A model generated the notes under the pieces. That model made no database searches and was not told the DNA's origin. It saw nothing but the letters and a program-made list of their open reading frames with translations. The position numbers were made by a program, and so were the translations under genes. Shown here one piece after another: positions 1 through 64,000 of a DNA stretch of 64,000 nucleotides. This stretch comes from Myxococcaceae bacterium JPH2 (lineage in GTDB: Bacteria; Myxococcota; Myxococcia; Myxococcales; Myxococcaceae). Location: contig JAEMGR010000038.1 of NCBI GenBank assembly GCA_016458225.1, positions 1-64,000 of the forward strand, in the 5' to 3' direction. Numbering within the stretch: the first letter of the stretch is position 1; every line of letters begins with the position of its first letter.

Positions 1-3000
1 TGGTCTCCGCGTCGAACAGCTCGGTGGCGTACTTGCAGCCCACCCAGAGCCCCTCCGGGCCATGGGCCGCCTCGAACGTCAGGTCCAGCTCGGCGGTGTG
101 GTTGTCCAGCAGCGCGACATCGAGCGACAGCCCATCCCCCAGCGAGAGCGCGCGAGGGATGTCGTAGTCGTCGAGGACGAACGCGATGTTGTACAGCTCT
201 CGTCGCGACGAGCCCGGCTGCGCCGCCGCGAGCACATGGTCGAACGGGCAGTGCCCATGCGCGAGCGCACCAATGGTGCTCTCTTTCACCCGAGCCAACA
301 GCGCCGTCATCGACCCTTCGACCGGCACCTGGATGCGCAAGGGGACGAAGTTGGTGCAGTCGCCCACCAGGGAACGGATGCCAGGGACATCGCGCCCCGA
401 GACCGCGGTCCCGAGCACGAAGTCGGCCTGCTGACTCCAGCGATGCAGCACGGTGGCCAGGGCCGACACCACGCACATGAAGGGTGTGGCCCCTTCGCTG
501 CGCCCGAGCGCGTGAAGTCGGGCCATGAGCGCCGCGGGCACTCGCCGCGACCGTCGAGCCCCTTGGAATGAAAGCCGAGACGGGCGCGGGCGATCCGTGG
601 GGAGGAGCACCATCGGAGGCGCTTCGGCGAGCGCGCGTCGCCACCACCCAAGCTCGGTCGCCATCGCGCGAGCCGTGAGGTGCTCGCGCTGCCACCCCGA
701 GAGGTCCGCGTACTGAAGAACAGGCTCCGCGAGCGGTGATGACTGCCCCGAGACGAAGGCGGCATAGAGCGCGGCCAGCTCACGCGCGAGCAGTCCCACC
801 GACCAGCCGTCCGCCACCAGGTGATGCAGCGACAGCACGAGCACGTGCGCGTCGTCCGCGAACCGCAGCAACGTGCCGCGCCACAACGGCCCCGTGGACA
901 GGTCCATGGGGTGCTGGCCGTCTCGCGCGGCCTGGGCATCCAGGGCCGCCTGGCGCGACTCGGGCGATGCGCTCGGGACATCCACGACCGAGAAGGACTG
1001 GGGCGCGGGTGAATGAATGCGCTGCCAAGGCTCGCCCGCGCGAACCTCGAAGGTGGTGCGCAAGGCCTCGTGCCGGCGCACGACCTCCGTCCACGCCCGC
1101 TCGAGCACCGCCACGTCCAAGGCCCCGTGGAAGCGGAGGGCCAGCGGGATGTGTGAGGCCGTGGAGGCCGGGTCCAACTGCTGCAACACCCACAGCCGTC
1201 GCTGCGCGAAAGACGTCGGGGCGTCAGCGGTCCGAACCGCGCGCGGCTGAAGCGGTGGCAGCGCCGCGGTCTCCTGTTCTGCCGCGAGTCGTCGCGCGAG
1301 GCGCTCCACACTCAGGTCATCCAGCATCGCCGCGGCGGGGATGCGCTTGCCGAGTCGCGTCTCGATGCGGCCCTGGAGTTCGGCCGCGCCCAGCGAGTCC
1401 AGTCCCATCCGCGTGAGGGGCGCGCTCACGTCGAGCGTCGTGGCCCTCGCGCCCAGGACCGCGCGCAGCTCCTCCAGGAGGAGTCGCTCCACCTCGTCCG
1501 GTGGCCGAGACGCCGGTGCCTCGGCGCGCACCGGAGCGGGTGACGGGCCTTCATCGCGCCACACCACGTTCAGGGTGCCGTGGGCCAGTCCATCGCGGCA
1601 GGCGAACCGCTGCAGCTTCCCGCTCGAGGTCTTGGGAATGCTCCCAGGCGCGAGCAGTGCGACCACCTGGGGCTGGATCTCCAAGGCGCGAGCGATGGCT
1701 TCGCGCACCGCGTGGCCCACGGACGCCAGTGCCTGGGCATTGGAGGACTCCACCAGCTCGCGCGCCACTTCGGCCACCACCGCGAGCGCCTCGCCTCCCG
1801 AGGTCTCCACGGAGAAGGCCGCCACGCCCCCGGGGCGCACGCGAGGATGCGCGCGCTCGACCACGAGCTCGACGTCCTGCGGATACACGTTGCGGCCGCG
1901 CAGGATGATCAAGTCCTTGCGTCGCCCCGTGACGAGGAGCTGGCCATCCTCGGTCAGCACTCCGAGGTCGCCCGTGCGCAGGTAGTGCGCCTCGGCCTCC
2001 TCGGGATGGCTCACGGCCAGGCGTGCGTGGAACAGCGCCTCGGTCTCCGAGGGCTTGCGCCAATAGCCTTGGGCGATGCTCGGTCCCGAGACCCAGATCT
2101 CCCCGACCTCGCCCGGTGCGCGAGGCACGCGAGACTCGGGATCCACCACGCGCAGGCGCTGCGTCTCCAGCGTGGCACCGCAGCCGATGAGGGTGCGCGC
2201 GCCCGGTGCCTCGGGCTCGCATGCGACGACACGACCTTGTGCCAGCGCGGGTTCCTGCACGGGGTGGACGCGCGCCCCGCGCCCCTTGCGCTCGCCCGTG
2301 ACGATGAGCGTCCCCTCGGCGAGGCCGTAGCAGGGAAGGAACGCCTCCGGCCTGAAGCCTCGCGGGCCGAACACCTGGGTGAAGCGCTCCAGCGTCGCGG
2401 CGCGGATGGGCTCCGCGCCACAGAACGCCACATCCCAACTGCTGAGGTCCAAGCCCTCCAGGTCCTCGGGTGTCGCGCGGCGTGCACACAGCTCGAAGGC
2501 GAAGTTGGGGCCGCCGCTGACCGTGGCACGCCGCTCCGAGATGGCTCGCAACCAGCGCAGCGGGCGCTGGAGGAAGTCCATGGGCGACATGAGCGTGACG
2601 GGGAAGCCCGCGAAGAGCGGCTGGAGGATGCCGCCGATGAGCCCCATGTCATGGTACGGCGGCAGCCAGATGACGCCGCGGCTCTCGGGGCCGACCTCGA
2701 ACGCTCCGGCGATCAGCCGCAGGTTGTGCAGCAGGTTCGCGTGGCCGAGCATCACCCCCTTGGGGGTGCCCGTGGAGCCCGAGGTGTACTGGAGGAACGC
2801 CAGGGATTCGGGCCCGCACGCGGGCTCACGCCACGAAGCCTCACCGCCGGCGGGCAGCGTGTCCGTGGCCAGCCATTGCAGCGCACGGAAGTCCGGCGCC
2901 TGCTCGAACACGAAGTCCGTGAGCGACAGGATGCCGGAGGTGGTGAGCACCACCGTCGCCTCGGCGTCCTGAATGATGGCGCGCAAGCGGGGAAGGGTGC

Positions 3001-3304
3001 GCTCCAGCCGCGACGGGTCCGGTGGATACGCGGGCACCGCGACGGCCCCGGCCAACAGGCACCCGAAGAAGCCCGCGATGTACTCGAGACCCGGCGGATA
3101 GAGCAGCAGCACCCGCTGCCCCTCGACCCCCCTCGCCTGGAGCGCGACGGCGATGCGCCGCGCTCGCTCCTCCAGCCCGCGCGCGCCCAGGACTTCTTCG
3201 TCGCCTGAGTCGGGCTCCAGGAACGTGAACAGCCGATCCTGAATTCGTGAGTCCAATGCGCGCTGCTGCAACAGCGCGATGAGCGTCCTCGAAGTCTCGT
3301 GCAT
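1..3304 (-). CDS. Lipopeptide-type NRPS: FAAL-carrier-condensation (3' end cut by window edge)
   Basis: At least 1101 residues, running off the left edge. Residues about 1-590 are a fatty acyl-AMP ligase-type adenylation domain: AVAVPAYPPDPSRLER is typical of FAALs, YTSGSTGTPKG (about residue 170) is the A3 nucleotide loop, TGDLG and VTGRRKDLIILRGRNVYPQD are the late core motifs. A carrier domain follows with phosphopantetheine serine in GLDSLG (about residue 635). From about residue 690 there is a condensation domain with the HHxxxDG motif read as HHLVADG near residue 825. Known FAALs load a fatty acid as acyl-AMP onto a carrier protein, so the first condensation would acylate an amino acid and start a lipopeptide. 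Start is the ATG at 3304; no strong ribosome site precedes it. Product and later modules lie outside the window. Confidence 0.88.
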   Translation of the reverse strand, partial: MHETSRTLIALLQQRALDSRIQDRLFTFLEPDSGDEEVLGARGLEERARRIAVALQARGVEGQRVLLLYPPGLEYIAGFFGCLLAGAVAVPAYPPDPSRLERTLPRLRAIIQDAEATVVLTTSGILSLTDFVFEQAPDFRALQWLATDTLPAGGEASWREPACGPESLAFLQYTSGSTGTPKGVMLGHANLLHNLRLIAGAFEVGPESRGVIWLPPYHDMGLIGGILQPLFAGFPVTLMSPMDFLQRPLRWLRAISERRATVSGGPNFAFELCARRATPEDLEGLDLSSWDVAFCGAEPIRAATLERFTQVFGPRGFRPEAFLPCYGLAEGTLIVTGERKGRGARVHPVQEPALAQGRVVACEPEAPGARTLIGCGATLETQRLRVVDPESRVPRAPGEVGEIWVSGPSIAQGYWRKPSETEALFHARLAVSHPEEAEAHYLRTGDLGVLTEDGQLLVTGRRKDLIILRGRNVYPQDVELVVERAHPRVRPGGVAAFSVETSGGEALAVVAEVARELVESSNAQALASVGHAVREAIARALEIQPQVVALLAPGSIPKTSSGKLQRFACRDGLAHGTLNVVWRDEGPSPAPVRAEAPASRPPDEVERLLLEELRAVLGARATTLDVSAPLTRMGLDSLGAAELQGRIETRLGKRIPAAAMLDDLSVERLARRLAAEQETAALPPLQPRAVRTADAPTSFAQRRLWVLQQLDPASTASHIPLALRFHGALDVAVLERAWTEVVRRHEALRTTFEVRAGEPWQRIHSPAPQSFSVVDVPSASPESRQAALDAQAARDGQHPMDLSTGPLWRGTLLRFADDAHVLVLSLHHLVADGWSVGLLARELAALYAAFVSGQSSPLAEPVLQYADLSGWQREHLTARAMATELGWWRRALAEAPPMVLLPTDRPRPSRLSFQGARRSRRVPAALMARLHALGRSEGATPFMCVVSALATVLHRWSQQADFVLGTAVSGRDVPGIRSLVGDCTNFVPLRIQVPVEGSMTALLARVKESTIGALAHGHCPFDHVLAAAQPGSSRRELYNIAFVLDDYDIPRALSLGDGLSLDVALLDNHTAELDLTFEAAHGPEGLWVGCKYATELFDAET

Positions 3305-3374
3305 GGGAGAGCCCGTCGGTTCGATGTCCAATCGCGAACGGGCCGGTCATACCAGTCCATATGCGCGAGATTGG

Positions 3375-3414
3375 AAAAGACAGGAAAACTCACATGCACC
3401 TCCACTCGGAGGTG
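3375..3414 (-). terminator. Probable rho-independent terminator of the PilZ-Hsp70 gene
   Basis: Just downstream of the stop at 3441, a perfect 7-bp inverted repeat (CACCTCC/GGAGGTG, loop GAGT on the minus strand) at 3397-3414 is followed by interrupted T runs (TTTT at 3385-3388 and 3375-3378). It would separate this gene from the NRPS gene downstream. The T tract is broken, so termination strength is uncertain. Confidence 0.5.
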
Positions 3415-3440
3415 TGCAGCGGCGATTCAAACTTCTCGCA

Positions 3441-7310
<3,870 letters not shown>

Positions 7311-7329
7311 GGCGCTCCGCGCTCGGGGA

Positions 7330-7351
7330 GGGGGCCCTGGGACGGGCCCCC
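7330..7351. terminator. GC-rich hairpin between convergent guaB and lipoprotein gene
   Basis: GGGGGCCC-TGGGAC-GGGCCCCC forms a perfect 8-bp stem between two convergent stop codons (7310 and 7362). There is no T tract on either side, so it is a candidate bidirectional terminator only by position. Confidence 0.4.
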
Positions 7352-7361
7352 GACCGCATGA

Positions 7362-7985
7362 CTACTTGCGGCGGCGCTCCTTGCCACCCGCCGCGTCGTC
7401 GCTGGCGGGAGCGGTGGTGCCGGCGACCTTCTTCTCCGCGCCGTTCACCTTGCCCACGAGCTGATCCTTGTCGTCCGGCTCGAGCGTCTCGATGGCCTGT
7501 CGCAGGGTGTTGAAGTCCAGGCGCGCCACCGTGACGGTGTTGCCGCCCTTGATCTCCTGCACCGTGGGGACCTCGATGAGCTCGCGCAGGTACGTCTCGA
7601 ACTCAACGCGCACATCGGCGGCCTGCTGCACGCAAGCCTCCTTGGCGGCGACGATGGTCTGGCTGCCCTCTCGGTAGCTCAGGTCGGGGTTGCGGTTCAT
7701 CGCCTCCTCGAACGTGGCCGTCCGCTTGCGGAGCGAGGAGTAGAGCTGGATGTAGTCGACCAGGCGGTCGGTCTCTGGCCGGTTCACGTTGCGAGCCTTG
7801 TTCAAGGCCTCGGACGTGTCGTCACAGGTGAGCTTCTGAAGCTCGGCCGCTCCGGGAGTCTCCTTCACGGAGAGATTTTTCGTGTCGCGGTCCAACCGCT
7901 CGTCGGACGTAATCTCCTTCACGCAACCAGCGGAGGACAGCATCAGGACGGTCGCAGCAACAGCACTGGAAGCGGACAGGCGCAT
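7362..7985 (-). CDS. Putative lipoprotein of unknown function
   Basis: 207 residues from the ATG at 7985; the open frame extends 26 codons further, but [21 protein letters not shown] is a clean lipoprotein signal peptide with the lipobox cysteine at 21, so this start is preferred. The mature part is helical and charged (residues about 60-180) with a Lys/Arg-rich tail ending KERRRK. No enzyme motif was recognised. It sits between guaB and guaA on the opposite strand, and its start region faces that of guaA, so the two may share a divergent promoter region. Likely exported and lipid-anchored; nothing ties it to purine metabolism. Confidence 0.75.
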
Positions 7986-8089
7986 CCGAACCTCGAAGAA
8001 CAATTGGCGGGCTTTCGGCGTTGTTTCCCGAAGTTTGTAGCGATAAGGCCCCCCACCCGTCAACGACGCCCCCTATTGGAGACCCTCTG

Positions 8090-9643
8090 GTGGACCTGCA
8101 CGCCGAGAAGATCCTGATCCTCGATTTCGGGAGTCAGTACACCCAGCTCATTGCCCGCCGTGTGCGGGAATTGGGCGTCTACTGTGAAATCCACCGGCCG
8201 GACCTCTCCAAGGAGGAGATCCGCCGGTTCGCCCCCCGGGGAATCATCCTCTCTGGGGGCCCTGCATCCGTGGAAGCACCTGGCTCGCCCCGGTGCGATC
8301 CCTACGTGTTCGAGGCCGAGGTGCCCGTGCTGGGCATCTGCTACGGCCTCCAGCTCCTGGCGAAGCTCTTGGGCGGCCGCGTGGACCGGGGCGCCCATCG
8401 TGAGTACGGCAACGCGGAGGTGGAGGTGCTCGCCGCGCGAGGCCCGCTGTCCGACTTCCACCCCGGCGACCGGGTCCAGGTGTGGATGAGCCACGGCGAT
8501 CGCGTGGACGCACTCCCGCCGGGTTTTGAGGCCATCGGTCGCAGCGGCAACTCGCCGTTCGCGGCGGCCGCGCACACGAGCAAGCCCTGGTACGGCCTCC
8601 AGTTCCACCCCGAGGTGGCCCACACGCCGCAGGGCAAGGCGCTGCTGCGCGCCTTCCTGTTCAACGACTGCAAGGTGACGGGCTCCTGGACGATGAAGGG
8701 CTTCATCGACGAGGCCGTCACGACCATCCGCCAGCGGGTGGGGGAGCAGGGTCGGGTCATCTGCGCGCTCTCCGGTGGCGTGGACAGCTCCGTCGCAGCG
8801 CTGCTGCTTCACCGGGCCATCGGCCCTCGGCTCCAGTGCATCTTCGTGGACAACGGGGTGCTGCGGCAGGGCGAGCGGGCGCAGGTGGAGGCGCTCTTCG
8901 TGGATCGCTTCCACGTGCCGCTCATCACGGTGGATGCGCGCGCGCGCTTCCTGGAGAAGCTCGCCGGCGTCACGGATCCGGAGAAGAAGCGGAAGATCAT
9001 CGGCCGCGAGTTCATCGCGGTGTTCGAAGAGGCCTCCCGCGACATCCAGGACGCCAGCTTCCTGGCGCAGGGCACGCTGTACCCGGACGTCATCGAGTCG
9101 GTGTCCTACAAGGGCCCGTCCGTCACCATCAAGAGCCACCACAACGTGGGCGGGCTGCCTGAGCAGATGAAGCTCAAGCTGGTGGAGCCGCTGCGCGAGC
9201 TGTTCAAGGACGAGGTCCGCGCGCTCGGCCGCGAGCTGGGGCTCCCCGAGGAGATGGTGAACCGGCAGCCGTTCCCGGGCCCCGGCCTGGCCATCCGCGT
9301 GCTGGGCGAGGTGACCGAGCCGCGGCTGGAGCTGGTGCGCCGCGCGGACGCCATCGTCCAGGAGGAGATCCGCGCCGCGGGGCTGTACACCCAGGTGTGG
9401 CAGGCTTTCGCCGTGCTGCTGCCCGTGCAGAGCGTGGGCGTGATGGGCGACGAGCGCACCTACGAGTCCACCTGCGTGCTGCGCGCCGTCACCAGCGTGG
9501 ACGGCATGACGGCGGACTGGGCGCGGCTGCCGTTCCCGGTGCTGGAGCGCATCTCCACGCGCATCACCAACGAGGTGCGCGGCATCAACCGCGTCGTCTA
9601 CGACATCTCGTCCAAGCCCCCCGCGACCATCGAGTGGGAGTAG
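8090..9643 (+). CDS. guaA: GMP synthase (glutamine-hydrolysing)
   Basis: 517 residues from the GTG at 8090 (E. coli enzyme 525). Converts XMP to GMP using ATP and glutamine. Domain order: class I amidotransferase with [18 protein letters not shown] near the start, nucleophile cysteine in [12 protein letters not shown], and His/Glu in QFHPEV; ATP-pyrophosphatase with P-loop [14 protein letters not shown]-terminal dimerisation domain with [17 protein letters not shown] and the end [10 protein letters not shown] longer frame starts at 8021, but GGAGA at 8079-8083 sits correctly for the GTG, and family alignment begins just after it. Followed by a strong terminator, so it is a single gene or the end of its transcript. 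Confidence 0.97.
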
Positions 9644-9685
9644 GCCGCAGCGTCGGCCCCAGGCTCGCGAGGGCCTGAATGACCA

Positions 9686-9719
9686 GAGGCTGCCCGGAGT
9701 GAACCGGGCAGCCTCTTTT
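9686..9719 (+). terminator. Strong rho-independent terminator after guaA
   Basis: A perfect 12-bp stem (GAGGCTGCCCGG / CCGGGCAGCCTC, loop AGTGAA) is followed directly by TTTT, 43 bases after the guaA stop. Confidence 0.92.
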
Positions 9720-9748
9720 GCTTCAAGGGACTGTGACGTCCGCGAGAC

Positions 9749-11842
9749 TTACCCGGCCGGGTTCGCCTTCACGGGCGGCGTCTGGGTGCTGCCCGGGCGC
9801 AGCTCCTCGAGGACGCGGTTGGCGCCGTAGACCTTCTGGAGCGCCTCGATGAGCGCGTCGCTGTGGACGGCCACCGTGCGGTTCACGGACTCGTCGAAGC
9901 CGTAGTCACCGCCGAGCGACTGGATGTTGCCGTCGAACACCAGGCCGACGATCTCCGCGTCCTTGTTCAGCATGGGCGAGCCGGAGTTGCCGCCGATGAT
10001 GTCGTTGGTGGTGACGAAGTTCATGCCCGTGGTCGGCGTCAGGCTGCTCTGCGCCTTCAGCCAGGACTTCGGCAGGGCGAAGGGCTCCTCGCCCGTCGCG
10101 TGCTCGAAGGTGCCCGCCATCTGGGTGATGGGAGCCACCGTCTTGCCGTTCGCCGAGTAGCCCTTCACCGAGCCGTACGACAGACGCATGCTGAACGTGG
10201 CGTCCGGGTACGCGTTGGTGCCGTAGATGTCGAACTTCGACTTGGCGACCAGCTCGCTGTTCTTCCGGATGACGGACTCGATGTCATCCTCGAACGTCTT
10301 GCGGATGCCGCGCGCGTCCTCGTCCACCAGGCGGGCCAGCTGGATCATCGTGTCCTTGGAGGACTCGACGGCGGCCTTGCCGCCCGTGAACAGGGCCTGG
10401 CGCGCCTTCACGTCCGTCAGCTTCGAGCCCTTGACGACGCGGGTGGCCAGCGTGGCGGGCGACTCCTTGCCCAGGACCTTCTTCACGAACGGGTGGGACG
10501 GCCCCAGCTCCTCGCGCAGCTTGGTGAGGCTGAACGTCAGGCGGGCAATCTCCAGCTCCGGGTAGATGGGGGCCGGGCTGAAGACGTTGGCCTTGAGGGC
10601 GGGCAGGTTGGCGTCCGAGTACTCGCGAAGCCGCTGGCCGTTGTCCTTGGGCAGCTCATCCGCGCCGCGCACGAGCGCGCGGGCGATGTTGAAGAGCTGG
10701 GACGAGAAGCCCGCGCCCTGCTCCATGAAGGACAGTTCCTTGCGGATGTGGGTGAGCTGCTCCTCCGCCTTGGCGATCTCATCCCAGGCCGCGCCGTACT
10801 TCTTCTTCATCTCCGGGTTGGCGTCGACCTTCTTGCGCAGCTCCTGCTCGGCGGCGACCTTCTGCGCGAAGAACGTCTTGTCGAGCAGCGCCTCGTGCTT
10901 GCCCTTCATGGCCTTCAGCGCGTTCTCCACGCCGAAGAGCAGGTTGCTGGAGATGCGCTTCTGCTCGGGGCCCCGGCGCTGGAACTCGGTGACCATGCCG
11001 CGCAGCTCGGACAGCGACATGAGCGTCTTGGGCAGCATCACGTCGCGCTGGTACTCCAGCTCGGCGATGGTCAGCCCGCGCGAGGTGCGGCCCGGGTTGC
11101 CGGAGACGAACGTCAGCTCGCCTTCCTTGGCTCCGTGCGCGGACCACTTGAAGTAGTTGTCCATCTTCGCCGGCTTGCCGTCCTGGTAGACGCGCACGAA
11201 GGACACGTCCAGGTCGTACCGGGGGAACTCGAAGTTGTCCGGGTCACCGCCGAAGAAGGCGATGGCGTGCTCCGGGGCGAACACCAGGCGCACGTCCTGG
11301 AACCGGCGGTACTTGTACAGGTTGTACTTGCCGCCCTGGTACAGGGTGACGACGTCACAGCGGACCTTGTCGTCGCCGCCGGCACAGTCCTTCTCCAGCT
11401 TGTTCATCTCGGCCTTGAGCGTCTCGGCGTACTGCTTGCCGGTCATGCCCTGGGTCGACTTGTTCAGCGACTCGGTGACGTCCTTGATGTCAACGAGCTG
11501 GTTCAGCTCCATGGCCGGGCACTGCTTCTCGTCGGCCAGGGTCTTCGCGTAGAAGCCGTTCGCGAGGTAGTCCTGCTTGGCGCTGGAGAGCTGCTCCACG
11601 CAGCCGCGCGCGCAGTGGTGGTTGGTCATCACCAGGCCGTCCGGCGACACGAAGCTGGCCGAGCAACCGCCCGCCAGACGCGCCGAGCCGAGCCGCACCT
11701 TGTCGAGCCACTGCTGGGTGGGCTCGAAGCCGTACTTCTCCTTCACCTTCGCGGCCGGGAAGTTGTTGTACGTCCACATGCCTTCGTCGGCGAGCGCGGG
11801 AGCGGCGCCGAGGAAAGCGGCAATCATGACCAGACGCTTCAT
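9749..11842 (-). CDS. Secreted S46-family dipeptidyl peptidase (DPP7/DPP11 type)
   Basis: 697 residues. MKRLVMIAAFLGAAPALADEG is a signal peptide, giving a periplasmic or secreted enzyme. S46 peptidases remove dipeptides from peptide N-termini by a chymotrypsin-like triad. Here LVMTNHHCARGCV (residues 70-82) holds the catalytic His and GGNSGSPML (about 618-626) the nucleophile Ser. The MWTYNNFP start of the mature chain and FDGNIQSLGGD after the Ser loop also fit. Full length for the family (about 700-720). Start at the ATG at 11842, with AAGGAC upstream; an extra 25 in-frame codons were rejected because they would precede the signal peptide. Fits a predatory, protein-degrading lifestyle. I cannot decide DPP7 versus DPP11 specificity by eye. 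Confidence 0.92.
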   Translation of the reverse strand: MKRLVMIAAFLGAAPALADEGMWTYNNFPAAKVKEKYGFEPTQQWLDKVRLGSARLAGGCSASFVSPDGLVMTNHHCARGCVEQLSSAKQDYLANGFYAKTLADEKQCPAMELNQLVDIKDVTESLNKSTQGMTGKQYAETLKAEMNKLEKDCAGGDDKVRCDVVTLYQGGKYNLYKYRRFQDVRLVFAPEHAIAFFGGDPDNFEFPRYDLDVSFVRVYQDGKPAKMDNYFKWSAHGAKEGELTFVSGNPGRTSRGLTIAELEYQRDVMLPKTLMSLSELRGMVTEFQRRGPEQKRISSNLLFGVENALKAMKGKHEALLDKTFFAQKVAAEQELRKKVDANPEMKKKYGAAWDEIAKAEEQLTHIRKELSFMEQGAGFSSQLFNIARALVRGADELPKDNGQRLREYSDANLPALKANVFSPAPIYPELEIARLTFSLTKLREELGPSHPFVKKVLGKESPATLATRVVKGSKLTDVKARQALFTGGKAAVESSKDTMIQLARLVDEDARGIRKTFEDDIESVIRKNSELVAKSKFDIYGTNAYPDATFSMRLSYGSVKGYSANGKTVAPITQMAGTFEHATGEEPFALPKSWLKAQSSLTPTTGMNFVTTNDIIGGNSGSPMLNKDAEIVGLVFDGNIQSLGGDYGFDESVNRTVAVHSDALIEALQKVYGANRVLEELRPGSTQTPPVKANPAG

Positions 11843-12033
11843 GAAGTGAGTCCTTTCAGGCCGAGGGTACGGCCAGGGCAGTGCGGTGTTTCTGCGGGAA
11901 GCCACAGGGAGGGTCAAGCTGGGAAATACCCCGCGCCTCCCCTAACGGATGAGCGGCTGAACGATTCCTTGGGTGGGGGCCAAGGGGCTCGCCATCCCTC
12001 GGGAACCTTTAGGGAATCCCCGAACCCATGGAG

Positions 12034-13005
12034 TTAAACGAGGCCCGCTTGGAATTGTCGCGCGGCTTTCGCCCGAAAGGCGCTGGGTGACCTGGGGCAT
12101 CGCGTCGTCAGGGTACGACGCAATACGTCAGGCCCGATGTCTGGATTGGATTCAGGGGTTGCGGAGGAATGCAGGGGGTTCCGGCCGCGCGAGAAGCTTC
12201 CGGGCGTGGTGCCGGTGAGCGCGCGGAAGTCCGCGATGAGGTGGGCCTGATCGTAGTAGCCCACCGCCGTCGCGATGGTGCCCCAGTCCGGTGAGGACTG
12301 GAGGCGCGAGGCGTGCACGGCGCGCTGGAACCGGACGATGCGGGCGTAGGCCTTGGGGCCCATGCCCACCACGTCATCGAAGGCCCGCCGCAGTTGGCGC
12401 TCGCTGACGCCCACCGCGCGAGCCAGCGCATCCACCCGAGGCAGCTCGCGCGCGTTCGAGAGCAGCCTCACGGCGCGGCGGACGAGGTGCGCGGACGCAG
12501 GTTCATACACGTCGTCTCGTCGCAGGCGGTCGATGAGGGTTTCGCGGAGCACGCCCATGCGCGCGGCCACCGAGGGGGCTTCGGTCAGGCGCTCGCGCAG
12601 TCGCTGGCCCTCCGCGCGGCTCCACAGGGCTTCGATTGGCACGACGCGGTTGGTCAACTCGGAGATGGGGACGCCGAAGAAGGGGTAGGCGCCGCCGGGC
12701 TTGAAGTGCAGGCCGATGGTTCCGGGAGGGACCTCGGACAGGGGCTTGCTCAGGGCCTGAAGTCGCGTCCCCAGGGCGTAGACGTCCGCGCCGGATTCGG
12801 TGAGGCGGACGATGAGGTCCACCTCGCCATTGGGCAGCCGCACGAACTGGTCCTGCTCTGGGGTTCGCGTCAGGACGCGAATCCTCTGCACGAACCGCGA
12901 GAGCGCGTCGTGAGGCATGGCGGGGGTGGAGGCCGGGTTCACGCTTCGAGCATGGGCCACGCCTCGCGGCGCTTCAACCTGGCCGCGAGGGGACCCCGAG
13001 GCCAT
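12034..13005 (-). CDS. AraC-family transcriptional regulator
   Basis: 323 residues. The N-terminal half contains FVRLPNGEVDLIVRL, resembling the DUF6597 sensor domain that precedes some AraC DNA-binding domains. The C-terminal AraC helix-turn-helix pair spans about residues 200-290, with VDALARAVGVSERQLRRAF and IATAVGYYDQAHLIADF as the two recognition regions. An uncommon tail of about 45 basic, low-complexity residues follows. The ATG at 13005 has GGAG nine bases upstream and is preferred over a later ATG at 12918 or the TTG at 13020. Divergent from the hydrolase gene at 13078 with only 72 bases between, so it probably regulates that gene and itself. Confidence 0.88.
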   Translation of the reverse strand: MASGSPRGQVEAPRGVAHARSVNPASTPAMPHDALSRFVQRIRVLTRTPEQDQFVRLPNGEVDLIVRLTESGADVYALGTRLQALSKPLSEVPPGTIGLHFKPGGAYPFFGVPISELTNRVVPIEALWSRAEGQRLRERLTEAPSVAARMGVLRETLIDRLRRDDVYEPASAHLVRRAVRLLSNARELPRVDALARAVGVSERQLRRAFDDVVGMGPKAYARIVRFQRAVHASRLQSSPDWGTIATAVGYYDQAHLIADFRALTGTTPGSFSRGRNPLHSSATPESNPDIGPDVLRRTLTTRCPRSPSAFRAKAARQFQAGLV

Positions 13006-13077
13006 GGCCGATTTCTCCAATCGCCTGCGAGGGGGCGTTCCTAGCTTTCGCGGACCCAGTCAAAGAGGTCATGCGAC

Positions 13078-13929
13078 ATGCGGATTCATCACATCAACTG
13101 CGGGACGCTGTGTCCCGCGAGTGCACGACTCGTCGTGGGAGAAGGCAGCCTGTTCGCCCGAGCGCGGCTGGTGTGTCACTGCTTGCTCATCGAGTCGAGT
13201 GACGGCCTGATCCTCGTGGACACGGGGTTGGGCACGAGGGATCTGAAGGATCCGAAGGGGCGACTCGGGAAGCGCTTCGTGCGCCGCAACGCGCCCCGAT
13301 TGAATCCCGAGGAGACGGCGCTGGCTCACGTCGAGCGGCTCGGATTCCGACGCGAGGACGTGCGGCACATCATCCCGACCCACCTGGACCTCGACCACGT
13401 GGGCGGGCTCGCGGACTTCCCGAACGCGCGCGTGCACGTCTTCGGGGACGAGTTGGAGTCGGCGCGGCAGCCCATGGACCCGAAGCAGCGCTTCGGTTAT
13501 CGGCCCGTGCTCTGGGAGCATGGACCTCAGTGGGTTTCGTACGCGGTGGCGGGCGAGCGCTGGTTCGGCTTCGACTCTGTGAGAGCCATCCCGGGGCTGT
13601 CCGAGGAGATCGCCTTGGTGCCCCTGGTGGGCCATACCGAGGGTCATTGCGGCGTCGCGGTGAAGACCGGCGAAGGCTGGCTGCTGCACGCCGGGGACGC
13701 GTACTTCAGCCACCGCGAGCTGGATTGGAAGTCACCGCACAGTCCCTTCGGGCTCGCGCTGTTCCAGCGGCTGCGGTCCGTGGACAACGCTCGGCGTGTG
13801 GCGAATCAGCAGCGGCTGCGCGAGCTGGTCCGGAATCATGGCCAGCAGGTCCGCGTGTTCTCCGCGCACTGTGGCGTGGAGTTCGATCGCCACGCGGCCA
13901 CGGAGGACTCGGTGCGCGGCGCGGCTTGA
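13078..13929 (+). CDS. Metallo-beta-lactamase-fold hydrolase
   Basis: 283 residues, no signal peptide. The metal site THLDLDHVGG (His102, Asp104, Asp106, His107) is a variant of HxHxDH with Asp replacing the middle His. Further ligands are seen in PLVGHTEGHCGV (about residue 186) and LHAGDAYF. The start LILVDTGLG is typical of the fold. The sequence looks most like the lactonase/glyoxalase-like branch, but the substrate is not readable from motifs. Its promoter region is shared with the divergent AraC gene, which suggests control by that regulator. Confidence 0.85.
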   Translation: MRIHHINCGTLCPASARLVVGEGSLFARARLVCHCLLIESSDGLILVDTGLGTRDLKDPKGRLGKRFVRRNAPRLNPEETALAHVERLGFRREDVRHIIPTHLDLDHVGGLADFPNARVHVFGDELESARQPMDPKQRFGYRPVLWEHGPQWVSYAVAGERWFGFDSVRAIPGLSEEIALVPLVGHTEGHCGVAVKTGEGWLLHAGDAYFSHRELDWKSPHSPFGLALFQRLRSVDNARRVANQQRLRELVRNHGQQVRVFSAHCGVEFDRHAATEDSVRGAA

Positions 13930-14001
13930 GCGCGGAAGGGGCCGGGCAGGGGAAATGAGACGCGTCCGCTGCCCGCGCGCAGGGATGGCTGGCCGTAGGT
14001 G

Positions 14002-14667
14002 CTAGGGAATCAACCGGCGTTCCCGAAGCGCCGCGAGCAACCGAGGCTTGCCGTCGTTCATCGCCGGGTCGCCGTGCGAAGGAATCACGTGCTCGAAGTC
14101 CATCTCGACGAGCTTCGCGACAGCGACTTCGAGCGCGGCCCGGTCCTTGGCGAACCGCAGGAACAGCTTGCTGACCGCGAAGCGCCGGTACGTGCCGAAC
14201 ATGCGGAAGAACATCCACGCCAGCAGGCCCTTGGGATGGGCGATGTTGAACACCATGTCGGTCAGGTAGAGCGCCTTGGAGGCCCGGTGCAGGAACGCGG
14301 TCTCGTTGAGCTTGGGCATGCCCGGGAGCGGCAGGATCGGCAGCTCGCGTTCAAAGGGCCACGGGTCGACGCCCAGGAGCCCGTGGAACTTCGTGTCCGG
14401 GTGCTTTTCCCGGATGCCCACCGGACCCCAGAGGCGAGCGTTCGGATGGGCCGCCGCGGCGGCCTTCATGCCCGCGGTGTGCGGCAGGCACGGCGCCACG
14501 ATGTCGGTGACGGGGCCTGCGCCCTTGAGCTGCTCATGGGTGAGCTGGGTGCCCGGGGAAAACAGCACGCGGCCTTGCTCGAGTTCGAAGACGACCGAGC
14601 GAACCGGCAGATGCATCAACGGCGACCGCAGCGTGGAGTCGAGGAAGCGAGTCTGGGGGAGAGTCAT
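14002..14667 (-). CDS. DUF4336-like protein (degenerate metallo-beta-lactamase fold)
   Basis: 221 residues from the ATG at 14667; a GTG start seven codons earlier is possible, and neither has a clear ribosome site. PVRSVVFELEQGRVLFSPGT near the start and FEHVIPSHGDP near the end resemble the DUF4336 family, which keeps the beta-lactamase-like layout but lacks a full HxHxDH site. The middle holds hydrophobic LLAWMFFRMFG. Function unknown. It converges with the metallo-hydrolase at 13078, so two related folds lie side by side. Confidence 0.75.
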   Translation of the reverse strand: MTLPQTRFLDSTLRSPLMHLPVRSVVFELEQGRVLFSPGTQLTHEQLKGAGPVTDIVAPCLPHTAGMKAAAAAHPNARLWGPVGIREKHPDTKFHGLLGVDPWPFERELPILPLPGMPKLNETAFLHRASKALYLTDMVFNIAHPKGLLAWMFFRMFGTYRRFAVSKLFLRFAKDRAALEVAVAKLVEMDFEHVIPSHGDPAMNDGKPRLLAALRERRLIP

Positions 14668-14919
14668 ATGGGGCTGCGACGCTCGCACAACGCGCGACGG
14701 AAGACGCGGACGAACACGGTGGATCCGAGCGCGAACCGAGGCCGCCGAGGAGGGATTTCCAGCGGGATCTCAGCGGCCTCGAGCCCCCTTGGGATTCAAT
14801 TCACTTAGTTTACATAACGCATCTTATCAGACGTTCCGTTCAGAGAGGGACAGGGGGACGAATGGCCCTGACTTGGGGCTTTCCGGGCCGGTCTCCGGCA
14901 CCTACGGTTGCCGCCCCAA

Positions 14920-15486
14920 ATGCGTCCTCTTCTTCTTCGAACCGGATTCGTCGCCACGTGCTGTGGCGTGGCGCTCGTTCTCGCGGGCTGCCCCAGCAAG
15001 ACTCCCGTGCCCGGCCCCGATGGCGGCGTCGCCGAGACTGTCGTGGATGCCGGCATCGCCCCGCCGGTCGCGGTGTTCTCGCTCCAGTACCAGTCACCGG
15101 ATGCAGGCCTCGCAACCATCCCGCTGGCGCTGGATGAGAAGCCGCTGGTCGAGCCCACCTCGGTCCTCGAGCTGCGCAGCTCGGTCCCGCTGCGCAACTA
15201 CCGGGTTCGCCTCTTCGATGAAGCCGACCGCGCCGTGGTCTCGGATGACAGCGCCACCGAGTCCGAGGCCGGCCTCGAGTACCGCATCGGCCTTCCGGAG
15301 CCGCTCAAGACAGGCTTCTCGTACACGCTGGTCGTCGATGCCCAGACCGGCTCGTCCATCACCGACGCCCAGGGCCACGACGTCAACGACCTCCGGGCTC
15401 AGTTCCAGGTCGCCGGCGAAAAGGAAAAGCCCAAGCCTTCACCGGCGCCCGCCAAGTCCAAGGCCAAGAAGAAGAAACACAAGTAG
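14920..15486 (+). CDS. Putative lipoprotein
   Basis: 188 residues. Starts MRPLLLRTGFVATCCGVALV and reaches a lipobox VLAGC, so it should be lipid-anchored. The mature chain is acidic, with beta-rich stretches such as LEYRIGLPEPLKTGFSYTLVVDA resembling an Ig-like domain (often used to describe extreme values of a scale in secreted bacterial proteins), and ends in a Lys-rich KKKKHK tail. The ATG at 14920 is preferred over the in-frame TTG at 14908. No catalytic motif. Converges with the DUF3014 gene 6 bases away. Confidence 0.75.
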   Translation: MRPLLLRTGFVATCCGVALVLAGCPSKTPVPGPDGGVAETVVDAGIAPPVAVFSLQYQSPDAGLATIPLALDEKPLVEPTSVLELRSSVPLRNYRVRLFDEADRAVVSDDSATESEAGLEYRIGLPEPLKTGFSYTLVVDAQTGSSITDAQGHDVNDLRAQFQVAGEKEKPKPSPAPAKSKAKKKKHK

Positions 15487-15492
15487 CGGACC

Positions 15493-16326
15493 CTACCGGC
15501 CCGTGACCGGGAGCTTCAGCTCGGCCTGGAGTTCCCGCAGCTTCGCCTGGATGGTCCGGACGTTCGCCGGGCCCATGCGCAGCAAGTGCTTCTGGGCTCG
15601 GCTGAGCCCCTCCAGCTCCGGCGCCGCGTAGACGTACAGCGCGCCCTGGGCCTGGACCTCCACCGGGTTCTCGGACACAGGCACGGCCAGCATCGCCGCG
15701 ATGGCCCGCGACAGCGCCTGGTCAAACGTCTGACCCGGCGGCGCGATCTCCGCGTAGGCCTGATCCATCAGCGGATGCAGTTCGCGGAACACCAGCCCCG
15801 AACCGCGCGCGTCGATCGTCCCCAGAACCCGGGCCACGGCGTCGTAGCGTGCGTAGGTCCGCGGATGGATCGTGGTCGCCGCACCTCGGGCCTCGTTCAC
15901 CTCGAAGGCCCCCGGGGGCGCCAGGAACCCGAGCACCGTCCGCGGGCTCTCGCCGTCCGCGATGTTGCTGACGGCCGCCGTGAACCGCCGGATCAGGTCC
16001 TTCTCTTGGAGCCACTTCGCCAGCTCCGCCTCCAGCGACAGCTTGCCCACCAGCTCTCGGACTCGGCCGTCGCTATCCGGCAGCGAGGCCGCGGCGACCG
16101 GAACCTCGGCTGGCGGCGCAGCGGGCACTGGGGCCGGCGTGGTTGGCGTCTCTTCGGGCTGAGTCTCGGCATCGCGACGCAGCCCGAAGTACGAGCCGAC
16201 CAAGGCAAGCACCGCGAGCGCTGCCACGGTTCCCATCGCCATGGCCCGGGATGACCGAGCCGGCTGGATGGCGGCATCGGCCTCGGGGGTGTCACCGGGG
16301 GGCTTCACGAAGTTGGGCTCATTCAT
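15493..16326 (-). CDS. DUF3014-family membrane-anchored protein
   Basis: 277 residues. A short cytoplasmic N-terminus is followed by one membrane segment at about 30-50 (MGTVAALAVLALVGSYFGLR), then a Pro/Ala/Thr linker and a soluble domain. LVGKLSLEAELAKWLQEKDLIRRFTAAV, split over about residues 92-120, and YARYDAVARVLGTIDARG are the recognisable DUF3014 segments. No enzymatic activity is known for this family. It ends the long leftward gene run that begins at 29031; the preceding gene stops 21 bases upstream, so they are probably cotranscribed. Confidence 0.85.
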   Translation of the reverse strand: MNEPNFVKPPGDTPEADAAIQPARSSRAMAMGTVAALAVLALVGSYFGLRRDAETQPEETPTTPAPVPAAPPAEVPVAAASLPDSDGRVRELVGKLSLEAELAKWLQEKDLIRRFTAAVSNIADGESPRTVLGFLAPPGAFEVNEARGAATTIHPRTYARYDAVARVLGTIDARGSGLVFRELHPLMDQAYAEIAPPGQTFDQALSRAIAAMLAVPVSENPVEVQAQGALYVYAAPELEGLSRAQKHLLRMGPANVRTIQAKLRELQAELKLPVTGR

Positions 16327-16347
16327 GGGTGTCTCCAGTCCATCCAG

Positions 16348-17307
16348 CTACAAACGAGTCCCGGGCGCATTCCAGTCCGCCAGCCGCCACAGTCGACGGC
16401 CATCCGCCATGAGGAATCCCCCGGGCAGGAGCTGCAAGGCTCCGATGGCCTCGTGCTCCAGCGGCAAGTCGAGGCGACCTGTTGGCTGCAGCGTCTGCAC
16501 GTCGAGCTGGAGGATCGAAAATCGCTGTGACTCCCCTGCCCCCTCGTCCAGTCCTTCCATGACGACCCACACCGAGTCCGCCGTCACGAGCCCGGAGTAG
16601 TCCGTGACCTGCGTCCCGGTGTCCTCGGGAAGCGCGTACTCAGCCAGCAGCACGCAGTCCGGGAAGCTCCAGCGGCGGATCCACGTCCCGCCAATGCCGA
16701 TGAAGCTCGTCCCCGAGGCATCGAAGCCCGTGGGAAAGAACGGCGCATCCGGGCTGTCGAGGCCGCCCTCGCGGACCAGGTGCCCGCCCTCGCGCCGCAG
16801 GAACACGAGCCACGTCCCGTCCTGCCCTTGGCTCACGGACACGCCCATCACCGGCGCCGAGGGATGCGGCATCAGCTCATGCAGGCCCTCCAGCTCCGGG
16901 TCCAGCGCGGCATTGACTGAGCCCGGCCCCGAGGCCCCATCGGTCAGCGTCTCCCCATCGAGGACGCGCACGACGTGCTGGCCCGCGGACTCCTCGCTGG
17001 TCCAGAGTTCTCGGCCGGAGGCATCGAAGCCCAGCGCCAGCGACGGATGCGGCCAGAGCCGAGCCCCCAGCGTGGGCACATCGCGAGGCATCCCTCGCCG
17101 CAGCTCCAGTCGTCCGGGTCCCATGACGATGAGTCGCTCCAGGTCGGGATGCAGCGCCAGCAGTGTCGTGTGGAGCGGGACCTCCAAGCCCGGCCCCACG
17201 TGCCAATCATCCGAGGCGCGCAGCAGCGTGAGTCGCCCGGGTCCCGAGGGCAACCCCAGGACCCGATCGGACGTTCCGCGAATGACACCGTCCCGGGCCC
17301 ATGGCAC
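16348..17307 (-). CDS. Hypothetical protein, beta-propeller-like repeats
   Basis: About 319 residues if it starts at the GTG at 17307. The frame is open back into the upstream exonuclease gene, and a CTG overlapping that gene's TGA could extend it by some 20 residues (the segment LIRQDLPRPVQ looks coding), so the start is uncertain. Repeated short blocks such as LALGFDASGRELWTSEES, MGVSVSQGQDGTWLVFLR and FDASGTSFIGIGGTWIRRW suggest a WD/propeller-type fold built from about 40-residue blades. No signal peptide with the chosen start. Codon usage matches neighbours. Function not recognised; same operon direction as the exonuclease. Confidence 0.7.
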   Translation of the reverse strand: MPWARDGVIRGTSDRVLGLPSGPGRLTLLRASDDWHVGPGLEVPLHTTLLALHPDLERLIVMGPGRLELRRGMPRDVPTLGARLWPHPSLALGFDASGRELWTSEESAGQHVVRVLDGETLTDGASGPGSVNAALDPELEGLHELMPHPSAPVMGVSVSQGQDGTWLVFLRREGGHLVREGGLDSPDAPFFPTGFDASGTSFIGIGGTWIRRWSFPDCVLLAEYALPEDTGTQVTDYSGLVTADSVWVVMEGLDEGAGESQRFSILQLDVQTLQPTGRLDLPLEHEAIGALQLLPGGFLMADGRRLWRLADWNAPGTRL

Positions 17308-17381
17308 CTGCACCGGCCGAGGCAGGTCCTGCCGGATGAGGCGGACCGCGTGGCTGGGGATGTTCCTGCCCCCAGACGGGC

Positions 17382-18263
17382 TCAGGTGTCCTGCTCCATG
17401 GCGCGCACGCGCGCGAGCGTGTCGAGGTCGCGCTCGGTGGGGCCCAGCTCCAGGATGACGCGGCTCACGTCGTAGAGCACGTCGCCGCGATCGAACACCG
17501 GCAGCCGAGGAACGTCCTGGTTCAGATCGTCGGCGCCCCGGTTGTACGTCACGTCCATCAACGTCCGGAGCTGGAACGCGTCGTACAGGTTGTACTCGAC
17601 GAGGAAGCGCAGGGCTTCGATGTCGCCGCGACGCAAATAGGCACGCCACAGCAGCACCGCGTCCCAGCCGTGCACGCCCTTGAGGTGCGGAGGCCGCGCG
17701 GCGCCGATCTTGTCTTCGATCTCCTTCAGCCCACCGCCCATGCCCAGTCGCCGCGTGACGAACCGCAGGTCGATGTGCGCCGCGGGCGCCGGGAAGCGCC
17801 CGGGGCCGAAGTAGTCCTTCAGCACTGGGACATCGAAGCAGGAGCCGTTGAACGTCACCCACAACCGCCGGGCCGCCATCGCCTCGGGCAGCGCGTCCAT
17901 GTTGCGGCCCTGGACGAAGACACTCAGGCCCGAGGCATCGAACAGGCTCACCACCGTGGGGACCTGCGTCTTGCTGCCGTCCGTTTCGATGTCGAAGTAG
18001 ACGGCCTCCTGCGCGAACTCTGGATACAGCCGCCAGTGCTCGCGGGATGGCAGGAGCTGCGCCAGCGCATGGAGGTCCCTGCGCGCCAACGCCTCGCGCG
18101 CCTGGGCGATCCGCGCGCGCGCCACGTCATCGGACTTGCGGCTGATGGCGATGCCGGTGCCCGCCTCGGGGAAGTCATCCCAGGTGCGGATGCCGCGCGA
18201 CCACAAGTCCTTCTCGCGCCACGGCCCCACTCCGGGGATGTGCTGGAAGGTTCGCTGCAACAT
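17382..18263 (-). CDS. RNase H-fold 3'-5' exonuclease (YprB-like)
   Basis: 293 residues. Opens with a helix-hairpin-helix-like LQRTFQHIPGVGPWREKDL. The DEDD-type exonuclease domain follows: VYFDIETDG (first Asp/Glu pair), TFNGSCFDVPVLKDYF (second Asp) and YNLYDAFQLRTL (last Asp). This is the PF13482-type RNase H-like domain, as in YprB. It probably trims nucleic acid ends; substrate not known. The ATG at 18263 overlaps the stop of the NUDIX gene as TGATG, so translation is likely coupled to it. A TTG directly before the ATG is an alternative start. Confidence 0.85.
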   Translation of the reverse strand: MLQRTFQHIPGVGPWREKDLWSRGIRTWDDFPEAGTGIAISRKSDDVARARIAQAREALARRDLHALAQLLPSREHWRLYPEFAQEAVYFDIETDGSKTQVPTVVSLFDASGLSVFVQGRNMDALPEAMAARRLWVTFNGSCFDVPVLKDYFGPGRFPAPAAHIDLRFVTRRLGMGGGLKEIEDKIGAARPPHLKGVHGWDAVLLWRAYLRRGDIEALRFLVEYNLYDAFQLRTLMDVTYNRGADDLNQDVPRLPVFDRGDVLYDVSRVILELGPTERDLDTLARVRAMEQDT

Positions 18264-18667
18264 CAAGCGGGGGTGCCCAACCTTCCGGCCAGGAGTTCAT
18301 CCAGGAGCGGCACGTCCGCCTCGCAGAACGGCAGGGCCTGCATCTCCGTGGGCGTGTGGAACGCGAGCGCCTGGGCGCCGAGCGGCCGGGGCTCACCCGA
18401 GACGAGCGTCGCGCCGTACAGCGCCAACTCCACCGTCAGGTCGGGATACGCGTGGCGCCCCTCCCAGAGGCGCGGTCCCACGCGCAGCTCCACGTCCAGT
18501 TCCTCGCGGCACTCCCGGGCGAGCGCGGCCTCGTCGGACTCTCCGCGCTCCACCTTGCCTCCCGGGAACTCCCACAGCAGCGCCCGGCTTCCGCCAGGCA
18601 AGCGCTGCTGCACCAGGAAGCGCTGGGGCTGGCCCGGCTGGGGAATCAGGGCCGCCACCACCCGCAC
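18263..18667 (-). CDS. NUDIX hydrolase (MutT-like)
   Basis: 134 residues. A complete NUDIX box is present: G(5x)E(7x)REL(2x)EE appears as GKVERGESDEAALARECREE. The size and the ending match MutT-type pyrophosphohydrolases that clean oxidised dGTP or fuse to MutY. The start is set between two GTG codons (18667 and 18661): AGGA at 18669-18672 suits the second. The longer open frame upstream overlaps the BamB-like gene and was rejected. Lies 20 bases after the BamB-like stop. Confidence 0.85.
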   Translation of the reverse strand: MRVVAALIPQPGQPQRFLVQQRLPGGSRALLWEFPGGKVERGESDEAALARECREELDVELRVGPRLWEGRHAYPDLTVELALYGATLVSGEPRPLGAQALAFHTPTEMQALPFCEADVPLLDELLAGRLGTPA

Positions 18668-18687
18668 CGTCCTGGGCGCGGGGGCTG

Positions 18688-19848
18688 TCAACCGTGCGTC
18701 CCCTTGATGTCCATGGAGTACAGGTAGCCGTTGTTCGAGAGCACGAACACCTTGCTGCCCTGCACGTAGGGGGTGGCCGAGATGCCATCGCCCGGGTTCC
18801 ACGAGAGCCGGGACTGGCCCGTCACCGGATCCACGAAGAGCAGCGCGCGCTGAACGGGAACGAGCAGCATTCCCCTGGCGAACACGGGCGCATAGCCCGC
18901 GCGTTCCCCGAGCTTCAGCGTCCAGATGCGCTTGCCGTTCTCACCCAGGAAGGCCTCCACCCGGCCGTCCCCGCTGGCGAACAGGACCTGCCCCCGAGCG
19001 AGCAGCGAGGTGATGCCCTCCACCGCCGTGTTCCAGACGAGGTCGCCCGTCTCCGCATCCAGGGCGTACAGCCCGCCCTTGTACGACGCGACGTACAGGT
19101 GACCGGCCTCGTCGAGCACCGGCGTGGTGTCCACGTCCAGGAACTCGGTGCCGCCGCCGGCCAGGGACTTCTCCCACGTCACGCTGCCGTCGGACGTCTT
19201 CAGCGCGACGAGGTAGCCATCGGAGAACCCGAGGTAGGCCGTCTCGTCATGCACCAACGGCCGGCACGCGCCATGGATGGTGAAGCCCGAGGGCGGATCC
19301 CGGCGGTACTGCCAGGCCCACTGTCCATCGTCCGCCTTCACCGCGAACAGGGTGTCGCTCTCCGACACCACCAGGACGAGTCCGTCCGCGACGACGGGCA
19401 CCGTGGCGAGCGACTCGCCTGCGGCGTACTTCCACTTCACCGAGCCCGTGCGGACATCGATGGCGTAGAGGATGCCGTTGCCGCCCGGAACGTAGGCCAC
19501 GCCGTTCTGGATGTGCGCGCCCGCGTTGAAGCGGATGCCCGTCTCCACGCTCCAGACGACCTTGCCGTCAGGCGTGAGCCCGCGGGCGATGCCGTCTCGC
19601 GTGAGCGCCACCACATGGCGGCTGTCGGGATCGAATGCCGGCGAGGCGAACTCGCGCGGCGCGTACTCGAGCAGCGGTGGCTTGACGAGCGGCGTCCACC
19701 AGTCGATCTCGAAGAAGCTCACCGGTGGCTGACGGGGCGCCCGGGGCAGCTCCGGGTTTCCGTACAGCGGCACCGAACCGCACGCGCCCAGCAATCCAAC
19801 CGCCGCGGCGCCACCCACCCAACGCTTCCACCACGTGAGCTGCTTCAT
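18688..19848 (-). CDS. bamB: BamB-like PQQ-repeat beta-propeller lipoprotein
   Basis: 386 residues. The N-terminus runs to lipobox LLGACG, so it is a lipoprotein facing the periplasm. The rest is a PQQ-type propeller with repeats such as LYAIDVRTGSVKWKYAAG, LVALKTSDGSVTWEKSLAG and LYALDAETGDLVWNTAVEG. BamB assists outer-membrane beta-barrel assembly. The order der, yfgM-like, bamB-like is a recurrent neighbourhood in proteobacteria and supports the call, but sequence identity alone would allow another PQQ-repeat lipoprotein. The ATG at 19848 follows a possible GTG at 19854. Confidence 0.8.
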   Translation of the reverse strand: MKQLTWWKRWVGGAAAVGLLGACGSVPLYGNPELPRAPRQPPVSFFEIDWWTPLVKPPLLEYAPREFASPAFDPDSRHVVALTRDGIARGLTPDGKVVWSVETGIRFNAGAHIQNGVAYVPGGNGILYAIDVRTGSVKWKYAAGESLATVPVVADGLVLVVSESDTLFAVKADDGQWAWQYRRDPPSGFTIHGACRPLVHDETAYLGFSDGYLVALKTSDGSVTWEKSLAGGGTEFLDVDTTPVLDEAGHLYVASYKGGLYALDAETGDLVWNTAVEGITSLLARGQVLFASGDGRVEAFLGENGKRIWTLKLGERAGYAPVFARGMLLVPVQRALLFVDPVTGQSRLSWNPGDGISATPYVQGSKVFVLSNNGYLYSMDIKGTHG

Positions 19849-19858
19849 GGTCACTGCG

Positions 19859-20665
19859 CTACCCCGCGTCCTGCGTCGTCGTCGCCGCGGGGGTGGGCGC
19901 CGGAACCTTCACGCCCTCGGCGGTCAGCACCGCCAACCGCTCCGTGGCCTGGCGCGCCGCCGCGCTGTTCGGGTGGTCCGTGGGAATCTTGGACAGCACC
20001 TGCGCGGCCTCTTCCTTCTTGTTGTCCAGGATCAGCATGCGGGCCTTGTGGTACTGGCCCATGCCGGCCAGGTACTCGCCGGAGTCCGCCGCGTCCATCT
20101 GGCTGAACGACTCGATGGCCTTCGCGTGGTCGCCCTTGGCCTCGTACGCGTAGCCCTGACCCTCGAACGCGCTCGCGCGCAGTGGATCATTGGTGGCGGC
20201 GGACTTGAGGAAGTCACCGAAGGCGGCCAGGGCGTTGTCGTAGTTGCCCAGCCGGAACTCGGCCTTGCCCAGCGGCAGGGCCGCCGTCGTCGCGGCGCGG
20301 GTGCCCCCGTGCTCCTTGCGGAAGTCCGTGAGGGACTTCACCACCGCCTCGTCCTTCTCCTTCACCGACTTGAAGGGCGGCTCGGTGTCCGAGGGGTTGG
20401 CGGCGTCCACACCCGTCACCGGGCGGTCCAGCACGGTCAGCGCCTGCCCGAGGCCCTGGGTGGCCTTCTCCTCGCCACGCTTGGACACCTCGCTGCCAAT
20501 GGCAACGCCCACGGCGCCCACCACGAGCACGCCCGCGGCGATGGCGAGGAGCTTCTGGCGCTGCATGAGCCAATCGCGCGCCTCGGCGCCGACCTTCTGG
20601 AAGGCGTCCGGCTGGCGGAGCTCACGCTGGCGAATCTTCTCGGTCTTCTGCTGGGCCACGGTCAC
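19859..20665 (-). CDS. YfgM-like tetratricopeptide membrane protein
   Basis: 268 residues from the GTG at 20665, preceded by GAGAGG; a second GTG two codons on is possible. A cytoplasmic basic N-terminus leads to one membrane helix (LLAIAAGVLVVGAVGVAIG, about 40-58). The periplasmic part has TPR-like helices, for example LGKAEFRLGNYDNALAAFGDF and AYEAKGDHAKAIESFSQMD. In E. coli YfgM sits beside BamB and the SecYEG/PpiD site, and the gene order here is the same (der upstream, bamB-like downstream, 10-base gap). Ends in an Ala/Thr-rich tail. Confidence 0.8.
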   Translation of the reverse strand: MTVAQQKTEKIRQRELRQPDAFQKVGAEARDWLMQRQKLLAIAAGVLVVGAVGVAIGSEVSKRGEEKATQGLGQALTVLDRPVTGVDAANPSDTEPPFKSVKEKDEAVVKSLTDFRKEHGGTRAATTAALPLGKAEFRLGNYDNALAAFGDFLKSAATNDPLRASAFEGQGYAYEAKGDHAKAIESFSQMDAADSGEYLAGMGQYHKARMLILDNKKEEAAQVLSKIPTDHPNSAAARQATERLAVLTAEGVKVPAPTPAATTTQDAG

Positions 20666-20750
20666 AGGACCTCTCTCGGCTCGACGGTGCTTTTCTGAGA
20701 AGCGGCGCACTGTAAAGAGCGCCCACCGGAAGTGTCAACGCGTTGGAGCG

Positions 20751-22142
20751 TCAGTGCTTCCCGGACTTCTTACTGACCAGGTGCGGCTTCTTGCGGGCCT
20801 CTCGCTTGGCCTTGCCCGGTCGCTCTCGGAACAGCAGTCGGATGGGGACCCGCAGGTCGAACGTCTTGCGGATCTGGTTGGTGATGTACCGCTTGTACAT
20901 GTCCGGCACGCCCTCGGGCACGTTGCACGTGAGGGCGAAGGTGGGCGGCGCGATGCCCACCTGGGCGATGTAGTACAGGCGCAAGGGTTTGCCGCGAACA
21001 ATGGGGGCCGGGTTGTTGTCCACCATGTGTTCCAGTAGCCGGTTGAGCTGGGGCGTGGGGGCCCGGAACCGGAACTGCTCGGCCATCTCCACCGCCAGGT
21101 CCACGACCTTCTCCACCTTGGAGCCCGTGAGGGCCGAGGTGAAGATGACCGGCGCGTAGCCCACGAACTTGAGGGCGAGCTTCAGGTCCTCGCGGTAGGT
21201 GTCCTGCTTGCGCTTGTCCGTGGACACCAGGTCCCACTTGTTCACCACGATGACGAGCGCCCGACCGCGGTCCGCCGACAGGCCGGCCAGCTTGGCGTCC
21301 TGATCCACGGCGGGCTCGGTGGCGTCCATCAGCAGCACGGCCACGTCGCTGCGCTCCAGCACCTTCATGGCGGCGACGACGGAGTACTGCTCCACGCGGT
21401 GCGCGATGGTCTTCTTGCGCCGGATGCCCGCGGTGTCCGTGAGGATGAGCTTCTTTTCCTTGTAGGTGATGGCCGAGTCGATGGGGTCCCGCGTGGTGCC
21501 GGGCACGTCGCTGGCCACCACGCGCTTCTCCTTGAGGATCGCGTTGACCAGGGTGCTCTTGCCCACGTTGGGCCGACCGATGATGGCCACGCGGATGGTG
21601 CCGTCGTCGGGCGGCGCCTCCGCGTCCTCGCCCTCTTCCTTGGGCGGCAGCTTCGCCACCACCGCGTCCATCAGGCTGGCGACGCCCAGGTTGTGCTCGG
21701 CGGAGATGGCCTGCACCTCGCCCAGTCCCACGCGGAAGAACTCGGCGGCCAGGGCCTGCATCTGCCCGGACTCGTTGTCGAGCTTGTTGGCGGCCACCAC
21801 CACGGGCTTGCCGCTCTTGCGCAGGTAGGACGCCACCGCCTCGTCATCCGAGGTGAGGCCCACGCGCGCGTCGGCGACGAAGATGATGGCGTCGCACTCC
21901 TCCACGGCGAGCTGCGCCTGCTCGCGCACCTGCGCCAGCAGGGTGTCCTTCTCACCGGGGACGAACCCGCCCGTGTCGATGAGGGTGAAGGCGCGGTCCG
22001 CCCACTCGGCGTCGGCGTAGTGCCTGTCCCGCGTGACGCCGGGCAGGTCCTCCACGAGCGCGATGCGACGACCCGCCAGGCGGTTGAACAGGGTGCTCTT
22101 GCCCACGTTGGGGCGTCCCACGATGGCGACCAGCGGCTTCAT
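20751..22142 (-). CDS. der: Ribosome-associated GTPase Der (EngA)
   Basis: 463 residues. The hallmark is two tandem GTPase domains, each with GRPNVGKST (residues 8-16 and about 196-204), DTGGF/DTAGI G3 loops and NKLD/NKWD G4 loops, followed by a C-terminal KH-like domain rich in basic residues ending LVSKKSGKH. Der acts in assembly of the large ribosomal subunit. The ATG start at 22142 is the family start. The upstream Era gene stops 25 bases before. Confidence 0.97.
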   Translation of the reverse strand: MKPLVAIVGRPNVGKSTLFNRLAGRRIALVEDLPGVTRDRHYADAEWADRAFTLIDTGGFVPGEKDTLLAQVREQAQLAVEECDAIIFVADARVGLTSDDEAVASYLRKSGKPVVVAANKLDNESGQMQALAAEFFRVGLGEVQAISAEHNLGVASLMDAVVAKLPPKEEGEDAEAPPDDGTIRVAIIGRPNVGKSTLVNAILKEKRVVASDVPGTTRDPIDSAITYKEKKLILTDTAGIRRKKTIAHRVEQYSVVAAMKVLERSDVAVLLMDATEPAVDQDAKLAGLSADRGRALVIVVNKWDLVSTDKRKQDTYREDLKLALKFVGYAPVIFTSALTGSKVEKVVDLAVEMAEQFRFRAPTPQLNRLLEHMVDNNPAPIVRGKPLRLYYIAQVGIAPPTFALTCNVPEGVPDMYKRYITNQIRKTFDLRVPIRLLFRERPGKAKREARKKPHLVSKKSGKH

Positions 22143-22167
22143 GAATTCTCTTTCGCCTGCGACAGCT

Positions 22168-23112
22168 TCACTCGTAACCCAGCTTCTTGAGACCCTCGGG
22201 GCGCTCGCTCCACCGAGGCTCCACTCGCACGCGCAGGTCCAGGTAGACGTGCGCGCCCAGCAGGCGCTGCACCGACTTGCGCGCGTCCGTGCCGATGACC
22301 TTCAGCATCTGGCCCTTCTTGCCGATGATGATGGCCTTCTGGCTGTCGCGCTCCACGTAGATGGACGCGGCGATGCGGATGAGCCCGCCCAGTTGCCCGG
22401 GGGGCGTGCCCGGACGCGGCTCGCGCTCGGACTCGTCGAACACGTCCACCATCACCGCCGTGGAGTACGGAATCTCCTGGCGGCAGTGACGCAGCACCTG
22501 CTCGCGGATGTACTCGCTCACCAGCACGCGCTCCTGCTGGTCCGTGAGCATGTCCTCGTCGAAGAGCCGCTCGCCCTCGGGCAGGTGGCTCAGCACCGTC
22601 GTGAAGAGGTGCTCCACGCCGTCGCCCTCGCGGGCGGACACCGGCACCACCTCCGCGAACGGGAACTGGTGGCGGTACAGCTCGATGAGCGGCAGGAGCT
22701 GCTGCTTGGGGACCGAGTCGATCTTGTTGATGACGAGGAAGGTCGGCTTGCCGATTTTCTGGAGCCGCTCCAGGACGGCCCGGTTGCCCGGGCTCACATC
22801 CGGCGTCTCGCCCGCGGGGGGCTCGATGAGGAAGAGGACCAGGTCCACTTCCTCGGCCGCCGAGAGGGCGACCTCGACCATGTAGCGGTTCAGCTCGCCC
22901 TTCGCCTGGTGGATGCCGGGCGTGTCGAGGAAGGCCACCTGGCCCTCGGGCCGCGTCACCACGCCCAGGATGCGGTTGCGGGTGGTCTGCGGCTTGGGCG
23001 AGACGATGGCGATCTTCTCGCCCGTGAGCGCGTTGAGCAACGTGCTCTTGCCCACGTTGGGGCGACCAATGAGCGCGGCGAAGCCGGCGCGATATTTCTG
23101 CTGGGGGGACAT
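22168..23112 (-). CDS. era: GTPase Era
   Basis: 314 residues, close to the usual 300. GTPase motifs: GRPNVGKSTLLNALTG, SPKPQTTRNRILG (switch I), DTPGIH and NKIDSV. The C-terminal KH domain contains KAIIIGKKGQMLKVIG. Era binds the 3' end of 16S rRNA during small-subunit maturation. In many bacteria era follows rnc directly; here two cyclophilin genes stand between rnc and era. ATG at 23112. Confidence 0.97.
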   Translation of the reverse strand: MSPQQKYRAGFAALIGRPNVGKSTLLNALTGEKIAIVSPKPQTTRNRILGVVTRPEGQVAFLDTPGIHQAKGELNRYMVEVALSAAEEVDLVLFLIEPPAGETPDVSPGNRAVLERLQKIGKPTFLVINKIDSVPKQQLLPLIELYRHQFPFAEVVPVSAREGDGVEHLFTTVLSHLPEGERLFDEDMLTDQQERVLVSEYIREQVLRHCRQEIPYSTAVMVDVFDESEREPRPGTPPGQLGGLIRIAASIYVERDSQKAIIIGKKGQMLKVIGTDARKSVQRLLGAHVYLDLRVRVEPRWSERPEGLKKLGYE

Positions 23113-23201
23113 GCTTCCGGAGGTGATCTGAGGGCCCCCTCGCGAGGGCCCCGGGTTGCGACAAGGACGGCGCTGCTGTCTTGCGACAGGCCCTTACAGG
23201 C

Positions 23202-23756
23202 TTACGGCTGCGACGTCGAGATGGTCAGCGTGTTGATCTTCACGTCCTTCTTGGGACGGTCGTTGTGATCCTTCGGCAGCTCGTTGGCAATCCGGTCCAC
23301 CACCTCGTAGCCCTGGACGACCTCCCCGAAGATGGTGTGGCCGTTGTTCAGGTGCGGCGTGGGCACCACGGTGATGAAGAACTGGCTGCCGTTGGTGTTG
23401 GGGCCCCGGTTCGCCATGGCGAGCAGGCCCTTCTTGTCAAAGCGGCGGCCGCTCTGGAACTCGTCCTCGAAGTTATAGCCCGGGCCACCCGTGCCCCGGC
23501 CGAGCGGATCGCCGCCCTGAATCATGAAGTTGCCGATGCAGCGGTGGAAGATCGTCCCGTTATACAGGGACTTGCCCGTCTCCTGGGCGTTCGTGGCCGG
23601 GTTCTTCCAGGTCTTCTCGCCCGTGGCCAGGCCCACGAAGTTCTCCACCGTCTTGGGCGCGTCCTTGCTGAACAGCTTCACCACCACCTTGCCCTCGGTG
23701 GTGTCGAAGGTGGCGAACAGCTCCTTGCCCGAGCGGGCCTCTTCCATCATTCCCAT
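23202..23756 (-). CDS. Cyclophilin-type peptidyl-prolyl isomerase (cytoplasmic)
   Basis: 184 residues, no signal peptide. Cyclophilin core motifs: LFSKDAPKTVENFVGLATGE, FHRCIGNFMIQGGDPLGRG (catalytic Arg in FHR), MANRGPNTNGSQFFIT and HTIFGEVVQGYEVV. Catalyses cis-trans isomerisation of Xaa-Pro bonds. It is clearly paralogous to the exported cyclophilin immediately upstream, so the pair looks like a tandem duplication with one copy kept in the cytoplasm. Confidence 0.95.
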   Translation of the reverse strand: MGMMEEARSGKELFATFDTTEGKVVVKLFSKDAPKTVENFVGLATGEKTWKNPATNAQETGKSLYNGTIFHRCIGNFMIQGGDPLGRGTGGPGYNFEDEFQSGRRFDKKGLLAMANRGPNTNGSQFFITVVPTPHLNNGHTIFGEVVQGYEVVDRIANELPKDHNDRPKKDVKINTLTISTSQP

Positions 23757-23827
23757 GGTGTCGTCCTCGTGGTCTCGGGGCGCGTGGCCCCAGGGTTAGC
23801 TTGGGTTCTCGGGGTGCTCGCCCTGCC

Positions 23828-24508
23828 CTACGGCTTGGCGCCCGCCTGGGGCTTGCTGGTCCCGGTCGCCTTGGGTCCGCTCACGCCCTTGGGGCCCTTG
23901 TCGCTCAGCACCACCTGGGAGATGACCACCGGCGTCTGGGGGCGGTCCCGTCCGTCGCGCTTCACGTGGGCGATCTTCTCCGCCACGTCGTAACCCTGGA
24001 CGACCTCCCCGAAGATGGTGTGCCGACCCGACAGGTAGTCCGGCGTGGAGACGGTGATGAAGAACTGGCTGCCGTTGGAGTTGGGGCCTCCGTTGGCCAT
24101 GGCCAGGAGGCCCTTCTTGTCGAAGCGGCGGCCGCTCTGGAACTCGTCCTCGAAGCGGTAGCCCGGGTTCCCCATGCCAGTGCCGGTGGGGTCACCGCCC
24201 TGAATCATGAAGTCGGGGATGACGCGGTGGAACACGGTGCCGTCATAGAGGGGCTTCTTGGACATGGCGCCCGACTTCGGGTCGCGCCACTCCTTCTCGC
24301 CCGTGGCCAGCCCCACGAAGTTGGCCACCGTCTTGGGGGCGTCCTTGGAGAACAGCCGGACGACGATGGCGCCCTCGCTCGTCTTGAGGGTGGCGAACAG
24401 CTCCTGGCCCGCCTGGACCTTCTGGGTCCACTTGCCCGCGGCAGGCGGGGCTCCCGCCAGCGCCACGGCGGCGACCAACGCGACGGCGACTCCCAGGAAG
24501 CGGTGCAT
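23828..24508 (-). CDS. Cyclophilin-type peptidyl-prolyl isomerase (exported)
   Basis: 226 residues from the ATG at 24508. MHRFLGVAVALVAAVALAG is a signal peptide, so this copy should act in the periplasm or outside. The core repeats the neighbour's motifs (LFSKDAPKTVANFVGLATGE, FHRVIPDFMIQGGDP, ANGGPNSNGSQFFIT, HTIFGEVVQGYDV). A basic, Pro-rich tail follows the domain. The frame is open 20 codons further upstream, but those residues would precede the signal peptide. Confidence 0.93.
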   Translation of the reverse strand: MHRFLGVAVALVAAVALAGAPPAAGKWTQKVQAGQELFATLKTSEGAIVVRLFSKDAPKTVANFVGLATGEKEWRDPKSGAMSKKPLYDGTVFHRVIPDFMIQGGDPTGTGMGNPGYRFEDEFQSGRRFDKKGLLAMANGGPNSNGSQFFITVSTPDYLSGRHTIFGEVVQGYDVAEKIAHVKRDGRDRPQTPVVISQVVLSDKGPKGVSGPKATGTSKPQAGAKP

Positions 24509-24574
24509 GCGAGACAATCCCCTTGGCAAACGGCGGGGGACCCTATTCGCAACCCCCGCCCCCTCCAAGGGGTT

Positions 24575-25381
<807 letters not shown>

Positions 25382-25422
25382 TCCTGAGACCCGCGCTGGA
25401 ACAGACTGCGATTCACCGTGGC

Positions 25423-26286
25423 TTACTCCTGTGGCGTGTCGGGGCCCACCAGGCTCACCGACTCCGCGGGGACGTTCAGCAGGTTCGCGACCATGCGAAC
25501 CACGCCGGGAAAGTCATCCAACTCGAAACGCCCGGCCCAGACCTTTCCCTGCGTCCCGGCGAGCAGGCCCCGGAAGGTCCGGCCGGCGACCCGGGCCGCG
25601 GCGAAGCGGTAGGCCCGTCCGTCGACCTGCAACTGAGCGAGCAGCTCCAGGCTGCTGCGCGGGGGCACGAGCGCCTCCAGGCCGAACTTCTCCACGACCT
25701 CGGAGAAGCGGACCAGGCCCGCGGTGGCGCGGGTGGGCCGGGGCCGCTCGTGCGGCTCACCGAACAGGGCGGCCAGATAGCCGGTGAGTGCCTCGCGCTC
25801 GCGGAACTCGGACAGCTCCAGCATGTGTCCGGCGGCCGTGGGCAGCTCCTCGCCCGAGCGACGCGCGCGGGCGACGCGGAAGTTGCCCAGGCGATCCGAC
25901 ACGAGGTGGACGGACAGGCCGCTCTCCTCCACGGTCGTCGCCAATTCGAGCGTCTCCGGATCCACCTCCGGGACGAAGCCCAGCACCTGAAGCTCCGCGG
26001 AGCGGCGCTGGACGTGGAAGATGTGCTCGTTGAACGCGTCCGCCAGCAGCGCCTCGATGTCCTGCACCTCGGCCACCGCGCCCACGAGGATGGGCGCCAG
26101 GCCCACCACCGCCGAGGGGGCGATGGGGATGAGGCGGTCGCCCATCACCTGGAACGTCACCTCGGGGATGAAGGCCTTGGTGATGGGGTTCACCAGCGGC
26201 GCGGACTCCAGGTCGAGACGCGCCTCGACGCCGGCCGCATCTTCATGAACCTTCAACCCGAGCTGTTCCAGCCGCGTGGTGTCCAT
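25423..26286 (-). CDS. Conserved hypothetical protein
   Basis: 287 residues, soluble, no signal peptide or membrane segment. Not recognised. Mixed alpha/beta composition with segments such as TFQVMGDRLIPIAPSAVVGLA and LRF-free middle, and a C-terminal part LDDFPGVVRMVANLLNVP. The ATG at 26286 overlaps the stop of the acyl-CoA dehydrogenase as TGATG, so translation is probably coupled, which links it to that operon; no other clue to its role. Confidence 0.8.
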   Translation of the reverse strand: MDTTRLEQLGLKVHEDAAGVEARLDLESAPLVNPITKAFIPEVTFQVMGDRLIPIAPSAVVGLAPILVGAVAEVQDIEALLADAFNEHIFHVQRRSAELQVLGFVPEVDPETLELATTVEESGLSVHLVSDRLGNFRVARARRSGEELPTAAGHMLELSEFREREALTGYLAALFGEPHERPRPTRATAGLVRFSEVVEKFGLEALVPPRSSLELLAQLQVDGRAYRFAAARVAGRTFRGLLAGTQGKVWAGRFELDDFPGVVRMVANLLNVPAESVSLVGPDTPQE

Positions 26287-27431
26287 CAGGCCCCTTTGAA
26301 GAGCTCTTTGGCGATGATGCTGCGCTGAATCTCGCTGGTGCCCTCGCCAATTTCACACAGCTTGGCGTCGCGAAGGTAGCGCTCCACCGGGAACTCGCGC
26401 GTGTAGCCGTAGCCGCCATGAATCTGGACCGCCTTGCCGCACGCCCGGGTGGCCACTTCCGAGGCGAACAGCTTCGCCATGGAGGCCTCCTTCGAGTACG
26501 GCTGGCCCGCGTCCGCGAGCCGCGCCGCGCGGTGGACCAGGAGGCGCGCCGCCTCCAGCTCCGTCTTCATGTCCGCCATCATCCAGCGCAGGCCCTGGAA
26601 CTCGCTGATGGCCTGCCCGAACGCGGTGCGCTCGCGCGAGTACCGGACGGACTCCTCCAGCGCGCCCCGGGCCAGGCCCACGGCCAGCGCGCCGATGGTG
26701 ATGCGGCCGCGGTCGAGGATCTTCAGCGTGTCGATGAAGCCGTGGTTCAGCTCGCCCACGCGGGCCGAGTCCGGCACCTCCACGTTCTCCAGAATCAGCT
26801 CGGCGGTGTCCGAGGAGCGCATGCCCAGCTTGCCGTGGATGGCGCGCTGGCTGAACCCCGGCAGGCCCTTCTCCAGGACGAAGGCGGTGATGCCCCTCTG
26901 GCGCTTCTCCGGCGCGGTCACCGCGAGCACCACGAAGACGTCGCCCACGGTGCCCTGGGTGATGAACATCTTGCTGCCGTTGAGCACCCAGCCGTCGCCC
27001 TTGCGCACCGCCGTGGTGCGCATGCCGGCCGCGTCCGAGCCCGATCCCGGCTCGGTCAGTCCCCAGGCGCCCAGCCACTCACCGGACGCCAGCTTGGGCA
27101 GGTAGCGCGCGCGCTGCGCGTCGTTGCCGAACACGCGCACGTGGCTGGTGCCCAGGCCGTTGTGGCTGGCCACCGTGAGGGCCAGCGAGCCGTCGAACCG
27201 GGCGATCTCCTCCACCGCCACGGCCACCGCCAGCGCGTCCATGCCCGCGCCGCCCAGGTCCTCCGAGACGAGGATGCCCATGACGCCGAGCTGCCCCAGC
27301 TCGCGCACGACCTCCATGGGGAACTTCTCGTCCTTGTCCCACTCGCGGGCGTAGGGCTTCACGCGGCGTTCGCAGAAGTCACGGAGGGAGGACTGGAGGG
27401 CGCGGTGGCTTTCGGGAAGATCGAATTCCAT
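26286..27431 (-). CDS. Acyl-CoA dehydrogenase, short/branched-chain type
   Basis: 381 residues from the ATG at 27431 (20 upstream in-frame codons rejected). FAD-dependent enzyme that makes an enoyl-CoA from an acyl-CoA. Motifs: GAWGLTEPGSGSDAAGM for flavin and substrate, MFITQGTVGDVFVV, and QIHGGYGYTREFPVERYLRD. The catalytic base position is GEGTSEIQR with Glu present, as in short- and medium-chain enzymes; isovaleryl-CoA dehydrogenases have Ala there (GAGTSE). So although it sits in a leucine-type cluster it is probably not a classical isovaleryl-CoA dehydrogenase, and butyryl- or 2-methylbutyryl-type substrates are more likely. Confidence 0.93.
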   Translation of the reverse strand: MEFDLPESHRALQSSLRDFCERRVKPYAREWDKDEKFPMEVVRELGQLGVMGILVSEDLGGAGMDALAVAVAVEEIARFDGSLALTVASHNGLGTSHVRVFGNDAQRARYLPKLASGEWLGAWGLTEPGSGSDAAGMRTTAVRKGDGWVLNGSKMFITQGTVGDVFVVLAVTAPEKRQRGITAFVLEKGLPGFSQRAIHGKLGMRSSDTAELILENVEVPDSARVGELNHGFIDTLKILDRGRITIGALAVGLARGALEESVRYSRERTAFGQAISEFQGLRWMMADMKTELEAARLLVHRAARLADAGQPYSKEASMAKLFASEVATRACGKAVQIHGGYGYTREFPVERYLRDAKLCEIGEGTSEIQRSIIAKELFKGA

Positions 27432-27501
27432 GGTCGGGCAGGATGTATAGCAGAGGGTGTCGCCGTGAGCGGCGGCTCTTGCCGGGCTCAAGTGGGGCTA
27501 C

Positions 27502-29031
27502 TCAGACGGGATAGACGCCGTGCTTCTTCTCGGCGCGGGGCGCGTGGCGCTGGGAGTACAGCTCGTAGCGCCGGAGGAGCTGGTCGCGGAGCTGCTGGCC
27601 CGGGACGATCTCGTCGATGACCAGCTCGCTGGCCAGCTTGTAGATGTCCACGTCCGCCCGGTACTCGTCGCGCAGCTTCTGGACGTAGGCGGGCCGCTCG
27701 GCCTCCGGCAGCTCCTGGATCTTGTTGAAGTAGACCGCGTTCACGGCGGCCTCGGGGCCCATGACGGCGATCATCGCCTGGGGCAGCGCCAGGGTGGCGT
27801 CCGGCGCGAAGCCCGGGCCGCTCATGGCGTACAGGCCAGCGCCGTAGGCCTTGCGCACCACCACGCAGATGCGCGGCACGCTCGCCTCGGACACCGCGGA
27901 GATCATCTTCGCGCCCGCGCGGATGATGCCGGCGCGCTCCACCTTGGTGCCGATCATGAAGCCGGGCACGTCCGCCAGGTACAGCAGCGGGATGTTGAAC
28001 GCGTCGCAGAGCCAGATGAAGCGGGCGGCCTTGTCCGCGCTGTCCACGAACAGCACCCCGCCCTTGTACTTGGGCTGGTTGGCCACGATGCCCACCGGGC
28101 GCCCGCCGATGCGCGCGAGGCCCGTGATGATCTCCTGGGCGAAGAGCTTCTTCACCTCGAACCAGCTCCCCTCGTCGATGAGCTCGCCGATGAGGGCGTG
28201 CATGTCGAAGGGCTTGTTCTGATCCGCGGGGATGATCTCATCCACCGTCTTGCCGCTCGCCTTGGGCGCCTTGAGTTCAGCGCGGGGCGGCGTCTGGCTG
28301 AAGTTCTCCGGGAAGTAGCCGAGGTACTGCTTGGCGGCGGTGATGGCCTCCTCCTCGGTCTTCACCAGCACGTCGCCGCAGCCGGAGATGGAGCAGTGCA
28401 TCTTCGCGCCGCCCATCTCCTCCAGCGTGACCTTCTCGCCAATGACCATCTCCGCCATGCGCGGGCTGCCCAGGTACATGGAGGCGTTGCCGTCCACCAT
28501 GATGACCAGATCGCAGAACGCGGGGATGTACGCGCCACCCGCGGCGGAAGGCCCGAAGAGCAGGCAGATCTGCGGCACGAAGCCGGACATGTGCACTTCG
28601 TTGTAGAAGATGCGGCCCGCGCCGCGGCGACCGGGGAACATCTCCACCTGGTCCGTGATGCGAGCGCCCGCCGAGTCCACCAGGTACAGCAGCGGACAGC
28701 GCAGCGAGCGCGCGGTCTCCTGGATGCGGAGGATCTTCTCCACCGTGCGCGCGCCCCAGCTCCCGGCCTTCACCGTGGAGTCGTTCGCCATGATGGCGAC
28801 GGTGCGACCGGCCACGCGGCCCACGCCGATGATGACGCCGTCCGAGGGCAGCTCGGGGTCCACGTTGTTGGCGAGCTTGGCGTCCTCGACGAACGAGCCC
28901 GCGTCCACGAGCAGGCGGATGCGCTCGCGAGCAAAGAGCTTGCCCGCCTCCTTGTTCTTCGCGTGGTACTTCTCGGCTCCGCCCTTCTCGACCTGGGCAA
29001 TCTTCTCGAGCAGCTTCACGTCGTTGGCCAT
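27502..29031 (-). CDS. Acyl-CoA carboxylase beta subunit (carboxyltransferase)
   Basis: 509 residues. Two crotonase-fold halves: the first with LVDSAGARITDQ and GPSAAGGAYIPA (oxyanion loop), the second with VGIVANQPKYKGGVLFVDSADKAARF and DVPGFMIGTKVERAGIIR. It transfers CO2 from biotin to an acyl-CoA. Length matches propionyl-CoA and methylcrotonyl-CoA carboxylase beta chains; the neighbouring hydratase and HMG-CoA lyase favour methylcrotonyl-CoA (LiuB-like). No biotin carboxylase/biotin carrier subunit is present in this window, so its partner must be encoded elsewhere. First gene of the long leftward run. Confidence 0.92.
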   Translation of the reverse strand: MANDVKLLEKIAQVEKGGAEKYHAKNKEAGKLFARERIRLLVDAGSFVEDAKLANNVDPELPSDGVIIGVGRVAGRTVAIMANDSTVKAGSWGARTVEKILRIQETARSLRCPLLYLVDSAGARITDQVEMFPGRRGAGRIFYNEVHMSGFVPQICLLFGPSAAGGAYIPAFCDLVIMVDGNASMYLGSPRMAEMVIGEKVTLEEMGGAKMHCSISGCGDVLVKTEEEAITAAKQYLGYFPENFSQTPPRAELKAPKASGKTVDEIIPADQNKPFDMHALIGELIDEGSWFEVKKLFAQEIITGLARIGGRPVGIVANQPKYKGGVLFVDSADKAARFIWLCDAFNIPLLYLADVPGFMIGTKVERAGIIRAGAKMISAVSEASVPRICVVVRKAYGAGLYAMSGPGFAPDATLALPQAMIAVMGPEAAVNAVYFNKIQELPEAERPAYVQKLRDEYRADVDIYKLASELVIDEIVPGQQLRDQLLRRYELYSQRHAPRAEKKHGVYPV

Positions 29032-29235
29032 GGCCCCGGCGACATAGCAAAAAGGTTCCCGGCTGGCTCCCTTCTCGCCAGTTCGTTTCCCAGCCGGCCG
29101 TCCAGCCCACGACGCACCGCGCCTCCCTCGGGGCGCCGGGGATGTCGGGTCGAGCCCCCCTGCCTAGCTTCATGTCGCACGGGGGATGCGCGCGCAGGCC
29201 GCCCCCGGCAACCCTCGCGTCCGGGAGGAACGACC

Positions 29236-29595
29236 ATGTTCGAATCGAAGAAAGCCAAGTGGATGGCCAAGGGGGTCGCCAAGAGCGACCTGTATCGCCG
29301 CTACCTCGCCCACAAGCTGCTCAACCAGTTCCCCCGCTACGCGAAGTCCAAGTGGGACGACTTCGATCCGGATGATGCGCTGCATCATATCGGACTGACC
29401 ACCTACCGGCCGGGGCGCTCGGGGCTGGGCGGGCTGGGGCTCTTCGTACTCGGGGCGGCGGTGGGCAGCGTGGTGGGCCTGATGATGGCGCCGCGGCCCG
29501 GCACCGAGCTGCGCACCACCGTCAAGGACAAGGCGATGGGCTATCTCAACAAGCAGGGCGTGACGCTGGGCTCGGAGAAGACCGCCAGCGCCTGA
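29236..29595 (+). CDS. YtxH-domain small membrane-associated protein
   Basis: 119 residues. A strong ribosome site GGGAGGAA stands just before the ATG. The first 55 residues are basic and aromatic (KWMAKGVAKSDLYRRYLAHK). Then a Gly-rich hydrophobic segment GLFVLGAAVGSVVGLMMAPRPG, the usual signature of the YtxH family, and a short amphipathic tail. Such proteins are small membrane-linked stress proteins of unknown function. It lies between two divergently oriented parts of the acyl-CoA cluster, with no clear link to that pathway. Confidence 0.8.
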   Translation: MFESKKAKWMAKGVAKSDLYRRYLAHKLLNQFPRYAKSKWDDFDPDDALHHIGLTTYRPGRSGLGGLGLFVLGAAVGSVVGLMMAPRPGTELRTTVKDKAMGYLNKQGVTLGSEKTASA

Positions 29596-29654
29596 AGCCC
29601 ACGCGGGCGAGGCGAGCCGGGGCCCGGGGAGTCATCCTCCGGGCCCCGAGCGCC

Positions 29655-30431
<777 letters not shown>

Positions 30432-30531
30432 GGTTGCTTCCCTTTCGGGCCCCGCAGCGGCCCACCGTGGCGGGCTGCAGACTGCGGCGGGTTCCCCAGT
30501 CTGGCAAGGCGGAAACGGTTAGGATTTCCCC

Positions 30532-32493
30532 ATGCGTCCGTGTCCCTCCGCCTCGACCCGCATCCTCCGTCGGGCCCGCTGCTCGCCCGGCCTGCTCTCC
30601 CTGGTGGCGCTGGCCGTGCCCCTGCTCGCATGGGCCCGTGGCGGTGGCGGCGAGCACTACACGCGCCCCAGCCAGAGCGAGGATCACGACGGCGGCGGTG
30701 GAGGCGGCGGGCTCCCCATCTACCTGTTGTTCCGGATCGTCCAACTCGTCTTCATGTACCCGAAGGTGATGATCCCGCTGATCGTCATCGGCGGCGCCTT
30801 CTACTGGCTCTATCAGCGCAACCTGCACCCCACCGCCACGACGCGCCGAGCGCTGGAGCAGCGTGAGGCCGAGGTGCGCACGCAGGTCTCCCCGCGCGAC
30901 GTGCAGGGCTGGGTCAACGCGCTCAAGCTGAAGGACCCCGCCTTCGAGCCCGAGGCCCTGCTGGGCAAGGTGCGCTGGCTCTTCATGGAGCTGCAGCAGT
31001 CCTGGTTCCGCCGAGACATGACGCCGGTGCGACCGTTCCTCTCGGACGCGACGTGGCAGCGCTTCAACGTGCAGCTCCAGCTCATGGAAGCCCAGGGCGT
31101 GCGGGACGCCATCACCGACATCGAGGTGCTCGGCCTCCAGCTCATCGGGCTGCACCAGAGCGAGTGGTACGACAGCGTCCTCGTGCGCGTGCACGCGCGG
31201 ATGCGAGACACGGACGTGCCCGCCAACCACACCGAGGCCCAGGCCGAGGCCGCCGCGCGCCGTGCCCCCTTGGAGCCGTTCACCGAGGTCTGGACCTTCG
31301 TGCGCAAGCCCGGGGCGAAGACGCGCATCGGAGAGGACCTGTACCAGGGCAAGTGCCCCAACTGCGGCGCGCCCTACCAGGGCGGCGCGAGCAACCGCTG
31401 TGAGTTCTGCCAGGCGGTGGTGAACTCCGGCAACTACGACTGGACGCTCGCGGAGATCACCCAGGGCGTGGAGCACGTGCGCTACCACACGACGGTGGAC
31501 GGCCTGCGCGAGGCTCGGCAGGTGGACCCCGCGCTCAACCTCGAGATGCTGGAGGACCGGGCCTCGCTCCTGTTCTGGAAGTGGATCGACGCCCAGAGCC
31601 GAGGCGACGCGCGCCGGTTGGGCAAGGTGGCGCAGCCTGCGGCCGTCGGGAAGCTGGGCGGGGAACTCGACGCGCTCGCGAAGCAGGGCCGGCGTCGCGT
31701 GTTCCTGGAGTGCGCGGTGGGCGCGGTGGACGTGCGCGCGCTGGAGGTGCACGCGGGCGACATGGATCGCGCCCAGGTGGAGATCCGCTGGAGCGCGCGC
31801 ATGGGCGTGGGTCCGGTGAACGAGGCCCCGCCGCCGCTGCCCACCGTGCCGCAGCGCTGGGTCTTCACGCTCGTCCGCCAGCACGGGGCGACGACGAACA
31901 CCGCCAACGGCATGTCGACGGACCGCTGCCCCCAGTGCAACGCGCCGCTCACCGACAGCGCCGCCACGTCCTGCGAGTTCTGCGGCGCCGAGCTGGGCAC
32001 TGGCGCCCGGGACTGGGTGCTCGCCTCCGCCCTGCCCTTCGAGTCGTGGAACGCGCGCGAGGACGAGCGCTTCCGCGACACGCAGCGCGCCCGCGGACCG
32101 CTCCCGCGTCCGGGTGGCGCGGCGGTGGCACCCAGCGCGGGGGCTCGCGCGGTGACGGATGTGCGGGAGCGCGAGCGCCTGCTCTACATGATGGCCGCCA
32201 TCGCGGCCGCGGATGGCGAAGTGAGCCCGGCAGAGCGACGCATGCTGAAGCTGTGCTCGGAGCGCTGGGGCGTGGCGTGGGCCAACGTGGAGATGGCCCT
32301 GGGCGCCGGTCCGCAGCTCTTCGAGCGCCTCCTGCCCCGAGGCAGCCCCGAGGCCGAGGTCTTCCTGCGGCACATCGTGGACATCGCGCTCGTGGATGGC
32401 CGCATCGACCGGAAGGAGCGGCGCATGCTGGAGACGGCCGCCGCGCACCTCGGGCTGGAGGCCCAGCTCACGCAGATGCTGGACGGGCACTGA
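30532..32493 (+). CDS. Tim44-like membrane protein with two zinc ribbons and TerB domain
   Basis: 653 residues. A signal-like segment (about 17-36) and a second hydrophobic stretch at 62-95 anchor it in the membrane. Then two repeat units, each a Tim44/calcium-import-like domain followed by a four-cysteine ribbon: C275/C278/C290/C293 (CPNCGAPY...CEFC) and about C466/C469/C481/C484 (CPQCNAPL...CEFC). The last 100 residues form a TerB-like domain (YMMAAIAAADGEVSPAERRML). The two halves look like an internal duplication. Function unknown; Tim44-like domains often bind membranes. Divergent from the LiuC-like gene, 100 bases apart. Confidence 0.82.
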   Translation: MRPCPSASTRILRRARCSPGLLSLVALAVPLLAWARGGGGEHYTRPSQSEDHDGGGGGGGLPIYLLFRIVQLVFMYPKVMIPLIVIGGAFYWLYQRNLHPTATTRRALEQREAEVRTQVSPRDVQGWVNALKLKDPAFEPEALLGKVRWLFMELQQSWFRRDMTPVRPFLSDATWQRFNVQLQLMEAQGVRDAITDIEVLGLQLIGLHQSEWYDSVLVRVHARMRDTDVPANHTEAQAEAAARRAPLEPFTEVWTFVRKPGAKTRIGEDLYQGKCPNCGAPYQGGASNRCEFCQAVVNSGNYDWTLAEITQGVEHVRYHTTVDGLREARQVDPALNLEMLEDRASLLFWKWIDAQSRGDARRLGKVAQPAAVGKLGGELDALAKQGRRRVFLECAVGAVDVRALEVHAGDMDRAQVEIRWSARMGVGPVNEAPPPLPTVPQRWVFTLVRQHGATTNTANGMSTDRCPQCNAPLTDSAATSCEFCGAELGTGARDWVLASALPFESWNAREDERFRDTQRARGPLPRPGGAAVAPSAGARAVTDVRERERLLYMMAAIAAADGEVSPAERRMLKLCSERWGVAWANVEMALGAGPQLFERLLPRGSPEAEVFLRHIVDIALVDGRIDRKERRMLETAAAHLGLEAQLTQMLDGH

Positions 32494-32508
32494 GGGCCCG
32501 TCCGGGGC

Positions 32509-33492
32509 TCAGGTCTGGGCGCGGCGGGAGGCCTTCTTCTCCCGCTCACCCAATGCCGCCTGCAGGTACTTGCCCGCGAGCTTGCGGCCGATCAGCTCCT
32601 GGGCGATCTCCCCGGCCTCCACCAGCTTGTCCAGGTCGATGCCCGTCTCCACGCCCATGCCGTGGAGCATGAAGACCGCGTCCTCGGTGGCCAGGTTTCC
32701 GGCCGCGCCCGGCGCATAGGGACAGCCGCCCAGCCCGCCGATGCTCGCATCGAACGTCGTCACGCCCGCGGTCAGCCCCACCAGGGTGTTGGCCAGCGCG
32801 GTGCCGCGCGTGTCGTGCAGGTGGAGCGCCAGCTTCTCCACGGGGATGTGGCGCAAGAGCGCCTCCAGGATCTCCCCTGTCTGTCGCGGCGTCCCCACGC
32901 CAATCGTGTCGCCCAGGCTGAGCTGGTAGATGCCGGCGTCCGCGAGCTGGCGGCAGATGTCCACCACGCGCTCGATGGGAACGTGGCCCTCGTAGGGGCA
33001 GCCCCAGACGGTGGAGAGGTAGCCGCGCACGCGCAGGCCCGCCTTGAGGGCCGCCGCCGTCACCTCGCGCGCGCCCGCCAGGGCCTCGGCGATGGTCTTG
33101 TTGATGTTCTTCTTCGAGTGGGCCTCGGACGCGGAGATGAAGACCGCGGCCTCCTGGAGACCCGCCTCCTTCGCGCGCTCCAGGCCCTTGAGGTTGGGCA
33201 CCAACGCGGAGAACACCACGCCCTCGCGCCGCCCGACGAGCTTCATCAGCTCCTCGGCGTCCGCGAGCTGCGGAATCCACTTGGGTGACACGAACGACGT
33301 CACCTCGATGCGCTTCTCGCCCGAGGCGACGAGCGCGTCGATGAGCCGAGCCTTGTCGCGCGTGGGCAGCGTCCGCAGCTCGTTCTGGAGGCCGTCGCGC
33401 GGGCCCACTTCGTACACGTCCACCCGGCGAGGCAGCTGCCCCAGCAGCGCCACGGGACTCCGGGGATGTTCGTTCGGCGCCATCTCAGCCAT
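32509..33492 (-). CDS. mvaB: Hydroxymethylglutaryl-CoA lyase
   Basis: 327 residues. Splits HMG-CoA into acetyl-CoA and acetoacetate. Motifs: VGPRDGLQNE (active-site Arg/Asp), TSFVSPKWIPQ, LSLGDTIGVGTP and the cysteine loop GGCPYAPGAAGNLATED. Completes a leucine-degradation end with the hydratase and carboxyltransferase nearby. The start overlaps the end of the upstream methyltransferase gene by 8 bases (33485-33492), so the two are translationally linked. Alternative: a related 3-hydroxy-acyl lyase, but the Cys loop favours HMG-CoA. Confidence 0.95.
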   Translation of the reverse strand: MAEMAPNEHPRSPVALLGQLPRRVDVYEVGPRDGLQNELRTLPTRDKARLIDALVASGEKRIEVTSFVSPKWIPQLADAEELMKLVGRREGVVFSALVPNLKGLERAKEAGLQEAAVFISASEAHSKKNINKTIAEALAGAREVTAAALKAGLRVRGYLSTVWGCPYEGHVPIERVVDICRQLADAGIYQLSLGDTIGVGTPRQTGEILEALLRHIPVEKLALHLHDTRGTALANTLVGLTAGVTTFDASIGGLGGCPYAPGAAGNLATEDAVFMLHGMGVETGIDLDKLVEAGEIAQELIGRKLAGKYLQAALGEREKKASRRAQT

Positions 33493-34207
33493 GTCGAAGC
33501 ACTGCTCCCACGATGAGCTCGGTCGATTCGGGGGTCGGTGGCTCGCCCTCCAGCCCGCCGTGCACCCACGCCGTCGAAAACCCCGTGCTTTCCAACAGTT
33601 GCGTCAGTTCCGCAAGGGGATAGTAGCGGATGGCATAGGACGCGGACAGCACGCGCCCATCCGCCAAGGTCAAGGTGCGTCGCCCCACATCGCGGCCACG
33701 CACCGCGTCGAAGTGGCTCTCCTCTTCCAGGACACTCCCATCCGGTAACCGCCGTGTGAATGCCGCGCTTGGCGAAGCCGCCAGCCGCTCGGCCGGGACG
33801 GTTTGAAACACCAGCGTGCCGCCGGGCCGGAGCACTCGGGCCACCTCGCGCAAGAGCCGCACGTGCGCCTCGTCCGAGAACGCGAACAGTGTCGAGTACC
33901 AGGCATAGGCGCCCCCCAGCGACGCGGCGCGAAACGGCAGCGCGAGCAGGTCCCCCCGCACCGCCGGGAAGCCCCGCCGGCGCATGGCCAGGGATAGCGG
34001 ATCCAACTCCAGCCCGAGCACGCGTCCCGCCAGCGGGCCCGAGGCGTTCAGCCGAGCCGCATGGCGACCATGGCCACAGCCCAGATCCACCACCGGCCCC
34101 GGCACCGAGGCGAACACGGACGCGAGGTAGTCCGCCTCGCGCGCGGTGACGGGCTCGGACAGGAAGGGCAACGTGCTGCGCAGGTACAGCTCGCCAAAGA
34201 ACCCCAC
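33485..34207 (-). CDS. Class I SAM-dependent methyltransferase
   Basis: 240 residues from the GTG at 34207 (VGFFGELYLRSTLPF). SAM-binding motif VVDLGCGHGRHAARL, then acidic LGLELDP, and LREVARVLRPGGTLVFQTVP, as in UbiE-type methyltransferases. Substrate unknown. The frame continues upstream into the aminotransferase gene, but that part is out of register with real coding sequence and was trimmed. Starts 11 bases after the aminotransferase stop and overlaps the HMG-CoA lyase start. Confidence 0.85.
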   Translation of the reverse strand: MGFFGELYLRSTLPFLSEPVTAREADYLASVFASVPGPVVDLGCGHGRHAARLNASGPLAGRVLGLELDPLSLAMRRRGFPAVRGDLLALPFRAASLGGAYAWYSTLFAFSDEAHVRLLREVARVLRPGGTLVFQTVPAERLAASPSAAFTRRLPDGSVLEEESHFDAVRGRDVGRRTLTLADGRVLSASYAIRYYPLAELTQLLESTGFSTAWVHGGLEGEPPTPESTELIVGAVLRHG

Positions 34208-34217
34208 CGCGCGCGGC

Positions 34218-35411
34218 TCAGCGAGCGGGGGCGAGCCGGGCACGCAGACGCTTCGAGGCCTCGTCGAGCACCGCGTCCGTCTTGCAGAAGGCGAAGCGCG
34301 CCATGCCCTGCCCCAGGTGGCGGTGCTCCGGGCTGTAGAAGACGCTGGGCGGAATGGCGGCCACGCCCACCTCCGTGACGAGGTGCCGGCAGAAGGCCAC
34401 GTCGTCCGCGAAGCCGTGGCGCGCGATGTCCGTGAGGATGAAGTAGCTGCCCTCGGGCGTGTACACGGGGAGCCCCGCCTCGCGCAGGCCCGCGAGCAGC
34501 CGCTCGCGCTTCCCAAGATAGAGGCGCGTGAGGTCCTCGAAGTACGCATCGGGAAGTCGCAGCGCGGTGGCCACGGCGGCCTGGAGCGGTGACGCCGTGG
34601 CGAACGTCACGAACTGGTGGGCCCGTTGCACAGCATCGCGCAGCGGCGGCGGCGCAATCACCCACCCCACCTTCCAGCCGGTGAGGCTGAAGGACTTGCC
34701 CGCGCTGCTCACGGTGACGGTGCGATCCGCGAAGACAGGCAGCGTCGCGGGACGCAGGTGCCGGGCCGGCGCGAAGACGAGGTGCTCATACACCTCGTCG
34801 GAGAGCACGAACGCGTCGTGCTCCGCGCACAGCCCGCCGAGGAACTCCAGCTCCTCGCGCGTGAAGACCTTGCCCGTGGGATTGTGGGGCGTGTTGAGGA
34901 TGAGCAGGCGCGTGCGCGGACCGAACGCGGCACGGACCTCGTCGCGATCGAACCACCACGTGGCATGCGCCGCGTCGGGCGGGCGCAGCGGGACGTAGCG
35001 AGCGGTGGCCCCCAGGAACGCGATGTTCGCGTCATACGAGTCATAGAACGGCTCGAAGGCCACCACCTCGTCGCCGGGATTCACCAGCCCCAGGAGCACA
35101 TCGAGGATGGCCTCGGTGGCCCCGCTGGTGACGGTGACCATGGTGTCGGGGTCCACTGCCTGGCCGTGGAAGCGCATCGCGTGCTCGGCGATGGCCTGCC
35201 GCAGGTCCTTCGCGCCCACGCCCATGGCGTACTGGTTGATGCCGTCGCGGATGGCGCGCTGAGCGGCTTCCTTCACCGCGTCGGGGCCGTCGAAGTCTGG
35301 GAAGCCCTGCCCCAGGTTGACGGCGCTGTGCTTGGCGGCGAGCGCGCTGAACTCGGAGAAGACGGTGGTGCCGAAGCGGGAGACGCGCTCTGCGAACACG
35401 GGCCTGGACAT
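34218..35411 (-). CDS. Pyridoxal-phosphate aminotransferase, class I/II
   Basis: 397 residues from the ATG at 35411 (MSRPVFAERVSRFGTTVFSE). Fold type I: VNLGQGFPDFDGP, LILNTPHNPTGKVF, DEVYEHLVF, and the PLP lysine in VSSAGKSFSLTGWKVGW. The GQGFPDFDGP start and KSFSLTGWKVGW match the methionine aminotransferase/kynurenine aminotransferase branch (YbdL-like). Specificity cannot be fixed by eye. The much longer open frame (to 35966) runs antisense over the phosphatase gene and was rejected. Confidence 0.9.
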   Translation of the reverse strand: MSRPVFAERVSRFGTTVFSEFSALAAKHSAVNLGQGFPDFDGPDAVKEAAQRAIRDGINQYAMGVGAKDLRQAIAEHAMRFHGQAVDPDTMVTVTSGATEAILDVLLGLVNPGDEVVAFEPFYDSYDANIAFLGATARYVPLRPPDAAHATWWFDRDEVRAAFGPRTRLLILNTPHNPTGKVFTREELEFLGGLCAEHDAFVLSDEVYEHLVFAPARHLRPATLPVFADRTVTVSSAGKSFSLTGWKVGWVIAPPPLRDAVQRAHQFVTFATASPLQAAVATALRLPDAYFEDLTRLYLGKRERLLAGLREAGLPVYTPEGSYFILTDIARHGFADDVAFCRHLVTEVGVAAIPPSVFYSPEHRHLGQGMARFAFCKTDAVLDEASKRLRARLAPAR

Positions 35412-35449
35412 GGCGGACGGGTCCTCCGGTGGGCCGGAGGACCGGCCAT

Positions 35450-36427
35450 TCAGGGGCGAACGATAGCGTCCACCGGGACGGAACGCGCGGCTTCCTCGCT
35501 CGCGCGCTGCCGGACGGCCCGAGACAGCACGAGGGCCAGACTCGTCACCACCACCACGAGCGGCACCGCGCACAGCAGATCCGTGGCGTAGTGGAACCGC
35601 CCGGACAGCGTCGCGATGATGAGCCCGATGCCCGGGGCCAACATCACCCAGAACAGCGTCCGGTAGAACCGGAACGCGTAGAACAGCACCAGCAGCGTCG
35701 CCCCGGTGTGCCCGGACGGGAAGCAGTCCCGCGTGAAGAGCGGCGTGCGCATCATCGACTCGAGCAGCGGCGTGAGCGGCCCGCCGTGCAACCCCGGCCC
35801 ATCGAATGCGCCGATGAGGAAGTAGCGCGGCCCCACCGCGGGCACCAGCGAGTAGGCCGCGTAGTTGAGACTGAAGAGCAGGCCCAGGCCCAGGAGGTAC
35901 TCGTCGAACCCCGCCGTGGCGCCCCGTCCCCGGTAGTACAGCAGGATGCCCAGCAGCAGCGGCCACATGAAGTGGCCGTAGTAGCAGAGCATCAGCACGT
36001 CATTGAGCAGCGGAGGCACCCGGTGCGCCAGCTCCACCGCGGCCTGGAAGCCGAAGAGGCGCTGATCCGTGGCCATGAGCTGCGCGTCCTTCACGAGCGG
36101 ATTGATCCAATCCACCACGGGCCCGAGCCACCCATGCACCATGGCGGACACGGGCAGCAGCCAGAAGTCCGCCGCGACACTCAGCAGCCGCTGTCGGGGG
36201 AAGCGAGACTCCAGCGTGCGGAGCACCAGGGGCCCGAGCGCCATCATTCCGAACAGCCAGCCGTTGCGCGCGGCGTGGTAGCCCCAGCGAGCCGGCCCCA
36301 AGAGCACCAGGGCGGCCAGCGAGCAGGCGACGATGATGACGATGTCGACGCCACGGAAGCGGACCTGCGGCTGGCGAGCGTCCACCAGGGTTCGGCTGCG
36401 CTCTCGGGTGAAGGACCAGGAACTCAC
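35450..36427 (-). CDS. PAP2-family integral membrane phosphatase
   Basis: 325 residues with about six membrane helices. PAP2 active-site motifs: FPSGHTGATLL (His) and GRFHYATDLL (final His/Asp), with the first basic motif in the preceding loop less clear. Such enzymes remove phosphate from lipid phosphates or undecaprenyl pyrophosphate. The GTG start at 36427 overlaps the RND exporter stop as GTGA, so the two are coupled and may act on the same lipid or cell-envelope substrate. Confidence 0.85.
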   Translation of the reverse strand: MSSWSFTRERSRTLVDARQPQVRFRGVDIVIIVACSLAALVLLGPARWGYHAARNGWLFGMMALGPLVLRTLESRFPRQRLLSVAADFWLLPVSAMVHGWLGPVVDWINPLVKDAQLMATDQRLFGFQAAVELAHRVPPLLNDVLMLCYYGHFMWPLLLGILLYYRGRGATAGFDEYLLGLGLLFSLNYAAYSLVPAVGPRYFLIGAFDGPGLHGGPLTPLLESMMRTPLFTRDCFPSGHTGATLLVLFYAFRFYRTLFWVMLAPGIGLIIATLSGRFHYATDLLCAVPLVVVVTSLALVLSRAVRQRASEEAARSVPVDAIVRP

Positions 36428-38922
36428 GCCGACTTTCGCTCCCCCGGCGGCCCGGCCGACACATCGCCAGCCACGCCGAGATCCAGGTTCGGAACGCCCA
36501 CCCCGTCGCCCTGATGCCGCCCCTTCCATCGCTCCAGCAACGCCAGCATGGCAGGGAAGAACACTGTCGTCCCCATGAAGGTGCACACGACCCCGAGGAT
36601 CGCAATCTGTCCAATGCTGCGCAGTCCCTGATGGTTCGCGACGAGCAGCGCGCCGTAACCCGCCGCGTTGGAGATGGTCGCCACCACGGCGGCCAGGCCC
36701 GTGTGCCGGACCACCTTGCCGAGCGAGCCAGGGCCCTCTTCCTCGTACCGGTGGAACAGATGCACCGAGTTGTCCACCGCGATGGCCAGGAGGTTGGGCA
36801 GCACCACCGCGTTGATGAAGTTGAGCTGCACGTCGAACAGGTACATGCCGCCCGCCAGGCACGTCATGCCCAGGAAGAGCGGGCCGGCCACCAGCAGCGC
36901 ACGCTTGAAGCTGCGCAGGCTGGCGAAGATGACCAGGAAGACGACCACCGCGGCGGACCAGAGGATGAACGGGCCATCCCCCCGCACGAGCGAGAAGATG
37001 CGCGCCGCGATGCGGTTGCTGTCCAGCACCGCCAGGTCGATGCCCTTCGCCTTGGCGCCGTCGACCACCTCGTCGATCTGCGCCGCCCAGCGCTGCAGGT
37101 CCTGGGTGTCGTAGTTGGACACGGACGGGAACAGCAGGAGGAACATGCCCTTGCCGTCCAGCGCCTCGAAGCGCCGGCGCGCCTCCACGGGCACCTGCTC
37201 CAGCGCGTAGGGCTTGGCCTCCACCAGCTCCCGGAACTGCTTCACCTTCGCGTCGGCCTGAATCTCCGAGGGCAGGCCGTCGAGGATGGCCTTGATCTTC
37301 CCGATCTCCGCCTGCCGGTGCTCCAGGTCATACGGAACCAGATCGCTCAGGGACGCGGTGCGCAGGAAGACGGAGTCCTTCCCGTTCTTCACCTTCACCT
37401 GCGCGATGATGTCCTCCACCTGGTGGACCTGATCCAGGTTGTCCACGTAGAGGATGGCCGGGTTGAGCGGCGAGCCGATCTGCTCGGTGATGTGGTCGTC
37501 CAGCCGGGAGGCCGGCGAGTCGCCCTTGAGGTTGCGCAGGTTCGTCTCGAAGCCCAGGCGCGGCGCGATGACGACCGAATAGGCCGCGAACCCGACCACC
37601 ATGAGCGCGATGGCCGCGATGAGCCCGGTGGGCCAGCGCCGCCACTCCTTCTCGGGGGCCGCGGGCGTGGCCGGTGCCGCGCCTGGAGCGGGCGCCTCGT
37701 CCCGACGGAAGGGCCGGATGCGCTCGGCGATGGCGAGCAGCGACGGACCGATGGCGTAGGCCGCCAGCACCGCCAGCATCACGCCCAGGCCGGCCAGCAG
37801 GCCGAACTGCTTGAATGCGTGGAACTGCGCCAGCAGCAGCACGAGGAACGCCGCCGCGTTGGTGAGCGCCGAGGTGAGCGCGCCGCTGAACGTGCCGCGC
37901 ACCGTCGCCGCGAGCGACTCGCGCACGCCCTGGGTCTGCCGCTCCTCCCAGTAGCGCATCGACAGGTGGACGCCATACTCGATGCCCAGGCCGATGAGGA
38001 TGGCCACGAGGAAGCCCGTGACGATGTTGAGGTGCCCGATGGCGAGCTGCGCGAAGGCGAACGTGAAGACGAGCCCCACCATGACTGGCAGGCCCACCAC
38101 GAACAGCGCCGAGATGCGCCGGGTGGCCAGGAGGATGAGGGCCACCGCGATGAGGCCGGACAGCAGGCCCGCGTTGGACAGGTCGCGGCGCATCACCGCG
38201 TCCTCCTCGATGCGGTTCTGGAAGTTGCCCGTGGCCTCCAGCGTGACGCCCGGGTAGCTCGCCGCCGCCAGCTCCCGCCCCGTCCCCAGGGCCTTGTCCA
38301 CGAAGCGCCGCGCGAAGTCGAGGTCGCCCGCCGTCCCCGACGGCTTGATCATCAAATACACTTCCGAGCCGTCCGCGTTCGTCAGGAACTCCCGCATCGG
38401 CGTCTCGGGCGTGTGCTTCTTCGCGATCTCCTCGAAGGTGGGCGGCTTGGGCAGGGCGCCCAGGTCGATGTAGAGCGGGTTGTACTGCTGTCGCTCGTAG
38501 TGAACCCGGGCCTCGATGTCACTGCGCAGCGCCTCCAGCTTCTCCGCCGGTAGCAGCAGGAGGCCGTGCGTGCGGAAGAACTCCACGTCGAAGTGGTACT
38601 CGACGTAGCGGACCTCTGGGAGGGCCTCGAGCCGCGACTTCAGCTCCCCGGCATAGGCGCGAAGCTTGTCGGGGGTCGTCCCCTTCGCCATGACGACGAG
38701 GTACCCGTCACCCCCCGCCTTCTCTGACACGCGTGTCAGATCTCGCACCTCGCGAGCCCCTTCGGGAAGAAGCTCCACGAAGGACCCGCGAAACTCCAGC
38801 CGCGACGCGAGCAGCCCGCAAACGGCCGTCACCAGGGCGAAGACCGCCAGTACTTGCCAAGGGCGCGCCATGGCTCCCTGGATGAACCCATCGAACCACC
38901 GCTGCCGCCAAGACTTGGACAC
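36424..38922 (-). CDS. RND/MMPL-type exporter
   Basis: 832 residues from the GTG at 38922, preceded by GAGGAG; 19 upstream codons rejected. Two symmetric halves: a lone helix near the N-terminus, a large periplasmic loop, then a cluster of five helices (for example NIVTGFLVAILIGLGIEYGVHLS), and again in the second half (FINAVVLPNLLAIAVDNSVHLF). The GLGIEYGVH and IAVDNSVH segments are the acidic motifs expected for proton-coupled RND lipid transporters (MMPL, hopanoid exporter HpnN). The role is likely export of a lipid or polyketide; no partner subunits are adjacent, only the coupled PAP2 phosphatase. Confidence 0.88.
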   Translation of the reverse strand: MSKSWRQRWFDGFIQGAMARPWQVLAVFALVTAVCGLLASRLEFRGSFVELLPEGAREVRDLTRVSEKAGGDGYLVVMAKGTTPDKLRAYAGELKSRLEALPEVRYVEYHFDVEFFRTHGLLLLPAEKLEALRSDIEARVHYERQQYNPLYIDLGALPKPPTFEEIAKKHTPETPMREFLTNADGSEVYLMIKPSGTAGDLDFARRFVDKALGTGRELAAASYPGVTLEATGNFQNRIEEDAVMRRDLSNAGLLSGLIAVALILLATRRISALFVVGLPVMVGLVFTFAFAQLAIGHLNIVTGFLVAILIGLGIEYGVHLSMRYWEERQTQGVRESLAATVRGTFSGALTSALTNAAAFLVLLLAQFHAFKQFGLLAGLGVMLAVLAAYAIGPSLLAIAERIRPFRRDEAPAPGAAPATPAAPEKEWRRWPTGLIAAIALMVVGFAAYSVVIAPRLGFETNLRNLKGDSPASRLDDHITEQIGSPLNPAILYVDNLDQVHQVEDIIAQVKVKNGKDSVFLRTASLSDLVPYDLEHRQAEIGKIKAILDGLPSEIQADAKVKQFRELVEAKPYALEQVPVEARRRFEALDGKGMFLLLFPSVSNYDTQDLQRWAAQIDEVVDGAKAKGIDLAVLDSNRIAARIFSLVRGDGPFILWSAAVVVFLVIFASLRSFKRALLVAGPLFLGMTCLAGGMYLFDVQLNFINAVVLPNLLAIAVDNSVHLFHRYEEEGPGSLGKVVRHTGLAAVVATISNAAGYGALLVANHQGLRSIGQIAILGVVCTFMGTTVFFPAMLALLERWKGRHQGDGVGVPNLDLGVAGDVSAGPPGERKSA

Positions 38923-39179
38923 CGTCCACTCCTCGAAATTGGCCGGCACAAGCAAGTTCCCAGCCACTTGTACCGGCACCCCCCAACAGCGGGAGAAGTG
39001 GAAGCCTTCCGGGCGCTTGCGCGACCCCTCACATGTGTCCCGATGTAAGCCCAGGGGACTCCACTATCTCCTGGCTGACGGGCATGCCTGGGGCGGCGGC
39101 GTGCCACCGATGCCACGCCTGTGTCAAGTGGCTGGCTGTCGGGGGTGGCCGAGGGCCATGCGAGGTGTCAGTCCGCGCC

Positions 39180-39208
39180 TTGACAGTGTGGAGTTCCCTC
39201 TTTATTCA
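39180..39208 (+). promoter_or_regulatory. Probable sigma-70-type promoter for the serine palmitoyltransferase operon
   Basis: A perfect -35 box TTGACA, a 17-base spacer and -10-like TATTCA, about 130 bases before the ATG at 39340. The rest of the 417-base divergent gap (38923-39339) holds no gene I can support; the exporter promoter is presumably also here. Confidence 0.5.
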
Positions 39209-39339
39209 CGGCCGGCGTCGTCCTGCTGGGTGGTCGCGCACGCTGGGCATCCGGGACGGAACAGGCCCTGCATACAGAACAGCGACCCGATCCCGTTTCC
39301 ACCCAAGGATCACTCCCCCCGACGCAGAGAAAGAGCACC

Positions 39340-40893
39340 ATGAGCGACGTCTTCGAAAAGTGCCGTACCTGGAAGGACTACCGGATCGCGAAGGCCACCG
39401 GGCTCTACCCGTACTTTCGCGCCATCGAAGCGTCCCATGGCGCCACGGAGGTCGAAATCGAGGGTCGGCGAGTCATCATGGTCGGCTCCAACAACTACTT
39501 GGGCCTGTCCGCGGATCCCCGCGTGAAGGAAGCGGCCATCAAGGCCACCGAGAAGTTTGGCACCACCTGCTCCGGCTCGCGCCTGCTGAACGGCACCCTG
39601 GCGCTTCATGAGGAGCTGGAAGCGCGTCTGGCGAAGTTCCTCAACCGCGAGGCCGCCATCGTGATTTCCACCGGGTTCCAGACGAACCTGGCGCTGGCCT
39701 CCATCCTCGGCCGGCACGACATCGTCTTCAGCGACCGCCAGAACCACGCGTCGCTGGTGGACGGCATCCGCCTGTCGTTCGCGACCGAGCGCAAGTTCCG
39801 CCACAACGACATGGAGCACCTGGAGCAGCTCCTGTCGGCGGCGGATCCGGACGCGGGGAAGATCATCGTCACGGACGGCGTGTTCTCCATGGAGGGCGAC
39901 ATCTGCAACCTGCCCCGCATCGTGGAGCTGGCCGCCACGTACAACGCGCGGGTGATGACGGATGACGCCCACGCCATGGGCGTGCTGGGCGAGCTGGGCC
40001 GGGGCACCTCCGAGTACTTCGGACTGGAGAAGGAGACGGACCTCGTCATGGGGACGTTCTCCAAGAGCTTCGCGTCGCTCGGCGGCGTGCTGGCCGGTCC
40101 GTTCGAGGTCATCAACTACATCCGCCACAAGGCGCGCTCGGTCATCTTCTCCGCGTCCATGACGCCCGCCTCCATCGCGGCGGCGCTCAAGGCGACGGAG
40201 ATCATCGAGGCCGAGCCGCAGCGACGCGCGCGCCTGCTGGACATCGCGGAGAAGATGCACAACGGCTTCCGCGCCATGGGCTTTGACACGGGCGTCTCCG
40301 TGACCCCCGTGGTCCCCGTGCACATCGGCGACCAGGTGAAGTGTTTCCGCTTCTGGCGCGCGCTGCACGAGGCAGGCGTGTTCGCCAACCCGGTGATTCC
40401 GCCGGCGGTCGAGCCGGGCCACGCGCTCATCCGCACCAGCTACATGGCCACGCACACCGACGCGCAGCTCGATCAGGTGCTGGACACCTTCGAGAAGATC
40501 GGCCGCCGCCTGGGCGTCATCCCGGAGACGCGCCCCACGGTGTACGAGCCGGTGAAGATCGCGCGCCCGGGCTCCAACGTCCGCGGCAACCGCGCCAGCG
40601 AGACCTGGGCGGCCGGCAGCGCGGGCCAGCTCGCGGATCGCGGCTTCTCGCTGGATCAGCTCTCGCGCATGTCGTCGCGCGAGATGGCCGGCAAGCTCTT
40701 CGACGCCGTCGAGCAGCTCACCTGGCGCGCCGCGAACCTCCAGCCGGAGGACCTGCGCAAGCTGGGTGAGGCGCCCATGAAGCTCTGGGAGAAGCGCGGC
40801 GAGCTGGGCGGGCTCTTGCTGGAGAAGGGCGCCCACCTGTTCCTGCGCAACGGCGCTGACGGCTCTGACGGCAACCAGGCCGAAAGGAACTGA
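39340..40893 (+). CDS. spt: Serine palmitoyltransferase-like alpha-oxoamine synthase
   Basis: 517 residues. Condenses serine with an acyl-CoA or acyl-ACP to a 3-keto sphinganine-type product. PLP fold: SNNYLGLSADPRVKEAA, NHASLVDGIRLS, DDAHAMGVLGELGRGTSE and the PLP lysine K242 in GTFSKSFASLGG. The family (SPT, KBL, AONS) is about 400 residues; here about 110 extra, partly charged residues follow with no match I recognise. The next gene, 8 bases on, encodes a GNAT-like acyltransferase, which fits a ceramide pathway; myxobacteria are known to make sphingolipids. KBL or AONS remain possible but the neighbour argues for SPT. Confidence 0.82.
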   Translation: MSDVFEKCRTWKDYRIAKATGLYPYFRAIEASHGATEVEIEGRRVIMVGSNNYLGLSADPRVKEAAIKATEKFGTTCSGSRLLNGTLALHEELEARLAKFLNREAAIVISTGFQTNLALASILGRHDIVFSDRQNHASLVDGIRLSFATERKFRHNDMEHLEQLLSAADPDAGKIIVTDGVFSMEGDICNLPRIVELAATYNARVMTDDAHAMGVLGELGRGTSEYFGLEKETDLVMGTFSKSFASLGGVLAGPFEVINYIRHKARSVIFSASMTPASIAAALKATEIIEAEPQRRARLLDIAEKMHNGFRAMGFDTGVSVTPVVPVHIGDQVKCFRFWRALHEAGVFANPVIPPAVEPGHALIRTSYMATHTDAQLDQVLDTFEKIGRRLGVIPETRPTVYEPVKIARPGSNVRGNRASETWAAGSAGQLADRGFSLDQLSRMSSREMAGKLFDAVEQLTWRAANLQPEDLRKLGEAPMKLWEKRGELGGLLLEKGAHLFLRNGADGSDGNQAERN

Positions 40894-40901
40894 GCCCCTC
40901 C

Positions 40902-42083
40902 ATGGCCCTCCCCGCCGAACAAGACGCAGCTTCCCCCGCCCTTCCCCCCATGCCCGTGGATGTCCAGATCTCCCCTGTGCGGAGCTCGGCGGACCGGATG
41001 GCCTTCATCCGGTTCCCCTACTCCGTCTACCGGAACGATCCGAACTGGGTCCCGCCGCTGGAGATGGAGCGAAAGGACTTCCTCGACCCGAAGAAGAACC
41101 CCTTCCTCGAGTACGCGGACGTGGAGCTGTTCCTGGCTCGGCGGGGCAATCAGGTGCTGGGGCGCATCGCCGCCATCAAGAACCCGCACCACATGGAGTA
41201 CCACGGCACCAAGGAGGGCTTCTTCGGCCTCTTCGAGTGCGTGAACGACGCGAGCGTGGCGCGGGCGCTGCTGGACACCGCGGCGAACTGGCTGCGGGAG
41301 CGCGGGCTGGACTCGATGCTCGGGCCGGCCAACTTCTCGTCCAACCAGGACTGGGGCTTGCTGGTCGAGGGGCATGAGACGCCGCCCGCGATCATGATGC
41401 CCTACAACCCGCCCTACTACTCCGCGCTCCTCGAGGCGTGCGGCTGCACCAAGGCGAAGGACCTGTGGGCGTGGGAGCTGTCCTCGGCCGCGGAGCCTCC
41501 GGAGAAGGTGGTGCGCATCGCGGAGAAGATCCGTCAGCGGGACGGCATCACCGTGCGCGCCATCCGGATGAGCGAGTTCGCCGCCGAGGTGTCGCGCGTC
41601 AAGGCCATCTACAACGCGGCCTGGGAGAAGAACTGGGGCTTCATCCCCATGACGGAGAAGGAGTTCGACCACCTGGCCAAGGACATGAAGACGGTCGTCC
41701 GGCCGGAGCTGGTGCTCATCGCCGAGGTGAAGGGCGAGCCGGTGGCCTTCTCCATGACGCTGCCTGACGCCAACGAGGCCCTGAAGGCGGCGGGCGGGCG
41801 GCTGACGCAGTTCGGTCTGCCCATCGGCCTGGTGAAGCTGCTCCTCGCCTCGCGGAAGATCCGGCGCCTGCGCCTGATCACCCTGGGCATCAAGGAGGGC
41901 TACCGTCGCCGTGGCCTGGACGCCATCCTGTACCTGGACACGCTCCGGACGGCGAAGCAGCTGGGCTACACGGGCGGAGAGATCTCCTGGACCCTCGAGG
42001 ACAACCATCTCGTGAACCGGGCCATCGAGAGCATGGGCGGCCGGCGGTCGAAGACGTATCGCGTCTTCCAGCGGCCCCTGTAA
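40902..42083 (+). CDS. GNAT-like acyltransferase, candidate bacterial ceramide synthase
   Basis: 393 residues. Resembles the long GNAT-type proteins with PYSVYRNDPNWVPPLEMERKDF near the start, LGPANFSSNQDWGLLVEG in the middle and a C-terminal acyl-CoA fold with ITLGIKEGYRRRGLDAILYL, in which the RRRG loop is the expected CoA-pyrophosphate grip. The ceramide synthase found in Caulobacter is a GNAT-type enzyme beside its serine palmitoyltransferase gene; this pair repeats that layout. That is inference from context; the acyl acceptor is not proven. Very short gap after the upstream gene points to an operon. Confidence 0.75.
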   Translation: MALPAEQDAASPALPPMPVDVQISPVRSSADRMAFIRFPYSVYRNDPNWVPPLEMERKDFLDPKKNPFLEYADVELFLARRGNQVLGRIAAIKNPHHMEYHGTKEGFFGLFECVNDASVARALLDTAANWLRERGLDSMLGPANFSSNQDWGLLVEGHETPPAIMMPYNPPYYSALLEACGCTKAKDLWAWELSSAAEPPEKVVRIAEKIRQRDGITVRAIRMSEFAAEVSRVKAIYNAAWEKNWGFIPMTEKEFDHLAKDMKTVVRPELVLIAEVKGEPVAFSMTLPDANEALKAAGGRLTQFGLPIGLVKLLLASRKIRRLRLITLGIKEGYRRRGLDAILYLDTLRTAKQLGYTGGEISWTLEDNHLVNRAIESMGGRRSKTYRVFQRPL

Positions 42084-42160
42084 CACCTGGCCTCGGGGCC
42101 CCTGCCCCGCTCACCTTTCGGGAGCGGGGTACGCGAGGCCCGGGCCAACTCTTCACCGCA

Positions 42161-42796
42161 CTACTTCGGCTGACCCGCCGCCCCAGTCGACTCGGCGGCG
42201 CTCGGCTTCACGGACGCGGCGCTGGTGTTGGCGTTCTCCTTCTCCAGCTGCGCGCGCTTGGACTTCAGCGTGGAGAGCAGTCCGTCGAAGCCCTTGTCGT
42301 TGAGGATCTTCCGGAACTGCCCCTTGTAGGTCTCCACCAGCGACACCTCGTCGGTGACGACGTCGAAGATGCGCCACTCGGCCTTGGGGGTGGTGCGGAA
42401 GAGCTTGTAGTCGACGGGGATCTCATCCTTCTTCACGGTGAGGGTGGTCACGACCGTGGCCTCGTTCCCCTGGATGGTCTCCTTGCCGTACTTCACGTCG
42501 GCCTTGGCCTGACCGATGGCCTTCTGGGCGTAGGACGCGCGCAAGAGGCCCGTCATCGTCTCGGTGAAGTCCTTGCGCTGGGCCGGCGTCAGGCCCTCCC
42601 AGGCCTTCTCGCCGAGGGCGCGCTTCGCCAGCTCCGAGAAGTCGACGAACTTCTCCACGACGCTGGCGAGCGACTGCACGGTGGCGCCAGGCGCGTTGGC
42701 GGCCTTCTGAACATCCGCATTGCCCGATTTGACGACGGTGAGCGGGGCGGCCGGCGCGGCGGCGAGCAGCGTGGCGGCGAGCAGGGAAGCGATCAT
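42161..42796 (-). CDS. MlaC/Ttg2D-family periplasmic phospholipid-binding protein
   Basis: 211 residues. Signal peptide MIASLLAATLLAAAPA. The body has the MlaC pattern: VVEKFVDFSELAKRALGEKAW, LTPAQRKDFTETMTGLLRASYA and VDYKLFRTTPKAEWRIFDVV. In the Mla system this protein carries phospholipids between inner and outer membrane. No other Mla subunit is present here; the TolC-like gene lies just upstream in the same direction, so it may serve another efflux or lipid route. Ends in a charged, Ser/Ala-rich tail. Confidence 0.85.
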   Translation of the reverse strand: MIASLLAATLLAAAPAAPLTVVKSGNADVQKAANAPGATVQSLASVVEKFVDFSELAKRALGEKAWEGLTPAQRKDFTETMTGLLRASYAQKAIGQAKADVKYGKETIQGNEATVVTTLTVKKDEIPVDYKLFRTTPKAEWRIFDVVTDEVSLVETYKGQFRKILNDKGFDGLLSTLKSKRAQLEKENANTSAASVKPSAAESTGAAGQPK

Positions 42797-42850
42797 TTGC
42801 GTATGGCTCCGGGATGGAGAACGAGAGTCAGGACAGCAAGGGTAAGATGC

Positions 42851-44638
42851 TTATTCACCGCTGGAGCCGTGACCTGTCACTCGGGCCAGTCCAGCCAGAC
42901 CCAGACGAACGTCGTGCCAGCTCTTGGCCTTGTCCGACGAGGCCTGGGCCAGCGCGGTGAAGGCATCCACCAGCTCGCGCGTGTCACCCGTCCCCAGGTC
43001 GAAGGCGGCGAACGCGGCGGTCACCCAACGACGCGCGTTCTTCTCCGCCTCGTTGAAGGCCTGGGCCCGGGAGTAGGCGGCCACCAGCTGCCCGTGGACC
43101 TGCGTCACTTCCAACTGGATGCCGGCGTGGATCTGCAGCTCCTGCGCGCGCAGCTTGTCCAGCTCCGCGCGGGCCTGCTCCAGCTGCGCGTCCTTGATGG
43201 GGATGTCGAACGAGCCGCGCATCACCAGGCCGATTCCGGCGGTGCGCTCGTTGTAGGGGTCGTACGCGAACGGGCTGACCTGCCGCGTGGCGCTGGAGGT
43301 CCAGCGGATGTCATAGAAGCCCGCGAGCCCGAGGTCCGGGTAGTAGCTCATCTCGCGAATCCGGACTTCTTGCTCGCGCGCGATGATGCCCGCGGTGATG
43401 GCGCGGATCTCCGGGCGGCGTGACTCCGCCTCGCGGACGGACGCCTCCAGCGTGGGCGGCTTCACCTCGGAGTCGAGCGCGAGGTCCTCGGAGACCACCG
43501 TGACGGACTCGCCCGGTCCCGCGTTGGCGAGCAGGCGGATCGCCGTGAGCGCGAACTCCATGCCCTGCTGCGCCTCGGCCTTTCGCGCCTCCACGAGCTG
43601 ACGGAAGTAGCGGACCTTGTACGTGTCCAGCTTGGACACCTGCGCCGAGTCCTCCGCGAGCAACGCGTCGATGCGGCGGCCCGCGTCCTCCAGGCGCTTG
43701 GACACGTCGTCGATCTGCTCCACGCCAGCGCGCGCCAGCTGGTAGCCGTAGTACGCCTGAGCCGCCTGGTAGCCCGCCTCATCGCGAGCCCGCTCACGCA
43801 GCGCCGCGCCGACGATGGGGCCCTGCTCGCCCGCCTTCTTCAGCGCGGAGAGCTTGCCGAACGTGTACAGCGGCAGCACGGCGTTGCCCGTCGAGAAGAC
43901 CGTCACGCCGACCTTGCCGAAGTTCCAGTCGCCTTCGAGCGAGGCCTTGGTGGTGGGCGGTCCGCCCAGGCCGTTGTTGCGCGCCTCGGGGATGGGGCCA
44001 CCGGCGCCCAGGGTGACCTCGAACTTGGGGAACCACGCCCACTTCGCCTGCTGGTAGAGCGCCTGGAACTTGCGCAGCTCGGCCGAGGCCTCCGCCACGC
44101 GGGAGTCCGTGGCCCGGGCTCGCGCCACGAGCTGGGCCAGCGTCAGCGGCTGGTGCTTCGCCTCGGGCGCGGTGGAGTCCGGGACGGCCGGCGTCTGAGC
44201 GCCTTCCGTCGCGGTGGTGCCCTCGGGCTGGGCGGTGGGCGTCAGCTTGCTCTGCACCGCGTTGCCCGGCTCGCCCGCGGGCTGCGGCGCGATGGCCGGC
44301 GGTCCGGGAGGAAGGCGAGGCGTGGCGATGCCCGGCTTGATGGACGAGGTGTTCGTCGCAGGAGTGCCCGCTCCCGAGGGGGAGGACGGATTCGTCGAGG
44401 TCCCTGGGTCCGTCGAAGGCGTGGCTGGGCCGGTGCTCGGAGTGGCGGCCCCCGAACCCTGCTGGCCAGAGGGTGACGATGAGCCCGGGGACATGCTCCC
44501 CGGCGTGGGCGAAGCGGTGCCCGTCGCGGCCGACCCAGGCGCGAGCCCTGGCGCCGGAGATGGCGCGATCTGCGCTCCCGCCATCCCGGCCGAGAACATC
44601 AACCCCACTGCGACGACCCTACCCGCTTCTCTGCGCAT
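42851..44638 (-). CDS. TolC-family outer-membrane efflux protein with long N-terminal linker
   Basis: 595 residues. Signal peptide at 1-23 (MRREAGRVVAVGLMFSAGMA). Then about 130 residues of Pro/Ser/Thr/Gly-rich linker, unusually long for this family. The TolC coiled-coil domains follow, with repeats such as LVARARATDSRVAEASAELRKF and SVREAESRRPEIRAITAGI. The ATG at 44638 has GAGG upstream and is preferred over an earlier ATG. Forms an outer-membrane channel with an inner-membrane pump not found here; 54 bases before the MlaC-like gene. Confidence 0.86.
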   Translation of the reverse strand: MRREAGRVVAVGLMFSAGMAGAQIAPSPAPGLAPGSAATGTASPTPGSMSPGSSSPSGQQGSGAATPSTGPATPSTDPGTSTNPSSPSGAGTPATNTSSIKPGIATPRLPPGPPAIAPQPAGEPGNAVQSKLTPTAQPEGTTATEGAQTPAVPDSTAPEAKHQPLTLAQLVARARATDSRVAEASAELRKFQALYQQAKWAWFPKFEVTLGAGGPIPEARNNGLGGPPTTKASLEGDWNFGKVGVTVFSTGNAVLPLYTFGKLSALKKAGEQGPIVGAALRERARDEAGYQAAQAYYGYQLARAGVEQIDDVSKRLEDAGRRIDALLAEDSAQVSKLDTYKVRYFRQLVEARKAEAQQGMEFALTAIRLLANAGPGESVTVVSEDLALDSEVKPPTLEASVREAESRRPEIRAITAGIIAREQEVRIREMSYYPDLGLAGFYDIRWTSSATRQVSPFAYDPYNERTAGIGLVMRGSFDIPIKDAQLEQARAELDKLRAQELQIHAGIQLEVTQVHGQLVAAYSRAQAFNEAEKNARRWVTAAFAAFDLGTGDTRELVDAFTALAQASSDKAKSWHDVRLGLAGLARVTGHGSSGE

Positions 44639-44887
44639 CAGTCCGCCTCGTGTGCGGCTCGCATACATGGAAGCACGCACCGGTGCAGCATTTCTGTTCC
44701 AGTTCGCGACGTCACCGCTGTTCTTCTTGCGCCCCTCTTTTCATGCGGTCGCATCCCCGCGCGCAAGCGGATGCCACTCGCAGACACTCCTCGAAGACAG
44801 TGCTTGGTCGGGAAGAGTCCGCATCGCAGAATCCCGCCGACTTTTTCCCGGAGCGGGCCCGTCCGCCCGAGTCCCGAGGCACACCGA

Positions 44888-45808
44888 ATGGCACACACCG
44901 ACCGCGTCAAGCAGATCCTGTCCTGGTACCCGTCCGACAACCCCGGCACGCTCACCAACCTGTCCCGCCTGCTCAACTCGGGCACCCTGGCGGGCACCGG
45001 CAAGCTGGTCATCCTCCCAGTGGATCAGGGCTTCGAGCACGGCCCCGCGCGCTCCTTCGGGCCGAACCCCGCGGGCTACGACCCGGAGTATCACGCGCAG
45101 CTGGCCATCGACGCGGGCTGCAACGCCTACGCGGCCCCGCTCGGCTTCCTGGAGGCGGTCGCTGGGAAGTTCGCGGGCGAGGTTCCGCTCATCCTCAAGC
45201 TGAACAACTCGGACTCGCTGGCCAAGGTCCCGGCCCCGATGTCCGCGGTGACGAGCTCCGTGAAGGACGCCGTCCGCCTGGGATGCACGGCCGTCGGCTA
45301 CACCATCTATCCGGGCTCCGCCGCGCGCAACGAGCAGTATGAAGACCTGCGCGACATCATCGCCGAGGCCAAGTCGTACGGCCTCCCCACCGTCCTGTGG
45401 GCGTATCCCCGTGGAAGCGTGAGCAAGGAGGGTGAGACGGCCATCGACGTGGTGGCGTATGCGGCGCAGATCAGCGCCCAGCTCGGCGCGCACATCATCA
45501 AGGTGAAGCCGCCGACGGACGTCCTCGAGCAGCCCGAGGCCAAGAAGGCCTTCGAGAAGGCTGGAATCGCCACCAAGACGCTGGCGGACCGGGTGCGCGA
45601 GGTGGTGCGCTCCGCGTTCAACGGCAAGCGCATCGTCATCTTCTCCGGCGGCGAGGCCAAGGACACGCCCACCCTGCTGGAGGAGATCCGCCAGATCAAC
45701 GCGGGCGGCGGCTTCGGCTCCATCATGGGCCGCAACGCCTTCCAGCGCCCCCACGCCGAGTCCGTGAAGCTGCTCAAGGACGTGATGGGCATCTTCGCCG
45801 GCAAGTAG
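44888..45808 (+). CDS. fbaB: Class I fructose-bisphosphate aldolase (FbaB/DhnA type)
   Basis: 306 residues from the ATG at 44888; GAGG sits nine bases upstream. Glycolysis/gluconeogenesis: splits fructose 1,6-bisphosphate. LVILPVDQGFEHGP near the start, GYTIYPGS, and the Schiff-base lysine in AHIIKVKPPTDV fit the archaeal-type class I aldolase (E. coli FbaB). Ends GGGFGSIMGRNAFQRP, the phosphate-binding segment. A 39-codon N-terminal extension is open but antisense to nothing known and lacks a ribosome site. Transcribed alone, with the terminator at 45911 belonging to the opposite strand. Confidence 0.93.
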   Translation: MAHTDRVKQILSWYPSDNPGTLTNLSRLLNSGTLAGTGKLVILPVDQGFEHGPARSFGPNPAGYDPEYHAQLAIDAGCNAYAAPLGFLEAVAGKFAGEVPLILKLNNSDSLAKVPAPMSAVTSSVKDAVRLGCTAVGYTIYPGSAARNEQYEDLRDIIAEAKSYGLPTVLWAYPRGSVSKEGETAIDVVAYAAQISAQLGAHIIKVKPPTDVLEQPEAKKAFEKAGIATKTLADRVREVVRSAFNGKRIVIFSGGEAKDTPTLLEEIRQINAGGGFGSIMGRNAFQRPHAESVKLLKDVMGIFAGK

Positions 45809-45910
45809 TCCGCGCGGTTCGCGGATGCGGCACCGGACGGCCGGGCTCCCACAGGAGTCCGGCCGCTCACGTTTCCGGAGGCATGCGCGCGACGTGAGCC
45901 CATGCGGCGG

Positions 45911-45946
45911 AAAAACAAAAAGCCCGCTGGGTTTCCCCAGCGGGCT
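45911..45946 (-). terminator. Rho-independent terminator after tRNA-Ala
   Basis: A perfect 11-bp stem (AGCCCGCTGGG / CCCAGCGGGCT, loop GAAA on the minus strand) followed on that strand by TTTTTGTTTTT. It ends the tRNA transcript and may also act on the aldolase message from the other side. Confidence 0.88.
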
Positions 45947-45961
45947 TCGTTCACTTCAGTG

Positions 45962-46034
<73 letters not shown>

Positions 46035-46098
46035 GAAATCTACTGCAACCACCCGAATCCGCCGTGGGGAGCGGTTCGTGCCGCGAGGCGGCGCACTT

Positions 46099-46500
46099 CT
46101 ACCGCTTCTTCGTTCCAGACACCAGAACTGTTTGCGGCTTCGCGACGTTTTTTCCACCCTTCAACCGCTCCGCGATCTCCTCCCCTTCCCGGAGGATGTC
46201 CGTGATCTCGCGCGCGTGGGCCTCGGCCGCCTGCTCGGCGTCCTCCACCTGCTTGAGCACCCGAGCGAAGGCAGCCGGCAGCTCCAGCTTGCCCTTCTGC
46301 ACCTGGCGCCAGACGGCCTCGCCCAGCTCCCGGTACGCCTGCTCCTTTTGATCCTTCAGGAGCGTGGCCCGGCCGTGCGCGCGCGCCAGCTCGGTGTTGC
46401 GCTCGACGGCCTCGCGGAGCTGGTTCAGCCGGGCCTGGGACGCCTGGAAGGCCTCCTGGATCTGCTTCATGATCTCGGTCTGCTTCGCGTCGGCCGCCAC
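46099..46500 (-). CDS. Hypothetical coiled-coil protein
   Basis: 133 residues from a GTG start at 46500, with GAGG nine bases upstream. Almost all helical and charged, with heptad-like runs such as QARLNQLREAVERNTELARAH and VLKQVEDAEQAAEAHAREIT; ends with basic VSGTKKR. No signal peptide, no domain recognised. Located between tRNA-Ala and the rRNA methyltransferase in the same direction, so it may be cotranscribed with them. Confidence 0.75.
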   Translation of the reverse strand: MAADAKQTEIMKQIQEAFQASQARLNQLREAVERNTELARAHGRATLLKDQKEQAYRELGEAVWRQVQKGKLELPAAFARVLKQVEDAEQAAEAHAREITDILREGEEIAERLKGGKNVAKPQTVLVSGTKKR

Positions 46501-46559
46501 GTTTCGCCACCTCTAGAGAGGAAGTCCGGGTTTTGCGTAGCGTGGCGCCTCGCTGGCTG

Positions 46560-47933
46560 TCAACCCTGGGCCTTGCGCAGGCGGGCTGCGAAGAAGCCAC
46601 CTCCCGGGACGCGCGGCGGCACCGCGCGCAGGAAGGGACCGTCACAGAGGAGCGCGGCGCGCTCGGGCGGCATCCCCTCGCCCACGGGCTCGAGCGAGAA
46701 GTCCGGGTGCTGGGCCAGGAACTCCCGCACCACGACGTCGTTCTCCTCCGGCAGCACCGAGCACGTCGCATAGACAATGCGTGCACCCGGTTTCGCCTGC
46801 CGCGCGACCTCCGTCAGCAGTGAGCCCTGCGTCGTCTTGAACTCGGTGACGGCCTTCGCGGAGAGCTTCCACTTCTGATCCGGCTCGCGCGCCAGTGACC
46901 CCGAGCCGCTGCACGGCGCATCCACCAGCAACACGTCCGCCTCGCTCAGCGGCAGCGGGTGCGGGAAGGCAACCTGGCGCAGGTGCCACTCGCGCACGCG
47001 ATCCCTCGCGTCCGACAGTCGCCGGCGCGAGCGATCTCCCGCCACCACCTTCCCCGTGGGCCCCACGAGATCCGCCAGCGCCAGCGTCTTTCCGCCCGCA
47101 CCGGCGCACACGTCCGCCACGGTCAGCCCCGTCAGCGAGCCCCCCGCGGGCCGGCAGGCCTCGACGATGAGCTGGCTGCCCACGTCCTGAACCTGGAGCC
47201 GCCCCGACTTCATCATCCGGGTCTCGAAGATGCGGTGGCTGGAGTCCGTCACGCGCAGCGCGTCCGGGGCGGCGGCGACGGCCTCGGCCTGGACGCCCTC
47301 CTCCACCAGCGCGGCCAGCACCGCGTCGCGCGTCCCCGGTGGCCGCACCCGGAAGTGCAGCGAGGGCTCCTCATCCAGCGCGGCGAGCAGCCCGGCCAGC
47401 ACCGGCTCCGGATAGGCCTCCGCGAGCTTCAGCACCAGCCAGCTCGGGAACGAGTGGCGCACCGCGAGCCGCTCCGCGAGCGCCTCGGGCATCGCCGGCT
47501 CCGGCAGCGGCGCGGTCACCACGCTGGACAGCAGCGTGTCATTGATGGTGCGCGGGCGCACCGGCCCGGGCAGGCGGACCTCCGGCCCGATCTTCGCCCA
47601 GTCCTCGCCACAGAAGAGGCGGCGCCAGAGCGCGTAGCGCACCAGCGCCTGATCCTCGTTGAGGCCGATCTTCCCGGGCGTATGGCCCAGCGTGCGCGCC
47701 GCCAGGTCCAAGAGCCGCTGATGACGCGACAGCTCGCGCGCCGCGAAGGCCGCGAACCGGCGCTCCTGTCCGCCCAGTCCGTCGGCGTCCCGCAGGGCGT
47801 TGGCCAGCGCGGCCTTGAGCGGCTCGCCCTTCATCACCTCGATGTGCGTCTCCAAGGCGGCGGTGGCCGCGCGTCGAGACGGGCGCCCCAACCGCTCCGA
47901 GGGATGCGGCGAGGGCCAGACTGAGGAATCCAC
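46560..47933 (-). CDS. rsmB: RsmB/NOP2-family rRNA cytosine-C5 methyltransferase
   Basis: 457 residues, GTG start at 47933. An N-terminal NusB-like helical domain occupies about 1-150. The methyltransferase part carries VADVCAGAGGKTLAL (SAM), VDAPCSGSGSL with the first catalytic cysteine, and IVYATCSVLPEEND with the second. E. coli RsmB methylates C967 of 16S rRNA; family members differ in position, so the target site is inferred. Precedes the coiled-coil gene by 60 bases. Confidence 0.88.
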   Translation of the reverse strand: MDSSVWPSPHPSERLGRPSRRAATAALETHIEVMKGEPLKAALANALRDADGLGGQERRFAAFAARELSRHQRLLDLAARTLGHTPGKIGLNEDQALVRYALWRRLFCGEDWAKIGPEVRLPGPVRPRTINDTLLSSVVTAPLPEPAMPEALAERLAVRHSFPSWLVLKLAEAYPEPVLAGLLAALDEEPSLHFRVRPPGTRDAVLAALVEEGVQAEAVAAAPDALRVTDSSHRIFETRMMKSGRLQVQDVGSQLIVEACRPAGGSLTGLTVADVCAGAGGKTLALADLVGPTGKVVAGDRSRRRLSDARDRVREWHLRQVAFPHPLPLSEADVLLVDAPCSGSGSLAREPDQKWKLSAKAVTEFKTTQGSLLTEVARQAKPGARIVYATCSVLPEENDVVVREFLAQHPDFSLEPVGEGMPPERAALLCDGPFLRAVPPRVPGGGFFAARLRKAQG

Positions 47934-47943
47934 GGCGTGAAAC

Positions 47944-48615
47944 CTACTCTCTCAAGGGGACACAGACCGCCAGGCAGCCCGCGTGCGTCCGTGCCTCGGG
48001 GTGTTGTCCCTCGGACACGAAGAAATAGTGGGGACTGGAGAACCGCTCGCCCCCCACCGTCAGTTCACCTTCCACCACCCTCACGCCGTGCCGCTCGCTC
48101 CGGGGCCCCCATGCGAAGGACGCTCCTGGGCCCATGCGTACCCAGGAATATCCGGAAGCCGCGGTCTCCGGGGGCCGTGCCACCTCCACGCCCGGCCCGA
48201 GCGCGGACCAATGCCCGCATCCAGGGCGGGGCTCGCCGAGGGCCACGTGCTCGGCCTCGCGCTTCACCTCGAGGAAGCGGTTGACCAGGGCGAGGATGTC
48301 CTCGAGTTGGAAGGGCTTGGTGAGCAGTCCGTCCGGCGAGGTGGCTCCGAGCGTGCGCCCCACTTCGTCGGGAGTCGCCGCGCTGACCACCGCCACTGCC
48401 TGGAACTTGCTCCGAGCTGCCTCCAGGATGGTCCGGCCGTCCCGCTCGCCGCCGCCGATCCGCAGGTCCGTGATGACCAGCTCGTATCGCTCGTTCTCCA
48501 GGGCGGCGAGGGCCTCGTCGACGCCGCCGGTCGCTCGCACCGTCGCGAGCTCCTCGACCAGCTCCGCCATTCCCTCCCGGAGGCTTGCGTCGTCCTCGAC
48601 CAGCAGCACCTTCAT
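47944..48615 (-). CDS. Response-regulator receiver fused to a cupin-like domain
   Basis: 223 residues from the ATG at 48615. Receiver at 1-120: MKVLLVEDDASLREG, phosphoacceptor D50 in VITDLRIGG, Ser/Thr switch position and K100 in LLTKPFQLED. After a linker (about 121-150) comes a small beta-rich domain with GVRVVEGELTVGGERFSSPHYFFVSEGQHPEA, here split over about 185-215, that looks like a cupin. No helix-turn-helix or kinase is present, so the output is unusual. The gene follows tRNA-Leu by about 50 bases. Confidence 0.8.
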   Translation of the reverse strand: MKVLLVEDDASLREGMAELVEELATVRATGGVDEALAALENERYELVITDLRIGGGERDGRTILEAARSKFQAVAVVSAATPDEVGRTLGATSPDGLLTKPFQLEDILALVNRFLEVKREAEHVALGEPRPGCGHWSALGPGVEVARPPETAASGYSWVRMGPGASFAWGPRSERHGVRVVEGELTVGGERFSSPHYFFVSEGQHPEARTHAGCLAVCVPLRE

Positions 48616-48664
48616 GGGGTCACTCCCACCTGGGCGCACCGTCATCCAACCGGTCTGGAGTGAA

Positions 48665-48750
48665 TGGCCCTCCCCGGACTCGAACCGGGACGCGGGGTCA
48701 GCCGCAGCGGATTTTGAGTCCGCCTCGTCTACCAATTTCGACAGAGGGCC
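48665..48750 (-). tRNA. tRNA-Leu (anticodon CAA)
   Basis: An 86-base class II tRNA. Acceptor stem GGCCCTC/GAGGGCC, D-arm with GAAATTGGTAGAC, anticodon loop CTCAAAA giving CAA, long variable arm, T-arm GGTTCGAGTCC. The 3' CCA is not encoded. Reads the UUG codon, rare in this GC-rich genome. Confidence 0.95.
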
Positions 48751-48845
48751 CCTCGACGCTGGGACGGGCAGACGTATACCGCGCTCCGCGCCCAGATGCA
48801 TCCGAAGATTGCGGTGCCGCACGCACATCGCTAAAGGGGCACCCC

Positions 48846-49589
48846 ATGTACAACCTCATCCTCTCCCTGGCCGTGGGGCTCGTGGTCGGTGTGCTCGTGC
48901 ACCTGACGGGCTTCTCGTGGTGGGCCTGTCTCATCCCGGGCATCATCGCCTTCTTCGCGTCCTTCCTCCTCCTGGCGCGGCGGGTCGCCAACCGCATCCA
49001 GGCGTTGATGACGGTCGTCCAGCAGGACCTCCAAGGACAGCCCAGCAGCCAGAAGGAGGCGCAGGCCAAGGTGGACCGCGCCGTGAAGACGCTGGAGCAG
49101 GGGCTCGCCTACGAGAGGTGGCAGTTCCTCGTGGGGCCGGAGATCCACGCGCAGATCGGCATGCTCAAGTACATGGTCAAGGACATGGACGGCGCCAAGA
49201 GCCACTTCGACAAGGCCAGCGCCCGCAACTACATGGCCAAGGCGATGGAGGGCGCCCTGCACTACCAGCGCAAGGACACCGCCGCGATGAAGGCCGCCTT
49301 CGAGGCCGCCGTGAAGAGCGGGAAGAAGGAGTCCATCGTCTGGGCCGTGTACGCCTGGTGCCTGCTCCAGCAGAAGGACAAGGATGGAGCGCAGCAGGTG
49401 CTCGCGCGCGGCGTGGAGCAGAACCCGTCCGACGAGAAGCTCAAGTCCAGCCTGGCCCAGCTCCAGAACGACAAGCGCCTGAAGATGAAGCCGTACGAGC
49501 CGCTGTGGTGGCAGTTCGGCCTCGAGGCGCCGCCGGTCATGCCCCCCATGGGCGGTGGCCGCCGCGTTCAGTTCACCAGCCGACGCTGA
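48846..49589 (+). CDS. Membrane protein with TPR-like repeats
   Basis: 247 residues. Two close membrane helices at the start (MYNLILSLAVGLVVGVLVHL and LIPGIIAFFASFLLLARR). A soluble part with TPR-like helices follows, for example VDRAVKTLEQGLAYERWQFL and GQAQ-free GALHYQRKDTAAMKAAFEAAV. Ends with a Pro/Gly/Met-rich tail. AAAGGGG precedes the ATG. Function unknown; probably a scaffold at the inner membrane. A TTCG-loop hairpin follows. Confidence 0.78.
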   Translation: MYNLILSLAVGLVVGVLVHLTGFSWWACLIPGIIAFFASFLLLARRVANRIQALMTVVQQDLQGQPSSQKEAQAKVDRAVKTLEQGLAYERWQFLVGPEIHAQIGMLKYMVKDMDGAKSHFDKASARNYMAKAMEGALHYQRKDTAAMKAAFEAAVKSGKKESIVWAVYAWCLLQQKDKDGAQQVLARGVEQNPSDEKLKSSLAQLQNDKRLKMKPYEPLWWQFGLEAPPVMPPMGGGRRVQFTSRR

Positions 49590-49613
49590 CGGGCACAAAC
49601 GCCCTCGTGTCAC

Positions 49614-49640
49614 GCCGGGCCTTCGGGCCCGGCAATTCCT
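49614..49640 (+). terminator. Probable terminator after the TPR-like membrane gene
   Basis: A perfect 8-bp stem GCCGGGCC/GGCCCGGC with a TTCG loop, 25 bases after the stop, followed by AATTCCT. Only a weak T run. The remaining 49641-49996 stretch, before the cyclase, holds no gene I can support. Confidence 0.5.
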
Positions 49641-49996
49641 ACCGCCCCTCCTCGCGGGCTGCTGCAACGACTTCCGCTCGTTCCCCCGCGAGGCGCCGGC
49701 TCTCACCGCAAACACTTGAAAAGACTTCCGCCGCGGCGTGCTCGAAAGGGCACGCTGCTTGCTCTCCGTGCGGGCTCGCAACGCGGGGGACGCACCCCAT
49801 CGGCCCCGGCGCCCAGGCGCGCGGGCCGGGTGTCCGGAGGTCTCGGGTGATGGGTGCAGGGGGAATCGGGTGCGAGGCGGACCGGCAGGGGGCAGCGGAG
49901 TGGACGGCGCGGACTCCGGCCGAGTCTGGAACCCACGGTGGCGACCGGACGCCTCTCCCCGACGACGCGCGCGCTCGCGGTGACGGAGGCAGGGAC

Positions 49997-50953
49997 ATGG
50001 AACGTCTCGGCCGGAGCCATGGACGCGCCCTCCTCCTCATCATCGAGGACGACGCCGGTGTCCGCGACAGCCTCCGGGAGCTGCTGGCCCCGCGCTTCGA
50101 GGTGCTGTGCGCGGCCGAGGGCGGCGCAGGGGTCGAGCTGGCGCGCGAGCACCGGCCGGACCTGGTGCTGTTGGATCGCTTCCTTCCCAACGCGGATGGC
50201 CTGTCCGTGCTGGAGACGCTCCAGCGCGACGCGCGCACCCAGCCCCTGCCCGTCATCTTCCTGACGGGGGACGCGGACGAGGCGACCCTCGAGCGCTGCC
50301 TGGAGATGGGCGCGGTGGACTTCATCCACAAGCCGGCGAGCGCGCGGGAGCTGACGGCCCGAATCGATCGGGCGCTGCGGCAGAGCGAGCAGCAGCGGCG
50401 GCTGCAGATCCTCGCGCAGACGGATGCGCTCACCGGGTTGGCCAACTTCCGCGCGCTGTCGGTGCGCTTGGACGAAGAGTTCCGCCGCGCCGACCGCTAC
50501 GGCTATCCGCTCAGCGTGGTGGTCATCGACCTGGACCACCTGAAGGCCCTCAACGACGGCCTGGGTCATGACGTGGGCAACCAGGCCATCCTCGCGCTGG
50601 CCACCCTGCTCCAGACGAACCTGCGCGAGTCGGACTTCGCGGCGCGCTTTGGAGGGGACGAGTTCGTCGTGCTCCTGCCGCACCAGACGGCGCAGGAGGC
50701 ATCCGTCTTCGCCGATCGCATCCGCACAGGCATGCACGGCGTGAGCGTCCACAAGAGCGATGGAAGGCCCGCCCCCTTCGGACTGAGCGTGAGCGCGGGC
50801 GTGGCCGACCATACCTTGGAGACAGCCCGCGACAGCACCGAGGCGCTGCTCCAGGCGGCGGACGCGGCGCTGTACGAGGCCAAGCGCGAGGGACGCGACC
50901 GGGTGGTGGTGTTCGGCCAGCCGCTCCATGCGTCGCCCGCGCACCGACATTGA
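49997..50953 (+). CDS. Response-regulator diguanylate cyclase (receiver-GGDEF)
   Basis: 318 residues from the ATG at 49997, with GGAGG nearby. Receiver at about 8-125: LLIIEDDAG, phosphoacceptor D60 in LVLLDRFLPN, K112 in FIHKPAS. GGDEF domain at about 140-310 makes c-di-GMP from two GTP: DALTGLANFRAL, VVVIDLDHLKALND, and an intact catalytic motif FGGDEF at 218-223. An inhibitory I-site R210-E-S-D213 lies five residues before it, so feedback by the product is expected. Activity is probably raised by phosphorylation of D60; the kinase is not in the window. Overlaps the longer frame, not the called start, of the flavoprotein gene. Confidence 0.93.
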   Translation: MERLGRSHGRALLLIIEDDAGVRDSLRELLAPRFEVLCAAEGGAGVELAREHRPDLVLLDRFLPNADGLSVLETLQRDARTQPLPVIFLTGDADEATLERCLEMGAVDFIHKPASARELTARIDRALRQSEQQRRLQILAQTDALTGLANFRALSVRLDEEFRRADRYGYPLSVVVIDLDHLKALNDGLGHDVGNQAILALATLLQTNLRESDFAARFGGDEFVVLLPHQTAQEASVFADRIRTGMHGVSVHKSDGRPAPFGLSVSAGVADHTLETARDSTEALLQAADAALYEAKREGRDRVVVFGQPLHASPAHRH

Positions 50954-50996
50954 GACGTGGCACGTGGGTACTTGGCGGGCGCGAGCGAGGGCGCGG

Positions 50997-52733
50997 ATGA
51001 CTGGGAGCGGCAGGCTGGCGAGTGGTTCGAGGGTGGCGATCGTCGGTGGCGGCATCGCCGGAGCGGGGCTGGCGGCCTCGCTCCTCTTCAACGGGCGGGC
51101 GCGAGGGGTGTCCCTGGATGTGAGGGTCTACTCGGGAGGCACGTCCGAGCGCACGGCGCCCCCCGCCGTGCTGACACCCGAGTGCCGCTCTCGCCTGGCA
51201 GCCCTGGGCTGCCGCATCCCGGCCGAGTGGCGGACGCACGAGCTGCGCGGCGTGGAGGTCATCTCGGAGGGCCGGCGGGCGCTCTTGCCCGCGTCGTCCG
51301 GAGGACTCTGGGTCGTCGACGGTTGGCCGCAGGGGGACGGTGGGTTGGCCCAGGTGCGCGCCCTGCTCGCCAATGCCTCCAGCACCCAGGGGGCTCGCTT
51401 CATCCCTCGGCACGTCGAGCGTGTGGAGCGACAGGCGCCCGCGCCGGACGCGCCCGTGTCGGTGCGCAACTCGGGGTCGCTGGTGGTCCGAGCCCAGGGC
51501 AGCGGTGAGCGCTTCCACGCCGTGGCGCTCGCGGCCGGCGCGGGGCCCCTGCTGGGGGACGGCTTCTTCAAGGGGTTCCGTCCGGCGCCGGTGATGCCCG
51601 CGGTGCAGGCTCGGCTGCGGCAGTCCGCGTCGCGCCTGGAGCTGTCTCCCGTGGCGCGACTGTGGATCTCCCCCCTGCCCACCATGGATGGCCTGTTCCT
51701 GCTGCCGGGCGCGGGCTCGCTGTACGCGCTCGCCTTCGGTCCCGCGGTGACGCCGGCGGACCTGTGCCAGGCGCTGATGATGGCGGCGCGGGATGGGCTG
51801 GTGGAGGAAGGCTTCGAGCTGGCGGCGCTGGAGACCACGCGCCTGCCCTTCGGTCCTGGGCGCGTGCTGGTGGCTCCCGGGCAGCTCGCGGTGGGACCGG
51901 CCGCGTCCGGGCACCCGCTCCAGATGGGATTGTCGGAGACGCTGGCCTCGTGCAGCCGCGCGGCGGTGGCGCTGCTCGACGGAGGGCCGGGGGCCTCCAG
52001 CCTGGAGCGGCGCTACGTGCGCGAGGGACTGGCCGAACTCATGGAGGACGCGGCGGCCGCGTCCCGAGCCGTGGCGTGGCTGCGACGCGCGGGACGTCGA
52101 GCCCCCGCGGCCTTCACCGCGGCGAACGAGCGACGGCCCGTGGTGGGCGCGTATGGCGTGGGGGTGCTGGGCCTGAGTGGCCCCTCGCCGCAGGCCCTGC
52201 TCTCCTCGGCGCGGTGGGCGGGCATGCGCGAGGTGGTCGGCTCCTGGCTGCGCACGCCCATGGAGCCCGTGCCTACCGTGGTGCCGGAGCTGGAGCCGGA
52301 CCTGTACTACGTCGTGGATGACGACCCCGACGCACGCGAGGCGCTGACCGCGCTGCTCGAGAGCACCGGCGCCAAGGTGGTGGCCTTCGCGGATGAGCTG
52401 GCGCTGTTCTGCGCCGTGGCTCGGCGTCCACCCACGGCCATCCTCCTGGACGTCGTCCTGCACTGGGTGGACGGCCTGCGCCTGTGCGAGGGCCTGAAGC
52501 AGCATCCCCTCACCCGAGGCACCCGCGTGGTGGTGATGAGCGGGCTGAACCGTCCTCATGTGCGCCAGCGTGCGCTCGACGCTGGCGCGGAGGCGTTCCT
52601 GCCCAAGCCCGTCGAGCCCGAGCGGCTGCTGCGCCAGCTCCTGGGCTGCACGAGCCCCGAGTCGCCGCGTCCAGGCGAGACGCGTGCCCCCGCGGGCGGC
52701 GACGGGCTCGGAACGGATCGCTACGCGTCCTGA
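50997..52733 (+). CDS. Flavoprotein-like oxidoreductase fused to a response-regulator receiver
   Basis: 578 residues from the ATG at 50997, preceded by GAGGG. The N-terminus has the dinucleotide-binding VAIVGGGIAGAGLAASLLF (13-31), typical of FAD/NAD(P)-dependent oxidoreductases, followed by an Ala/Gly-rich catalytic region I cannot assign. Residues about 434-555 form a complete receiver: LYYVVDDDPDARE, phosphoacceptor in ILLDVVLHWVDG (about 484), VVVMSGLN and FLPKPVE. Fusion of a redox domain with a receiver is unusual. It is 43 bases after the diguanylate cyclase and in the same direction, so the two may be cotranscribed. Confidence 0.82.
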   Translation: MTGSGRLASGSRVAIVGGGIAGAGLAASLLFNGRARGVSLDVRVYSGGTSERTAPPAVLTPECRSRLAALGCRIPAEWRTHELRGVEVISEGRRALLPASSGGLWVVDGWPQGDGGLAQVRALLANASSTQGARFIPRHVERVERQAPAPDAPVSVRNSGSLVVRAQGSGERFHAVALAAGAGPLLGDGFFKGFRPAPVMPAVQARLRQSASRLELSPVARLWISPLPTMDGLFLLPGAGSLYALAFGPAVTPADLCQALMMAARDGLVEEGFELAALETTRLPFGPGRVLVAPGQLAVGPAASGHPLQMGLSETLASCSRAAVALLDGGPGASSLERRYVREGLAELMEDAAAASRAVAWLRRAGRRAPAAFTAANERRPVVGAYGVGVLGLSGPSPQALLSSARWAGMREVVGSWLRTPMEPVPTVVPELEPDLYYVVDDDPDAREALTALLESTGAKVVAFADELALFCAVARRPPTAILLDVVLHWVDGLRLCEGLKQHPLTRGTRVVVMSGLNRPHVRQRALDAGAEAFLPKPVEPERLLRQLLGCTSPESPRPGETRAPAGGDGLGTDRYAS

Positions 52734-52773
52734 GCCCTGTCCGGCGCCCGGGCTCCGAGCGCCGGATTGGAAC

Positions 52774-53154
52774 TCAGCAGGCCCAGGCGCAGGTCGTCCC
52801 GCCGTTCACCGCGTTGCAGGTGGCGGCGGACGTCGCGTACGGGTTGCAGTACGTCCACGGCACGGTGGCGGAGCTCTTGGGCTGGCAGCACGTCACCGGA
52901 CAGGTCGTGTTCGACCACTGACAGGCCGTGCCCTGGACCACCTGGTTACAGCGGCCCGGCGAGTACGCCACGGCGTCGCAGTAGGCCTCGGTGTAGCCCG
53001 AGCCAGGAATGGCCGAGCAGCACTGCGGGTACGTGCTCAGGCCTGCCTCACTCGTAGCCAGCGCGTCCTGCTCCGGCACCTCGCCACCGCCCTGCGCCGA
53101 GCCACAGGCCGTCAGGGCCAGGGCCATCAGTCCTACTATGAACACTCGCGTCAT
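52774..53154 (-). CDS. Cys-rich putative lipoprotein
   Basis: 126 residues from the ATG at 53154. MTRVFIVGLMALALTAC gives a lipoprotein signal with lipobox cysteine at 17. The mature part is small and polar with 12 further cysteines, as in YPQCCSAIPG, YCDAVAYSPGRCN, TCPVTCCQPK and GGTTCAWAC, so up to six disulfides are possible. Spacing hints at three repeats of about 25 residues. No family recognised. Likely displayed on the cell surface or secreted; transcribed convergently with the flavoprotein gene. Confidence 0.75.
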   Translation of the reverse strand: MTRVFIVGLMALALTACGSAQGGGEVPEQDALATSEAGLSTYPQCCSAIPGSGYTEAYCDAVAYSPGRCNQVVQGTACQWSNTTCPVTCCQPKSSATVPWTYCNPYATSAATCNAVNGGTTCAWAC

Positions 53155-53274
53155 GGTCGCTCTCCTGGGAGGTGAGTTGAAGTCCCGGAAGAGCGTGAAA
53201 GAGCCGCAACTGTGCGTCAAGTGTCGATTTCACTCCCAGTTTCGATGACTGGGAGTGAAGTCGACAGGCCGGAC

Positions 53275-53868
53275 TCAGTGCGACAGGGCGCGAATGCCCC
53301 GGCGAAGGGCGAGCGAACCCGACATCATGGCGACACCGCGCATCAGCAGGCCCACGCCCACGAGCGTGCCCAGGAGCCACGCCGAGGAGACCGGCCACTG
53401 GGACATCACCGTGATGCCCAGGAAGATGGACACGAGGCCGTAGGCGAGGTCCCACCCCCACTGCGGATAGCGGTCCACCACCGAGGTGATGGCGTGGAAC
53501 AGGCCGCTGGCGAAGAAGAAGCCCGCGAGCAAGAGGGTGATGGTCCCCAGGCCCGCGCCGGGATAGCGGAGCACGAGGAGCCCCACGACCATGGTCAGGA
53601 TGCCTGCCAGCAGGAAGGACAGGAACGGGCCTCCCGCGGACCGGCTCCGGAACGCCGCGACAATCTCCGCGATGCCGCCCACCGTCAGAAGCGCGCCGAC
53701 GAAGACGATCGAGAGCACGCTCGCGAAGACCGCCTCGCCCAGCATGATGAAGCCCAGGACCGTCATGAGGATGCCGAGCAGGAACGTACCGCCCCAGAGG
53801 GCGGACGCGTTGCGCGACAGCCTCCCCTGATTCGTGTCCGGGCCTCGCTCCAATTGTGTGGTTGCCAT
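53275..53868 (-). CDS. HdeD-like (DUF308) membrane protein
   Basis: 197 residues from the ATG at 53868; GGGAG is seven bases upstream. About six membrane helices arranged in pairs, typical of HdeD: WGGTFLLGILMTVLGFIML, SIVFVGALLTVGGIAEIVAA, FLLAGILTMVVGLLVL and LAYGLVSIFLGITVMS. HdeD is linked to acid resistance in enterobacteria; the role here is unknown. Transcribed leftward, alone. Confidence 0.85.
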   Translation of the reverse strand: MATTQLERGPDTNQGRLSRNASALWGGTFLLGILMTVLGFIMLGEAVFASVLSIVFVGALLTVGGIAEIVAAFRSRSAGGPFLSFLLAGILTMVVGLLVLRYPGAGLGTITLLLAGFFFASGLFHAITSVVDRYPQWGWDLAYGLVSIFLGITVMSQWPVSSAWLLGTLVGVGLLMRGVAMMSGSLALRRGIRALSH

Positions 53869-54020
53869 GACGCTGCTCCCGCGTTGGAGGCCACGGCATC
53901 CAGGGCCGAGGGCCTTTGCGCGGAAAACATTGGGCTCCGCCTCCAAGGCGCACACTCGGGTGCCCCGAGTGGCGGCTCAGGGGCCCGGCCGCTCCCCTCC
54001 CCCTCGGCCCAGCGCGAGAC

Positions 54021-54929
54021 TCAAGGCGCGGCGGGACTCAGCTCGGCATAGGGCGGCGCGATGAAGCGGGCGCCCGGCTCCTTGCGAAACCACGTGAGCT
54101 GCCGCTTGGCGTAGCGGCGCGTCTCCTGGGCGGTGTCGTGGATGGCCTCCTGCATCGACATCCGCTGCTCCACCACCGCGCGCGCCTGCACGTAGCCCAC
54201 GCTGCGCATGGGCGCCGCGTCGCCGTAGCCAAGCGCCAGCAGCTCGCGGGTCTCCTCCACGAGCCCGCGGGCGAACAGCGCCTCGGTGCGTGTGTTGATG
54301 ACCTGGTACAGCGCGTCTCGCGGCGGCTCCAGGACGTACAGGTCGAAGGGATATCGGTCCGGCGCGAAGGCGTGGGCCCGGCGGAACTCCGACGCGGGCA
54401 CGCCCGTCTGCGCGTGGATCTCCAGCGCGCGGATGACCCGCAGCAGGTCCTGGGGCGGCAGCTTCGCCGCGGTCGCTGGATCCACCTGGGCGAGCCGGCG
54501 GTGCACGGCCTCGCGGCCCTCGGCAACAGCAAGGGCTTCGAGTTCGCTCCGCAGCGCCGGCAGTGCGCCAGGCGCATCCACCACGCCGTGCAGGAGGATG
54601 CGCAGGTACAGCCCCGTGCCCCCCACGACGAACACGGGCCTGCCTCGCGCGGTGATGTCCGAGATGGCGGCGTCCGCGCGCCGTTGGTACTCGGCCGCGG
54701 AGAACGGCTCGAGCGGCTCGACGACCGACACCAGGTGATGCGGAACCGCCGCCAGCTCCTCGGCGGAGGGCTTGGCCGTTCCAATGTCGAAGCGCTGGTA
54801 GACCTGCTGCGAGTCGGCGCTGACGATCTCCCCGCCCGCGCGCTCGGCCAGCCGCACCGCGAGGGCCGTCTTGCCCGATGCCGTGGGGCCCGCAATCACC
54901 GTGAGCCGTGGCCGTGCTTCCTCACCCAA
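54021..54929 (-). CDS. miaA: tRNA dimethylallyltransferase
   Basis: 302 residues. Adds a dimethylallyl group to A37 of tRNAs reading U-starting codons. P-loop VIAGPTASGKTALAVRLAE, SADSQQVYQRFDIGTAKP, GGTGLYLRIL and TRRYAKRQLTWFRK are all present. The TTG start at 54929 overlaps the stop of the HprK-like kinase by eight bases and has GGAGG at the right distance, so miaA appears to be the last gene of the peptide operon, probably for reasons of genome packing rather than function. Confidence 0.95.
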   Translation of the reverse strand: MGEEARPRLTVIAGPTASGKTALAVRLAERAGGEIVSADSQQVYQRFDIGTAKPSAEELAAVPHHLVSVVEPLEPFSAAEYQRRADAAISDITARGRPVFVVGGTGLYLRILLHGVVDAPGALPALRSELEALAVAEGREAVHRRLAQVDPATAAKLPPQDLLRVIRALEIHAQTGVPASEFRRAHAFAPDRYPFDLYVLEPPRDALYQVINTRTEALFARGLVEETRELLALGYGDAAPMRSVGYVQARAVVEQRMSMQEAIHDTAQETRRYAKRQLTWFRKEPGARFIAPPYAELSPAAP

Positions 54930-55779
54930 GCGTCGCCTCCAGGCGCGCGCGTAGCACCGTCACCGCCGCGCTGTCGCGCGTGAAGTGCAGCCGGCCCGTC
55001 GCCACCTCCGACAACAGCCGCGACGCCGAGGCAATCATCGCGCTCCGTCCCGCCGGCGAGGACTCGGGCAGGAGCGCATTGAGCAGCAGCACTCGCGCCA
55101 CCTCGCCCGCGCCCTGTGATTCCCAGCGCGACGGGGCATCCCACGCCAGGGTTCCCACGGCAGCCAGTGCGGCCTCGGACTGTGTTCCCAAGAGGTTCCA
55201 TGGCGTGCCCGCGGCCCGCCACGTCCGGGATTCTGCATCGGGCCAGATCGCCACCAACTCGTCCGCGAGCACGAGCCCTCCCGCGTCGCGCCAGAGCGTC
55301 CCCAGCGTGCTCTTGCCCGCGCCCGAGTGCCCCACGAACAACGCGGCCCGTCCTGCGTGCGCCACGCCCACGCCATGGATGAGCAGCCCGCCGCGCCGGG
55401 CCAGCTCGGCACCGAGCATCACCTTGAGCGCGGTCTCCACGGGGAACATCCCCGCGCCCGTCACGAGGGCCCGCGCGCCGTCAGCGGAGAGCTGAACCGT
55501 GTAGTCCTCTCCTTCCAGGTGCAGGCCGCCGTCCGGAGACCGTCGTGCCTCGGGGAGCGCGCGCTGGGCGGGCGCGCAGCGTGGCTCACTCGGCGCGCTC
55601 AGCACCAACGTCGCCGAGGGGATGGCCCTCTCTCGCGCGGGGAAGCGGGCCAGGAGTCTGCGGGTCGCGGCGGCACTCGCCGAGGTGCCCAACTCCATCG
55701 CCACCGTCCAACCGGCGAGGGTCGCATGGAGCGAGCGGTCGGGGCCCGGTGAAGGGCCCGCGTCGCTCACGGCACGCAT
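54922..55779 (-). CDS. HprK-like kinase of the peptide operon
   Basis: 285 residues from the ATG at 55779; a GTG at 55770, overlapping the peptide stop as GTGA, is equally plausible. The ATP loop GHSGAGKST lies at about 148-156, within LLIHGVGVAHAGRAALFVG-type surroundings, followed by LADELVAIWP as in HPr kinases. HprK homologues occur beside PqqD-like proteins in several bacterial clusters and one group phosphorylates the tail of lasso peptides (paeninodin type). The HPr-binding and regulatory features of true HprK are not seen. A role in modifying or handling the 56-residue peptide is inferred from position only. Confidence 0.82.
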   Translation of the reverse strand: MRAVSDAGPSPGPDRSLHATLAGWTVAMELGTSASAAATRRLLARFPARERAIPSATLVLSAPSEPRCAPAQRALPEARRSPDGGLHLEGEDYTVQLSADGARALVTGAGMFPVETALKVMLGAELARRGGLLIHGVGVAHAGRAALFVGHSGAGKSTLGTLWRDAGGLVLADELVAIWPDAESRTWRAAGTPWNLLGTQSEAALAAVGTLAWDAPSRWESQGAGEVARVLLLNALLPESSPAGRSAMIASASRLLSEVATGRLHFTRDSAAVTVLRARLEATLG

Positions 55780-55937
55780 TCCGATTCGCCGGGGATGGTG
55801 CACATGGACGTCTGGGCGAGCGCCACGAAGGGCTGCTCCCAGAGGATGGCGGGCGGCGAGTAGGCCTCGAGCCGAACTCCCGGGGTGGGAGCGGCTGGGG
55901 TGGGCGTGACAGGCGCCTGTTCGGGACGAGGACTCAC
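55767..55937 (-). CDS. Small 56-residue peptide, candidate RiPP precursor
   Basis: A short frame of 57 codons from GTG 55937 to TGA 55767. A Pro/Ala/Thr-rich stretch at 2-20 precedes the motif Y26-S-P-P-A-I-L-W-E-Q-P-F37, and the C-terminal tail (38-56) holds Cys46 and Cys54 with GES between them and ends VP. The Y..P pattern recalls leader motifs read by RRE-fold proteins of lasso and related peptides. The GTG overlaps the stop of the large secreted gene (GTGA, 55934-55937) and the stop overlaps the kinase start, so it is placed to be translated. PqqD-like and S24/S26-like genes occur upstream in the same operon. Coding status is inferred; no homologue search was possible. Confidence 0.7.
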   Translation of the reverse strand: MSPRPEQAPVTPTPAAPTPGVRLEAYSPPAILWEQPFVALAQTSMCTIPGESECVP

Positions 55938-58900
55938 GGGAACGGCACCGGGTAGGCGCAGATGCGGCCGTCGGCCGTGCCTACGTGAAGGCGGCTGACG
56001 GTGTGATCGATGGTGGGTGTACCGATGCGCTGAGCGCCGCCGATCGCGACCTGTCGCGAGTCGATGCCCTCCAGCTCGAGCTGATGCACCTTTCCATCCG
56101 AGCTGCCCACGTAGATGCGCGCCACGCCGGCCTGATTGATGGAGAAGGTTCCGGAAGGGTCGGCGATGGGGAGGCTCCAGGCGCGGGTCACGGCGTTGTC
56201 CGTGCCCACGTCATAACGCTCGATCTTGCCCACGGACGCTCCATTTCGCGCCACGCTCGCCACGAAGCCGCGCCCCTGGGGACGCACGAAGCTGGTGAAC
56301 GCGGGAGTGTTGGCGGACGGCCGCGAGGCGACGACCTGGGTCCAGACCGGGGCGAGCGTCACGGGATCGATTCCATACACGGTACCGTCGCTGGAGGTGA
56401 CGAGGATGTGCCCGCTGGCCGCATTGCGCACCACGCCGAACTCGATGTCGCCCAGGGCCCGGCGACCGACCTCGGCCCCGGTGAGCGTGTTGAGGACTCG
56501 CAGCGTATTCGTCGCGCCCGCGGCTGTCTTCGAGCCCACGTACAAGCGGTTGCTCGTGTAGTCGACCAGCATGCCGCCACTCACCATGCCCATGTCCCCG
56601 GGGCGATAGGTCCACACCACGGCGCCCGTGGCGGCGTTGAGCGCGACCACCTGATTCAGCCCCACGTTCGAGAGCCGCGTGGCGAAGAAGACGAGGTCCC
56701 GGTCGGGGTTCGCCGCGCGATAGGCCGCATCCGCGTAGTCGTAGAGCTGAGTGACCGGGAAGGACTGCACGGTGCCCACATTGGCGCCGCGCCAAAGCAC
56801 GTCGCCCGAGGACGCCCGGATGGCCGAGGGCACGCCGGACTGATCTCCCACCAGGATGAACTGACCGGTCAGGCCGTGGAGCGGAACCACGGGGAAGCGA
56901 CTCCCCACCAGGCCCGACAGCTTCACGGGCCGCCAGCGCTCACCGCCATCGACCGAGGGGTTCACGGTGTTCGTGCTGCTGGCCACCACCGAGTCGTTGA
57001 AGGAGGTGAAGATGCCTACGCCCAGCTCGGTGATGGGCTGGAGTCGCGCATCCAGCCCCACGGAGTAGCACCAGAGCGGCGCCCCCGCGCCCCGCGCCAA
57101 CGGAGTGGCGAGCAACCCCGCCGAGGTGGGCTGATTGCCACTGCCGTACCGGCGCGAATCATCCGCGTTGAACACGCGGTACACGTAGGTGGTGCCGTTG
57201 GTGACGGTGGTGTCCGTGAACGTGGAGGCCACGCTGAACGCGTCTGAGTAGACGACGCGAGCATTGCCCACCGTGTCGCCCGCCGCGTAGCGCAGGCCCG
57301 GCGTCGGCGCGGTGCTGGGCGCGGTCCCTTGGGCGCGCAGGACGACCACGCCACCGTGCACCGGCGGATTGTCCCACGTCAGCGCCACGGAGCCATCTCG
57401 CGCGGTGGCCGTCAGTTGCTGCACGTCGGCCGCGGTCGCGGAGGTCAGCAACGTCACGGGCGCCTCGATGCGGATCCGCGGATCATTGTCCCCCTGATTG
57501 AGCTGGAGGCGATGGCGGAAGGCCGTGTCCGCCCCCACGGCACCGAAGCTCGAATACGTCACGGAGAAGGACGCCTCGCCACCCGCCGGAATGCCCTGGA
57601 AAGAGGCCCACGTGTAGCCCGAGGCGTCCATGTCCGAGAGGTACCAACCCGAGGGCGGCATGCCCAACGACAGGATGCCGAAGTAGTTGGTCGCGGGGCG
57701 CAGCAGCTTCACTTCGTAGATGGGCCCCAAGCCGCGGTTCTGCACCGTGTAGACGAGGGGCCGGTTGGTGCTGCTCGCCGACACCGCGTCTGGAGTGATG
57801 CGAACGCGCTGCGCGACGATGCGTCCTCGGGCCGCGGCCACCAGGTCCGTCGCCGCCGCCGAGCCATTGAGTGTCCCGTCGGCTTGGGCCTGGAACATGT
57901 AGCTCGTGCCCGGAGCGCCAGAGACCTGATAGCGCCAGACGAACTGCGCGGAGGCCCCGGGCGCCAGGCGAGGAATGCTCGCGGGAACAGGCCCCGAGAC
58001 GAGCGTCGTCGAAGCAGTGCCTGTGCGAACGGGCGCGCGCGGGACCACGTTGAGGTAGGTGTTGGACGCGGAAGCGTTGCTCACGGTGAGCCGCACCTGG
58101 ACCTCCTCGCCCGTGAAGGCCTGGAGCGTGTCGACGTCGGCCACCGCGCTGAAGTTGCCCACGTCCACCATGGGCGCCTCCGCCACCAGCGAGGAGTCCG
58201 CTGGGCTGCTCGGGAAGTCCACGGCGCGCACCTGCGCGACGGCGGTCCCCCCACCGGACGGCTGGACATTCGCCACCAGGATGCCGGCGCCGCGCAGGGG
58301 CAGGGTCACCTGGAACGGCGATGGCTGCGTCCCGACGACTTGGAGCGCGACGTTCCCCGAGGTCGTCGGGCCCGTCATGGTGATGTTCGGCTGCACTTGT
58401 GTGGTGCGGTTCTCCACGACGACGCGCGTGGCGGCGGTGTCGCTCAGCGCCATCGCGCGGGGGAGCACGGTGACGCCGGCCACCAGGCCCACGCGCGTCC
58501 AGCTCGCGTTGGTGGAGGGCGTGACGGCGGTGATGCTCTGGCAGTGGTCTCGCGCGACCGTGGAGCCCGCGGACGTCACGAATCGCTCGTTGGACTGATC
58601 CCGATTGGCCGCGGGCGCCACCACGCTCAGGATGAAGCGGGCCTTGCCCAAGCGAGGCAGGCCATAGGTGCTCCCCGAGCAGGAGATGGTCGACTGGAAG
58701 GCGATGCGCCGCGTGGTGTTGTCCAGGTCCGTGATGCGCCAATCCGGGTTGGAGGGATCCGGCGCCGCGCCGATGACCATGTAGTCCTTCGGCAGGACGA
58801 AGGACACCTCGGAGAGCCGCTGGTTCGCCTGGGCGGGCGTGGTGTTGGTGACCTCGATGAGCAGCTCGGAGACCTCGTCCATCACGACCCGCGGCGAACT

Positions 58901-59008
58901 CTCGTTCGGCGGAGTGATGGCGGTCGCGGTCCATGACAGCGCGAGCGCCGAGACTGGGAAGAGCACCAGCGCGAGCAACGCAGCGAAGCGAACAGTCAGG
59001 GCGTGCAT
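55934..59008 (-). CDS. Large secreted protein: beta-rich repeats, FN3 and PQQ-like propeller
   Basis: 1024 residues from the ATG at 59008. Signal peptide MHALTVRFAALLALVLFPVS with ALALS cleavage region. Residues about 25-520 are beta-rich and look like several Ig/CARDB-type domains. About 528-633 is a fibronectin type III-like domain (LTATARDGSVALTWDNPP ... TYVYRVFNADD). About 645-1024 is a beta-propeller with PQQ-like repeats, for example VVALNAATGAVVWTYRPGD and LRVLNTLTGAEVGRRALGD. No catalytic residues recognised; it may bind something at the cell surface. Eight bases after the lipoprotein gene, and its TGA overlaps the peptide start. Confidence 0.82.
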   Translation of the reverse strand: MHALTVRFAALLALVLFPVSALALSWTATAITPPNESSPRVVMDEVSELLIEVTNTTPAQANQRLSEVSFVLPKDYMVIGAAPDPSNPDWRITDLDNTTRRIAFQSTISCSGSTYGLPRLGKARFILSVVAPAANRDQSNERFVTSAGSTVARDHCQSITAVTPSTNASWTRVGLVAGVTVLPRAMALSDTAATRVVVENRTTQVQPNITMTGPTTSGNVALQVVGTQPSPFQVTLPLRGAGILVANVQPSGGGTAVAQVRAVDFPSSPADSSLVAEAPMVDVGNFSAVADVDTLQAFTGEEVQVRLTVSNASASNTYLNVVPRAPVRTGTASTTLVSGPVPASIPRLAPGASAQFVWRYQVSGAPGTSYMFQAQADGTLNGSAAATDLVAAARGRIVAQRVRITPDAVSASSTNRPLVYTVQNRGLGPIYEVKLLRPATNYFGILSLGMPPSGWYLSDMDASGYTWASFQGIPAGGEASFSVTYSSFGAVGADTAFRHRLQLNQGDNDPRIRIEAPVTLLTSATAADVQQLTATARDGSVALTWDNPPVHGGVVVLRAQGTAPSTAPTPGLRYAAGDTVGNARVVYSDAFSVASTFTDTTVTNGTTYVYRVFNADDSRRYGSGNQPTSAGLLATPLARGAGAPLWCYSVGLDARLQPITELGVGIFTSFNDSVVASSTNTVNPSVDGGERWRPVKLSGLVGSRFPVVPLHGLTGQFILVGDQSGVPSAIRASSGDVLWRGANVGTVQSFPVTQLYDYADAAYRAANPDRDLVFFATRLSNVGLNQVVALNAATGAVVWTYRPGDMGMVSGGMLVDYTSNRLYVGSKTAAGATNTLRVLNTLTGAEVGRRALGDIEFGVVRNAASGHILVTSSDGTVYGIDPVTLAPVWTQVVASRPSANTPAFTSFVRPQGRGFVASVARNGASVGKIERYDVGTDNAVTRAWSLPIADPSGTFSINQAGVARIYVGSSDGKVHQLELEGIDSRQVAIGGAQRIGTPTIDHTVSRLHVGTADGRICAYPVPFP

Positions 59009-59016
59009 GGCGGGCC

Positions 59017-59550
59017 TCAAGGCTCCAACGTGAAGGTCGTGGTGGTGAGTGGCGCGCCGTCCAAGAAGAAGCGCACGCCCCACGCGCCGCTCATTCCCGA
59101 CGACGCGATGGCCGTCCCTGCCACGGGCAGCGTGAAGGAGACCGACACGGGCCCGCCCGCGGCAGCCTCCACCGCGCGAGCGCGCTTCTCATACGGCAGC
59201 CCACCGGGTGCGACGAACTCGACCTCCACCCTCCCCGCCCCCTGGAGGTTCAGGATGTCCAGTTGGATCCGGACCTCGTCGAGCGTCTCCATGCCGGGCT
59301 CGCCCGTGGGGAGCTGCACCGTCGCACGGCCCTCGACGGGCGCGAGCGAGGGAGGGGCCACCGGGACGACTTGCTCCTCGGGCGCGGGGGGACGCGGCGT
59401 CACCTCGGATCCGCCGCCGAGGACATCCGTGGGATCCACCGGCTTGGGCTCCGAGGTCGGAGGCTGGACCGCGGGAGGCTGTGGGGATTTCGCTTCGGTA
59501 CACGCCGTGAGCCACAAGGCTCCAGACAGGGCCACGATGAGCGCTCGCAT
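59017..59550 (-). CDS. Putative lipoprotein of the peptide operon
   Basis: 177 residues. MRALIVALSGALWLTAC is a lipoprotein signal with the cysteine at 17. A Pro/Thr/Ser-rich linker (about 20-80) precedes a beta-rich domain with RIQLDILNLQGAGRVEVEFV and a GGPVSVSFTLPVAG segment. The start at the ATG at 59550 lies two bases after the PqqD stop. It may anchor a complex containing the 1024-residue protein to the membrane; this is inference from the tight gene order. Confidence 0.78.
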   Translation of the reverse strand: MRALIVALSGALWLTACTEAKSPQPPAVQPPTSEPKPVDPTDVLGGGSEVTPRPPAPEEQVVPVAPPSLAPVEGRATVQLPTGEPGMETLDEVRIQLDILNLQGAGRVEVEFVAPGGLPYEKRARAVEAAAGGPVSVSFTLPVAGTAIASSGMSGAWGVRFFLDGAPLTTTTFTLEP

Positions 59551-59552
59551 CT

Positions 59553-59879
59553 TCACTCCTCGCGCGCCGGCCCGGAGCCCGCGCGACAATCCTCGATCAA
59601 CCCCAAGCGCACCAACTCCGAGAGAAACCCCAACGTGTCGCGCAGCACGGTCTCCAGCGAGAGCCCTGGCCCCCTCGGCGCATCGACCTCTTGCACGAGT
59701 TGCTCCGCGACTCCGCGCGCGCTGCGAGAGCCATCACACAGATCCCAGATGCGCGCCGCCGTCGCGTTGAGCCCGCGCAAGGTGCGCCCCTCCGCGTCCA
59801 GCAACAAGTAGTCGGCGCCGAATGGCTTCCCATCCGTTCCTGCGCGGCGACGGGGAATGCCGTCCTCGGGGAAGCTCAT
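59553..59879 (-). CDS. PqqD-family protein (RRE-like)
   Basis: 108 residues from the ATG at 59879, which overlaps the peptidase stop as ATGA. The PqqD pattern is clear: a beta start (YLLLDAEGRTLRGLN), then LNATAARIWDLCDGSRSARG and a helical tail with LSETV-like LSELVRLGLIED. PqqD-type folds act as peptide chaperones that bind leader peptides of RiPP precursors, or as partners of HprK-like proteins in other systems. No PqqE-type radical SAM enzyme is found here. A likely partner is the 56-residue peptide four genes downstream. Confidence 0.86.
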   Translation of the reverse strand: MSFPEDGIPRRRAGTDGKPFGADYLLLDAEGRTLRGLNATAARIWDLCDGSRSARGVAEQLVQEVDAPRGPGLSLETVLRDTLGFLSELVRLGLIEDCRAGSGPAREE

Positions 59880-60280
59880 GCGCGCCTCCCCTTCCCCCAC
59901 CACGCGGCCAGTCGTCGCTTCACGCGCACGCGAAGCCGGCCCAGCCGCTTCGGGCCTACGTCCCAGTGCTCCAGCACCGCACCGGCGCGACGCACGCGCC
60001 GGACCTTGCCGAGGATGCGAGACGCAGGCAGCAGTGGATCCACGCTGGCGACGTTGTCGCCCTGGAGCGTGCAGGTGCGCCCGTCAAACCCACACACGCG
60101 GTGCAGGACAAGTGCGTGGGGAAACCGCGCCAGCACCACGTCTCCGACGCGCGGCGGGCCGGACAGCGGCTCCACTTCGGCCGCGTCGCCTTCCCGCAAC
60201 GAGGGCCACATGCTGTCCCCCTCAACAGGGAGCCAGCTCACCCCCGTGGGAGCAGAGAGGCTAGAAGACTCTCGCGGCAT
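59876..60280 (-). CDS. S24/S26-family peptidase, Ser-His type
   Basis: 134 residues from the ATG at 60280. Nucleophile S23 in GDSMWPSLREGD (21-32), as in signal peptidase I and its relatives. Where bacterial enzymes have Lys, this one has H60 in LVLHRVCGFDG, as in the archaeal/ER-type signal peptidases that use a Ser-His pair; LQGDNVASVD (72-81) supplies the acidic residues. No membrane helix is visible, unlike true signal peptidases, so it may process a substrate in the cytoplasm. First gene of the operon; the only upstream region is the gap to hisS. Confidence 0.82.
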   Translation of the reverse strand: MPRESSSLSAPTGVSWLPVEGDSMWPSLREGDAAEVEPLSGPPRVGDVVLARFPHALVLHRVCGFDGRTCTLQGDNVASVDPLLPASRILGKVRRVRRAGAVLEHWDVGPKRLGRLRVRVKRRLAAWWGKGRRA

Positions 60281-60404
60281 CAGAACGCGAGTCTAACCCA
60301 ATCGCTGTCGCGCCGCGAACGAAGTGCGCGACAATCCTCAAGACTTCTCAGGACTTACGGGCCTGCCCGCATCTGTATGGCTTTGCGACGAAGGCAGGCC
60401 TTCC

Positions 60405-60430
60405 CAGAATAAGCCCCCACGAATGGGGGC
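60405..60430 (-). terminator. Probable rho-independent terminator after hisS
   Basis: On the minus strand a 7-bp stem GCCCCCA/TGGGGGC closes a TTCG loop and is followed by TTATTCT, 15 bases after the hisS stop. It separates hisS from the peptidase-led operon. A second, longer-loop inverted repeat GCCTGCC/GGCAGGC lies beyond it at 60361-60399. Confidence 0.75.
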
Positions 60431-60444
60431 CACCTGGGCAGCCG

Positions 60445-61719
60445 TCAGGAAGCAGGAGGCAGCGAGCGGAGCGCCTGGGCGACGGCGTCGAGCGCCACGG
60501 GGATGGGATCGCCCCCCGCCATGGGCTTGAGGTTCGCCTTGCCGCTCGTGCGCTCGGCCTCACCCAGCACAAGGGTGAAGCGGGCACCCGTCTTGTCCGC
60601 GCGCTTCATCTGGCTCTTGAGGCTGCCGCCGCGCGTGTCGAACGCGACGCGGAGCCCCTCTCGGCGCAGGCGGCTGGCGAGCGCGAGGCCCGCGTCGTGC
60701 GAGCCCTCATCGGCCACGGCGACGAAGAGGTCGACCGGCGCGCCGAACGCCTGCCCGGTCTCCTTGAGCAGGAGCACCAGGCGGTCCATGCCCATGGCGA
60801 AGCCCACGGCCGGCACATCCGGGCCGCCGAGCCCCTTCATCATCGTGTCGTAGCGCCCGCCGCCGCCCACCGTGCTGGCCGTGCCCAACGCGGGGTGGGC
60901 GGCGATGAACTCGAAGACCGTGCGCGTGTAGTAGTCCAGGCCCCGCACGAGCCGCGAGTTCACCACGAAGGGGATGCCCAGCGCGGTCAGCTTGCGCTGC
61001 AGCTCCCCGAAGTGCGCCCGGCACGGCTCACAGAGGAACTCGAGCACGTTGGGGCCCGCCGCGGCGATCGCCTGACACTTCTCGTTCTTGCAGTCGAGCA
61101 CGCGCAGCGGGTTGCGATCCATGCGCGCCTGGCACTCCGCGCACACCTCGGCGCGGTGCGCCTGGAGGTACTCCACCAGCTTCGCGTGGTAGGCGGGCCG
61201 GCACGCCTCGTCCCCCAGCGAGTTGATGTTCAGCGTCACGTCCTTCAGACCGAGGGCGCCGAGGAACTGCACCACCATGTCCATGATCTCGGCGTCCTGC
61301 GCCGGCTCCTTCGCACCGTACGCCTCCGCGCCGATCTGGAAGAACTGGCGATAGCGCCCGGTCTTCATGCGCTCGTAGCGGAACATCGGCCCGATGTAGA
61401 ACCAGCGCGTCACCGGCTCCTGGTTGAGGATGGAGTGCTCGATGTACGCGCGGGCGGAGGGCGCGGTGCCCTCGGGGCGCAGGGACAGGCTGCGGCCTCC
61501 CTTGTCCTCGAAGGTGTACATCTCCTTGCCGACGATGTCGGTCTCCTCGCCCACGCTGCGCACGAAGAGCGCGGTGTCCTCCACCATGGGCGTGCGGATC
61601 TCGCCGTAGCCAAAGCGGCCGAACATGTCGCGGGCCAGCTTCTCCACGTGCTGCCAGGTCTCGATGTCCCCGGGCAGCAGGTCGTTCATCCCTTTGACGC
61701 CGCTGATCTTCTGGCTCAC
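60445..61719 (-). CDS. hisS: Histidyl-tRNA synthetase
   Basis: 424 residues from the GTG at 61719, which overlaps the psd stop as GTGA. Class II synthetase motifs: GMNDLLPGD, RPEGTAPSARA (motif 2 area), GPMFRYERMKTGRYRQFFQ, histidine motifs LVRGLDYYTRTVFE and GGGGRYD, and an anticodon-binding end. LCEPCRAHF and VCAECQARM contain cysteine pairs in an insertion. The frame is open upstream of the GTG but would overlap psd. Confidence 0.96.
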   Translation of the reverse strand: MSQKISGVKGMNDLLPGDIETWQHVEKLARDMFGRFGYGEIRTPMVEDTALFVRSVGEETDIVGKEMYTFEDKGGRSLSLRPEGTAPSARAYIEHSILNQEPVTRWFYIGPMFRYERMKTGRYRQFFQIGAEAYGAKEPAQDAEIMDMVVQFLGALGLKDVTLNINSLGDEACRPAYHAKLVEYLQAHRAEVCAECQARMDRNPLRVLDCKNEKCQAIAAAGPNVLEFLCEPCRAHFGELQRKLTALGIPFVVNSRLVRGLDYYTRTVFEFIAAHPALGTASTVGGGGRYDTMMKGLGGPDVPAVGFAMGMDRLVLLLKETGQAFGAPVDLFVAVADEGSHDAGLALASRLRREGLRVAFDTRGGSLKSQMKRADKTGARFTLVLGEAERTSGKANLKPMAGGDPIPVALDAVAQALRSLPPAS

Positions 61720-62558
61720 GTCATCACTCCAATGCGCTGCCCGAGCCGCACCACGGCCTCGGGCTGCATCACGACGTCCCACTTCACCCGGCCCGGCTCG
61801 AACAGGAGGATGACCGTGGAGCCCATCTCGAACCGCCCCAGCTCCCCGCCCTTCTCGACGGGAATGGCCTGCGCGTACTGGTGCGCCTTGCCCGGCTGGC
61901 CCGTGTGAGTGAGCACGTCGTCATAGGCGGCCTTGATGCGCGACACACACGTGGCGCCCACCTTCACGACGGCACAGCGGCCCGCGGGCGTGTCCAGGTA
62001 CGTCACCAGCCGCTCGTTCACGCAGAACAGCGCCTGCTTGTTCATCACCGACGCGGGGTTCACCGGCCAGAACTCACCGGGGATGTACGAGTAGTCCGTG
62101 ATGGTGCCGCCGAGCGGCGAGTGGATGCGGTGGTAGTCGCGCGGGGACAGGTAGATGGTCGTCCAGGCGCCGCCGTGGAAGGGCTTGCCGGCCTCGGCGT
62201 CACCGAGCAGCTCGTCCACCGAGTACTCGATGCCCTTGGCCTGGAAGCAGCGGCCGCCCTCGGAGTAGCCCACCTGCGAGACGCGTCCGTCCACCGGAGA
62301 CACGACGGCCTTCGCGTCCGAGTCGATGGGGCGCAGGCCGGGCTTGAGCGCGCGGGTGAAGAACTGCGCGAACGTCGGGTAGTGCTCGAAGGAGTGCTCG
62401 GCCTCCTCCATGTCGACGTTGTACGAGCGCGCGAAGGAGCGCATGGCCGCCTGATGCAGGGCGGCCGGTACGGGCAGGCGGGTGGCGAGGCCCACGGCGG
62501 AAGACAGGGCCGACTTGGGCAACACGCGCATCAACTTCATGAAGGTCTGGTCGTTCAT
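61716..62558 (-). CDS. psd: Phosphatidylserine decarboxylase
   Basis: 280 residues from the ATG at 62558. Converts phosphatidylserine to phosphatidylethanolamine at the inner membrane. FFTRALKPGLRPID, VVSPVDGRV and YLSPRDYHRIHSP are conserved. FEMGSTVIL near the end contains the GST self-cleavage site (usually LGST; here MGST) whose serine becomes the pyruvoyl cofactor. A 53-codon upstream extension overlaps the lipoprotein gene and was rejected. Confidence 0.95.
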   Translation of the reverse strand: MNDQTFMKLMRVLPKSALSSAVGLATRLPVPAALHQAAMRSFARSYNVDMEEAEHSFEHYPTFAQFFTRALKPGLRPIDSDAKAVVSPVDGRVSQVGYSEGGRCFQAKGIEYSVDELLGDAEAGKPFHGGAWTTIYLSPRDYHRIHSPLGGTITDYSYIPGEFWPVNPASVMNKQALFCVNERLVTYLDTPAGRCAVVKVGATCVSRIKAAYDDVLTHTGQPGKAHQYAQAIPVEKGGELGRFEMGSTVILLFEPGRVKWDVVMQPEAVVRLGQRIGVMT

Positions 62559-62610
62559 TCGGCGGCGAGCGGCAGGGGTGACAAGAAAGTGAGTGGGACC
62601 GAGCGGGCCT

Positions 62611-63333
62611 CTAGCGGCCTGCGTCGCCCGGTGCTGGCACCGTGCCGCCATCGGCGAGCTTCTGCACGGTACGCAGGGCACTGCGAGGGAACACCGCGAG
62701 CACCTTTCCCTCTTCAACCACGAGCAGCGAGTTCACGTGGCCGGGGTACTCGAGCTGGCAGGACGCTCGGTCCGCCAGCTCCCAGCTCTCGCGATCGCCC
62801 CGCCCTTCCACCGTGATGGACGTGCCGCGGTGGAAGCAGCCCCGGTAGCCGGCCACCAGCTCGGACGCTGGAGAGCCCACCTGGGGGCCCGGCCCACCGG
62901 CGTCGGGCGGACCCGCCTCTGGGGCGCCCGCGTCCGGGGGCGCGGCCTTCGCGCGGGGGAAGTTCGTCCGGGAAGGGTCCTCGTTCGAGGGCGCGGTCGC
63001 GCTGGCCACCGCGCGGTCGCGGTCGGAGGCGGCCTGGCTCATGCGCGCGCGGCCCTCGGTCAGGCGGTTCTGCAGCTCCCGCGCGGAGGGCGCGTCCAGG
63101 CTGTCCGTGGGCACGCGCTGCAGGAGCGCTTCAATCTCTCCCACGCTCGGGTCGAGGTAGGCGTCATCCAGCTTCTGCGCGTACAGCTCGCGCCACCTCT
63201 GGCTGGCTTCCTCGTACTCCGCGGAGGGCGGGCCAGGAGAGCGGCGGCATGCGACAGGCGCGAGCGCCAGCGCGAGGACGGCGACAAGGCCCGCGAAGGG
63301 CCGAAGCGATGAGCGGAGGGCCAGGGAGCGCAC
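62611..63333 (-). CDS. Putative lipoprotein
   Basis: 240 residues from the GTG at 63333. The start VRSLALRSSLRPFAGLVAVL leads to lipobox cysteine in LAPVACRR. Residues about 35-105 are helical (EYEEASQRWRELYAQKLDDAY), then Ala/Pro/Asp/Gly-rich linker with PPDAG repeats, then a beta-rich end ELADRASCQLEYPGHVNSLL. No enzyme motif recognised. The overlapping longer frame upstream is antisense to nothing known but lacks a start signal. Confidence 0.75.
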   Translation of the reverse strand: MRSLALRSSLRPFAGLVAVLALALAPVACRRSPGPPSAEYEEASQRWRELYAQKLDDAYLDPSVGEIEALLQRVPTDSLDAPSARELQNRLTEGRARMSQAASDRDRAVASATAPSNEDPSRTNFPRAKAAPPDAGAPEAGPPDAGGPGPQVGSPASELVAGYRGCFHRGTSITVEGRGDRESWELADRASCQLEYPGHVNSLLVVEEGKVLAVFPRSALRTVQKLADGGTVPAPGDAGR

Positions 63334-63389
63334 GGCCCCGGTATATGACAACTTCCCCGCCGGAGCGCCGCCCTTTTGCGCGCGGCGCG

Positions 63390-64000
63390 TCAGACGCCGA
63401 GGAACAGGCGCTTGCCGAAGTTGAGCGCGAGATCCGCGTCGAAGATGCGCTGCGCCGACGTCTCGATGTCGTACTCGACGCGCAGGTACTCCACCGTGCG
63501 CGCGTCGGTGTCGCAGATGACGAAGCAGGCCCGGTTGTCGTAGTCGCGCGGCTGACCCACGCTGCCCACGGAGATGATGTACTTGTAGCCTTTGCGCACG
63601 CCGAACTTCTGGGCCACCACGTCGTTGACCTCGCCATTGCCGATGGCGAAGGCGCGGCACAGGTGGCTGTGCCCGATGAACGTCACCTCGGGAAGCTCGG
63701 CCACGTACGGCGTCAGCTCGCGCGCCTGCTCCAGCGCGAAGATGTACTCGTAGGCCTTCGGATCAATGGGCGAGCCGTGGCAGAAGCCCACGTCGCCAAT
63801 CTTGTAGGTGTACGGGAGGCTGCGCAGCCAGGCCATGTTCTCGTCCGTGAGGACGTTGGCGCTCCAGTCGAGCGCGTGCCGAGCGGCGTCGTAGTAGTAC
63901 GAGTAGTCCATCCGCCCGGCCACCGCGGCGTCGTGGTTGCCCAGCAGCGTCACCTCCGCCACCGAGCGCACCAAATCGCAGCAGGGGTTGGGCGAGGCGC
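63390..64000 (-). CDS. Metallophosphoesterase (5' end cut by window edge)
   Basis: The visible part is 203 residues; the N-terminus lies beyond the right edge. GNHDAAV contains the metal/catalytic Asn-His-Asp of calcineurin-like phosphatases; GFCHGSP and TFIGHSHLCR give later His ligands. YKYIISVGSVGQPRDYDNRACF matches the YfcE/serine-threonine phosphatase-like branch in which the end of the domain ends GSVGQPRD. Substrate (protein, nucleotide or other phosphoester) unknown. No other gene in its operon is visible. Confidence 0.88.
   Translation of the reverse strand, partial: ASPNPCCDLVRSVAEVTLLGNHDAAVAGRMDYSYYYDAARHALDWSANVLTDENMAWLRSLPYTYKIGDVGFCHGSPIDPKAYEYIFALEQARELTPYVAELPEVTFIGHSHLCRAFAIGNGEVNDVVAQKFGVRKGYKYIISVGSVGQPRDYDNRACFVICDTDARTVEYLRVEYDIETSAQRIFDADLALNFGKRLFLGV

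Follow-up and report, generated by a model that had tools for sequence, protein, structure and literature searches.

The window, a 64,000-nucleotide stretch of contig JAEMGR010000038.1 from Myxococcaceae bacterium JPH2, contains a six-gene unit on the minus strand that is likely to be a maturation cassette for a phosphopeptide of the linear polyphosphorylated peptide (LPP) type. LPPs are a family of RiPPs described in May 2026 in Bacillota, with LppA/B/K/S/D/N of Paenibacillus alginolyticus (PMC13381572). The three processing proteins and the register of the peptide match those of LPP while the nucleotidyltransferase and the exporter are absent, and we therefore describe the operon as one that probably works like LPP, as a variant of that kind outside Bacillota; the likeness is one of parts and motif. 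Among the papers searched, none describes such a cassette from myxobacteria. The nearest named relative of the genome is Citreicoccus inhibens.

Organization of the unit

The unit is located between hisS and miaA, with the peptidase gene first and the kinase gene last. The features are listed below.

59876..60280, minus strand: S24/S26-type peptidase, 134 aa, putative leader peptidase, LppS-like (PF00717, 1.7e-8)
59553..59879, minus strand: PqqD-fold RiPP recognition element (RRE), 108 aa, LppB/B1-like (PF05402, 1.7e-13)
59017..59550, minus strand: small exported lipoprotein, 177 aa, with an LTAC lipobox (from sequence; same place in Myxococcaceae loci)
55934..59008, minus strand: large exported protein, 1024 aa, ATG at 59008 (PF13360/PF13570; AF2; Foldseek)
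55767..55937, minus strand: precursor peptide, 56 aa, with a GTG start that overlaps the stop codon of the large-protein gene (conservation, purifying selection, alignment)
55815..55862, minus strand: conserved leader end of the precursor, Y26-A41, YSPPAILWEQPFVALA, with the predicted RRE-binding motif YxxPxI and ALA (register of the LPP consensus)
55770..55814, minus strand: predicted core, QTSMCTIPGESECVP, with two near-invariant Cys (alignment; inference for the window peptide)
55806-55808, minus strand: Ser44, core Ser3, predicted phosphorylation site (alignment; Ser3 of LppA and BsfA, PMC13381572, PMC10368454)
54922..55770, minus strand: putative HprK-fold peptide kinase, 282 aa, LppK/BsfK-like (AF2 fold; motif spacing)
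54021..54929, minus strand: miaA, a housekeeping neighbour outside the system (TIGR00174, 7.4e-77)

The sequence-only reading had described a tight leftward gene set, and all the genes that it named are present on the minus strand at the coordinates given. The five junctions within the unit, as read from the sequence, comprise three overlaps (ATGA between the peptidase and the PqqD-fold RRE, GTGA between the large protein and the peptide, and GTGA between the peptide and the kinase) and two gaps (2 nt between the RRE and the lipoprotein, and 8 nt between the lipoprotein and the large protein). The kinase gene overlaps miaA by 8 nt. The same reading had counted miaA as part of the set, which is ruled out by synteny: miaA is separated from the unit by several kb in three loci (L074-L076) and inverted in another (L081), so it is a neighbour only.

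The 56-residue peptide is a conserved gene

The small frame is present in 53 of 96 Myxococcaceae genomes (E<1e-3). In the loci inspected, the kinase gene adjoins the peptide gene and the gene order is the same: in Citreicoccus, Corallococcus, Myxococcus/Pyxidicoccus and other Myxococcaceae the genes run peptidase-RRE-lipoprotein-large protein-peptide-kinase. With this spread among genomes, and with this constant place beside the kinase in the inspected loci, the frame is not due to chance. The N-terminus of the peptide varies freely in the alignment, and the last 31 residues are nearly constant (YxxPAILWEQPFVALAQxSxCxIPGESECxP). A comparison of 41 distinct canonical sequences shows 20 of these 31 residues to be invariant; synonymous codon changes occur at 16 of the 20, and pN/pS is 0.31. 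The 56-residue peptide is a genuine gene under purifying selection. Two results could have undone the earlier reading, namely loss of the small frame in orthologous loci or an order of peptidase, PqqD and kinase genes unique to this strain; the frame is kept and the order is family-wide. The precursor has no match in the PDB by sequence.

Of the 49 distinct peptides matched, 48 have a Ser at +18 from the Tyr. Divergent peptides lacking it occur at L080, with Ser at +19, and at L082, with Thr. At L080-L082, the window-type peptide, RRE and kinase are present, and a peptidase gene was not found beside them. Two genomes outside Myxococcaceae (G033 at L096 and G011 at L144) also encode window-type peptides. 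The L096 operon, which belongs to another Myxococcota family, has YEPPAIAWDEAFEPLT before the predicted cut and AAS after it, with Ser at +18; here a Thr precedes the predicted cut, as in LPP. A Myxococcus-type operon was also seen in a record titled Comamonas sp. KCTC 72670 (L120, BNCN01000013.1), and because such an operon sits under that title, the record is likely mislabelled or contaminated.

RRE, peptidase and kinase

The best profile match of the RRE is TbiB1 (6.7e-11), and LppB (9x8z) is matched at 6.1e-9. In LppB, residues N33, D70, F74, M78 and L83 hold the leader Tyr/Pro or line its second pocket (PMC13381572). They correspond to N38, D81, F85, L89 and L94 of the window RRE, each of which 18-19 of the 19 homologues retain; the position of LppB M78 is a Leu in the window protein. 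The RRE had no match on plasmids.

The peptidase residues S23, H60, D75 and D81 are invariant in 17 homologues, and the peptidase profile aligns with the catalytic region of SEC11A. No membrane helix is predicted for the peptidase by hydropathy. Compared with the Ni-SOD maturation protease (TIGR02754), the peptidase scores 30 bits, which is below the curated cut-off of 63. It shares the peptidase fold and a Ser-His type catalytic motif with this protease and with the SipW/SEC11 signal peptidases, from which it differs in its link to an RRE and a kinase.

The kinase matches the HprK models weakly by sequence (TIGR04352, 2.5e-4, 20 bits where the cut-off is 200); it is related to HprK-related kinase A (TIGR04352) and is not a member. 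The AF2 model has a pLDDT of 91.6, and among the 50 PDB matches listed it resembles solely PEPCK and HprK/P, so the modelled fold is clearly that of HprK/PEPCK. The motif H132-G147-G150-G152-K153-S154-D170-E171 has a spacing identical to that of BsfK (H148-G163-G166-G168-K169-S170-D186-D187; PMC10368454), with Glu (E171) as the last motif residue in the window kinase and Asp (D187) in BsfK.

Comparison with linear polyphosphorylated peptides

The LPP precursor has the consensus YxxPxVLxHQxIxFETxxS (PMC13381572). A discrete RRE binds this precursor, an HprK-like kinase places multiple phosphates on core Ser3, and a SipW-like peptidase of the Ser-His-Asp type cuts behind Thr-1 (PMC13381572). The Ser at +18 is the LPP phosphosite, as shown by mutation (PMC13381572). 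The window peptide falls in the same register, counted from the Tyr: Y0, P3, I5, L6, Q9 and Ser18. Beyond the YxxPxV anchor, three of eight LPP positions match the window peptide, with a chance probability of about 0.005. The LPP residues H8, I11, F13, E14 and T15 are unmatched, and the window peptide has E, F, A, L and A in these places. A13-L14-A15 precede the predicted cut, so that the residues before the cut are ALA in the window peptide and FET in LPP.

The two systems are alike in having a discrete RRE, an HprK-like kinase and a Ser-His-Asp signal-peptidase-like enzyme without a cyclase, and their precursors are alike in a YxxPxV/I-L-xx-Q leader and a Ser at +18 from the Tyr. With its PF00717 domain, invariant S/H/D/D and SEC11A match, the window peptidase fits the SpI/SipW-like Ser-His-Asp type to which LppS belongs, LppS being compared by its description. 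The sequence-only reading found a match to no complete known RiPP class, a statement that no longer holds because LPP matches the operon closely. The conservation, the leader and pocket residues, and the close likeness to LPP support its prediction that the 56-residue peptide is the target of the RRE, the peptidase and the HprK-like kinase.

The differences are also distinct. LPP clusters typically contain a nucleotidyltransferase and an MsbA-like ABC exporter, both of which are absent among the operon genes. LPP cores are variable, whereas the window core is near-constant across the family and has two Cys. Unlike LPP, the window operon co-encodes an exported Ig/propeller protein and a lipoprotein. 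LPP is found in Bacillota and is patchily distributed, whereas the window operon is found in Myxococcota and is syntenic across a family. In the source, LPP is called restricted to Bacillota and patchily inherited, with a role that is not known, and the main text names no Myxococcota (PMC13381572). Against that reported restriction, very similar machinery is stably and syntenically maintained in Myxococcaceae, and related cassettes occur across Myxococcota.

A constant peptide could instead serve regulation or scaffolding: the RRE and the kinase would bind it for control of the kinase, or peptide, RRE and kinase together would aid assembly of the exported propeller protein. The near-invariant core in the family, the operon without an exporter, the close co-location with exported proteins and the fact that most loci keep the unit steadily between hisS and miaA are consistent with such a role. 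However, the LppS-type leader peptidase is conserved, the leader and the phospho-Ser register agree with LPP, and sister cassettes have strongly varying cores, which makes this explanation unlikely.

Comparison with phosphorylated lasso peptides

Phosphorylated lasso peptides with HprK-like kinases are known, and BsfK of Bradymonas phosphorylates core Ser3 (PMC10368454). The bsf cluster of Bradymonas sediminis shares with the window operon an RRE, an HprK-like kinase whose motif is spaced identically, a YxxPxL leader and Ser3 as the phosphorylation site, a predicted one in the window peptide (PMC10368454). However, bsf has a cyclase, a cysteine peptidase B2, an ABC transporter and a nucleotidyltransferase, and the window locus is without all four. 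Paeninodin-type lasso clusters share an HprK-like peptide kinase and a discrete RRE, and differ in having a WxxP leader, C-terminal Ser phosphorylation and a cyclase (PMC13381572, PMC10368454).

The window peptide could accordingly be read as the precursor of a lasso or other cyclised RiPP, with a cyclase and a cysteine leader peptidase supplied in trans. The YxxPxI leader, the RRE of lasso B1 type with TbiB1 as its top match, and the existence of phosphorylated lasso peptides would agree with this reading. In contrast, no lasso cyclase (Asn-synthetase) or B2 (Transglut_core3) gene lies near the operon; the matches in its own genome are on other contigs, and the sole Transglut_core3 match is marginal. 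In addition, a serine peptidase stands in for B2, the predicted core starts with Gln, the first acidic residue of that core comes at position 10, beyond the ring positions 7-9 (PMC10368454), and the acid positions in the core are not conserved. We regard a cyclised product as improbable.

Proposed maturation pathway

In the LPP-type reading, the RRE would bind YxxPxI of the 56-residue precursor and present the precursor to the HprK-like kinase, which would add one or more phosphates to Ser44. The Ser-His-Asp peptidase would then cut after Ala41 (ALA/Q), between A41 and Q42, to release a 15-residue core, QTSMCTIPGESECVP, carrying phospho-Ser3. Once oxidised, the core would probably form a Cys5-Cys12 or similar disulfide. 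The calculated MH+ of the core is 1581.66; each phosphate would add 79.97 (1661.63 with one, 1741.59 with two), and oxidation of the two Cys would subtract 2.02. We infer the RRE binding of YxxPxI, the phosphorylation of Ser44 and the A41/Q42 cleavage from LPP and Bsf together with the conserved residues. The action of the kinase and the peptidase on the peptide, the site of the cut and the disulfide are likewise predictions. With low confidence, we propose that the product acts at the cell surface together with the two exported proteins of the operon, the Ig/propeller protein and the lipoprotein.

Large exported protein and lipoprotein

The large protein has a Sec signal, Ig-like sandwiches and a C-terminal PQQ/BamB-like beta-propeller (about 640-1020). 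PF13360/PF13570 propeller domains are found in all 24 large-protein orthologues scanned (24/24). The large protein has no match in the PDB by sequence, and its fold came from structure: the AF2 model (pLDDT 86.4) is a chain of beta-sandwiches with a C-terminal propeller. Foldseek relates the propeller to BamB, a fold likeness that says nothing on outer-membrane assembly. The invariant Cys647 and Cys1017 lie at the two ends of the propeller and may close it. The lipoprotein, in which no known domain was found, is kept in the same place across Myxococcaceae loci.

The sequence-only reading had the peptide placed with the large exported protein. What the loci show is that the precursor gene is recurrently paired with the gene for the exported Ig/propeller protein, a pairing that is genetic only. 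Since the pairing recurs, with two propeller types in two cassettes, it suggests that the peptide serves its co-encoded exported protein, gene adjacency being no proof of interaction. The exported Ig/propeller protein is a candidate partner for such phosphopeptides. Myxococcus xanthus offers a genetically tractable relative for probing the role of such phosphopeptides.

A second cassette and relatives across Myxococcota

The same genome contains a second cassette (L099:8371-16489; contig C1, about 478-486 kb). It encodes an RRE, a lipoprotein in a 2006-residue frame that combines Ig-like and FG-GAP domains, a peptide containing YRPPQVRSEKLLVSDLFTVS, a kinase of HprK-like type and a peptidase-like protein in which the pattern GRSLYP...H...GNLDP is seen. 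In frame after the peptidase-like protein, an acetyltransferase-like domain is recognized by eye, with no Pfam match in the fragment scanned.

Among 195 Myxococcota genomes, an RRE or S24/S26 peptidase lies within 12 kb of 52 of 69 distant kinases; the places of kinase, RRE and peptidase were matched by distance and not by gene calling, and many of the loci are closely related to one another. A small ORF with [YW]xxPx(hydrophobic) is located just upstream of the kinase in 26 of 37 inspected loci, compared with 6.9% at random control positions. This count includes related loci, which are not independent, so a binomial p-value overstates its significance. Cassettes across the phylum contain an RRE, a giant Ig and FG-GAP lipoprotein, a YxxP peptide, a kinase and usually a peptidase, and their core sequences differ widely. 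In the Pfam scan, all eight type-B large proteins (L099, L132, L133, L134, L136, L137, L145 and L149) combine FG-GAP repeats with domains of the Ig-like or fn3 kind, and all eight sit between the RRE and the peptide.

That the six genes are unrelated and form a chance operon with an incidental small frame is scarcely credible: the place of the unit between the housekeeping genes hisS and miaA might suggest it, but the order is constant in Myxococcaceae loci, miaA is separable while the six genes remain together, and the same set is found again in other Myxococcota families.

A broader proposal, which we hold only tentatively and consider rather doubtful, is that RRE/HprK-kinase/S24/S26-peptidase cassettes occur phylum-wide, sometimes two per genome, and that each phosphopeptide is dedicated to one co-encoded Ig/propeller protein. 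If so, the pair would be a new kind of surface or recognition system in which the modified peptide acts as ligand, anchor or assembly factor for its surface protein, with a PQQ propeller in the window cassette and an FG-GAP propeller in the second cassette.

An FG-GAP protein also borders the bsf cluster, as in the sister type-B cassettes, and was presumed uninvolved by the authors of that study (PMC10368454). Because the place of the FG-GAP protein is constant in type-B cassettes, it may be a real component.

In three loci of distant Myxococcota families (L101, L141 and L146), a radical SAM protein replaces the type-B large protein in its place, beside the RRE, the kinase and an S24/S26 peptidase. 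The peptide of L101 and L141 has a Gly/Cys-rich core containing NEALMGICKGGLG.

Follow-up and report, generated by a model that had tools for sequence, protein, structure and literature searches.

The window analysed here, a stretch of 64,000 nucleotides from a 9.0 Mb Myxococcaceae genome, carries six genes on the minus strand, flanked upstream by hisS (60445..61782; TIGR00442, 1.6e-144) and downstream by miaA (54021..54929; TIGR00174, 7.4e-77), both on the same strand. From hisS to miaA, these are a soluble S24/S26 signal-peptidase-like protease (59876..60280; Pfam Peptidase_S24, 1.7e-8), a PqqD-family RRE (59553..59879; Pfam PqqD, 1.7e-13) whose ATG at 59879 overlaps the protease stop, a lipoprotein with an LTAC lipobox (59017..59550) that sequence and syntenic conservation mark as a constant member of the unit, a secreted protein of 1024 aa with a signal peptide, an Ig-like array and a C-terminal BamB-type beta-propeller (55934..59008), a gene for a predicted precursor peptide (55767..55937) and an HprK-like kinase (54922..55779). 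Beyond miaA, the minus strand of the window also encodes a small Cys-rich secreted or lipoprotein-like protein with repeated CC...C motifs (52774-53220), which had no match in Pfam.

The peptide gene runs from a GTG start to a TGA stop, and translation of the minus-strand frame from 55937 to 55767 gave 56 residues, VSPRPEQAPVTPTPAAPTPGVRLEAYSPPAILWEQPFVALAQTSMCTIPGESECVP, followed by the stop. The original prediction had placed a hidden 56-residue coding frame in the gap between the secreted protein and the kinase, and conservation supported it at exactly 55767-55937 on the minus strand. Relatives keep the open reading frame, which was intact in 39 out of 39 aligned orthologues, so that the proposed search for frameshifts or stops yielded no broken copy. 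The proposed comparison of synonymous and nonsynonymous changes also supported coding, since the mean pN/pS of the conserved block over 630 pairs was 0.26 in frame versus 2.07 and 3.05 in the shifted frames. The codon-usage score was +5.5 for the peptide frame against -3 to -25 for the five other frames, and the GTG start at 55937 was backed by Corallococcus relatives, in which a homologous ATG takes its place (VPVSPRPE versus LPMSPRPP). The peptide itself matched nothing in Pfam or NCBIfam, in the latter case even at E 10. A chance open frame in GC-rich DNA would agree with the observation that the same frame stayed open in 57% of 5,000 dinucleotide-preserving shuffles; this explanation, to which we assign next to no probability, was rejected on the orthologue alignment and the pN/pS values and is further refuted by the co-occurrence with the kinase described below. 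It is thus conservation, and not openness, that proves the gene: it is real, under selection as a protein and inherited with its gene set.

As had been predicted, the peptide GTG shares bases with the TGA that ends the upstream beta-propeller gene (CCCGTGAGT), and the peptide TGA does overlap a GTG within the kinase frame (GCCGTGAGC). The second overlap, however, more probably does not mark the kinase start, since relatives conserve an [A/G]TG located 10 nt earlier, within the peptide's codons for Glu-Cys, which corresponds here to ATG 55779; this codon is the likelier start, with GTG 55770 and GTG 55803 as alternatives. The idea that an operon-wide GTGA overlap style was itself a sign against chance did not hold. 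The other junctions of the operon vary, with ATGA between the S24 and PqqD genes, GTGA between PqqD and the lipoprotein and an 8-nt gap between the lipoprotein and the propeller gene, and the orthologues of Myxococcus/Pyxidicoccus (genus g19) end in CCCTGA, so the GTGA style is not conserved. Given that over half of the shuffles remain open in GC-rich DNA, the openness of the frame and its overlaps are weak evidence alone, and overlap style by itself was discarded as an argument.

The distribution of the peptide followed that of the kinase. Among 96 family genomes, a profile search found the peptide in each of the 53 with a cognate kinase, where it precedes the kinase gene, and in 1 of the 43 in which no cognate kinase was detected, a co-occurrence (Fisher P = 1.4e-26) in which the association counts rather than the P-value, because the test ignores shared ancestry. 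The single exception (G087) is a fragmented assembly, where two separate peptide loci (L096 and L097) lie with propeller and lipoprotein genes and encode cores ending in CIPGQDPRCTP. A contig scan with the narrow pattern PA[IV][LV]W[EA]Q[PAE]F found no peptide beyond Myxococcaceae/Myxococcales records. The hisS-to-miaA order was present in nearly all complete Myxococcaceae loci, among them those of Myxococcus, Corallococcus, Citreicoccus and further genera. Locus L099, from a different family of the same taxonomic order, has these six genes arranged as S24, PqqD, peptide (YEPPAIAWDEAFEPLTAASF...), propeller, lipoprotein and kinase, and this different order indicates a functional set and not a frozen neighbourhood.

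Related gene sets were observed elsewhere. The window genome (G000) contains a second complete set on contig C1 at about 478-486 kb (L051 and L138), consisting of PqqD, a giant repeat lipoprotein, the YxPP peptide MRSEPKAPSQKKPYRPPQVRSEKLLVSDLFTVSRPLDCDPVYDPRPACN (KKPYRPPQV), an HprK-like kinase and an S24-GNAT-like fusion. On contig C3, at about 6431-6709, a third PqqD-family gene (L139) adjoins 1.6 kb in which no gene was called with confidence, and it could belong to another RiPP cluster. In other myxobacterial families (L108 and L109), an HprK-like kinase and a YxxP peptide are found beside a radical-SAM/SPASM-like protein, which suggests variants carrying further modification. The involvement of a radical-SAM enzyme was dropped for the window operon, while it holds in these distant clusters.

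Alignment of the peptides revealed a freely varying N-terminus rich in Pro, Ala, Ser and Thr, followed by a conserved block, YxPPAILWEQPFVALA/QxSxC..PG..C (the slash marks the predicted cut), or in its fuller form Y.[PA]PAILWEQPFVALAQ.S.C.IPGESEC.P. The first part, Y26-A41 (YSPPAILWEQPFVALA; 55815..55862, minus strand), is the predicted segment for RRE binding and peptidase recognition. Within it, Y26, P29, A30, I31, W33, Q35, P36, F37 and the VALA stretch were kept in 36 out of 36 aligned orthologues of the same length. The second part, Q42-P56 (QTSMCTIPGESECVP; 55770..55814, minus strand), is the predicted core, placed by the register of the LPP peptides discussed below and by Ala at positions -3 and -1, a pattern found in 34 out of 37 distinct peptide sequences. 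Core position +3 is the predicted phosphorylation site, Ser44 (codon 55806..55808, minus strand), as judged by Ser/Thr conservation and by Ser3 of LppA (PMC13381572). It is Ser in 34 and Thr in 2 of the 37 distinct peptides, while the remaining one has Val, with Ser at +4. Two Cys follow the predicted cut in 36 of the 37. Between genera the predicted leader is near-invariant and the core variable, with Ser at +3 kept, which is the pattern usually expected of a RiPP. Inside each genus the core is nearly as conserved as the leader, which is unlike a diversifying natural product and counts against the RiPP reading.

The peptide's partners conserve their residues for catalysis and ligand contact. 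In the kinase, numbered from GTG 55803, H143, S160, G161, G163, K164, T166, D181 and P201 are invariant, and the catalytic His, P-loop and Asp were invariant across 53 homologues. Its profile matched the HPr kinases 2qmh/1jb1, and its AlphaFold2 model (pLDDT 91) found PEPCK/HPr kinase folds among the 50 Foldseek matches listed. The PqqD profile matched the lasso RRE TbiB1 (7e-12) slightly better than LppB (9x8z; 2e-10). Residues N33, D70 and F74 of LppB, in a numbering derived from its alignment with an offset of 18, have N38, D81 and F85 as their counterparts in the window protein (counted from Met 59879), each of which was present in 50 out of 51 relatives. S23, H60 and R61 of the protease are invariant and D75/D81 conserved. 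Among solved structures, the ER signal peptidases SEC11A/C come closest to it. Its best NCBIfam model was a nickel-SOD maturation protease, under the cut-off, which counts against the LPP-like reading given below. No TM helix was found in the protease, indicating a soluble enzyme. The large secreted protein matched the Pfam PQQ_2/ACSF4 propeller families, and its AlphaFold2 model (pLDDT 85.7) matched BamB in Foldseek.

These components resemble those of the linear polyphosphorylated peptide (LPP) RiPPs, which Popov et al. described in 2026 for Paenibacillus alginolyticus and its lpp cluster (PMC13381572). That cluster encodes the RRE LppB, the SpI-like peptidase LppS, the HprK-like kinase LppK, an NTP-transferase and an MsbA-like exporter, and LPP precursors share the motif YxxPxVLxHQxIxFETxxS (PMC13381572). 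In LppA, Tyr-16 and Pro-13 bind LppB, where N33 lies at the Pro-13 kink, D70 forms a hydrogen bond with Tyr-16 and F74 also makes contact; the precursor is cut after Thr-1, and LppK adds several phosphates to Ser3, which is not phosphorylated in a Ser3Thr variant (PMC13381572). The core of this system, comprising peptidase, RRE, HprK and YxxP leader, is entirely present in the myxobacterial unit. When Tyr26 was set as -16, Pro29 fell at -13, Ile31 at -11 (V/I in the motif), Leu32 at -10, Gln35 at -7, Ala39-Leu-Ala41 at -3 to -1 and Ser44 at +3, with a Tyr-to-Ser distance equal to that of the LPP motif; this register was not fitted, because the choice of Tyr26 fixes all other positions. The motif match is partial: Tyr, Pro, V/I, Leu, Gln and Ser are in register, and the His, Ile, Phe, Glu and Thr of the motif are Glu, Phe, Ala, Leu and Ala in the window peptide. 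An FE also occurs in this stretch of the L099 and L108 peptides, two residues before the FE of the motif.

As in the LPP system, there is a discrete PqqD-type RRE gene with the Asn/Asp/Phe contacts of LppB, an HprK-like kinase, no macrolactam cyclase and an SpI-like leader peptidase, whose Ser/His/Asp residues follow the archaeal/SEC11 type and which is comparable to LppS as described. Unlike LPPs, which according to their authors are restricted to Bacillota (PMC13381572), the unit belongs to Myxococcota and is a vertically conserved locus instead of one with patchy transfer. Its core spans some 15-24 residues against 45 and almost always contains two Cys, and the unit has constant lipoprotein and Ig/beta-propeller partners. 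No NTP-transferase (PF14907) was found in the operon, the matches of this genome being on contigs C5 and C8, nor was an MsbA-like exporter, contig C38 having no ABC_membrane match. Searched against the PDB, the peptide profile did not match the LppA chain of 9x8z, which may be too short for a library that starts at 20 residues; this search thus gave no sign in the sequences that the precursors share an ancestor. The two relatives with Thr at +3, given the behaviour of LppA Ser3Thr, and the one with Val count against the reading of this position as the phosphorylated Ser. By parts and register we regard the operon as LPP-like, and it was not filed as a proven LPP member, because the NTP-transferase and the MsbA exporter are absent from it and the motif matches in part.

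On the Tyr-based register we propose that the gene product is probably an LPP-like RiPP precursor. Its N-terminus, rich in Pro and Ala, would serve as a spacer, and residues 26-35 (YSPPAILWEQ) would provide the docking site for the PqqD-family RRE, with the key contacts at Tyr26 and Pro29. The neighbouring HprK-like kinase would phosphorylate Ser44, a step proposed, like docking, from homology and conserved residues. Offered the leader in its RRE-bound state, the soluble S24/S26 protease would cut after Ala-Leu-Ala41, between Ala41 and Gln42, to free the 15-residue core QTSMCTIPGESECVP; homology, conserved residues and the -3/-1 Ala pattern point to this site. The two core Cys would probably form a disulfide or another link. 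Finally, the core peptide may be used at the cell surface with the co-encoded lipoprotein and Ig/beta-propeller protein, export and surface use being the least supported steps of the mechanism. A broader version, in which a vertically inherited module widespread in Myxococcota produces a two-Cys peptide that is phosphorylated, trimmed and bound or covalently joined to the co-encoded surface Ig/beta-propeller protein, is tentative and rather doubtful.

Other explanations account for parts of the same evidence. The peptide could be a small phospho-regulated protein, an HPr-like switch through which the kinase controls either the genes nearby or how the propeller protein is secreted. A switch would agree with the very strong conservation, with vertical inheritance, with a location flanked by hisS and miaA that resembles a housekeeping one and with the lack of an exporter in the operon, but the RRE and the leader-peptidase-like S24/S26 protease are constant in the unit and the split into leader and core with -3/-1 Ala fits processing, which makes it unlikely. 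Since a PqqD homologue and a PQQ_2-type propeller share the operon, the peptide might instead be the precursor of a PQQ-like redox cofactor for the propeller protein. We rejected this as very improbable, because the operon contains no radical-SAM enzyme, PqqE or PqqC-like oxidase, the core has no Tyr and thus no Glu-x-x-x-Tyr pair, and Foldseek placed the propeller closer to the non-catalytic BamB than to quinoprotein dehydrogenases.

Known peptide cassettes provided further comparisons. SynChlorMet/GeoRSP cassettes (NCBIfam names ScmC, ScmD and geo_PqqD) likewise combine HprK-like and PqqD-like proteins. They are defined by radical-SAM enzymes, which the operon lacks, and all NCBIfam scores were far under the cut-off. 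Paeninodin-type lasso clusters (PadeK/ThcoK) share with the operon an RRE, a YxxP/WxxP leader motif and an HprK-like kinase acting on a precursor Ser, and the combination of YxxP leader, discrete RRE and HprK kinase is known from lasso clusters (PMC9266682; PMC13381572). These clusters need a B2 protease and a C cyclase, and their phosphorylated Ser is C-terminal. In the operon, neither a B2 transglutaminase-like protease nor a C macrolactam synthetase was found, the single weak Transglut_core3 match lay on another contig and no acceptor Asp/Glu was constant at core positions 7-9 across relatives; a lasso precursor was rejected on the missing B2 and C enzymes and is extremely unlikely.

In the literature searches, neither the combination of HprK with RiPPs and myxobacteria nor that of HprK, PqqD and radical SAM led to a paper, and no description of this six-gene operon flanked by hisS and miaA came up. 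The gene shows that a small conserved gene can hide in what seems to be an intergenic gap. Its locus looks nearly like a housekeeping one in Myxococcaceae, and the gene links a kinase-type RiPP-like peptide to defined secreted partners. If the reading as an LPP-like precursor is true, the range of a RiPP class reported from the Gram-positive Bacillota alone would grow by another phylum. If the broader version with a bound or joined propeller protein is also true, the product would be an envelope-complex RiPP, forming part of a protein assembly and not a free antibiotic. Myxococcus xanthus would offer a genetically tractable host to test the role of kinase-type RiPPs.
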